DNA from: Bacillota bacterium
GTDB lineage: Bacteria; Bacillota; SHA-98; UBA4971
Length of the DNA stretch: 32,775 nt
Direction: 5' to 3'
Assembly: GCA_012516125.1 (NCBI GenBank)
Contig: JAAYXB010000087.1
Coordinates: 1-32,775 of the forward strand
The position numbers and the translations under genes are program-made. The notes under the pieces were generated by a model. The model searched no databases and was not told the origin of the DNA. It saw only the letters and a list, made by a program, of their open reading frames with translations. Below, piece by piece: positions 1 to 32,775 of the stretch. Numbering within the stretch: position 1 is the first letter of the stretch; every line of letters begins with the position of its first letter.

Positions 1-341
1 ACGTCCCAGCGTTTCTGCTTGCACGCAGTCGAGTCCTGAAGAACCCTGCGTAGCAGCGACCGAATGCTGGGTGCCACGCCACGGCCAGCAAAGCGAAAGT
101 CGCCGTGCCGCCGGGGTGGGTGACCATCGCCGTGGGCCGGGCCGGCTGACCCCGGAGAAGCGCCTCCGGGATTTCCGCCTCGCCTACGGCTTGATTGTAA
201 TGGAAAGTCCCCCGGCAAGCAAGGAGATTCCTTGACCCCCTTCCCGTCTCGGCCATGTAGGCCATTGCCAAGCAGCTTGACACTTCTGGCGCTCTTGTTC
301 GCTCTAATTGAAGGAATGTTCTACTGTTACGCCGAATCTTG
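1..341. other. Gene-free leader upstream of nurA remnant
   Basis: I see no supportable gene here. One plus-strand frame stays open from the window edge to the TGA at 232-234, but it has no recognisable start, ribosome binding site or protein motif and could equally be chance in GC-rich DNA. A short hairpin lies at 151-170 (CCCGGAG, six-base loop, CTCCGGG). It has no following T run, so it is at most a weak candidate terminator for a gene outside the window. Confidence 0.4.
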
Positions 342-347
342 TATAAT
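319..347 (+). promoter_or_regulatory. Sigma-A-type promoter of the nurA-herA remnant
   Basis: A perfect TATAAT -10 box lies at 342-347, 68 bases before the nurA start codon. At 17-bp spacing the -35 position (319-324, TTCTAC) matches the consensus poorly, so the -10 box carries the call. A TTGACA at 277-282 is too far away to pair with it. Confidence 0.5.
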
Positions 348-414
348 CGGTAAGCTCTGCGGACGTCGTCTCGTCCTCGGTAGATGCTAACGGCGCTGCC
401 TGAGAGGTGAGCAC

Positions 415-652
415 ATGTTCGACCCCGATACGTACAAGCGCCTGGAGGAGCGAGTGACGAAGGCAATTAAGGAAGACGAGGACCTCCTCTCCGTGCTCAG
501 GGAAGAGATCCGCCCCTTGCGAACAGCCATGCACCGCATTTACCCGCGCAGTAGGAATCCGTGGGATGGTCGAGTCCGCGAAAAAGGGGGTAGTTGACGT
601 CTTGCGGATACAGAGCACAGACCTGAGCAAAGAGAGGTACCAGCGGCTATGA
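415..652 (+). pseudogene. nurA: nurA remnant with large internal deletion
   Basis: The ATG at 415 follows a good ribosome binding site (GAGAGGTGA). The first 45 or so codons read like the N-terminus of bacterial NurA nucleases: a charged helix, then LREEIRPL and RIYPRS, the stretch that normally leads into the catalytic TDGG region. That region and nearly all the rest of the protein are absent. In another frame, from about 563, the sequence reads MVESAKKGVVDVLRIQ and ends in ERYQRL with a TGA at 650-652. This looks like the NurA C-terminus, and its stop overlaps the herA start in an ATGA arrangement typical of coupled nurA-herA genes. I infer an internal deletion that joined the two ends out of frame. 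The family assignment rests on remembered motifs, not on an alignment. Confidence 0.6.
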
Positions 653-926
653 GCATGCCCGCAATCGAACTGTTTGAACGGGACCGCATAGTAGGAGTGT
701 TCCGAAGTTTCACCGAAGGCGGGCTCGAGTTTCACGCTGACGTGGTGCTCCCCTATAGAAGCGACTTTCAGTGCTCGCCCATGCACGGTCAGTTCATGAT
801 CGTGCAGCTCGAGACGCCCGACGAGGCCGTACTGGGGCGGATAACGTCCTTTTCGGTAGAAAGACGCCTGTGGTCTGGTGCCAGCGAGGACTCGACATCC
901 GTGCGGTCAGAGAAGACCATCCCATT
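649..926 (+). pseudogene. herA: herA-like ATPase, truncated and frameshifted N-terminal fragment
   Basis: The start ATG at 649 overlaps the nurA stop. The translation shows the HAS-barrel domain that opens HerA/DUF87 hexameric translocases: an IELFERDRIVGVF start, a middle strand region, then QFMIVQLETPDEAVLGRITSF. Around 885-893 the reading frame slips, and DIRAVREDHPI, the expected continuation, appears one frame over. Similarity stops at about 925, where the convergent HEPN-type gene ends. The P-loop ATPase domain and the rest of a roughly 500-residue protein are missing. HerA works with NurA in DNA end processing, and related HerA proteins serve in defence systems, but this copy cannot function. 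I infer that arrival of the minus-strand operon, or a deletion next to it, removed the 3' part. Confidence 0.6.
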
Positions 927-2397
927 ATGAGCACCAACCAACCGTCCCGCCCCGCGCGCCGGGTGCAGTGTTGAGGGTCTCGCAGAATGCCTGCCAGGTC
1001 AAGGGCGTATAATGTGCAAGCGCGTTCCTGGCTCTACGCAGGACGTCCACGTCGCAGTAGAGACCCCCGTAATCCAGGGCCCTCCGCGTCTTCAGGAACT
1101 GTAGGATCTCCGAGAACTCCGCCACAGGTTCCTGTTGGTTTAGCAAGCTCGCAGAGTCGGAGTATGACGAGCCCCCGGCTTCATTACAGCTAACACCAAA
1201 GCTGCCGGACCCCACGCATCCCGAATCCTCGCAGAATGGGACCCAGTCGTGGAACGCAGTCTCGAGGTATCGACAGATCTCTAGCCGCCTTGCGTCGATC
1301 AGAGGCAGGAGCAGCCTGGCTTGCCCCATCCACATCCGGTGCCTGAGGGTTACGGTGTTATTCAAGGCAGCAAGAGCCGCAGAATGAATAAAGAGGCCCT
1401 CATCAGGCTGCCAGTCGATCACACCGGCCTGCCACAGCGGCAGAAGACTTGCAGGGGGCGCTGCCGGCCGTTCACGCCGGGTAGCTCCCGGTCCGGAGAC
1501 AGAGGTAAGCCAGAACTTAGGATCAGAACACACGGGTCGAAAGCTTGAAACAGCAGGAGAGCCAGAAGCAAACGCCGACCCGGGCTGAATCCACGGCGTA
1601 CACGCAAGCGCGTCATCACCGCCAAGTGCGCGTGCCTGCTCCCACAGCCACTCTTGCGTCCAACCCCGTCGTTCAGCGAATCGGACCATGGTCCGTATCA
1701 CGTCGCTTGCTTCGAATCCCCTGAAATCCTCTTCTTCGGACTCATATATTAGGTGGCATAACAGCTCAGGGTCGGTGCCCGCAAGTTCAGCGCCTACCGA
1801 TTGTATCCACATTCTTACTTCATACGACAAATTCCTCTCTTCAGACACACTCGCTGCCACAAGAGCCATCTCCTGGGTGGATAGCCATCCCCAGTACCAA
1901 TGGACCGCGAGGAAGACGTCGCCTCTTATCGTTTGAGCCAACCTCGCGTCTTGGATTGGAATAAAGAGGGCACGCGATACCCCGGTCTCTGCGGCGTACC
2001 ATTTGGCCGCCTCACTCCACTCCGTCACAAGCCGCAACCACACCGGGACGATGTCCGGGCTTATCTCGTCAAATCCGGCGAGCAGCACGAGATCGGGCAT
2101 GCCATCGGCCGCAAAGAGATCCCGTACGCATACGTCCTGCTGACCATCCACCCGCAGCCCAAGGGCATCTATGAGAACCGCCTCCGGATTACCGTCAGCC
2201 GCGTCTGCCTGCACCGTTTGTAGCCTCACGGACCGCCACGCGCACGAATCCAGAACCGAACCCACAAGGTGTTCTGCATCGACAGTCTCCGGGAGAGCCC
2301 ATACGACGCTTCGGCCGGCGCATAAGTCATCCACTATCGACTCCCGGTTCCTTGACGGCCGCGGCAAGTCGCAAAGAGCTTTCAATACGTCTATCAT
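925..2397 (-). CDS. HEPN-motif protein with P-loop-less ATPase-like N-terminus
   Basis: This 490-residue protein has a C-terminal helical region (about 350-475) with the motif R457-NALA-H462 inside LRRARNALAHY. That fits the RX4-6H signature of HEPN domains, many of which are RNases in toxin-antitoxin and phage-defence systems. The N-terminal 200 residues resemble a STAND/AAA fold in outline, with a Walker-B-like hydrophobic strand ending in FDE (LVLLAGFDEIS, 103-113), but no GKS/GKT P-loop, so ATP hydrolysis is unlikely. A winged-helix-like segment (VIDWQPDEGLFIHSAAL) lies near 326-342. A disordered Ser/Gly-rich stretch (390-420) sits within the helical domain. The ATG at 2397 overlaps the stop of the upstream ATPase gene (ATGA), so the two are probably translated together. 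I infer an effector or adaptor for that ATPase. No named family is claimed. Confidence 0.7.
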   Translation of the reverse strand: MIDVLKALCDLPRPSRNRESIVDDLCAGRSVVWALPETVDAEHLVGSVLDSCAWRSVRLQTVQADAADGNPEAVLIDALGLRVDGQQDVCVRDLFAADGMPDLVLLAGFDEISPDIVPVWLRLVTEWSEAAKWYAAETGVSRALFIPIQDARLAQTIRGDVFLAVHWYWGWLSTQEMALVAASVSEERNLSYEVRMWIQSVGAELAGTDPELLCHLIYESEEEDFRGFEASDVIRTMVRFAERRGWTQEWLWEQARALGGDDALACTPWIQPGSAFASGSPAVSSFRPVCSDPKFWLTSVSGPGATRRERPAAPPASLLPLWQAGVIDWQPDEGLFIHSAALAALNNTVTLRHRMWMGQARLLLPLIDARRLEICRYLETAFHDWVPFCEDSGCVGSGSFGVSCNEAGGSSYSDSASLLNQQEPVAEFSEILQFLKTRRALDYGGLYCDVDVLRRARNALAHYTPLTWQAFCETLNTAPGARGGTVGWCS

Positions 2398-5300
2398 ACC
2401 GACACTATCACCCTCGCGGCCACCGGCTCGACCTTGAGGCCATCCGTTGTTCTTTCGACTATCCCCATCCGCACGAGGGTCTCGACCGAGGACGTCAGAG
2501 CTCTGCTGTCGAGACCCAGGTCAACATCAATCTTAAGGGAGTCATCGTCGGCCGCTGACACTGCAACCGGGAGGTCCTCAGCTGGTACAGGACCGAGATC
2601 GTGGAGCAACCGCACCAAAGCCGGCCCGTGCGGTATCTCGTCGACAGCGAGTGCCGTTCTAAAAGCTGTCCTTAACCCCCCGATGTCATTTCGCAGCGCT
2701 TCGTCAAGCTTCTCCGCCGCAGGCGTTGGATCAGGAAGGCCGCGTGTAGCAGCAGCTTCCTCCTGGATGAACCGCCACAGGTGCTCCATAAGCCAGGGCC
2801 AGCCCCCGGTTACCTCAAGGACCTTTGAAACCACCGGAGGGGTGCTCAGCCTCTCCGCGTTCGAGAGGAATCGTTCCACCATTCGGGGATCCCACCTCGT
2901 GATGACAACGAGGCTGTCCACTCGAGCCTCGACATCCCCAGGGGCGCCGCGAGATGCGTTCCACCAATGTCTCATTGCAGGAGGGTCGAACAGCAGAGTC
3001 CACCGAAGAGACCTGCTGCGGCTCCTCTGTTTCGCAACCACCCTGGCTATGGTCGCAACTACGTCTGTGAGCTGCTGCCGGCCTGCAAGCAAACGGCTCG
3101 CCCATGAACACGTGACCACGCGCCCGTGCCGCACGTCTCGTGCAAGCCTGGTGAGATAGGCCGCAAGCTGCTCTGCGGTAACACATTCGGGCGGCGTCTC
3201 CTCGCAAACAACCCTCGACCACCTATCGGAGGCTGCCGACCTTACAACGAGCTTCAAAGTGTGCGGAACTTTCGAAAGTCCCAGGGCATCGCTTCCGAAC
3301 ACCAGAGATACCCCGGTGGCCGGGCGGACAAGCTCACTCGCCTGCCTTACCGTCAGGGGGCTCCAGATGCCCTCTGTGGAACCAAGGTTTATCCTGAGCA
3401 CCGTGGGGTCAAACTGAGCCGGCGGAGACTGAGAAACTATCTGCCCGAGGCGTTCCCAGATCTCCTGCTCAGAACCCAGGGCCCGTACCACGTTTCCGTT
3501 CCTCAATCTGTACGCACCCTTATCGGATTTCACGAGTACCCCAAGACCAATCAGTTCCTCGAGGAAAGCAGAGATGTCATCAACGGAAAGAGACTCAAAT
3601 GCCTCTTTCCAATAGTAAGAGGCCAGCTCGAACACCTCCGAGGTCGAAAACTCACGGCGGTAACCATCCCTGTCGTTGAGTTGTTCAAGCACCATGGCGT
3701 ACACGATGACCTGGTAGCGACAGTCAAGGTCTATCGTCCATACGAAGCGCTCGCGCATCATGCGCCGGACGTCGTCACGTCGATAGACAGCCTCCACATC
3801 ATTCATGGTTACCCGGTAGGGAGGCGCGTCAGAGCGTTGGCGAACCAGCTTCAGCAATTCCTCACAGAAGAACTGGATCAGCGCAGGATGATAGTTGGTG
3901 TACGAGAGGATCCGGAGGATCGTATCGGTGTTTTCCTCCGAGAAGCTAAAGCCAAGCGCAGAGAGGGGCTCCACCACCAATTCCCGGGCCGCCTGCGGCT
4001 CGAGGGGCCCTACCACCACAGGTGCACGGAGCTGCGCGAACGGATGGTTGGAATGCGAGCAGTACCGCTGGACGCCGTGAAGCCCGCAGAACACCACCTT
4101 AAACCGATAGTCGGTCTGCTCCATGAGTCTCCGCAGTCGCTCTACTTCTTCGTAATTCGAGCCCGCGTCTGCAGCGAGGAAATTGTCGGCCTCGTCAAGT
4201 AGGATCAGGATTCGTACCGCTGACTCATCCTTCAAAACCTCCGCGATGCGCTGAACGAGAGTCTCAGGTGCGTCCCCAACCCCGCGCTGAAGCAGGCCGC
4301 GTGAGACTAGCCAGTCGCGCAGACGCGGCCACAGGTCAGCCGGACGCAGGTATCCCTGGGGATGCCCGAGAAGCTTGATATCCTGATACCATACGTAAGA
4401 GCCCTGGTCCGGCCGATCATACTCGCGTTCGACCATCTTGAGGAGGACGGACTTACCGAACTGCCGCCCTCCATATACGATGCAGCTTCCGCGCGGCTCG
4501 CCTATGTCGTGTATCATCGCCTGTCGTCCCTTGAACAGCTCAGGCGGTATGAGACCCGACGAGTGGTACGGCACGGCATAGCCCCACGCCACCCCGCACT
4601 TCACAGCAGCAGGCAGCCGGTTGTCTCGCTGAGATGCCAGGAAATACAGGAGCAACTCGTCCACGAGCATGGCCGTAGTTGCGTGCATCCGGCAGTACTC
4701 GCTCCACTCCTTTCTTTGCCGAAGTGTCAACCGGGCCATGTAAATTATGATCGGCCGCGCTGACGTGACCTGATAGTAGTGGAGCAGTTGGCCCATGGTG
4801 CTTGCGCTCGGGCGACCATACACGACCACCACGTGGTACTCACCGTGCCGGTCGGACCCAAAGTCTGCAAGGGGTGATAGACCCCCGGCTGACGTCTCGA
4901 CCACAAGATGCGCAGAGTTCTTGTCTGTGGCTTCTACTCTTGTTGACGGAGAACGGAAGCCCATGTACTCGAGGACCTGCTCAACATTCCGGGCAAACCA
5001 TGGATCGCAGCTGGGGCGCCCGTGTATCTTTAGGGTGCGGTAAGCCTCAAGCCCGCGTCTAATCTCGCGGCCGCGGGCACCGGGAATCTCCCGCATGTCA
5101 AGGCCAGCAACTGATCGCCTCTGCGCAAGGCTATCCATGACGGCAGTCGGCTCGCGGCGACTCTCGGCTTCCTCGATGGCTCTGCTGAGCTCGTCATGCA
5201 CTTGAACAAACTGCTCCACGACACGTCCGTCCGAGATGGGGTGCTCAAACTTGACGTCGACCCCGGTTGACATGGAAACCTCGGCAAAATGCAGGTATTC

Positions 5301-8300
5301 ATCGGCAAGGGGGAGGTCTCCCCTGTCTAGCGCCGCCCGAGCCTTCTCAATGAATCCTGTAACCGTCTCAGAAGGCGTGCCCTCTGAAGAAGCGCTTGCC
5401 ACCTGAAACTCTTCAGCGAGATTCTCCACCTGGGCTCGCAGGGAACTGTACCTCTCCCTCCTTAGGATCGAAAGTGTCTCTTCGATCCTCCCTAGATCGG
5501 CGAGCACCTGGCCGACGCGGTCGCTCCTCTGTTCCTCGATTGAGAGAAGGCGTGCATCAAGGGTCGAGCGGTCGGCCTCGCTAAGTACATGGTCTATCGT
5601 TGCCTGCTCGAGTGCAGCCCTCGTTCTGCGGAGAGCTTGCGCAAGGAGCACGCGCGCCTCAGTTCGCCGTGCACGCAGGCGCTCTTCAAGGGTCTCTCCG
5701 TCCTGAGCACCCATGTGCCGCATCTCCCGAAGCACCTCGTCGGCCGCGACGAAGTCGTAGGTAGATAGGTGGCGATCGAAGGCCTCACGGAGAGTTCGAC
5801 CGCCGAGCACTACCGCCTTGAATGGCTCCGATGGGAGGAACATGCCGCCCAGCTCGACTTCGCCTTCGTCGTCCACTGATACAGCGCCCACAAGTGGTTC
5901 GATAGGCGGATCATCGATCAGGAGAAGCGGCCTCAGAAGCGCTCGTTCCCACGTGCCCTGAGGTCCCTGGGATGAAGAAGGCGTGCTTCCCGCGGAGCTT
6001 TCCCGGCTTCGGTTTTCAAGCGTAGCTATCATCTCGTTGCACGCCTCGCACAAGAGCTTCCTGATCACAAGCTCCGCAGTGACAGGGATGGGCCCTGCGG
6101 ACCATGGCGCATCAGTGGAGGCACCGGTCTTCCATGCAGGCCATTCTGACACAGCCCCGTCGTGAGGAGTGCGGAGATAAGGCGATGTCAACTCCTTCAA
6201 ACACTTCAGCAACTCGCCATAAAGAGCTGATACACGACGAACATGTGACGCTGGTCTGGTATGGGTTGCTCGTCGAGACACAGCGTCCAGCCATTCTATA
6301 AGGAGCGCCCGGACGTCGTCAAGCTTCCGCACGATCTGCTCGAGTGCGCTTCCCTGTGGGCGGCCGATCCTCGCCCGATTGCCGCGCACGGCCTCGCAAG
6401 CCTCTTTGACAAGTGCTTCCATATCTTTCCGGTTTCCGAGGAGCTTCTGGAGCGCTTTGCGGACAACATCGCTGCGCGAATGGTCATTCCCGGCCGCGAC
6501 ATCCAGCGCAGACGCCAGGCTGCTCTTCGGACCGGCCAGGTACTTTATCACGTTCGTGGCCGTGGCAAATATGAGCTGGCTAGTGCCAGCGGCGTCTCTC
6601 CAGGCTCTTATGCGTCGCGAGGTCTCGGCGGCTCTGCTATCCCAGTCCACGTCGGCGAGTGCCTCATTGAGAACCGCGATATCCAGGGGCTCACCACGCG
6701 ACGTAAACTCAAGGACTACGCGGACAAGCGCACCCACAGGGTCGTCCGCAGACCCGGTCTCCGATTCGGCATCCTGCAACCAGTCACGGATCCCGGTCGT
6801 AGGTGCGAAGATCGTCGGCCTAAGCGCTATCGCCACGATGAAGAGCGCTGCCTCTCGTCTGGACACCTGCATCGCAGCTGCAAGTTCTGCAAGAGGCCGC
6901 GAGTGCTTCAGGCAGATACGATACAGGGCATCTATAGTCGTGGGTCTCGCCCAATCCGTTTCTCGGGCAAGGAGACAGGCAAGTATAGCCCAGGACGGTG
7001 GCACACGCCCCACCACACGCGTGGCTTGCCGTGGCTCCACCAGTTTCCCCTCGAGTGCCACTCCGGCCACCCTGGCGCGCGCTGCATCCTGCACTTCACG
7101 GACCAGCCAGTATGCAGTTCCGAAGTCAGCGCGGGCAATCGCCCGCCACACGGCATCCTCAAGCTCGTTTAGAACGCCCGCCGGGCCTGGTTGGACGGGT
7201 TTACTCTCGAGCATTTCCTCCTCAGCCGTCGGCCTCAGCTGCGTCGGCGCCCCCCGCCGCGTTGGGTCCTCTGGCTCCCCCGGTTCCGTCGGGTGAGTCG
7301 GCTCGGGCGGCTCAGTCGGCTCGGTCTGCCGAGTCGGTACACCTGACTCCGCCGGTTCGCCTGGCTCCCTCGGGCTCGTCGGCTCGCACAGCTCAGTGGG
7401 CTCAACGGAGTCAGCGGGCTCAGCAGGCTCAGAGAGCGGCTCCAGTTCCCTCGCTTCCCCCGACCCCGTCGGCTCTTCCAACACCTGGACTGGGTGTCCG
7501 CCGTGTTTCTTCAGATGGTCCTGACATGAGCGACCACCCCGGCTTTCTTTGCCTCCCTGGTCGCGTACACCCTCCAGGCCGCCCTGCGTGTCCGGCGTCC
7601 GCCGCACCTTCTCATCTTCTTCCTTGCCGCGACCGCACGCACGCTTGTCTTCGTCTTCTTCCCCTTCCCCTGCCCCTTCCCCTTGCTCTGGCCCCTCTCC
7701 CTGCTCCCCTGGCCGCCGCACCCCGGAGCTGGCCTCTGCTCCCGCCCCCGATTTGGGGCCTGGCGACTCAGGGCCTGCCGAGTCAGTTCCTGGCCAATCT
7801 GTTCCCGGCGAGTCGAGCCTCCTGGTTTCCGGACCTCCCCCGGGCAAGCTCGTGGGCTTTGCTTCGTACGTTCTCCGTTCCTGCCCGGGGCTCATGGCCG
7901 TCTTGAGTTCACCGGATTGCAATGGACTCTGAGCGAAGCAAGCCGACAATCGCGTTACTCCAGTGGTAACCATCTGCCTGATCTCTCCAAGGCGGCTCAT
8001 CCGGTCCATGTCCTCCCTAAAGGACGCCGGCTTTGAGGCAAGGAGGGCACGAGACTCCACAAGAAGCGCCTCGAGATCGGATAGTGCCATGTCGGCCTCG
8101 GACAATTGCTCGTTGGATAAACACCGATAACGCTCTACATCAAGAGGGAGGTGCCCCGCGACCTCATAATAGGCGAGGTCGCTCGCGTACTCGGTAGAGA
8201 GTGACGAGAGAGTTCGTTGTACCCGCTCTAGCAGGCAGGTTCTGGTCGACACGGCAGCTTTGTGTTGCTGCCAGGCTGCAACGAGAGCCTCGATAGCTTC

Positions 8301-9215
8301 ATCCAGCGCAGATGGGTCTACGTCGAGATCCGCGTTTCCAAGACGCCTGCATATGCTGTTCACCGCGGCCACGAGATCGAACGGCCCTTCCGGAAGCGAG
8401 TCTGGGGGCGAGTCCACCGGAGAATCCACGGGCAAGTCCGACAGCGCGTCTGAGGGAGAGCCAGGCGACCGGACGGGATCAAAGCCCGCTGGCTCGTCGG
8501 CCTGCGAGCATGTTGACGTTGGCGCACCCACATCCCTACCCGCTTGGCCGTCTTCACCACCGCACGCCACTATGCGTTCGGCGTCGTCACATAGTGACGC
8601 GCTGGCATGGACCTCCCCAAGGGTGGAAGGTTCACCGGCATTGGCGACCTGAGCTTCAAGTGGCTTGGACAGATCTTTAGGCAAGACGACTTCAGACACG
8701 CGGGTGTTCACCAGATCGAACCCGATCTCCCGCCTGAATTCATCCGAATTCATGATTAACGCAAACGCGAGGGCAGGCACACCGTACTCTCTCACCAGAT
8801 TATCGAGGTCGTCCGTGATGTCGCTAATGCTCATGGACGCCAGCCTGCTCGTGACATGCTGGAGTCTGCTCGCAAAGAAGGCGGATATGCGCCTGGCCTG
8901 TGGTTCCATCCTCCAGAGACGTTTCAGCAACCGCCGCTTTTCATAGGCGTTGCCATCAGCGTTGCCGTTAGCGTTAGCGCTGGCGTTGGTGTCGGCATTG
9001 GCGTCTGCGTTGGCACCGGCGCTGGCGCTGGCGGCCGTTTCGGAGGCATGTAGGGCCTCAGGGTCCTTTTCCCGGTCCTTGTCCCTGGTCCGCCGATGCC
9101 GCTTCTCACCAGGGCAGAAGCGGTCACGAGCAACCGTCAAGGCCTGATCAACGGTCTCGTCGGGAAGGGTTTCCACGTACCAATCGATGAACTTGTTCAC
9201 CGATTTCACAGCCAC
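2394..9215 (-). CDS. Giant multidomain AAA+/STAND-type ATPase, putative defence sensor
   Basis: The 2273-residue protein starts at a GTG behind GGGGGTGA. The N-terminal third is mostly disordered: an Ala/Asn/Asp run (about 58-90), Ser/Pro/Asp stretches (about 250-280), and a Gly/Glu then Pro/Glu/Thr-rich zone (about 450-680), with helical islands between. Helical domains follow (690-1100) and a coiled coil (about 1160-1270). An alpha/beta domain (about 1400-1510) comes just before the ATPase. The ATPase module has Walker A GGRQFGKS (K1588), Walker B LILLDEADNF (D1674), a sensor-like VFCGLHGVQR and a TNYHPALIQFF segment as in STAND/AAA proteins. A winged helix lies near 1885-1915. Residues about 1930-2190 look like a second ATPase fold without a P-loop, ending in TGGWPWLMEHLW, and a last winged helix closes the protein. 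A role as an NTP-dependent sensor for the coupled HEPN protein is inferred. No transmembrane segments are evident. Confidence 0.7.
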   Translation of the reverse strand: MAVKSVNKFIDWYVETLPDETVDQALTVARDRFCPGEKRHRRTRDKDREKDPEALHASETAASASAGANADANADTNASANANGNADGNAYEKRRLLKRLWRMEPQARRISAFFASRLQHVTSRLASMSISDITDDLDNLVREYGVPALAFALIMNSDEFRREIGFDLVNTRVSEVVLPKDLSKPLEAQVANAGEPSTLGEVHASASLCDDAERIVACGGEDGQAGRDVGAPTSTCSQADEPAGFDPVRSPGSPSDALSDLPVDSPVDSPPDSLPEGPFDLVAAVNSICRRLGNADLDVDPSALDEAIEALVAAWQQHKAAVSTRTCLLERVQRTLSSLSTEYASDLAYYEVAGHLPLDVERYRCLSNEQLSEADMALSDLEALLVESRALLASKPASFREDMDRMSRLGEIRQMVTTGVTRLSACFAQSPLQSGELKTAMSPGQERRTYEAKPTSLPGGGPETRRLDSPGTDWPGTDSAGPESPGPKSGAGAEASSGVRRPGEQGEGPEQGEGAGEGEEDEDKRACGRGKEEDEKVRRTPDTQGGLEGVRDQGGKESRGGRSCQDHLKKHGGHPVQVLEEPTGSGEARELEPLSEPAEPADSVEPTELCEPTSPREPGEPAESGVPTRQTEPTEPPEPTHPTEPGEPEDPTRRGAPTQLRPTAEEEMLESKPVQPGPAGVLNELEDAVWRAIARADFGTAYWLVREVQDAARARVAGVALEGKLVEPRQATRVVGRVPPSWAILACLLARETDWARPTTIDALYRICLKHSRPLAELAAAMQVSRREAALFIVAIALRPTIFAPTTGIRDWLQDAESETGSADDPVGALVRVVLEFTSRGEPLDIAVLNEALADVDWDSRAAETSRRIRAWRDAAGTSQLIFATATNVIKYLAGPKSSLASALDVAAGNDHSRSDVVRKALQKLLGNRKDMEALVKEACEAVRGNRARIGRPQGSALEQIVRKLDDVRALLIEWLDAVSRRATHTRPASHVRRVSALYGELLKCLKELTSPYLRTPHDGAVSEWPAWKTGASTDAPWSAGPIPVTAELVIRKLLCEACNEMIATLENRSRESSAGSTPSSSQGPQGTWERALLRPLLLIDDPPIEPLVGAVSVDDEGEVELGGMFLPSEPFKAVVLGGRTLREAFDRHLSTYDFVAADEVLREMRHMGAQDGETLEERLRARRTEARVLLAQALRRTRAALEQATIDHVLSEADRSTLDARLLSIEEQRSDRVGQVLADLGRIEETLSILRRERYSSLRAQVENLAEEFQVASASSEGTPSETVTGFIEKARAALDRGDLPLADEYLHFAEVSMSTGVDVKFEHPISDGRVVEQFVQVHDELSRAIEEAESRREPTAVMDSLAQRRSVAGLDMREIPGARGREIRRGLEAYRTLKIHGRPSCDPWFARNVEQVLEYMGFRSPSTRVEATDKNSAHLVVETSAGGLSPLADFGSDRHGEYHVVVVYGRPSASTMGQLLHYYQVTSARPIIIYMARLTLRQRKEWSEYCRMHATTAMLVDELLLYFLASQRDNRLPAAVKCGVAWGYAVPYHSSGLIPPELFKGRQAMIHDIGEPRGSCIVYGGRQFGKSVLLKMVEREYDRPDQGSYVWYQDIKLLGHPQGYLRPADLWPRLRDWLVSRGLLQRGVGDAPETLVQRIAEVLKDESAVRILILLDEADNFLAADAGSNYEEVERLRRLMEQTDYRFKVVFCGLHGVQRYCSHSNHPFAQLRAPVVVGPLEPQAARELVVEPLSALGFSFSEENTDTILRILSYTNYHPALIQFFCEELLKLVRQRSDAPPYRVTMNDVEAVYRRDDVRRMMRERFVWTIDLDCRYQVIVYAMVLEQLNDRDGYRREFSTSEVFELASYYWKEAFESLSVDDISAFLEELIGLGVLVKSDKGAYRLRNGNVVRALGSEQEIWERLGQIVSQSPPAQFDPTVLRINLGSTEGIWSPLTVRQASELVRPATGVSLVFGSDALGLSKVPHTLKLVVRSAASDRWSRVVCEETPPECVTAEQLAAYLTRLARDVRHGRVVTCSWASRLLAGRQQLTDVVATIARVVAKQRSRSRSLRWTLLFDPPAMRHWWNASRGAPGDVEARVDSLVVITRWDPRMVERFLSNAERLSTPPVVSKVLEVTGGWPWLMEHLWRFIQEEAAATRGLPDPTPAAEKLDEALRNDIGGLRTAFRTALAVDEIPHGPALVRLLHDLGPVPAEDLPVAVSAADDDSLKIDVDLGLDSRALTSSVETLVRMGIVERTTDGLKVEPVAARVIVSV
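7240..7445. repeat. Degenerate short tandem repeat coding for Pro/Glu/Thr linker
   Basis: The plus strand shows repeated variants of GGCTCNGTC and TCGGCTCAG. On the minus strand these encode Pro-Glu-Thr motifs such as EPTEPPEPTHPTEPGEP at about residues 590-660 of the giant ATPase. The frame is kept throughout, which is consistent with slippage expansion inside a disordered linker. A second low-complexity stretch (Gly/Glu, about 7640-7720) lies next to it. Confidence 0.65.
8948..9043. repeat. Hexanucleotide-like repeat coding for Ala/Asn/Asp run
   Basis: Variants of GCGTTG, GCGTTA and GCGCTG follow each other for roughly 90 bases. On the minus strand they encode alternating Ala-Asn and Ala-Asp (ANADANADTNASANANGNAD) near residues 58-90 of the giant ATPase. 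This is the same type of expansion seen at 30600-30740 in an unrelated gene. Confidence 0.7.
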
Positions 9216-10042
9216 GCACGCATCACCCCCAAGCTACCTGTTCCCTCCAAGAGAGAAGCATCAGACCGACAGAACGGTCAAGCAGCGGATTTGAGCCCGT
9301 TTCTCGCGACGACCCAGATTTCGCAGGCAGAACATACCACGTCGTAGTGATTACCGATGGCTCGTGATCTCGTAGCCTCATAGAAGATCGCAACTTAAGG
9401 CTTTCGCAGTCTCTAGAACGTCCACAAACCGCATTATGACGCCGTCTGTCAAATCCTATATGCGGTACGCCGGTGATGAAAGTACCATAACGGGAAGGCG
9501 AGTAGTCCTCCATGACGGCCTGTGGCCTCGAGCATCCGAGAGATGAAGATGGCAACTATCCGGTAATCTCAAGGTGACACCGTTGGGCAGTGCTGAAGGG
9601 TAGGTATTACAAAACCGGGCTGCGTGCAGGGGATGACCTTTGGGAGTGCTTGTGCAGCAGTCTGTGTCGCGATCTGTTGATAATTTCGGCGACATGTCCG
9701 AATTCCCTGCAACGCCAGACGAAATCGGGGCACATGCGCCCGCGCGCCCTCGAGTGCTATCAGGCAGTACAAAGCGCCATCTTGCAGCACTGGTCGCCGC
9801 CAGCGGCTGCGCGCTGCGAAAAGAGTGCTTCAGCAAAGCAGTTCTGCAGCCAGGCCTGTCTTGATACGCCGTTCGAGGAGAACCCGACTAAGGAAAAGAT
9901 CTGGATTCTGTTGGCCATGCGCTTGTTAATCCCTACTACGAGGCGCGTCAGAAGACAGCAGACGAGACTGCTTCACTTGCTGTCCTCTGACGCGCCTTGT
10001 GCCGTCAACGAGACGGAGGGACATTGATGGGGTTGACAAGAA
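9216..10042. other. Gene-free region upstream of the giant ATPase gene
   Basis: No frame in these 827 bases shows a ribosome binding site with recognisable protein content, and the open frames present are short and mutually overlapping. The ATPase gene must be transcribed from here, but I found no convincing minus-strand promoter. The TGTCAA at 9447-9452 (TTGACA on the minus strand) has no -10 at proper distance. The only clear structure is the long hairpin at 9938-10000. Confidence 0.5.
9938..10000 (-). terminator. Long stem-loop downstream of the lipoprotein gene
   Basis: The arms at 9941-9960 and 9978-9997 pair over 20 bp with one mismatch (AGGCGCGTCAG.AGACAGCA on the left). The stem extends outward by about three more pairs, one of them a wobble, and the loop is 17 bases. 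It lies 43-105 bases past the stop of the minus-strand lipoprotein gene. No U tract follows, so it may act as a transcript-end stabiliser or be a decayed inverted repeat rather than a classical intrinsic terminator. Confidence 0.4.
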
Positions 10043-11638
10043 TCAGTATGAATACTGAACCCGGAACATCCAGACGTCGGATGCAGAAATCGCCATTGCG
10101 TCAGGTGACCACGTAGGCCCAGGTGGAATGGGTGGGTCTGGGGTTGACGCTATGGCCATGACATACCAGGCGTACAAGGTACCCGGATACAGTTGCTCAG
10201 CCGGCATGCCCGGAACAGTGTGCCAGTAGTCGCCATAGTACACGGAACTCTCATACCGGCTTGCGTAGCCTTGCCACATCAGCCGACCTGTAGTTTCATC
10301 CACGACCGTGATAAGGTAAAGCTCAGCGCCTGGCACGGGGGTCCAACTGAACAATGGAGTGGCTGACACGGATAGCCCGTGCGGCGGTCCTGTGAGAGAG
10401 ACTTTCGCCAGCGGGTACAGTGGGGTTGTAGCATCCGACGCACTTCTCAGGCCTTCCCCCGAGCGGTTGTATCCAGATACGTTGTACGAGACTGTGCTTC
10501 CAGGGCGTAGCGTCGGAGACCCGTCAAGCCAAAGCCACGCAATATCGGGGGGTAGAGGAACCGTGCCTGAATCGGGCGGTTGCGCGGGTGATTCTCCCAC
10601 GAACGCCCCGTCGCGATATACCTTGAACCCTGTCGCGGGAGGCGAGCCGGACGGTAGTAGCCAGCTAACCCCGCACGCCACCGCTGCGTCTGACCCAGCA
10701 GGCGTCCCGCGTGCTTGTACGCGCGAAGTTGACTCCCGTACGCTCTCAGCTAGTTTGAGTATCCTTGCCGCTGGCGCGGAGGATGCGGCCGATGATTGAT
10801 AGATGTGCGGCAAGACCAAGAGATCGAAAACGGAATAGTGGATGGTCGCAGCCTGAGCGGTCACGTTTGTGGGGGCGTAGGGGACTGAGCCGGGTACGGT
10901 GCCGTTATTCACCGTCACCGTAATTGACCTGCAACCAATGTTGCCACTGGTATCAAGGGCGATAGCCGTGACGACGTGTTCACCATCGTGCCATCCAGAC
11001 CCGGTGTGTGCTGAGTAGGTTTCCCACATGTATGTCCCCTGGACGACAGGCGTACCCTCAGGAGTCGCCTGAACTGCATACACAGGCAAGTTGTCTATGA
11101 GTAGAAGGACTCCTGCCATCCCGGCCCCATCATTGGCGTTCACGAAGACATACCCGGTACCCGACACGGGAGATGGACAGCTAATGGAGACTGTCGGAGC
11201 GACAGACTCTGTGATCGCAATCATTCCCCCGGGCTTCACCATTCTGAGCGCCACCTCAGTGGTCCTGTCGGCTTGCACATATACCCCGTATGCTATTGCA
11301 GAAGCCCACCCGTGCTTCGTCACCAAGATGTCGTAAGTTCCCGGGGCTACACCTGAGAGTGTGAACTCCCCAACGTGATTGGTGGTCGCCACCTTGCTGG
11401 TTCCGACGAGGCTAACAGAAGCACCCTCAACACCCGGCCCGGAAGTCAATAAACCGGCGTTAGCTCGGAATTCATATGCTGCGTCGATCTCCGTGACGTA
11501 CCCTTTGATGACCCCCACTGTCGGAGTTGCTCCGCCGCCCCCGCCAAAACAGCCGGCAACGGACATAGCTGTCACAAGCACTCCCACACAGGCGATGAGC
11601 AAGATAGACAAGGTCCTCCATGACGTGCGTAAACCCAT
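10043..11638 (-). CDS. Surface lipoprotein with carboxypeptidase-regulatory-like and Ig/FnIII-like domains
   Basis: A lipoprotein of 531 residues. The N-terminus has Arg residues, a hydrophobic core (LSILLIACVGVLVTAMSV) and a lipobox ending VAGC with C30, followed by a Gly-rich spacer, so it should be lipid-anchored outside the membrane. Residues about 42-135 resemble a carboxypeptidase-regulatory-like or PEGA-type beta domain (GYVTEID, EGASVSLVGTSKVATTNHVGEFTLSGVAPGTYDI is the pattern, split here by function). An Ig-like domain follows (about 145-250, containing ALDTSGNIG), then one or two FnIII-like modules (GFKVYRDGAFVGES; LFSWTPVPGAELYLI). There are no catalytic motifs. The start is supported by GAGAGGAGG about 10 bases upstream. 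It stands alone, with gene-free DNA on both sides. The function is unknown; adhesion or carbohydrate contact is the usual guess for such domains. Confidence 0.75.
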   Translation of the reverse strand: MGLRTSWRTLSILLIACVGVLVTAMSVAGCFGGGGGATPTVGVIKGYVTEIDAAYEFRANAGLLTSGPGVEGASVSLVGTSKVATTNHVGEFTLSGVAPGTYDILVTKHGWASAIAYGVYVQADRTTEVALRMVKPGGMIAITESVAPTVSISCPSPVSGTGYVFVNANDGAGMAGVLLLIDNLPVYAVQATPEGTPVVQGTYMWETYSAHTGSGWHDGEHVVTAIALDTSGNIGCRSITVTVNNGTVPGSVPYAPTNVTAQAATIHYSVFDLLVLPHIYQSSAASSAPAARILKLAESVRESTSRVQARGTPAGSDAAVACGVSWLLPSGSPPATGFKVYRDGAFVGESPAQPPDSGTVPLPPDIAWLWLDGSPTLRPGSTVSYNVSGYNRSGEGLRSASDATTPLYPLAKVSLTGPPHGLSVSATPLFSWTPVPGAELYLITVVDETTGRLMWQGYASRYESSVYYGDYWHTVPGMPAEQLYPGTLYAWYVMAIASTPDPPIPPGPTWSPDAMAISASDVWMFRVQYSY

Positions 11639-11713
11639 GTGCGTCTTGCCTCCTCTCTAGGACTTGCGTGCGGAAACTGAGGTCCGGGAAGGCGCACTGC
11701 CTTCACTTCACGG

Positions 11714-11761
11714 GACGAGCAACGACCAGGACGAACAACGACCAAGACGGGCAACGATCAA
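11714..11761. repeat. Three tandem copies of a 16-bp repeat
   Basis: GACGAGCAACGACCAG, GACGAACAACGACCAA and GACGGGCAACGATCAA lie head to tail, 76 bases upstream of the lipoprotein start. The position fits protein-binding iterons in front of that gene, but simple slippage is equally possible. Confidence 0.7.
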
Positions 11762-11960
11762 GAAACGCAGACGCCCGAGCACCAAGATCGAAGTGGGCTA
11801 GAGTAGGCTTTCGCCGCGCCACTAGTGCGACTGTTGCTCTGAGCTTGGCATGGTGTTAGTATCAAGGCTTAGTTGTCGCTGGTAGACAAGAATGGTGGAA
11901 CAGTCTGAGGGTCTGTAGAGCGACCGTTTGTAAGAGGGGGACGTACAAGAACAAGCACCA

Positions 11961-12076
11961 GAGACTGTTGACGATTCCCACATTCTGTCATTCTGTCACC
12001 GCGGTCTGCTTGAGTTCCGCAAAACCGCCGCTGTGCTCTGCCAAACTGGCAACTGCTGGCGAACTTCAACAGTCTC
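11961..12076. mobile_element. 116-bp MITE-like element with 11-bp terminal inverted repeats
   Basis: The element starts with GAGACTGTTGA (11961-11971) and ends with its exact reverse complement TCAACAGTCTC (12066-12076). It is too short to code for a transposase. An internal stretch (about 12022-12057, minus strand) closely matches 28733-28769 elsewhere in the window, where the same GAGACTGTTGA end also occurs at 28697. I infer a non-autonomous element or the joined ends of a deleted insertion sequence. No target-site duplication is obvious. Confidence 0.5.
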
Positions 12077-12483
12077 GCAACAGATTACTTAGTAGTGCCT
12101 GGCCACGGAAGGCCAAGCCCCCCGGGACGTCTCTCGGCAATATGCACCCACATCTATGCCGCTGCACTTGCATCGCTCTGCTTAAGAATACGCGGGCTAC
12201 CGGCCCTGGAATCACCTCCTATCCCTGCGGTCTTTTGACGACTGTTGCCGTGCAATGATTTATTCGGCGCAGCTTTCCAGGCTCCTGCCTAATGTGCCGG
12301 GCCCTTCCATAAAACCATTTGCTATGCGCGCGTACCTCTCGCCTCACACACCCTCTCGCGCCTATCCGCGGTGTGATAGGATCGCAGATGAGTTCCTCGC
12401 TGCCGTCTGCACCTGACTACGTGACGAGGGGCTGGCCTGACGAGAATAGGCGCAAGCGTAGTCCCGGCACCCGTCTGGACCAC

Positions 12484-12585
12484 TCCACGCGTAGGTTTCC
12501 GGCCGCCTCCCACATCATCGTAGGCGGTAACACGCACACGTTCCACGACGAGCGCACGCTCCTTGTGGCTCTGCTGCCCGGCTTC
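12484..12585 (+). pseudogene. C-terminal fragment of a DUF4143-type AAA ATPase gene
   Basis: This stretch translates to TRRFPAASHIIVGGNTH followed by FHDERTLLVALLPGF. It matches the last 34 residues of the intact ATPase at 26643-28064 (TRRFSPDARIIVSRDTH, then LHDERTLVVPLRLFLG). No upstream part of such a gene is present, so it is a relic of a second copy. There is no start site. Confidence 0.6.
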
Positions 12586-12634
12586 AAGACCGCGCACACG
12601 AATCCGCGCCGCCGCAGGTCTTTGCGACCGTTGG

Positions 12635-12775
12635 CTATGCATCAACGGGTCGACCCCTGCGGAGGATCTCGTCGTACAGGAATTGGCCGCGGCTTGCCTT
12701 ACGGTACTCGTCCAGCGAATAAGGCCGCGGTGATCGGAACGGGAACAGTCCGCACACGAAGGCATTACCCGAGTA
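12635..12775 (-). pseudogene. Unidentified short coding relic downstream of the AOR gene
   Basis: One minus-strand frame overlapping the end of the AOR gene reads AYSGNAFVCGLFPFRS, then PYSLDEYRKASRGQFLYDEI and LRRGRPVDA before a TAG at 12635-12637. The composition is protein-like and the ending resembles small nucleotidyltransferase-type proteins, but no start codon or full domain is present. It may be a relic or chance. Confidence 0.25.
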
Positions 12776-14651
12776 AGCCGTCAACCCATCCGATTCCAAG
12801 CTCTTCAAGCTTTGGGCACAGCGGTCTGCCGGTTGCCGGCTCCCAACCGCTCATGCCGTAGTATAGTCTCTTTGCGCTGTCCAGAGCGGCACCAGAGATC
12901 CCGGGGTTCGTGCGCTCGCCTGCGGAAGCCTCGAGTAACCGTTGTGGGAGCTGGTCATCTGTACTCCTGAATCCCTCTCTGTAATTGAAGGCCCTGGCCA
13001 TACACGAAGCGCGTTCCCCTGCTTTCATGAGTTCCCACAGGCTGAAATCCCATCCGGTAACGGCCCTGACAACATCGACTACCATGGTTATCGGCATAAG
13101 GCCCCTCGGGGCAATACCAAAGAAACAACCAGACAGTGCTTTTAACGCGTTCCAGAACGTCTCTAGGTAGAAGTAGTACCTGACTTTGCCCGCGTCGAGG
13201 CACAAGGGGTCCACTGCATGAAGAAGTCCGAGAGGGGAGACTTCCTGAACCGCTAACATCCCCTCCTTGGCAAAGAGCGTGTCATGCGCCGCTGTCATAT
13301 GGTCTGCGCCATGTTCTGCGACCGCATACCCCAAACCTACCCCGACCTTGCCTCTCGGGTCGTGCATCGGCAATTCAACGCCCTTGACGTGGAGCGCAAA
13401 CGCCTCGCTTCCGCGCCCGATCTCTGCCGCGGCCCTTCTCGTGCCTTCGCCTAGCAGCTTGCCTATGCCCTCTCTCCGGGCTATCATCCTCAGGAGTTGG
13501 AGAGCCGCCTGCCCGTTGCCGAATCTCAGGTCTAGGCCCTCAACATCGGATTGTCCCAGTATCCCTCGCTCGAAGCATTCCATGGCAAACGCCACGCTCA
13601 TCCCCGCCGAGATTGTGTCGAGGCCGGCCCGATTGCATATCTTGTGCGCTTCGATGGCTATCGATGGGTCCGAAACGCCCAGGTTCGACCCGAAAGCAGC
13701 GATTGTTTCGTACTCGGGCAAGCCGTACATCTCATCGTCAGGCGAACCGTGAGGAATCTTCTTGCATCTCACGGGACAAGCAAAGCAGCCCTGTCTCTCG
13801 GCAATCGTCTTTTCGAAGGCCTCCCCGCTCAGTTTCTCCCATCCTTCAAACGATCCTTCCCTGAAGTTCCTGGTCGGCAATGTGCCTGTAGCATTTGCGG
13901 GAGCCAACACGGCGGGTGTGCCCATTTCGTACAACAGGCGACTCATAGGGTTTACCATCACCTGGGAGGCGTACCATTTGGCGATTCTCGTGACCGCCTC
14001 AGGATCCTTGAGTTGCACGTTCTGTCGTCCGCTTACGGCCACCGCCTTCAGCCTCTTCGAGCCCATCACCGCGCCCATTCCGCACCTACCGGCGGCGTGC
14101 AGGCGGTCCGCGATAATGCATGAATACCTGACGCCCGCCTCGCCGGCGGGACCGATCGATGCAACGCTCGCCAAGGGCTGCTTAATCTCGGAACGTATCG
14201 CTCCCTCGGTCTCAGCCGTATCGAGTCCCCACAGATGGACTGCCGGTCGGATCTCGACGATGCCGTCGTGCAACCAGAGGTACACCGGCTGTTCGGAACG
14301 CCCCTCGATGACAACGGCGTCAAAGCCCGCGAACTTGAGCCTCGGTCCCCAGTATCCCCCGGCCTCGGATTCGCCATAGCCTCCAGTCAGAGGGGACTTG
14401 GCAGCCACCGTGAATCTCGCAAACGCAGGCACAGGAGCCCCAACGACTACGCTGACTGCGAATACCAGGTGGTTCTGTGGAGCGAACGCATCAATCCGGC
14501 CCTTCTGTTCCCGCAGGAGGTAGTACAGGGCGATGCCCTTGCCCCCCAGGTAGGTCCGGTAAAACCCTTCGTCAAGTCCTTCATAGGTGACCTTGCGCGT
14601 ACTGAGATCAACCCTGGCAATCCGTCCTGCAAAACCGTATCCCATGGCCAT
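12765..14651 (-). CDS. Aldehyde:ferredoxin oxidoreductase (tungsten AOR family)
   Basis: Members oxidise aldehydes to carboxylic acids with ferredoxin as electron acceptor, using a tungsten (or molybdenum) bis-pterin cofactor and a [4Fe-4S] cluster in the cytoplasm. The protein has 628 residues; the family norm is about 600. It opens with GYGFAGRIARVDL and YLGGKGIALYYLL, typical of the family. The AAGRCGMGAVMGSKRLKA motif (186-203) is diagnostic. The cluster ligands are visible as C289, C292 and C296 (CFACPVRC) plus C509 (LSGCFFG). The start at 14651 follows GAGG, six bases after the E2 stop, so it is the last gene of the operon. The substrate cannot be read from sequence; an aldehyde or acid derived from the oxoacid handled by the neighbouring dehydrogenase is the natural guess. 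The reverse reaction, acid reduction, is also known in the family. Confidence 0.93.
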   Translation of the reverse strand: MAMGYGFAGRIARVDLSTRKVTYEGLDEGFYRTYLGGKGIALYYLLREQKGRIDAFAPQNHLVFAVSVVVGAPVPAFARFTVAAKSPLTGGYGESEAGGYWGPRLKFAGFDAVVIEGRSEQPVYLWLHDGIVEIRPAVHLWGLDTAETEGAIRSEIKQPLASVASIGPAGEAGVRYSCIIADRLHAAGRCGMGAVMGSKRLKAVAVSGRQNVQLKDPEAVTRIAKWYASQVMVNPMSRLLYEMGTPAVLAPANATGTLPTRNFREGSFEGWEKLSGEAFEKTIAERQGCFACPVRCKKIPHGSPDDEMYGLPEYETIAAFGSNLGVSDPSIAIEAHKICNRAGLDTISAGMSVAFAMECFERGILGQSDVEGLDLRFGNGQAALQLLRMIARREGIGKLLGEGTRRAAAEIGRGSEAFALHVKGVELPMHDPRGKVGVGLGYAVAEHGADHMTAAHDTLFAKEGMLAVQEVSPLGLLHAVDPLCLDAGKVRYYFYLETFWNALKALSGCFFGIAPRGLMPITMVVDVVRAVTGWDFSLWELMKAGERASCMARAFNYREGFRSTDDQLPQRLLEASAGERTNPGISGAALDSAKRLYYGMSGWEPATGRPLCPKLEELGIGWVDGLLG

Positions 14652-14657
14652 GATACC

Positions 14658-15905
14658 TCACAGAAGTAGCCTGCACGGACGCTCTAGGAGTTCCTTGACT
14701 GTTCCGAGAAAACTCGCTGCCGGTGCCCCATCTACTAAACGGTGATCGAACGAAAGGCTCAGGTGCATCATGCTTCGGACCGCGATCCCACCTTGCCAGA
14801 CGGCGGGCTTCTGGGTGATGCGCCCTATGCCCAGGATGGCGCATTCGGGGAGGTTGATGATGGGGGTGAAAACCTCCACCCCATACATGCCCAGATTCGT
14901 CACTGTAAACGTGCCGCCGGTGACCTCGTCCGCCGTCAGGTTCCCGGCACGCGCCTTAGCGGCCAGGTCTTTCAGTTTGCAATCGATCTCCAGCAAAGTC
15001 ATGCGGTCGGCGTGCTTTATCACGGGCACTATGAGCCCCTCTTCTACGTCGACGGCTACGCCTATATTGACATCCGCAATGACCTCAATGCCGTCACCGG
15101 CCAGCCTACAGTTGATATCTGGGTGCACTCGTATCGCGGTGGCAACGGCTTTCACAATCAAGCTGGTATAGGAGAAACTCGAGAGGCTCTGTAAGCCGCT
15201 CAGTGTACCGTCGCTCGCAAGTTGCTCACGAAGGCGAACGGCGTCTGTCATGTCGACCTCCGTGGACAGCGTTACGTGAGCAGCAGTGTGCTTACTTTCA
15301 GCCATATGCTCAAAGATCGACTTGCGCATGCCGGATAGCGGCCTCACCTTGACCAGAGCCCCGGTAGCTTCCTTCTGGCCGGATTCCAGAGGTGCACTCT
15401 TCTTCTGCTTCCTAACGTATTCCTCGACATCGTGTCTGACTATCCTGCCGTCGGGACCCGTCCCCTTGATCGACAGAAGTTCTGCCTCGCCGAGCCCATG
15501 CTCTTTCGCAGCAAGCCTCGCGGCAGGAGAAATCCTGACGACTCGCGCATCGCGCATGGCTCTAGACTCGGGTGCCTGTGCCCCCTGAGCGGTCGGTGGA
15601 GCTGTTTCACGCTCGGGCTCAACCCGGAGAGAACCGGGTGGAGCGAAGGCATCACTTATGTCTTCCCCTGGCTGCGCTATAACTGCGATAGCCTCCGTAA
15701 TGGGGACGACATCCCCTTCCTGCCGCAGGATCTTGGCGAGGATCCCTTGGGCTGGCGACTCTATGTGCATTGTAACCTTGTCGGTCATTATCTCGACAAG
15801 GGGTTCTCCTTCCTCGACAGGATCACCCTCGTGCTTAAGCCAAGTGACTATGGTTCCCTCCGTCATGGTCAATCCGAGCTTGGGCATGATCACCTTCGTT
15901 GCCAC
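14658..15905 (-). CDS. Dihydrolipoamide acyltransferase (E2) of a 2-oxoacid/acetoin dehydrogenase complex
   Basis: E2 transfers the acyl group from lipoamide to CoA and forms the core of the complex. The 415-residue protein has one lipoyl domain at the N-terminus with the lipoylated lysine in EIMTDKVTMHIESP. A peripheral subunit-binding domain follows (VRISPAARLAAKEHGL, then GPDGRIVRHDVEEYV). The C-terminal catalytic domain carries the HxxxDG motif in SFDHRLVDGAP. I chose the GTG at 15905 because GGGGGTG lies seven bases upstream and the protein then begins with the standard ATKVIMPKLG. A longer frame to 15974 would add residues unlike any E2. It lies 55 bases after E1 beta and six before AOR. 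Whether the acyl group is acetyl, branched-chain or acetoin-derived cannot be told from these motifs. Confidence 0.9.
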   Translation of the reverse strand: MATKVIMPKLGLTMTEGTIVTWLKHEGDPVEEGEPLVEIMTDKVTMHIESPAQGILAKILRQEGDVVPITEAIAVIAQPGEDISDAFAPPGSLRVEPERETAPPTAQGAQAPESRAMRDARVVRISPAARLAAKEHGLGEAELLSIKGTGPDGRIVRHDVEEYVRKQKKSAPLESGQKEATGALVKVRPLSGMRKSIFEHMAESKHTAAHVTLSTEVDMTDAVRLREQLASDGTLSGLQSLSSFSYTSLIVKAVATAIRVHPDINCRLAGDGIEVIADVNIGVAVDVEEGLIVPVIKHADRMTLLEIDCKLKDLAAKARAGNLTADEVTGGTFTVTNLGMYGVEVFTPIINLPECAILGIGRITQKPAVWQGGIAVRSMMHLSLSFDHRLVDGAPAASFLGTVKELLERPCRLLL

Positions 15906-15960
15906 TGCCGCGCACCCCCTCTGCAAATCCAATGGATTCCCAAGCGTGACGTGAACGCTG

Positions 15961-16944
15961 TTACCCGTCCACAACCCTTCTTACAGCCGAAACGATGTCG
16001 GCTTCGCTCGGGATCACCCAGTCTTCGAGCGTCTTGGAATACGGGATCGGAGTGTCCGCCGCCGCCACCCTCAAAACCGGCGCATCCAGGTAATCGAAAG
16101 CCTCTTCCACGACACGGGCTACCACCTCCGCGCCGAATCCGCCGGTTTTGCATGCCTCATGGACGACCACACACCTTCCGGTCCTCTTCACCGACTCCAC
16201 GATTGTTTCGGTGTCGAGCGGTCTCAGCGTTCTAACGTCCACAACTTCTGCGGCAATGCCGTCTTCCGCAAGTATCTCCGCGGCCGACAGGGCCTTTCTC
16301 ACCATCAGAGACCAGGTTACAATGGTGACGTCCGACCCCTTTCGTTTGATGTCGGCCTTCCCGATGGGGACAAGGTATTCCTGGCCCTCGTCTGGTACCT
16401 CCCCCTTGGTAGCGTAGAGGAGTTTGTGCTCGATGAAGATGATCGGGTTATTGTCCCTAATGGAACTCTTCAGAAGGCCCTTTGCATCATAAGGTGAGGA
16501 GGGCATCACAACCAGGAGCCCGGGTACGTGGGCGTACCATGCTTCGAGGCTCTGGGAATGCTGGGCTGCGTTTCCCCTGCCCGCACCTCCTTGAGTTCTG
16601 AGGACCAACGGAACGCACGTCTTCCCGCCTGTCATAAAGCGCAGCTTTGCAGCCTGGTTCACGATTTGGTCCATGGCTATGGTGGAGAAGTCCACATACA
16701 TGATTTCCGCGACCGGTCGCAGACCCGTTAGCGCTGCACCGATAGCCGCGCCCACAAAGCCCGCCTCCGAAATGGGAGTATTTCTCACACGCTCGGGCCC
16801 GAACTCTTCCATGAGGCCTTTGGTAACGGAGAACGCACCACCATGAATCCCGATGTCCTCTCCGATGAGTATGACAGATTCGTCCCGCTTCATCTCCTCC
16901 CGGAGAGCTTCCCGCAGTGCCTGCGCATAGGTTATCTCTCGCAT
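15961..16944 (-). CDS. TPP-dependent dehydrogenase E1 component, beta subunit
   Basis: This 327-residue protein matches E1 beta of pyruvate, branched-chain 2-oxoacid or acetoin dehydrogenases. It begins [18 protein letters not shown] and contains VILIGEDIG, the [18 protein letters not shown] segment, [19 protein letters not shown], and the transketolase C-terminal part with [11 protein letters not shown] and a [10 protein letters not shown] ending. With the alpha subunit it forms the thiamine-diphosphate enzyme that decarboxylates or cleaves the substrate and acylates lipoyl-E2. I chose the ATG at 16944, with TGGAGG about 10 bases upstream. An open extension to 17061 adds a 39-residue sequence with no family resemblance. 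The 226 bases between E1 alpha and this gene contain no gene or obvious regulatory motif. Confidence 0.9.
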
Positions 16945-17170
16945 GTTGCTAGGCCTCCATATAATGTTCAGTGCTGCTTTCAGAATCATCGACGGTTGCC
17001 GTTTCCGTCCTGCATCGGCGGCTCCAGCAGACCGCCATGGAGGACTACCCCGAAAGTGCACAGTCCATGCCGCGTTGGTACCCGCAAACGCCCAGTATGG
17101 TCAACTGCTTTCGCAGATGCCAAATATGAGGCAGAGACCGCGTACAAACGTACCAAAGTAGCACTAGGAG

Positions 17171-18127
17171 CTATGCGTAGATGTCGTTGAGCATGTCCTG
17201 TGGACTCGGGTCCGGGCTCTCGAGGGCGAAGCGTACGGCGTCTTCGACCTCGGCTCGCACTTCGTCCTCGATTGCCGCCAACTCCTCCGCGCTGGCAACC
17301 TTACTTTCGATTAGCTTGGCCCGAAATCTCGTGATCGGATCCCTGGCCGCCCATTCCTCGACCTCTTGTTTCGACCGGTAGAGGCAGGGATCGCCCCTGA
17401 AATGACCGTCCATGCGGTAGGTCACTGCTTCTATCAGAGTCGGTCCCCCGCCGCCCCTAGCGCGAGCGCATGCCTCACGTGCCGCCTCGTACACAGCAAG
17501 CACGTCATTACCGTCGACACAGCAGCCCGGCACACCGTAACCCGCAGCCCGATCCACTACATGCTCTATCGCAAACGCATCACGAAAGGGGGTGGACAAC
17601 GCGTATAGGTTGTTTTCGCAGACGAATATGGCGGGCACCTTCCACACCGCTGCGAGGTTTAGTGCTTCGTGGAAGATCCCCTGGTTAACAGCTCCGTCCC
17701 CGAAAAAGCACACCGACACCCGTCCGTTCTTCAGGTACTTAGCTGAGAATGCCGCCCCGACTGCAATTGCTATGCCCCCACCTACGATTCCGTTGGCACC
17801 CAGGATTCCGCTGCCAAAGTCGGCGATGTGCATCGAACCACCGCGACCTTTACAGTATCCCGTCGCCTTTCCCAAGAGCTCTGCCATCATCTCTCGCAGG
17901 CGTCCGCCCTTCGCAATGCAGTGCCCGTGCCCACGGTGAGTGCTCACTACATAGTCTCCAGGCTCAAGAGCAGAACATACCCCAACAGCTACGGCCTCCT
18001 GGCCTATGTACAGGTGGATCGAACCTCGCACAGCGTCTCTCGTGAAGAGGTCTCCGGCCTTGTGCTCAAACTGCCGGATTGCCAACATGTACCTATACAT
18101 TCGCAGCATCTTCTCCCGCGATTCCAA
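17171..18127 (-). CDS. TPP-dependent dehydrogenase E1 component, alpha subunit
   Basis: E1 alpha carries the thiamine-diphosphate site. The signature GDGAVNQGIFHEALN continues to VCENN, the GDG-X(25-30)-NN motif, at about residues 142-172. RQFEHKAGDLF, IGQEAVAVGVCSAL and THRGHGHCIAKG are typical of the AcoA/PdhA/BkdA group, as is the C-terminal loop with YRMDGHFRGDP. The TTG at 18127 is my start because GGGAGGG precedes it by about six bases. The ATGs at 18163 and 18109 are alternatives. It directly follows livF (61-base gap) and precedes E1 beta. The short MHIADF-GSGILGANGIVGGG region resembles acetoin-type enzymes more than classic pyruvate dehydrogenase, but that is an impression. No E3 gene accompanies it. 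Confidence 0.9.
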   Translation of the reverse strand: MESREKMLRMYRYMLAIRQFEHKAGDLFTRDAVRGSIHLYIGQEAVAVGVCSALEPGDYVVSTHRGHGHCIAKGGRLREMMAELLGKATGYCKGRGGSMHIADFGSGILGANGIVGGGIAIAVGAAFSAKYLKNGRVSVCFFGDGAVNQGIFHEALNLAAVWKVPAIFVCENNLYALSTPFRDAFAIEHVVDRAAGYGVPGCCVDGNDVLAVYEAAREACARARGGGGPTLIEAVTYRMDGHFRGDPCLYRSKQEVEEWAARDPITRFRAKLIESKVASAEELAAIEDEVRAEVEDAVRFALESPDPSPQDMLNDIYA

Positions 18128-18188
18128 AGCATTCCCTCCCTTGCAGGGCAAGTAACGCAGCACATCTGGTCTCTAGCACGTCCGCAAA

Positions 18189-18896
18189 CTAGCCACCGAG
18201 GTATGCCCTCTTGACATTCTCATCCTTGAGAAGGTCTGAGGCCGCACCATGCAGGACGGTCCTCCCGTTTTCCACTACATAGGCAAGGTCGGCTGTATTC
18301 AGTGCAAGGTAGGCGTTCTGTTCCACTAAGAGGATCGTAAGCCCTTCGGCATTGATCTGCTTGATCGCCTCGAAGAGCTTCTCCACAAGCACTGGCGCCA
18401 GCCCCAGGGAAGGTTCGTCAAGCAGGAAGACCTTTGGCTTGGCCATAAGACCCCTGCCGATTGCGAGCATTTGCTGTTCGCCGCCGCTGAGGCTCCACCC
18501 TAGCTGGTTCATCCTCTTTGCGAGTTGCGGAAACAGCTGACAGACGTGTTCTACGTCCTTCTCCAAGGAAGTCTTGTCGTCGCACCGCAAGCATGCGCCG
18601 ATTTCCAGGTTCTCTCTCACTGTCAACCCGGGGAATATGCGTCTTCCTTCCGGAACATGGATGATGCCCCGGGCAACGATATCCCTGGGACGCATTCCGT
18701 CTATTCTTTCGCCGTTGAAAGTAATCGTGCCGTGACTCGGCCGCAAGAGGCCGGAGATGGTTTTCAGCGTCGTGCTCTTGCCCGCTCCATTCGCCCCGAC
18801 CAGGGCAACGATTTTCCCTTCAGGCACTGAGAACGTCACGTCATGAACAGCGCAGGTCTTTCCATAGTAGACCGAGAGGCTATCGCATTTAAGCAT
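18189..18896 (-). CDS. livF: LivF-type ABC transporter ATP-binding protein
   Basis: One of the two ATPases of a branched-chain-amino-acid-type importer, at 235 residues the usual size. It shows Walker A GANGAGKST (34-42), the signature LSGGEQQML (from 137) and Walker B VFLLDEP (157-163). Other LivF traits are the YGKTCAVHDV opening, GIIHVPEGRRIFPGLTVRENLE and a C-terminal NTADLAYVVENGRTVLHG. The ATG at 18896 overlaps livG by eight bases, indicating coupled translation. It energises uptake together with LivG at the cytoplasmic face. Confidence 0.95.
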   Translation of the reverse strand: MLKCDSLSVYYGKTCAVHDVTFSVPEGKIVALVGANGAGKSTTLKTISGLLRPSHGTITFNGERIDGMRPRDIVARGIIHVPEGRRIFPGLTVRENLEIGACLRCDDKTSLEKDVEHVCQLFPQLAKRMNQLGWSLSGGEQQMLAIGRGLMAKPKVFLLDEPSLGLAPVLVEKLFEAIKQINAEGLTILLVEQNAYLALNTADLAYVVENGRTVLHGAASDLLKDENVKRAYLGG

Positions 18897-19662
18897 ACTG
18901 GATACCCCTCCCGAGATAGGCCTCTCTCACATCCTTGTTGTTCTGGATTTCCTTCGGCGTACCTTCTGCGATCTTTTCACCGAAGTTGAGCACAGTGACA
19001 ACATCTGCGATTCCCATAACCAACTGCATGTTGTGCTCGATGAGTAGGACCGTGATACCTCTGCCACGGATCCTGAGGATGAGATCCATCAGGCTGTTGA
19101 CTTCCTGCGGGTTCATACCAGCGGATGGCTCATCGAGCAAGAGCAGACTTGGTTCAGTCGCGAGTGCCCGAGCGATCTCGAGAAGTCTTTGTCCGCCGTG
19201 GTCGAGATTGCCCGCAATTGTGCTTGCCTTATCCGCCATGCCGACAAACTCGAGTTCCTGGAACGCCTTCTGGCGGACCGTTTCCTCCTCGTTCAACATA
19301 TTGCCTGTCCGCACGATAGCCTCGAGCAGACCGTATTTCGTGCGGCAATGCCGAGCGATCATCACATTTTCCAGGACTGTTGCACCTGCAAACAGCAAAA
19401 TGTTCTGGAATGTGCGCCCAATACCCTTTTCCGTCGCACTATGCGCTGGCAGGCCCGTAATTGGCTCGCCCTTAAAGGTGACCCGCCCTGTGGTCGGTGT
19501 GGTCACGTTCGATAAGACGTTTATCAGGGTCGTTTTGCCTGCTCCATTCGGTCCGATGAGTGCGTGTATTTGCCCTTCCTGAACGCTTAGGTTTATGCCA
19601 TTGAGAGCAACCAGCCCTCCGAACCTGACGGTGATATCCTCCGCCTGCAGGATCGCACGCAT
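18889..19662 (-). CDS. livG: LivG-type ABC transporter ATP-binding protein
   Basis: The second ATPase of the importer, 257 residues. It has Walker A GPNGAGKTT (37-45), the LivG-specific GIGRTFQNILLF segment, and Walker B LLLLDEPSAGMNP (about 173-185). The ABC signature is degenerate (LDHGGQRLLEIARAL), as is common in LivG proteins, where the SGG is replaced. It follows livM after 15 bases and overlaps livF by eight. The C-terminal EIQNNKDVREAYLG is the conserved tail of this subfamily. Confidence 0.95.
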   Translation of the reverse strand: MRAILQAEDITVRFGGLVALNGINLSVQEGQIHALIGPNGAGKTTLINVLSNVTTPTTGRVTFKGEPITGLPAHSATEKGIGRTFQNILLFAGATVLENVMIARHCRTKYGLLEAIVRTGNMLNEEETVRQKAFQELEFVGMADKASTIAGNLDHGGQRLLEIARALATEPSLLLLDEPSAGMNPQEVNSLMDLILRIRGRGITVLLIEHNMQLVMGIADVVTVLNFGEKIAEGTPKEIQNNKDVREAYLGRGIQYA

Positions 19663-19677
19663 GGCCGGCCTTCCCTC

Positions 19678-20658
19678 CTAGTGCTCCGAGCGGACTGCGC
19701 GTTGCTTGTTGGTGAAGAGCCTTTGAACGAAGCGGGCAAGCTGCGGTATAAGGCTCCTGATACCGCTTGGCATCACACTCATCAGTAGCACCACGCCGAC
19801 ACCGTATATCGCCATATAGTAGTCTTTTAAGAATCTGAGCCACTCTGGCAACAGCGTCAGGCCCACCGCCCCGATGATCGGGCCTTCGATCGAGCCACTC
19901 CCCCCAATGAAAAGCATGCAGAGTATCTTCGCAGACTCCATGAAGTTGAAGGAGTTAGCATGGAGGTACGTGTCGTAGTGAGCGATGAGACTTCCGGCGA
20001 GGCCTCCGAAGAAAGCACTGAGCGCGAAGGCGAGGATCTTGTAGTACCTGGTGTTGACTCCCATGACCTCCGCAGCGAGGTCGCTCATCCTGATCGCGTG
20101 CAGCGCCCTACCGATCCGAGAATGGACGATCCGGATAGACACGAATACGGCGAAAAGAACGATCGTCAGGACTAGATAATAGTATCTCAGGTCTGTGTTA
20201 AGCGTGAACGCCCCGATCGTTGGGACAGGGATGTTCTTTACCCCTTCCGCGCCATACGTCACTTCCTTCCAGTTTAGCAACACAAGCCTCACTATCTCCG
20301 AGAATCCAATAGTCACGATGGCGAGGTAGTACCTGCCTACCTTAAGGGAAGGTAACCCTAGAAGCACGCCGAATACAAGCGCGACAAGCGCGCTGAGAGG
20401 TAGAGCTGCCCAGAACGACACACCGGCCTTCAAGGTAAGCAACGCCGACGCATAAGCCCCGATGCCGAAGAAGGAGGCCTGAGCGTAGGATATCTGCCCT
20501 GCCATGCCCACGCAGAAGTTCAGGCCGAGCGTAAGTATTACGTAAATCCCGGCAAGGTTGAGCAGACGGATATAGTAAGGCCCGACGCCGAGCAAAGGGA
20601 ACACTGCAAGCAGAGTAACGACTCCTACAGCGACGGCACAACGCGTCCTGCGTCCCAT
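19678..20658 (-). CDS. livM: LivM-type ABC transporter permease
   Basis: An integral membrane permease of 326 residues with about eight to ten hydrophobic segments. It includes the family's GLNFCVGMAGQISYAQASFFGIGAYASALL motif region (here in pieces: GLNFCVGMAGQIS and ASFFGIGAY) and the ALSAFFGGLAGSL cytoplasmic loop with IGGSGSIEGPIIGA near the C-terminus. It pairs with LivH to form the channel. The ATG at 20658 follows GGTGGGA and lies 10 bases after the livH stop. Confidence 0.93.
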   Translation of the reverse strand: MGRRTRCAVAVGVVTLLAVFPLLGVGPYYIRLLNLAGIYVILTLGLNFCVGMAGQISYAQASFFGIGAYASALLTLKAGVSFWAALPLSALVALVFGVLLGLPSLKVGRYYLAIVTIGFSEIVRLVLLNWKEVTYGAEGVKNIPVPTIGAFTLNTDLRYYYLVLTIVLFAVFVSIRIVHSRIGRALHAIRMSDLAAEVMGVNTRYYKILAFALSAFFGGLAGSLIAHYDTYLHANSFNFMESAKILCMLFIGGSGSIEGPIIGAVGLTLLPEWLRFLKDYYMAIYGVGVVLLMSVMPSGIRSLIPQLARFVQRLFTNKQRAVRSEH

Positions 20659-20668
20659 ATCGTCCCAC

Positions 20669-21538
20669 CTACACTTTCACGGAGACCTTTTCGCCAAATA
20701 TCCCTCTGGGCCTGAACATGAGGAATGCTATCATCAGCATGAATGCCACGGCAGGCTTGTAGACAGAGGATACATAAGCAGCCGCAAACACCTCCACGAG
20801 CCCCAAGAGAAGAGCGCCGCATATGGCCCCCGGGATGCTGCCGAATCCGCCGATTATGCTCGCGCAGAAGGCCGTTAGACCGACCGTCCCCCCCATGTCA
20901 ATGGTAATGAAGAAGATGGGAGCAAATAGGACCCCAGCTATCGCGCCGAGGCACGCGCTTATCACGAAAGTGAGAACGATCATCTTTTCGACATCGACGC
21001 CCATTAGGCTGGCTGTTTCCTGGTCCTGGGCTGTGGCGCGCATTTTCGCACCAACGGACGTCTTGTTGAGGAACAGGTAGAGCGAAACCATAAGCACCAG
21101 CGCGACGCCGATGATGAACACGTGTTGCGGCACGATCACCACGTTCCCTATCGTGATGAGTCTGCCTTCAAAGATGTCGGGGAAGAACCTCGGGATGGGT
21201 TTCCACACGATACGTTCGAACTCGCGGAAGAAGATCATCACTCCAATGGTGCTGACTATCACTGTGAGGAAGTGTTTATGTCTCAAAGGACGATAGACGA
21301 TGCGTTCGAACAGCACTCCGACCGCTGCTACGATCAGGACGGTGACTACGAACCCAAGCGGGTACGGCACGCCCATCTCTGCTATCAGCGAATAGGCAAT
21401 AAACGCCCCGAGGGTAGCGAACTCACCCTGGGCGAAGTTGACTATTCCGAGTGCGTTGTAAAGCATTACTACCCCCAGAGCGGCGAGGGCGTATATGAAA
21501 CCCATCGCTAGTCCGTTCACTATTAGCTGGACGACCAT
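20669..21538 (-). CDS. livH: LivH-type ABC transporter permease
   Basis: A 289-residue membrane permease with the LivH hallmarks: an NGLAMGFIYALAALGVVMLY start, GIVNFAQGEFATLGAF, a middle RPLRHKHFLTVIVSTIGV, and a late FCASIIGGFGSIPGAICGALL loop that contacts the ATPases. I chose the ATG at 21538, with CGAGGTG seven bases upstream. The upstream open extension to 21658 is Cys/Arg-rich and unlike the family. A hairpin (21617-21651) lies between it and livK. Confidence 0.93.
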   Translation of the reverse strand: MVVQLIVNGLAMGFIYALAALGVVMLYNALGIVNFAQGEFATLGAFIAYSLIAEMGVPYPLGFVVTVLIVAAVGVLFERIVYRPLRHKHFLTVIVSTIGVMIFFREFERIVWKPIPRFFPDIFEGRLITIGNVVIVPQHVFIIGVALVLMVSLYLFLNKTSVGAKMRATAQDQETASLMGVDVEKMIVLTFVISACLGAIAGVLFAPIFFITIDMGGTVGLTAFCASIIGGFGSIPGAICGALLLGLVEVFAAAYVSSVYKPAVAFMLMIAFLMFRPRGIFGEKVSVKV

Positions 21539-21616
21539 GCATACACCTCGCTTTGCCCAGTGGACCACGTCGCTTCCACACAAGACATCCCCGCATGTTC
21601 CGGCATCTCGGAGCAC

Positions 21617-21651
21617 GTCGGGGCCGCAGGCACTGGCCCACATGCCCCGAC
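21617..21651 (-). other. Intercistronic hairpin between livK and livH
   Basis: A perfect 8-bp stem (GTCGGGGC at 21617-21624 with GCCCCGAC at 21644-21651) lies in the 138-base gap after the binding-protein gene. Hairpins here are common in binding-protein-dependent operons, where they let the binding protein mRNA outlast the permease part. That role is inferred. No T tract follows, so full termination is unlikely. Confidence 0.5.
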
Positions 21652-21676
21652 GCACCATCCCCTGACAATACTGCTC

Positions 21677-22861
21677 CTACTTGGGTTCGTAGCCGTCCTC
21701 CCACACCACTTTCACAACTTCCATTTGACCGGTCGCCCCGTTTACCACGCGTACGACAACCCCGGAGTGGGCTCCGTCACCATGCTCGTCGAAGGAGTAG
21801 GTCGTGAGGATGCCTTCGTAGTTCTTAATGGCGTGGAGCGCCTTTCTGATGGCTTCGCGGTCGGTACTGCCGGCCCTACGGATCGCCTCTACGAGAAGGT
21901 ACGCGGCATCGTAGGCGGCAACGCCGTACTGGGAGAGGACGCCCCCTGTCTTGGCCTTGAACTTTGTGACAAGTTCAGCAACCCTGGGTTCGTTCATCCG
22001 GTTCTCCAAGGGAACGCAATCTATTACCGCGTATGTTCCATTCGCGCTTTCCTTCGCGAGGTTCAAGGAGTCCTGCTGAACCCATGAGTTCGACCCGACG
22101 ATGTTTGCCTTTAGACCAAGCTGCTTTGCCTGTCTCGCCACCAACCCAGCTTCAGTTGCATGGCCCCACCAGAGAAGGGTGTCAATGCCCTTGTTCTTCA
22201 GGGCCAGCAGTTGACCTGTGAGGTCTTTGTCACCGCTGTTGTACTTGAGAACGGAAACTGGCTTCTTCCCTGCCTTGTCCAGATAGGCCGTGGCGATCTC
22301 GGCACCGCCTGTCCCGAACTCGTCGCTGTTATGCAAGATCCCGATTCTCTGCGCTCCGAGTGATTCGACCGCAAATTTCGCCATCGTCGTGGCCATCAGG
22401 CCATCATTCGGGCGATTTCTGAACATCCAGGGGTTACCGCTGTGGGTGAGCTTATAGTTGCTTCCCCCTACAATGGTCGGAAGCTGTGCCTCCTTGACCA
22501 GGGGATCGATGGCAAAGCAAAGCGTGCTATACTGCGAGGAAAGGAGGCCCGCTATTTGATGCCTGCTCAACAACAGCTTGAGGGCGCTCACTGCACCAGC
22601 GGTTTCACCGCGTGAATCCTCATAGATGACCTCTACCGGACGGCCATTAACACCTCCGGCCGCGTTAATCTCTTCTATTGCGAGATCGATGCCGATCTTG
22701 TCGTAGTATCCTACAGCAGCCTTTTCTCCGGTCAGCGAAAACACCGCCCCGATCTTGATGGGGTCGCGCGGGGCACTTGCTGATACATTCACAGATCCGC
22801 AGGTACCGAGCACCAGGCACAGCACTAGGTTGAATACCACCAACGAAAGTCGCCCTTTCAC
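21677..22861 (-). CDS. livK: LivK-type periplasmic-binding-fold substrate-binding protein
   Basis: A 394-residue type I periplasmic-binding-fold protein. After an N-terminal export signal (KGRLSLVVFNLVLCLVLG) the mature part begins DPIKIGAVFSLTGEKAAVG, then INAAGGVNGRPVEVIYEDS, the standard LivK opening. YDAAYLLVEAIRRAG and a C-terminal ALHAIKNYEGILTTYSFDEHGD are also typical. A cysteine in VLGTC at the signal end could be a lipobox, though Thr before Cys is unusual. The GTG at 22861 is chosen for the upstream GGGGGGT and because the signal peptide then starts correctly. It captures the substrate outside the cell and feeds LivH/LivM. The ligand is probably an amino acid or related small carboxylate, not determinable here. 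Confidence 0.92.
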   Translation of the reverse strand: MKGRLSLVVFNLVLCLVLGTCGSVNVSASAPRDPIKIGAVFSLTGEKAAVGYYDKIGIDLAIEEINAAGGVNGRPVEVIYEDSRGETAGAVSALKLLLSRHQIAGLLSSQYSTLCFAIDPLVKEAQLPTIVGGSNYKLTHSGNPWMFRNRPNDGLMATTMAKFAVESLGAQRIGILHNSDEFGTGGAEIATAYLDKAGKKPVSVLKYNSGDKDLTGQLLALKNKGIDTLLWWGHATEAGLVARQAKQLGLKANIVGSNSWVQQDSLNLAKESANGTYAVIDCVPLENRMNEPRVAELVTKFKAKTGGVLSQYGVAAYDAAYLLVEAIRRAGSTDREAIRKALHAIKNYEGILTTYSFDEHGDGAHSGVVVRVVNGATGQMEVVKVVWEDGYEPK

Positions 22862-22953
22862 ACTGATACCCCCCTTGTGTGCTGTCGGAGCACGTTTCGT
22901 TGCACATGTCGTTGTGCTAAACTGCGTTATTGGTGCGATCCCACAACCCGCTG

Positions 22954-23796
22954 TCACCCGCAGCCACTTTCATCACTCTGCCGGCAGTGGGCCTTCTCCC
23001 ATTCCGACACCTCCTTCCCCACCCTGGTGAGGTGTTGGGACATGGCTTCATGCGCCTTTTGCTCGTCGTGGGCCTTTATGGACTCATATATCTCTGTGTG
23101 CTCATGAAGCGCCTTGGCTGCGCTGTCGGGTACCTGGTAAATTCCTGCAAGGGCATCTCTCAGCATATCGCGTATTGCTGCCATCATGGTGGCGAGCCCC
23201 CTGTTCCTGCTAGCGGCCACTACCGCCATGTGGAACTCAAGATCTGCAGAAATGTACGCTTCGCACGAATCGAGGCCGGCACGCATCTTTTCAATTGCGT
23301 TGGCCATCACTGCCAGATCCTCTTCAGTGGCCCGCCTCGCAGCCAGCGCAGCAGTCTCTGTCTCGATGATCTTTCTCATCTCCACGATTTCGTCCGTGCT
23401 GATCCTGTCCAGGGTCATCGCAAGCGCGAGCGATTTCTCAACGACCACGTCGTTTGACGATACTACCCACCCTCCCCGACTCGAGCTGATGAGGCCTTGA
23501 GACTCAAGGAGCCTGAGCGCCTCCCTCACGGACGACCTGCCTACTCTAAGGTAGGAGGATAGCTGGTGCTCGGGCAGCAGCCTATCACCCGGCTTCAGCT
23601 TTCCCTCCCGTATAAGCTCGACCAGTTGGTTGGCTATGACTTCACACTTGCGTGAAATGGTTACTGGTTTTAACACTCTTTCAACGACGCTCCCGCCAAT
23701 GGATTCTGACTGACTGCCAATCATATTGTCAGACAATCCTACTATTCGATGCGAGACGGGAAATTCCTCCTTAAGCACTGGACAGGTTTCCATCAT
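22954..23796 (-). CDS. GntR-family (FadR/FCD type) transcriptional regulator
   Basis: The protein has an N-terminal winged helix (QLVELIREGKLKPGDRLLPE, then SSYLRVGRSSVREALRLLESQGL) and a C-terminal all-helical FCD domain. Metal/ligand residues are visible in ADLEFHMAVVAASRN and later HEHTEIYESIKAHD and MSQHL. It heads the liv-dehydrogenase-AOR operon in the same orientation, so it probably senses the transported substrate or a product of the pathway and represses the operon. The ATG at 23796 (280 residues) has GAGGTG six bases upstream. However, a possible promoter (TTGCGC-17-TATGAT) overlaps it, and a palindromic operator-like site at 23725-23737 sits just before the ATG at 23724, which would give 256 residues, closer to the family norm. 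Either start is possible. Confidence 0.88.
   Translation of the reverse strand: MMETCPVLKEEFPVSHRIVGLSDNMIGSQSESIGGSVVERVLKPVTISRKCEVIANQLVELIREGKLKPGDRLLPEHQLSSYLRVGRSSVREALRLLESQGLISSSRGGWVVSSNDVVVEKSLALAMTLDRISTDEIVEMRKIIETETAALAARRATEEDLAVMANAIEKMRAGLDSCEAYISADLEFHMAVVAASRNRGLATMMAAIRDMLRDALAGIYQVPDSAAKALHEHTEIYESIKAHDEQKAHEAMSQHLTRVGKEVSEWEKAHCRQSDESGCG
23725..23737 (-). promoter_or_regulatory. Candidate GntR operator ATTGTCTGACAAT
   Basis: A perfect 6-1-6 inverted repeat immediately upstream of the alternative gntR start at 23724. Its form (TTGTC-N-GACAA) fits the known FadR-subfamily operator type. A candidate promoter lies 55-80 bases upstream (minus strand), with -35 TTGCGC at 23820-23815 and -10 TATGAT at 23797-23792 spaced by 17 bp. 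Binding would block transcription into the operon and give autoregulation. The site is seen; its use is inferred. Confidence 0.5.
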
Positions 23797-23822
23797 AGTA
23801 CGCACCTCGTCCGTGCGCAAGC

Positions 23823-24080
23823 TTGACCACACTTCGATGGGGACGCCAACTTGGGGCGGAGTGGGATGCTGGGGCACCGGGCGAGGCGTACCGCGCCTAC
23901 CTCGAGGCCATTGCTGACATCCGCCGTCGCGTGACGGATGTCCCGGGCGACACGGTTTTCGTGTGGCTGCAGAGCACCGTGGACGATCCGCTCATGGACG
24001 ACTCATGTCGCCGTCCCGGTCGTCGCCCGTCCATTGCTCACATGCCCTCTGTGGCTGCTACAATCTACAATAGGGAACCT
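23823..24080 (+). other. Possible unidentified coding relic
   Basis: In one plus-strand frame, residues such as AYRAYLEAIADIRRRV and DTVFVWLQSTVDDPLM look protein-like with GC-rich third positions. The stretch starts inside the gntR region, has no ribosome binding site and loses coding character after about 24000. I cannot name a family. It may be a truncated gene end between gntR and the transposase fragment. Confidence 0.25.
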
Positions 24081-24249
24081 CTCATCGTCCTTTAGGCGAC
24101 TCGAGGGGAGGGGGTTTGACCACGCGGGATTTCACATTCTTGGGAGGCGTACCTGTTCCGCCGGCCGGTGCTTCCATGGATTCTGAACTTCCCGACCAAG
24201 GGTCACTGGCGTTCTGTTGCACGCCTGTCGGACATTGTGCACGGGCTGG

Positions 24250-24470
24250 AATACCTGACCAGACACTATAGGGAAATTCCTCCCGGTATCTGCGCCTCTT
24301 GATCGTCACTTCACCAAGTACCGTCTGAATCGTCCGCTCGCCGGTTCCTTTGTTCCTGAGTGTGCGATCCCGCGTCTTGGCTAGCTCCTCATCGAGGCAC
24401 ACGAGCACGCTCTCGAATATCTGGCCCGCGAGCGCCATCCCCAGAGCGAAGCTCTTCTGCTGAAGGAATT
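24250..24470 (-). pseudogene. ISLre2/UPF0236-family transposase, N-terminal fragment
   Basis: The minus strand reads LQQKSFALGMALAGQIFESV, then CLDEELAKTRDRTLRNKG and RTIQTVLGEVTIKRRRYR, the characteristic N-terminal region of UPF0236 (ISLre2) transposases, which are common in Bacillota. After YREEFPYS the similarity ends near 24250, and an unrelated Ser/Pro-rich reading continues to a stop at 24082. The catalytic C-terminal three quarters are missing. No start codon in a good context remains and no inverted repeats are obvious, so it is a dead remnant lying against the hydrolase gene. Confidence 0.7.
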
Positions 24471-24524
24471 GGCCGGGCTCTGCTGAACGTCACAACGAAG
24501 CGAGACATTCTGGGAGGGGTAGAC

Positions 24525-25571
24525 ATGCTGACCACGAGAGAGCCCATCAGCTTTGTGAACGAGGGGCAGAAGCTCATAGGTGTCCTTCATCGTCCGGTTG
24601 AGGCATACCGGGACAAGATCCCGGCGGTCGTCTTCTTCCACGGGTTCACGGGAACCAAGGTCGAACGCCACCGCATCTTTGTCAAAGCCGCTGAGGCGCT
24701 GGCACGCGAGGGAATCGCCGCCTTGAGATTCGATTTTCGTGGCTCGGGCGACAGCGAGGGGGATTTCGAGGACATGACTCTCCCGGGAGAGATCTCGGAC
24801 GCCAGGGTTTCGCTAGACTACGTGTCCGGCGTTCCAGGGGTGGACGGGAACAACATCGGGATACTCGGCCTCAGCATGGGCGGGGCTGTCGCCGCGTCGG
24901 TCAGCGACGATCCGAGAGTCAGGTCGGTGGTAATGTGGTCGGCGGTGGCGGACTTGGAGAGGACATTCATGGATGCTGTGAGGTCGGGCACGTGGCAGGA
25001 AGTCTCCGGCGTCGGGGGCGCGGAAAGGTCGAGACGGGCGACCCCAAATGGAGCACATGAGGCAGACGAAGCGAGTGGACCCCCTGGAGCGGCTAGAGCG
25101 CGTGGAGCAGGTGCAGCGGGAAAACCAGATGGGACGGATGGAGCGGATGGAGCGGGCGGAGGGAACGGAGCAAGTAGAGCGGATGGGGAGGAGCGAGAGA
25201 ATGGCAGGCATCCTGAGGGATCAGGTAACGTCCAGATACCCCCGTTCGCGATACCGCGCAGAGTGGATGTGAAGGGCAACGTGGTTGGAAGGGAGTTCAT
25301 ACTGACCCTCGCTGACGTGAGACCGCTGGAGACTGTGCGGAGGTGCAAGGCTCCGGTCCTCGTGATCCATGGCGACCGCGACGAATCGGTTCCAGTCAGT
25401 CATAGCGCGATGTATGAGAGGGCGATGAAGGAAGCAGGCGTAACCGTCGAGGTGCACATAGTCGCGGGGGCTGACCATACCTTCAATTCGGCGGTGTGGG
25501 AGGCCGAAGTGATAAGCAAGACGGTCGAGTGGTTCAAGAGAAGCCTACTGCGGCAGTTCGGCGGGCGGTAG
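24525..25571 (+). CDS. Alpha/beta hydrolase with a low-complexity insert
   Basis: A serine hydrolase of the dienelactone-hydrolase/esterase-like group. The core is PAVVFFHGFTGTK (oxyanion region), FDFRGSGDSEG, the nucleophile elbow GLSMGG with S117, the acid in IHGDRDESVP (D286) and H318 in GADHTF. At 348 residues it exceeds the usual 260-270. The excess is an Ala/Gly/Asp/Glu-rich insert at about 162-238 (pieces such as GAARARGAGAAGK and GTDGADGAGGGNGA) placed at the cap region between the core halves. The frame is intact, so a flexible loop, not inactivation, is likely. The ATG at 24525 follows GGGAGGGG. The substrate is unknown. The transposase fragment lies directly upstream. Confidence 0.85.
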   Translation: MLTTREPISFVNEGQKLIGVLHRPVEAYRDKIPAVVFFHGFTGTKVERHRIFVKAAEALAREGIAALRFDFRGSGDSEGDFEDMTLPGEISDARVSLDYVSGVPGVDGNNIGILGLSMGGAVAASVSDDPRVRSVVMWSAVADLERTFMDAVRSGTWQEVSGVGGAERSRRATPNGAHEADEASGPPGAARARGAGAAGKPDGTDGADGAGGGNGASRADGEERENGRHPEGSGNVQIPPFAIPRRVDVKGNVVGREFILTLADVRPLETVRRCKAPVLVIHGDRDESVPVSHSAMYERAMKEAGVTVEVHIVAGADHTFNSAVWEAEVISKTVEWFKRSLLRQFGGR

Positions 25572-25639
25572 GGCTGATGGCCACCGCACCGCGCGTGGCC
25601 CGGCGGGCGGCACGGCCGGCGGCTACGACCGAGGGCAGC

Positions 25640-25700
25640 GCGGGGGACGGTCGCGGAGGACTGTCGCGGGGGACTGTCGCGGGGGACTGTCGCGGGGGAC
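25640..25700. repeat. 13-bp tandem repeat, about 4.7 copies
   Basis: Units of GCGGGGGACTGTC start at 25640, 25653, 25666, 25679 and 25692 (the last partial). The third and fourth units are identical; the first and second differ at one base each. The array lies 68 bases beyond the hydrolase stop. It is not palindromic enough to be a terminator and looks like recent slippage. Confidence 0.85.
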
Positions 25701-25939
25701 GCCGAGGACACCTCACGGCATCCGACCAGCACCCAGACTGCTTTGACAGATGATGGTTTTGACTTGTCCAAGGCGTGTGCCGTTAATCGGACGCGGCCTC
25801 GCAGCCGCAACCAACGGCTGCACCCATGTTACCCATGTTAGTGTACAGGAGGAGGCATCGAATTGTATAGGCGGGCGGCACTTTAGTGAAGACGAGGTCT
25901 TGCGCCTTGCGGTGCAGGCATATACGAACGGAGAAGCGA

Positions 25940-26137
25940 GCTTTCCTATTCTGTTGCGGGATGACGGCGCGTCAGGGTTACGAGCGTGGGTTCTATGTCG
26001 TTTTCGGCAGCGACGTGACTGCCACAGACGATCCCCGGTTGCAAGAGGCCGAACTTCAAGTGCTGCGGAAGGGATTTGCGAGGGTGCTCTCTGCGTCAGA
26101 GATCCTAGATTGCCTGGAGGTTACTGCCGAGGCTTGA
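25940..26137 (+). pseudogene. Isochorismatase-like cysteine hydrolase, C-terminal fragment
   Basis: The frame ending at the TGA 26135-26137 reads ARQGYERGFYVVFGSDVTAT, then DDPRLQEAELQVLRKGFARV and LSASEILD. That is the usual C-terminal end of isochorismatase-family hydrolases, including the DATAT-like strand and the gfarV-ls-eI tail. The catalytic Asp-Lys-Cys part is not present upstream; a different frame is open there instead. There is no ribosome binding site, so I regard it as the remnant of a truncated gene. Confidence 0.45.
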
Positions 26138-26482
26138 TAGGCGTATCCAGACGGCAGAATGTGTCCCCTATCACGAACTTGGCCTCCTGCATTTCACCGG
26201 GTGGTAACATCATCGAGGACCCCCCGTGAACACGCTCCCCCCGTGAACACGATCGGTGCGTGGCGAAAAGCAGGGTTTCACACCATCAGCATACCACATC
26301 CGCCGCGCCGAGCGGCAAGAGCGTCGCCGGCGACACCGACACCGGGCGGGCCGCAATCGGGGAGGCTCGGGACCATGCTTTTCGCCACGTGCGGCTTATG
26401 AGTTCGCGCTTAGTTATCCTAGTTATCTATAGTTATCTATGAGAGCCACGCTTCCCCGCTGAGTGACTCGCCCAGCCGCTCG
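26138..26482. other. Non-coding stretch with small repeats
   Basis: No gene is seen. The stretch holds two copies of CCCCCCGTGAACACG (26220-26234 and 26237-26251), the inverted-repeat element at 26259-26389, and a threefold TAGTTATC repeat (about 26409-26438). Confidence 0.55.
26259..26389. mobile_element. 131-bp element bounded by 14-bp inverted repeats
   Basis: CGTGGCGAAAAGCA at 26259-26272 is matched by its exact complement TGCTTTTCGCCACG at 26376-26389, with weaker pairing just outside. The interior is GC-rich and has no coding content. The size and ends fit a MITE-like element, but only one copy is visible, so a simple long-range stem is possible. Confidence 0.4.
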
Positions 26483-26510
26483 TTGACAATTTGCCACCCC
26501 ATGATATGAT
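26483..26510 (+). promoter_or_regulatory. Extended -10 promoter of the DUF4143 ATPase gene
   Basis: TTGACA (26483-26488) is separated by 16 bp from TATGAT (26505-26510), which is preceded by TGA, giving the TGN extended -10 form. It is the best sigma-A-type promoter in the window. Transcription would start near 26517, leaving a leader of about 125 bases before the GTG at 26643. Confidence 0.7.
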
Positions 26511-26642
26511 ATATGCAAGCATTATTCTCACCGCAATGCTAATAACGTTACCGGGGCACCCTTCAACGCGGGGCGCTGCAAACATTCAGCGTGGTCTGGC
26601 GGTAGTTCCGACGGCGCCGCCAGTACCAGGAGGTGGACGTCC

Positions 26643-28064
26643 GTGGACCTCTGGAAGGAGAACATCGCCGTCATCCGCGAGCAGAACCCTTGGTGGGTTT
26701 CGGGCACGGTCCCCGTGGATCTCGTTGGCACGGTCCGCAGAGTCTACTACGAGCACATCCTCGAGCACCTCGCGAGCCAGCGCGAGGTCCTGCTTCTCGA
26801 GGGGCCACGCCGGGTAGGTAAGACCACGCTCATCTACCAGGTCATAGATCGCCTGGTGGGATCGGTCAAGCCGGACCATATCCTGTACGTTTCCGTGGAC
26901 GATCCCTACCTCAACAGGGAGACCTTGTTCAGGGACATCCAGGACTACTTCGAGGAATTCGTTGCGAGGCGCGATCTCCGGAGCACGCACGAGACATTCT
27001 ACGTGTTCCTCGACGAGGTCACAGCCCTTGAGGGCTGGGAGCTTTTCGTCAAGCGCTACTACGACCTCAGGTTCCCCTTCCGGTTCGTGTGCACGAGCTC
27101 GGCAGCGGCATTCCTTAAGAAGCGGTCGCGCGAGAGCCTGGCTGGCCGGATATCCGCGATCCAGGTTTATCCGTTCTGTCTCTCGGAAGTGATGGGGCTC
27201 CGGGGTATGGAAGAGAGCCTGGTGAAGGCCCACGCCCGGCTGCGCGACCTCTGGGCGGCGTTCTACAGGGACCTCGACGTCGCGCGGCTTCACGCCGACC
27301 TGCGGGAGGCGGAGAGGGAGTTCGGGCCGGTCCTCCTGGATGACCTACCGGTGAGGCTCTACCTTCTTGAGGGCGGGTTTCCCGAGTACATACTCGCCGG
27401 ATCCGAGCGCTACAAGCACCGCTATTTCCTGGAGACCGTCGTCGAGAGGACCCTTTTCCACGACATCGGGCCGGTCTTTGGGACAACCGACCTGCACCTG
27501 CTTCAGAGGTTGTTCCTTTACAGCAACAACCAGAGCGGGGCGCTCATGAACATCTCCGAGGCGTCCAGGAACCTGGGCGCGCCCTATTCGACGGTGGCAA
27601 GCTATCTCCGCTGCCTCGGCACGGCGGGGCTGCTGTACCTGCTGCCGAAGTTCGCCGCCTCCGTGGAGGCTGAGGCGAGGTCGCTGGAGCGGGTGTATGC
27701 CATAGACCCGGGGCTCTACCTCTCGCTTGCGCGGGTGCGGCCCGCCGATCTGGACGGCACGGGCGGATGGGGGCGCCTCGCCGAGATCAGCGTGTTCGCG
27801 GAGCTGAAGCGCCACGACCTCCGGGACATCCACTACTGGAGGGAGAGGGACCGCGAGGTGGACTTCGTCATGGAGCGCAGCGGCACCCTGCTTGCCATCG
27901 AGGTCAAGTTCAGGACGGACCCGCTTGACCGCGAGGGCCTTCGCGGCCTCGAGCACTTCACGCGGAGGTTTTCACCGGACGCTCGCATCATCGTGAGCCG
28001 GGACACGCACAAGCTCCACGATGAGCGGACGCTCGTCGTGCCGCTGCGGCTGTTTCTGGGGTAG
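26643..28064 (+). CDS. AAA ATPase with DUF4143 nuclease-like C-terminal domain
   Basis: The 473-residue protein has an AAA_14-type ATPase domain with Walker A GPRRVGKTT (54-62), Walker B YVFLDEV (120-126), and CTSSAAAFLKKRSRESLAGR, the sensor/arginine region of this family. A winged-helix segment with NISEASRNLGAPYSTVASYL follows. The C-terminal DUF4143 part carries REVDFVMERSGTLLAIEVKF, whose acidic residue and E-x-K resemble a PD-(D/E)xK nuclease core. Proteins of this type are abundant and mobile in anaerobic bacteria; their role is unsettled. The GTG start at 26643 follows AGGAGGTGG. It is monocistronic, behind its own promoter. A relic of a second copy lies at 12484-12585. Confidence 0.9.
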   Translation: MDLWKENIAVIREQNPWWVSGTVPVDLVGTVRRVYYEHILEHLASQREVLLLEGPRRVGKTTLIYQVIDRLVGSVKPDHILYVSVDDPYLNRETLFRDIQDYFEEFVARRDLRSTHETFYVFLDEVTALEGWELFVKRYYDLRFPFRFVCTSSAAAFLKKRSRESLAGRISAIQVYPFCLSEVMGLRGMEESLVKAHARLRDLWAAFYRDLDVARLHADLREAEREFGPVLLDDLPVRLYLLEGGFPEYILAGSERYKHRYFLETVVERTLFHDIGPVFGTTDLHLLQRLFLYSNNQSGALMNISEASRNLGAPYSTVASYLRCLGTAGLLYLLPKFAASVEAEARSLERVYAIDPGLYLSLARVRPADLDGTGGWGRLAEISVFAELKRHDLRDIHYWRERDREVDFVMERSGTLLAIEVKFRTDPLDREGLRGLEHFTRRFSPDARIIVSRDTHKLHDERTLVVPLRLFLG

Positions 28065-28210
28065 TCGCTCTTGCCCGCTGCCGTCGGCACGTGGGACTGC
28101 TTTGTCACATACCAAATGCCCCGGCCTCCTGGGCGAAGAAGGCACCAATCGCAACGACGAGAGAGTGCAGCCACTCGTCGGCCTTCGAGTGACTGAGGAA
28201 CCCCTCCGGC
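28065..28210. other. Gap between ATPase gene and decayed minus-strand gene
   Basis: A minus-strand frame here reads DEPEGFLSHSKADEWLHSLV and AIGAFFAQEAGAFG and overlaps the end of the decayed gene at 28211. It might be that gene's continuation after a frameshift, but this is unproven. No terminator for the ATPase gene is evident. Confidence 0.25.
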
Positions 28211-28668
28211 TCATCCAGGATTCCCCATCTGTGATGACCTGTCATGGAGTCCTCGCCGTATCTCCTCGGCCCACTTGATGATCTCTCCAATGCGCGCCCT
28301 CAGTTTTTCCTCGGTCAAGGACTCATTGTTGGCGTAACTCCATATGTCTGAGTTAAGGCTTCGTACCTCGGCCATGAACATAGGGTCGATCTCCACGTCG
28401 AGCCACTCACATTGCTTGACCAGGCGGAGGAGGTCGGCCTCATCATACTCCTTTCAGGGGTTCCCCCGGCCGTACCGGTCTATGTCAGTCGCGAGGGATT
28501 GCAGTTCCTCCTGGAATGCTGGGTCTATCTCCATGCCCAGATGATCGCGTAACATACGGAGCCGGAACAGCCCAGCATGGTTGAGTTCATCCCACAACTC
28601 GATAACAGCGATGGTCCGCAGACCTGCGAAATGTCCGCGCGGAAGGAAGTCGGCTGGGTACCTCGAAT
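28211..28668 (-). pseudogene. Decayed gene of unknown function with an in-frame stop
   Basis: One minus-strand frame reads GHFAGLRTIAVIELWDELNH through MEIDPAFQEELQSLATDIDR, then a TGA at 28456-28454. It continues in the same frame with LLRLVKQCEWLDVEIDPMF and ends SLTEEKLRARIGEIIKWAEE, IRRGLHDRSS. Both halves contain a related block (VEIDPxF-x-E-SL-DI-Y), so the protein had an internal duplication. No start codon in a good context remains at the upstream end, which runs into the element end at 28697. I do not recognise the family. I interpret it as a pseudogene truncated at its 5' side; the second half (28211-28450) could still be expressed from an internal ATG. Confidence 0.4.
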
Positions 28669-28696
28669 ATCATGGAGTGGGCAAGTAGTCCAGTAG

Positions 28697-28769
28697 GAGA
28701 CTGTTGAGCTTTCTCAAGCTAGCTTTCTCAATCAGCTGCCAGTTTGGCCGAGCACGGCGGCGGCTTTGC
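28697..28769. mobile_element. Remnant related to the MITE-like element at 11961
   Basis: It starts with the same GAGACTGTTGA end, then diverges for about 25 bases. From 28733 it closely matches the reverse complement of the internal part of the 11961-12076 element (CAGCTGCCAGTTTGGC, then GAGCAC and GCGGCGG). The opposite end is not found, so this copy is truncated. Confidence 0.45.
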
Positions 28770-29050
28770 CCGACCGGACCGGGCTGCGTTGAAGTAACGC
28801 TGTGCCTGTCCATGTTGTCGGGCTGGTCCCTCGGCGTCGGTGCTCCGGGCCTCGTCCGTGTTCTTGGCTTCAGGGCTATTCGTTCGCAGCACAGGCATCG
28901 TCGCACCACCACACCAGCACCAGGTCTTCCCACCACTACTGCACCACGTCTTAGCAGCACTCCAGCGCGCTCAAGAAAACTTCCCGAATGGGCCGGTCCC
29001 CTGCGAACATTTCCGGCCTGTGCGGCGAAGTATGTATGGGAGGCACCAGG
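28770..29050. other. Gap upstream of the sigma factor gene
   Basis: No gene or strong promoter is recognisable. The sigma operon promoter should lie here and may be recognised by the encoded ECF sigma factor itself, whose sites cannot be predicted from one sequence. Confidence 0.3.
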
Positions 29051-29746
29051 GTGGCCGTTCGGCGCTCCCCCAAGGGACGAAATCGCAACGATTCGGCTGC
29101 TGGCGCCAGTTCGTCCTCAGATGCCGCTCAGAGCAGGCGCGAGGACAGCGCCGTTCCGGGTGTGGGGGATGGCGAGCTTGTCCTGCGTATAGCGGCGCGT
29201 GACGAGGAAGCCCTTCGGCTTCTGGTCGAGGCTATGCGCGTGCCCATCTTCACGTTCGCAAGGCAGATCGTCCTGGATGATCATCTGGCGGAGGAGGTCA
29301 CGCAGGACACGTTTCTCGTGGTATGGGAGAATGCCCCGGGCTTTGAGGTCGGGCGCCGAGTGGTGCCGTGGGTGTTCGCGATAGCCCGCAACCTTGCGCG
29401 GACGGCCGCCCGCAGCGCGGCTCGGCGGTCGAAGCGCCTCGCCGCCGCTGGCCGGTGGGCTGACACTGAGGTGGGCGGCGTCCATGCTGATCCCTGCGCC
29501 GACCCCCACGCCGAAGTCGAGCGGGCGCTCCTCGATGGGCAGGTGCGGCGCGCCATGGCCACGCTTGCGCCGTGCTACCGGGAAGTGCTGGAGCTCAGGC
29601 TTCACTTGAACATGACGTACGAAGAGATCGCTGAGGTGTGCGGTATACCTATGGGAACTGTGAAGAGCCGGATCCACAAAGGTCTGAGGAATCTTCGGGC
29701 ACGACTTCGCGAACAAGGCATAAGAGGGGCCGAGGGGGAGGAGTAG
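29051..29746 (+). CDS. ECF-type RNA polymerase sigma factor
   Basis: A sigma-70 family factor of 231 residues with regions 2 and 4 only. Region 2 runs from LLVEAMRVPIFTFARQIV through EEVTQDTFLVVWENA to VPWVFAIARNLAR. Region 4 holds LAPCYREVLELRLHLNMTYE and the helix-turn-helix IAEVCGIPMGTVKSRIHKGLRNL. The N-terminal 45 residues are low-complexity (Ser/Ala/Asp/Arg), an extension unusual in the family. I chose the GTG at 29051 because GGGAGG lies seven bases upstream; the ATG at 29036 is the alternative. It is followed after two bases by the anti-sigma gene, the standard arrangement in which the anti-sigma holds the factor inactive until a signal arrives. Confidence 0.9.
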   Translation: MAVRRSPKGRNRNDSAAGASSSSDAAQSRREDSAVPGVGDGELVLRIAARDEEALRLLVEAMRVPIFTFARQIVLDDHLAEEVTQDTFLVVWENAPGFEVGRRVVPWVFAIARNLARTAARSAARRSKRLAAAGRWADTEVGGVHADPCADPHAEVERALLDGQVRRAMATLAPCYREVLELRLHLNMTYEEIAEVCGIPMGTVKSRIHKGLRNLRARLREQGIRGAEGEE

Positions 29747-29748
29747 GA

Positions 29749-30441
29749 TTGGGACGCTCCCGAATTCGAGACGGGAAAACGACAGACGGCGCCGCACGGG
29801 GAGGCCACGCCGAGAGCACAGGTTCCCGCTGGCGCGGCCTGCAGATCACCCGGCTGCAGATGACCCGCGTGCAGATCACCCACCCGCAGATCACCCGTCC
29901 GGCGAGGGCCACCCATCATTTGGTCCATCGGAGGGTCCGGCACATGCTTGAGATCTACGCGGCGGGTGGCGGACTTGGCTCCGAGGACGAGCACCTCGTC
30001 GAAAGGCACGTTGCCGAGTGTGCCACATGCGCCCGCAACCTGCGCGAGATCTCGGATCTCGCGGCTTCGCTCCGGGCCATGCCGTTCGCTGAGCCGTCCC
30101 TGAAGCCTGGGGAAATCGTCGCAAACGTGCTGGCGCGGTCACGTGCGGCGGGAGACGCGGCTGCCTCTGGTTCCACCGCCAGCGCACCGGCTGCGGTCAT
30201 GGGCCGCAACTGCGTGGGCCTGCAGCGTCTGTGGTGGGCAGAGTATGCAACGCTGGTTGCAGCGTTCGTCATAAGCCTTGCGCTTGTCGCGCCGAGGATT
30301 TGGTTGCCGGTGGGCCTGCTCAGGCCTGGTCTCTGCACGATCGTCTCACGGGTGCTGACGATGTTCGTGGCGGCTCTTCCGGTCGTGCTTCTCTGGGGAA
30401 TCAGGGCCGGCATCAGGCGCCTCCGGGAGGAGGCATTCTGA
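29749..30441 (+). CDS. Membrane-anchored zinc-finger anti-sigma factor
   Basis: The 230-residue protein has a cytoplasmic ZAS-type finger, VERHVAECATCARNL, with the HxxxCxxC motif. An upstream helix (HRRVRHMLEIY) probably supplies the first ligand. Two C-terminal hydrophobic segments follow: YATLVAAFVISLALVAPRI and IVSRVLTMFVAALPVVLLWG. It should sequester the ECF factor at the membrane. The TTG at 29749 is three bases past the sigma stop, with GGAGGAG upstream. The ATG at 29944 (GGAGGG upstream) is an alternative that would drop the repeat-rich N-terminus. Between the two starts lies a fourfold QIT-type pentapeptide repeat encoded by a 15-bp tandem array, not part of the normal family fold. 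Confidence 0.8.
   Translation: MGRSRIRDGKTTDGAARGGHAESTGSRWRGLQITRLQMTRVQITHPQITRPARATHHLVHRRVRHMLEIYAAGGGLGSEDEHLVERHVAECATCARNLREISDLAASLRAMPFAEPSLKPGEIVANVLARSRAAGDAAASGSTASAPAAVMGRNCVGLQRLWWAEYATLVAAFVISLALVAPRIWLPVGLLRPGLCTIVSRVLTMFVAALPVVLLWGIRAGIRRLREEAF
29839..29898. repeat. 15-bp tandem repeat, four copies, inside the anti-sigma gene
   Basis: The units start at 29839, 29854, 29869 and 29884 on the pattern CTGCAGATCACCCGG, each with one to four changes from it. The frame is preserved and they encode LQITR-like pentapeptides. The array lies before the zinc finger and looks like slippage that the N-terminal tail tolerates. Confidence 0.85.
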
Positions 30442-30443
30442 CT

Positions 30444-31490
30444 ATGAGCGATCGGCAGCCCTGCAAGGAGGGAAATGCTCGAGTTAGCGCCGCGGACCGG
30501 GTCCGGGACGAGGGCCAGGCCGGGGCTCAAACGGGGGTCGAGGGTCAGGGTTGGGATGGGACCGGGAGCCAGAACGCGCCACCGGCCCCGACCAGAGCCA
30601 CGACCAAGGCAAGCGCAAGAGCAAGAGCAAGAGCAAGCGCAGGAGCAAGAGCAAGCGCAAGGGCAGGGGCAGGGGCAGGGGCAGGGGCCAAGGCTAATGC
30701 TAAGGCTAAGGCTAAGGCTAAGGCCAGCGCCGAGGCCCAATCGGAACCGAACGATCGCTGGAGACGACTGACAATCACGAAGCGTTGGGTTGCGGTGGCG
30801 GGAGTCCTTTGCTTCCTCAATGTGGCAGTTGTAGGGATCTTCTTCGAACGCATCTTCCGTTACCTGCCTGTGACGTCGGCCAACTTATGCGCATACCAGC
30901 TGGCAGGCCTTATTCGCCACGATGCTGATAGGTCAGACGTCAGAGATCTCGTGGCGAGATGGAAGAGGATCTGCCCGGACATCCTCGTGGCGCTCGTTGC
31001 GAATGAAAACGGGCAAGTGGTCGTAGCATCCGAGGCGGTTCTGGAGGGTAAGGATATACCTACCAGCTGTCTCGAGAACAGGAAGGCGCTCAAGCTATGG
31101 ATATCTCAAGTCGCGCCCGGGGCGGGGCTGCACAGTGATCGAATCTACCACATTGGGAGCGCAGAAGCGCGCTCTGCCGCGCGGGGCACGTCTTATAGGA
31201 TATGGGTCGTGTGCCCGCCTGTGCTGTGTACGTCCTGGGTCGCGGGTGCTATCATGATAACGCACGCACCGAATGCGGAGTGGGGTCTCTGGAGCCTCAT
31301 ATGGTGGCTCTCCGTCCCAACATGGATGTACCTCGACAGGGTAGTCGCGACCCGCAAGGCCGACCGAAGCGCCGTCCTCTGGGCGCTCGCAGGGCTCGTG
31401 GGGAACGGGCTTGCCCTCCTGGTGTATCTCGCGGTATTCCATCCGAGGCGCTGTGCCATCGGCAAGGCCAGTGACGGTTCCAGAAGGTAA
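30444..31490 (+). CDS. Membrane protein of the sigma operon with extracytoplasmic sensor-like domain
   Basis: A 348-residue protein, third gene of the sigma/anti-sigma set, with its ATG two bases after the anti-sigma stop and GGAGGAGG about 11 bases upstream. The N-terminal 110 residues are disordered, with a long Ala/Arg/Gly/Lys run (about 52-100). A first membrane helix follows (WVAVAGVLCFLNVAVVGIFF). Then comes an extracytoplasmic domain of about 130 residues that resembles a Cache/PAS fold in its VALVANENGQVVVASEAVLEG segment. Two C-terminal helices complete it (GLWSLIWWLSVPTWMYL and LWALAGLVGNGLALLVYLAVF). Four cysteines (CAYQ, RICPD, SCLEN, VCPPVLC area) might form disulphides outside. 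A signal-sensing role upstream of the anti-sigma factor is inferred from position only. Confidence 0.7.
   Translation: MSDRQPCKEGNARVSAADRVRDEGQAGAQTGVEGQGWDGTGSQNAPPAPTRATTKASARARARASAGARASARAGAGAGAGAKANAKAKAKAKASAEAQSEPNDRWRRLTITKRWVAVAGVLCFLNVAVVGIFFERIFRYLPVTSANLCAYQLAGLIRHDADRSDVRDLVARWKRICPDILVALVANENGQVVVASEAVLEGKDIPTSCLENRKALKLWISQVAPGAGLHSDRIYHIGSAEARSAARGTSYRIWVVCPPVLCTSWVAGAIMITHAPNAEWGLWSLIWWLSVPTWMYLDRVVATRKADRSAVLWALAGLVGNGLALLVYLAVFHPRRCAIGKASDGSRR
30604..30738. repeat. Hexanucleotide repeat coding for Ala/Arg/Gly/Lys run
   Basis: Runs of GCAAGA, GCAAGC, GCAGGG and then AAGGCT follow each other. They encode successive blocks of Ala-Arg, Ala-Gly and Ala-Lys in the cytoplasmic tail of the membrane protein. 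The change of dominant unit along the tract suggests several separate expansions. Confidence 0.85.
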
Positions 31491-31522
31491 CAAACAAACG
31501 AGCGCCGAGTCTTGTTTGTAAC
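31487..31522 (+). terminator. Stem-loop at the end of the sigma operon
   Basis: GTAACAAACAA (31487-31497) pairs with TTGTTTGTAAC (31512-31522) in 10 of 11 positions around a 14-base loop. It overlaps the stop codon of the membrane protein gene. The stem is AT-rich and no clean U tract follows, so termination strength is doubtful. Confidence 0.35.
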
Positions 31523-31639
31523 GTCCTTTGGTCTCCAGCCAGCCGTGCGCCCTCCGATGGGGCCAATGGTGTTGCGCATTCATGGGTTATAGGTGAGCAC
31601 GCGCCCGGCGCCAGCCGGGGCTCGGGTAACCTCTTCTGC

Positions 31640-31705
31640 TGGTGATCTCTGTGGTGATTCTTGTGGTGATCTCTATGTGGCGATTTCTATGTGGTGATTT
31701 CTCTG
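31640..31705. repeat. Five tandem 12-14-bp units next to the palindrome array
   Basis: Two 12-base units (TGGTGATCTCTG, TGGTGATTCTTG) are followed by three 14-base units of the type TGGTGATCTCTATG. The tract ends 26 bases before the palindrome array. The shared TGGTGAT/TGATC core hints that it may derive from a half-site of the array. Confidence 0.75.
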
Positions 31706-31731
31706 CGCGCGATCTCCGTGCGTGGTGCGGG

Positions 31732-32775
31732 TGATCCCCCTGGGACCAGGTTGAAGGCCGGACCTGGTCCTCCGGGGACCAGCCCGGCGCGGAATCTGGT
31801 CCTCTGGTAACCACCCCTGCCGCCCTCCTTCACCAAGACCGGGCAAGGTGGAGCACCAGGGACCAGATCCCGCGTGAAGATGGTCCTCTGGGGACCAGCC
31901 TGGCGCGCGTTCTGGTCCTCTCGTGACCAGGACGTCTCGGCCGCCGCCGGGGGTGGTGCGCCAGGGACCAGGTTGCCCGCGAGGTTGATCCCCTGGGGAC
32001 CATCCGCACGCAAATTCTGGTCCCCTGGGGACCAGGGGTTTTTGGACATCTCGCAAGGTGGTCACGTAGGGACCAGGTGCCGGGTGAAGATGGTCCCCAG
32101 GGGACCATCTTCGCGCGTAACCTGGCTACCAGAGGACCAGATCCGGCATCCTCGTCGCCCGAGCGCCAGGAGGGTGGGTCTTTGGTGACCAGGTTTCGCT
32201 CGAGGTTGGTCCCCCAGGGACCACCTGCGCGCAGATCCTGGTCCTTTGAGGACCAGCCTCCCATGATCATGTGCGAAGGTGGTTACCTAGGGACCAGGTG
32301 GCGCTCGAAGTTGATTCCCTGGGGACCATCTCTGCGCGGATCCTGGTTACCAGAGGACCAGCGCCGGCCTTCCGCCGGGTGAGGCGCCGGGAGGGTGGGT
32401 CCTCAGTGACCACATTTCGCGCGGGGTTGGTCCTCAAGGGACCACCCACACGCAAATCCTGGTCCTCTGAGGACCAGCTGGCTAGGGGCACCCGGGAGAA
32501 TGGTTACGCGAGGACCAAGTGGCAGGCGAAGTTGATCCCCCAGGGATCATCTCGACGTGGAACCTGGTTACTAAAGGATCAGCGCTGGCTTCTCGCCGGG
32601 TAAGGCGCGAGGAGGCTGGGTCTTTAGCATCCACATTTCGAACAGGGTTGTTCCCCCAGGGACCACCTGCCCGCACATCCTGGTCCTTTGAGGACCACCC
32701 GTCCATGGGCATCTGGGAAAGTGGTTACGCCGAGAACAGGTGGCGGACGAAGTTGATCCCCTGGGGACCATTTGG
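31732..32775. repeat. Phased array of TGGTCC/GGACCA palindromes, 221-bp higher-order period
   Basis: Twenty-nine palindromic sites are visible, most 17 or 19 bp long, the best being perfect, such as CTGGTCCCCTGGGGACCAG (32017-32035), ATGGTCCCCAGGGGACCAT (32090-32108) and CTGGTCCTCTGAGGACCAG (32459-32477). They form triplets with centres 32 bp apart (for example 32067, 32099, 32131). The gaps between triplets are 41 or 52 bp, giving half-units of 105 and 116 bp. From 32061 on, the two alternate as an exact 221-bp period (GTTAC/GTCAC marks at 32061, 32282, 32503, 32724). Because 221 is not a multiple of three and long frames are open on both strands, coding is unlikely. The array runs off the window edge. 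Confidence 0.9.

Follow-up and report, generated by a model that had tools for sequence, protein, structure and literature searches.

A dispersed family of helically phased palindrome arrays in Bacillota chromosomes, conserved in geometry and divergent in sequence

The right-hand end of the window (the whole 32,775-bp stretch of DNA that was analyzed) holds an array of 29 palindromic sites at positions 31732..32775 (+), and our analyses strongly support that the sites of this array, like those of its relatives in other genomes, all lie on one face of B-DNA. We propose that the palindromes serve a putative homodimeric, probably helix-turn-helix-type, DNA-binding protein as a row of binding sites along that face, a reading that we consider probable. 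Neither phased sites nor centromere arrays are new as kinds of element; what is new here, at the least, is a chromosomal version that is dispersed, conserved in geometry, and divergent in sequence. No description of such arrays was found in the open-access literature searched. If our reading is true, these loci would represent a bacterial DNA-protein array in which geometry, not sequence, is preserved by evolution, with outer trinucleotides and helical steps shared by genera of two classes whose inner bases differ.

Each site is a 17-bp palindrome of the form TGG-N11-CCA with the consensus TGGTCCCCTGGGGACCA, which the 29 sites match at 9 to 17 of the 17 positions. Because the array reaches the contig end, 29 sites are a minimum, and its (+) polarity was taken from the triplet order common to other copies; the individual triplets have no strand assignment. 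The first triplet (31732..31813; centers 31740, 31773, and 31805) is the start of the element, and its 32/33-32-52 grammar is also present in other copies. It is followed by triplets at 31849..31929 (centers 31857, 31889, and 31921), 31954..32034 (31962, 31994, and 32026), 32059..32139 (32067, 32099, and 32131), 32175..32255 (32183, 32215, and 32247), 32280..32360 (32288, 32320, and 32352), 32396..32476 (32404, 32436, and 32468), 32501..32581 (32509, 32541, and 32573), and 32617..32697 (32625, 32657, and 32689). The first two sites of a tenth triplet occupy 32722..32770 (centers 32730 and 32762), with the remainder past the contig end. The initial annotation had proposed at least 29 palindromes at these centers, and all 29 coordinates were exact when checked, as were the steps of 32 bp within triplets (33 bp for the first gap) and 41 or 52 bp between triplets. 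A weight matrix built from the window sites recovered 29/29 of them and gave one weak extra match in the other 31.7 kb of the window.

Steps of 32, 41, and 52 bp correspond to approximately three, four, and five helical turns, and 32 + 32 + 41 bp add up to 105 bp, or 10.0 turns of 10.5 bp. A pure 32-bp repeat would yield a period of 10.67 bp, whereas the mixed steps return the average to 10.5 bp. The 29 window centers had a phase concentration of R = 0.96 near 10.5 bp, a value attained in 0.4% of trials in a control with three random step lengths, and chains of at least four sites at such spacings occurred in 0 of 120 composition-shuffled versions of six loci. Fitted array by array in 28 arrays of 10 genomes, where arrays of one genome share descent, the best period was 10.46 to 10.64 bp in 27/28 and 10.72 bp in one, with R of 0.88 to 0.99 at the best period. 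When gaps were jittered by up to 5 bp (first 20 arrays only), R was matched in 0 to 3 of 300 trials. These results bear out the earlier proposal that the sites face nearly the same side of the helix.

The host assembly (G000; 3.24 Mb in 98 contigs) contains the array in about 36 places, as the genome search called for by the initial annotation revealed. These places have the 32-32-41/52 spacing grammar, and many are broken by contig ends. All are intergenic, with none overlapping a gene called by our home-made Markov caller. Complete copies contain 21 to about 30 sites in a single grammar, 32-32-52-32-32(33)-41-32-32-41-32-32-52 and then 32-32-41-32-32-52 repeated, with repeat units of 105, 116, and 221 bp and a variable number of 221-bp units. 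Gap lengths across about 30 copies (495 in all) were 32, 41, or 52 bp in 463 cases, 33 bp in 26, and other variants of ±1 or +2 bp in 6. Spacing is thus nearly constant rather than strictly so, which refines the claim that no net insertion or deletion breaks it. The idea that the bases between sites vary likewise stood in part: they do among the units of one array, and across dispersed copies each linker is conserved, at roughly twice the variability of the sites. Heterozygosity across copies was 0.07 for sites versus 0.16 for linkers, and the outermost TG/CA (±7 and ±8) were nearly invariant (0.01; about 30 copies). A CRISPR array was considered and rejected, as the linkers are common to dispersed copies instead of forming unique spacers. 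As separate observations, many arrays (L011, L015, L024-L026, L029, and L037) are bordered at their 5' end by stretches of CCAGCCAGTCAG-type tetranucleotide repeats, and a GGCCGGATTTTGACACCCCTCGTGCAATCACCGGCAACC-like motif, possibly an insertion-sequence remnant, recurs beside arrays L047, L010, L031, and L015.

To find arrays irrespective of inner sequence, we searched 398 genomes from the phylum, the 17 from the class, and 154 from another class with a pattern that fixes only 18 bases, namely three TGG-N11-CCA spaced 32 bp apart. This pattern matched 65 times in G000, 61 in G004, 7 in G001, 3 in G003, 10 in G008, and 11 in G013, and, in one genus of the other class, 8 times in G389, 11 each in G411 and G412, and once in G413; G011 and G016 (the latter of the same class) also had single matches. 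The pattern was absent from the remaining genomes searched, a probable contaminant in G012 aside, and the reversed-pattern control gave 0 in every genome. The G012 matches were dropped, since the array sequence on its contig C28 is identical to that on C61 of G411 from another class and is probably MAG contamination. Four viral-contig matches were tandem repeats of nearly identical 32-bp units that lacked the grammar and were judged to be chance, and plasmid and phage collections gave no DNA match to the array. A stricter DNA pattern gave single matches in Actinomyces, Streptomyces, Siculibacillus, and a Coriobacteriaceae MAG, with no array at any of them.

The outer TGG/CCA is constant in these arrays and the inner half-site bases are lineage-specific (TGGTCC, TGGTCG, TGGTAGA, TGGYAAG, and TGGTCA), with TGGTCC being the window type, TGGTAGA that of G008, TGGYAAG that of G013, and TGGTCA that of G389 and its congeners. 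Arrays of G001 and G003, with sites such as TGGTCTCGTGGCGACCA and TGGCAAGAAAGTAGCCA, are barely visible to a plain DNA search and retain the 32/41/52 steps. Because loci were found via a 32-32 motif, only steps other than 32 bp are independent evidence in other genera; without a spacing filter, distances between successive sites in other genomes were 31 to 33, 41 to 42, 52, 63 to 65, 73, 84, and 116 to 117 bp, which sit near multiples of 10.5 bp. G013 alternates steps of 31 and 32 bp. Freely differing spacing among relatives, which had been raised as an objection to a phased array, was not what we found; multiples of 10.5 bp are kept even where inner sequences are unrelated.

These features suggest how such an array might work. 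The centers of the TGGTCC half-sites are 11 bp (one turn) apart, the half-site spacing of helix-turn-helix dimers, and a homodimer would read two TGGTCC-type half-sites within each 17-bp palindrome. Linkers contain weak TT/AA beside the sites (CCA-nn-TT ... AA-nn-TGG), pointing to a footprint near 27 bp, with which neighbors 32 bp apart would nearly touch. The mix of three-, four-, and five-turn steps would correct helical drift and thus place all dimers on one face of the DNA, where they may load side by side and form an unbroken protein track along that face, up to about 1.1 kb long. We infer the protein binding, the dimeric and cooperative nature of the binder, and its purpose from the arrangement of the sites. 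The initial annotation had likewise favored a dimeric binder; helically phased sites of the dimer type are strongly supported, but the single partition site or gene-specific operator that it also envisaged is unlikely, given that the copies number in the dozens and adjoin housekeeping genes with no relation to each other.

Since dozens of positionally conserved copies adjoin unrelated genes, a role at the level of the chromosome, in organizing or anchoring the nucleoid, is a real possibility, although one that we hold tentatively. Noc-binding sites, parS, and the chromosome-organizing ram sites of RacA are, like the sites described here, palindromes of comparable length scattered along the chromosome; unlike those single sites, ours are grouped into multi-site arrays. 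More tentative still is a fuller model of a hitherto undescribed chromosomal architecture system of Bacillota, in which a putative dimeric protein on dozens of dispersed arrays of 6 to 30 palindromes, kept in 10.5-bp phase by steps of three, four, and five turns, might form a one-sided filament that organizes or tethers the nucleoid, and in which inner-base specificity may have changed between genera together with the protein while the geometry stayed fixed. Knowing the binder would reveal if protein tracks a kilobase long are assembled at dozens of loci on bacterial chromosomes, and to what end: nucleoid folding, anchoring, segregation, or the needs of a selfish element.

The genomes compared are mostly fragmented MAGs, in each of which the copies are related by descent. 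The sister species MAG-64 (JACIXY, Bacillota; G004) has as many arrays as the host, often at the same loci, and of 17 MAG-64 loci that were fetched, about ten match a host array locus in their flanking DNA (approximately 87 to 96% identity). Many orthologous arrays of the two species are only 80 to 88% alike, which is no more than paralogues show. Part of the conservation is therefore explained by recent amplification and gene conversion, and ectopic recombination between arrays probably accounts for this equal similarity. Arrays are patchy among congeners, the three-site pattern finding none in G002 and G005, so any role is dispensable or replaceable in these two; G414 is a further array-free congener of array-bearing genomes. 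Locus L018 has orthologous flanks in all five congeners; G000 and G004 carry the array there, G001, G002, and G005 lack it, and its junctions are too diverged from the array-free congeners to align for target-site duplications. MAG assemblies are interrupted at the arrays, which also seem to recombine with one another. Loci L019 and L016 on contig C89 of the host were compared with L092 of G004: one array's upstream flank and the downstream flank of another, inverted array in the host meet at a single array in G004, which reflects either an inversion arising from array-array recombination or a chimeric assembly. A different dispersed repeat of about 120 bp at L018:6451-6572, with many copies in G001, G003, G004, and G005, is unrelated to the palindrome array.

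The patchy presence among congeners, as at L018, argues against an essential role and keeps alive a reading of the arrays as non-autonomous mobile or selfish elements whose palindromes are recombinase or transposase sites and which spread by transposition and are homogenized by recombination without host benefit. Dispersal, species-specific subfamilies, and the variable number of 221-bp units are also consistent with such an element. However, the arrays have variable flanks at both ends and lack both clean termini and fixed terminal inverted repeats, no transposase travels with the array, and about ten of 17 MAG-64 arrays share a locus with a host array. Furthermore, transposition needs neither same-face phasing over 1 kb nor a phase conserved across classes. 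We therefore regard a mobile element as unlikely.

Partition arrays were weighed by examining what lies near the palindromes, as a ParB- or ParR-type protein might load on them as SopB does on F plasmid sopC, which consists of 12 repeats of 43 bp with a 16-bp inverted repeat bound by SopB (PMC9178275). Like sopC and other ParB-type centromere arrays, the arrays are tandem short inverted repeats of a dimeric type near whole-turn spacing, with dimer binding established for sopC and presumed here. Unlike sopC, they occur in dozens of dispersed chromosomal copies rather than one, mix three-, four-, and five-turn steps, and have no par operon adjoining them. The check for nearby ParB/ParR-like or helix-turn-helix genes, which the initial annotation had proposed, turned up unrelated housekeeping neighbors by Pfam (RuvX, MreB, ArgRS, phosphoglucomutase, and polyprenyl synthase) and no recurring gene family beside arrays across genera as a candidate binder. 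Nearly every genome has two full ParB_N genes irrespective of arrays, and the number of ParB genes does not follow array presence. Canonical parS or Noc sites (TGTTTCACGTGAAACA or ATTTCCCGGGAAAT) lie near parB/noc, separate from the arrays, whose sites differ; these sites and ParB/Noc proteins are found in array-bearing and array-free genomes alike, and, because they exist elsewhere, the array is not parS. Two arrays of different families, G001 L167:3615-4375 and G013 L170:6349-7319, lie 0.5 to 0.6 kb from a parS beside parB/noc, which we treat as a lead only; the G013 contig breaks inside the L170 array near parS. Taken together, a partition array appears improbable.

The same neighbors bear on the possibility that the arrays are multi-operators or titration sites of a transcription factor that regulates adjacent genes. 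Sites of 17 bp with dimeric operator geometry in intergenic positions would suit such a factor, and the ComK boxes of Bacillus subtilis are dimeric sites at whole-turn spacings. LacI multi-operators have this property as well (PMC2553838). Unlike both, which comprise two to four sites beside regulated genes, the arrays comprise 20 to 30 sites each at dozens of loci. As many as 30 sites at one locus are excessive for an operator, and the housekeeping neighbors are often hundreds of base pairs away, so regulation of neighboring genes accounts poorly for the arrays and has little probability.

Whether the palindromes act as DNA sites or as paired strands was addressed through the sites themselves. 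An array of transcribed hairpins or a REP/BIME-like element, working through RNA (mRNA stability or termination) or as cruciforms, would fit palindromic, GC-rich, extragenic, and dispersed repeats whose polarity often agrees with that of flanking genes (few loci with both neighbors called). However, in the search for compensatory substitutions in the two arms, site halves paired no better than halves shuffled among sites in 7/8 genome groups (z of -2.8 to +0.9), with G003 the exception at weakly better pairing (z = 2.2). Selection for hairpins or cruciforms should have made the halves of one site match better than halves drawn from different sites. G:U mismatches between halves were about as frequent as A:C, which, with the lack of preferential pairing, is what protein half-sites would be expected to show; no covarying base pairs stood out in a mutual-information scan, whose top pairs were neighbor linkage, and the window had no Rfam match. 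Nor did the arrays appear to be an in-frame coding repeat, another reading that the initial annotation had raised: heterozygosity by codon position did not differ (0.117/0.107/0.122), no unit length of 32, 41, 52, 116, or 221 bp is a multiple of 3, and a 151-codon open frame inside many copies was rejected as coding for lack of a codon-position signal. The missing pairing covariation, the G:U frequency, and the equal codon positions thus make RNA hairpins, cruciforms, and coding repeats unlikely.

REP sequences are extragenic and palindromic, are regularly spaced in BIMEs, and have proposed roles in chromosome organization (PMC2817692). The arrays resemble them in being extragenic, dispersed, palindromic, regularly spaced, and species-specific. 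Unlike REP/BIME elements, they are helically phased over 1 kb in many lineages, keep TGG/CCA while the inner bases change, and show no selection of their halves for pairing. Their site context is GGTGG.../...CCAG, with no GTAG-type tetranucleotide 5' of the palindromes in copy and site consensuses, and RAYT (PF01797, Y1_Tnp) is absent from G000, G004, and G001, so the arrays are not REP/BIME by the defining feature. With a 10.5-bp helical period in every array that has no RNA reason, function as RNA or cruciforms is very improbable.

Other features of the window were also noted. A weak AAA/STAND NTPase domain lies around residues 1574-1790 of a 2273-aa open frame at 2394-9215 (-), which otherwise has no Pfam match. 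Positions 25639-25700 contain a nearly perfect 13-bp tandem repeat, CGCGGGGGACTGT x 4.8. A 419-aa open frame (30231-31490), preceded by a sigma-70-type gene (28988-29746), stops just 5' of the array and includes low-complexity 6-bp repeats (CAAGAG, GCAGGG, and GGCTAA) at 30605-30724.
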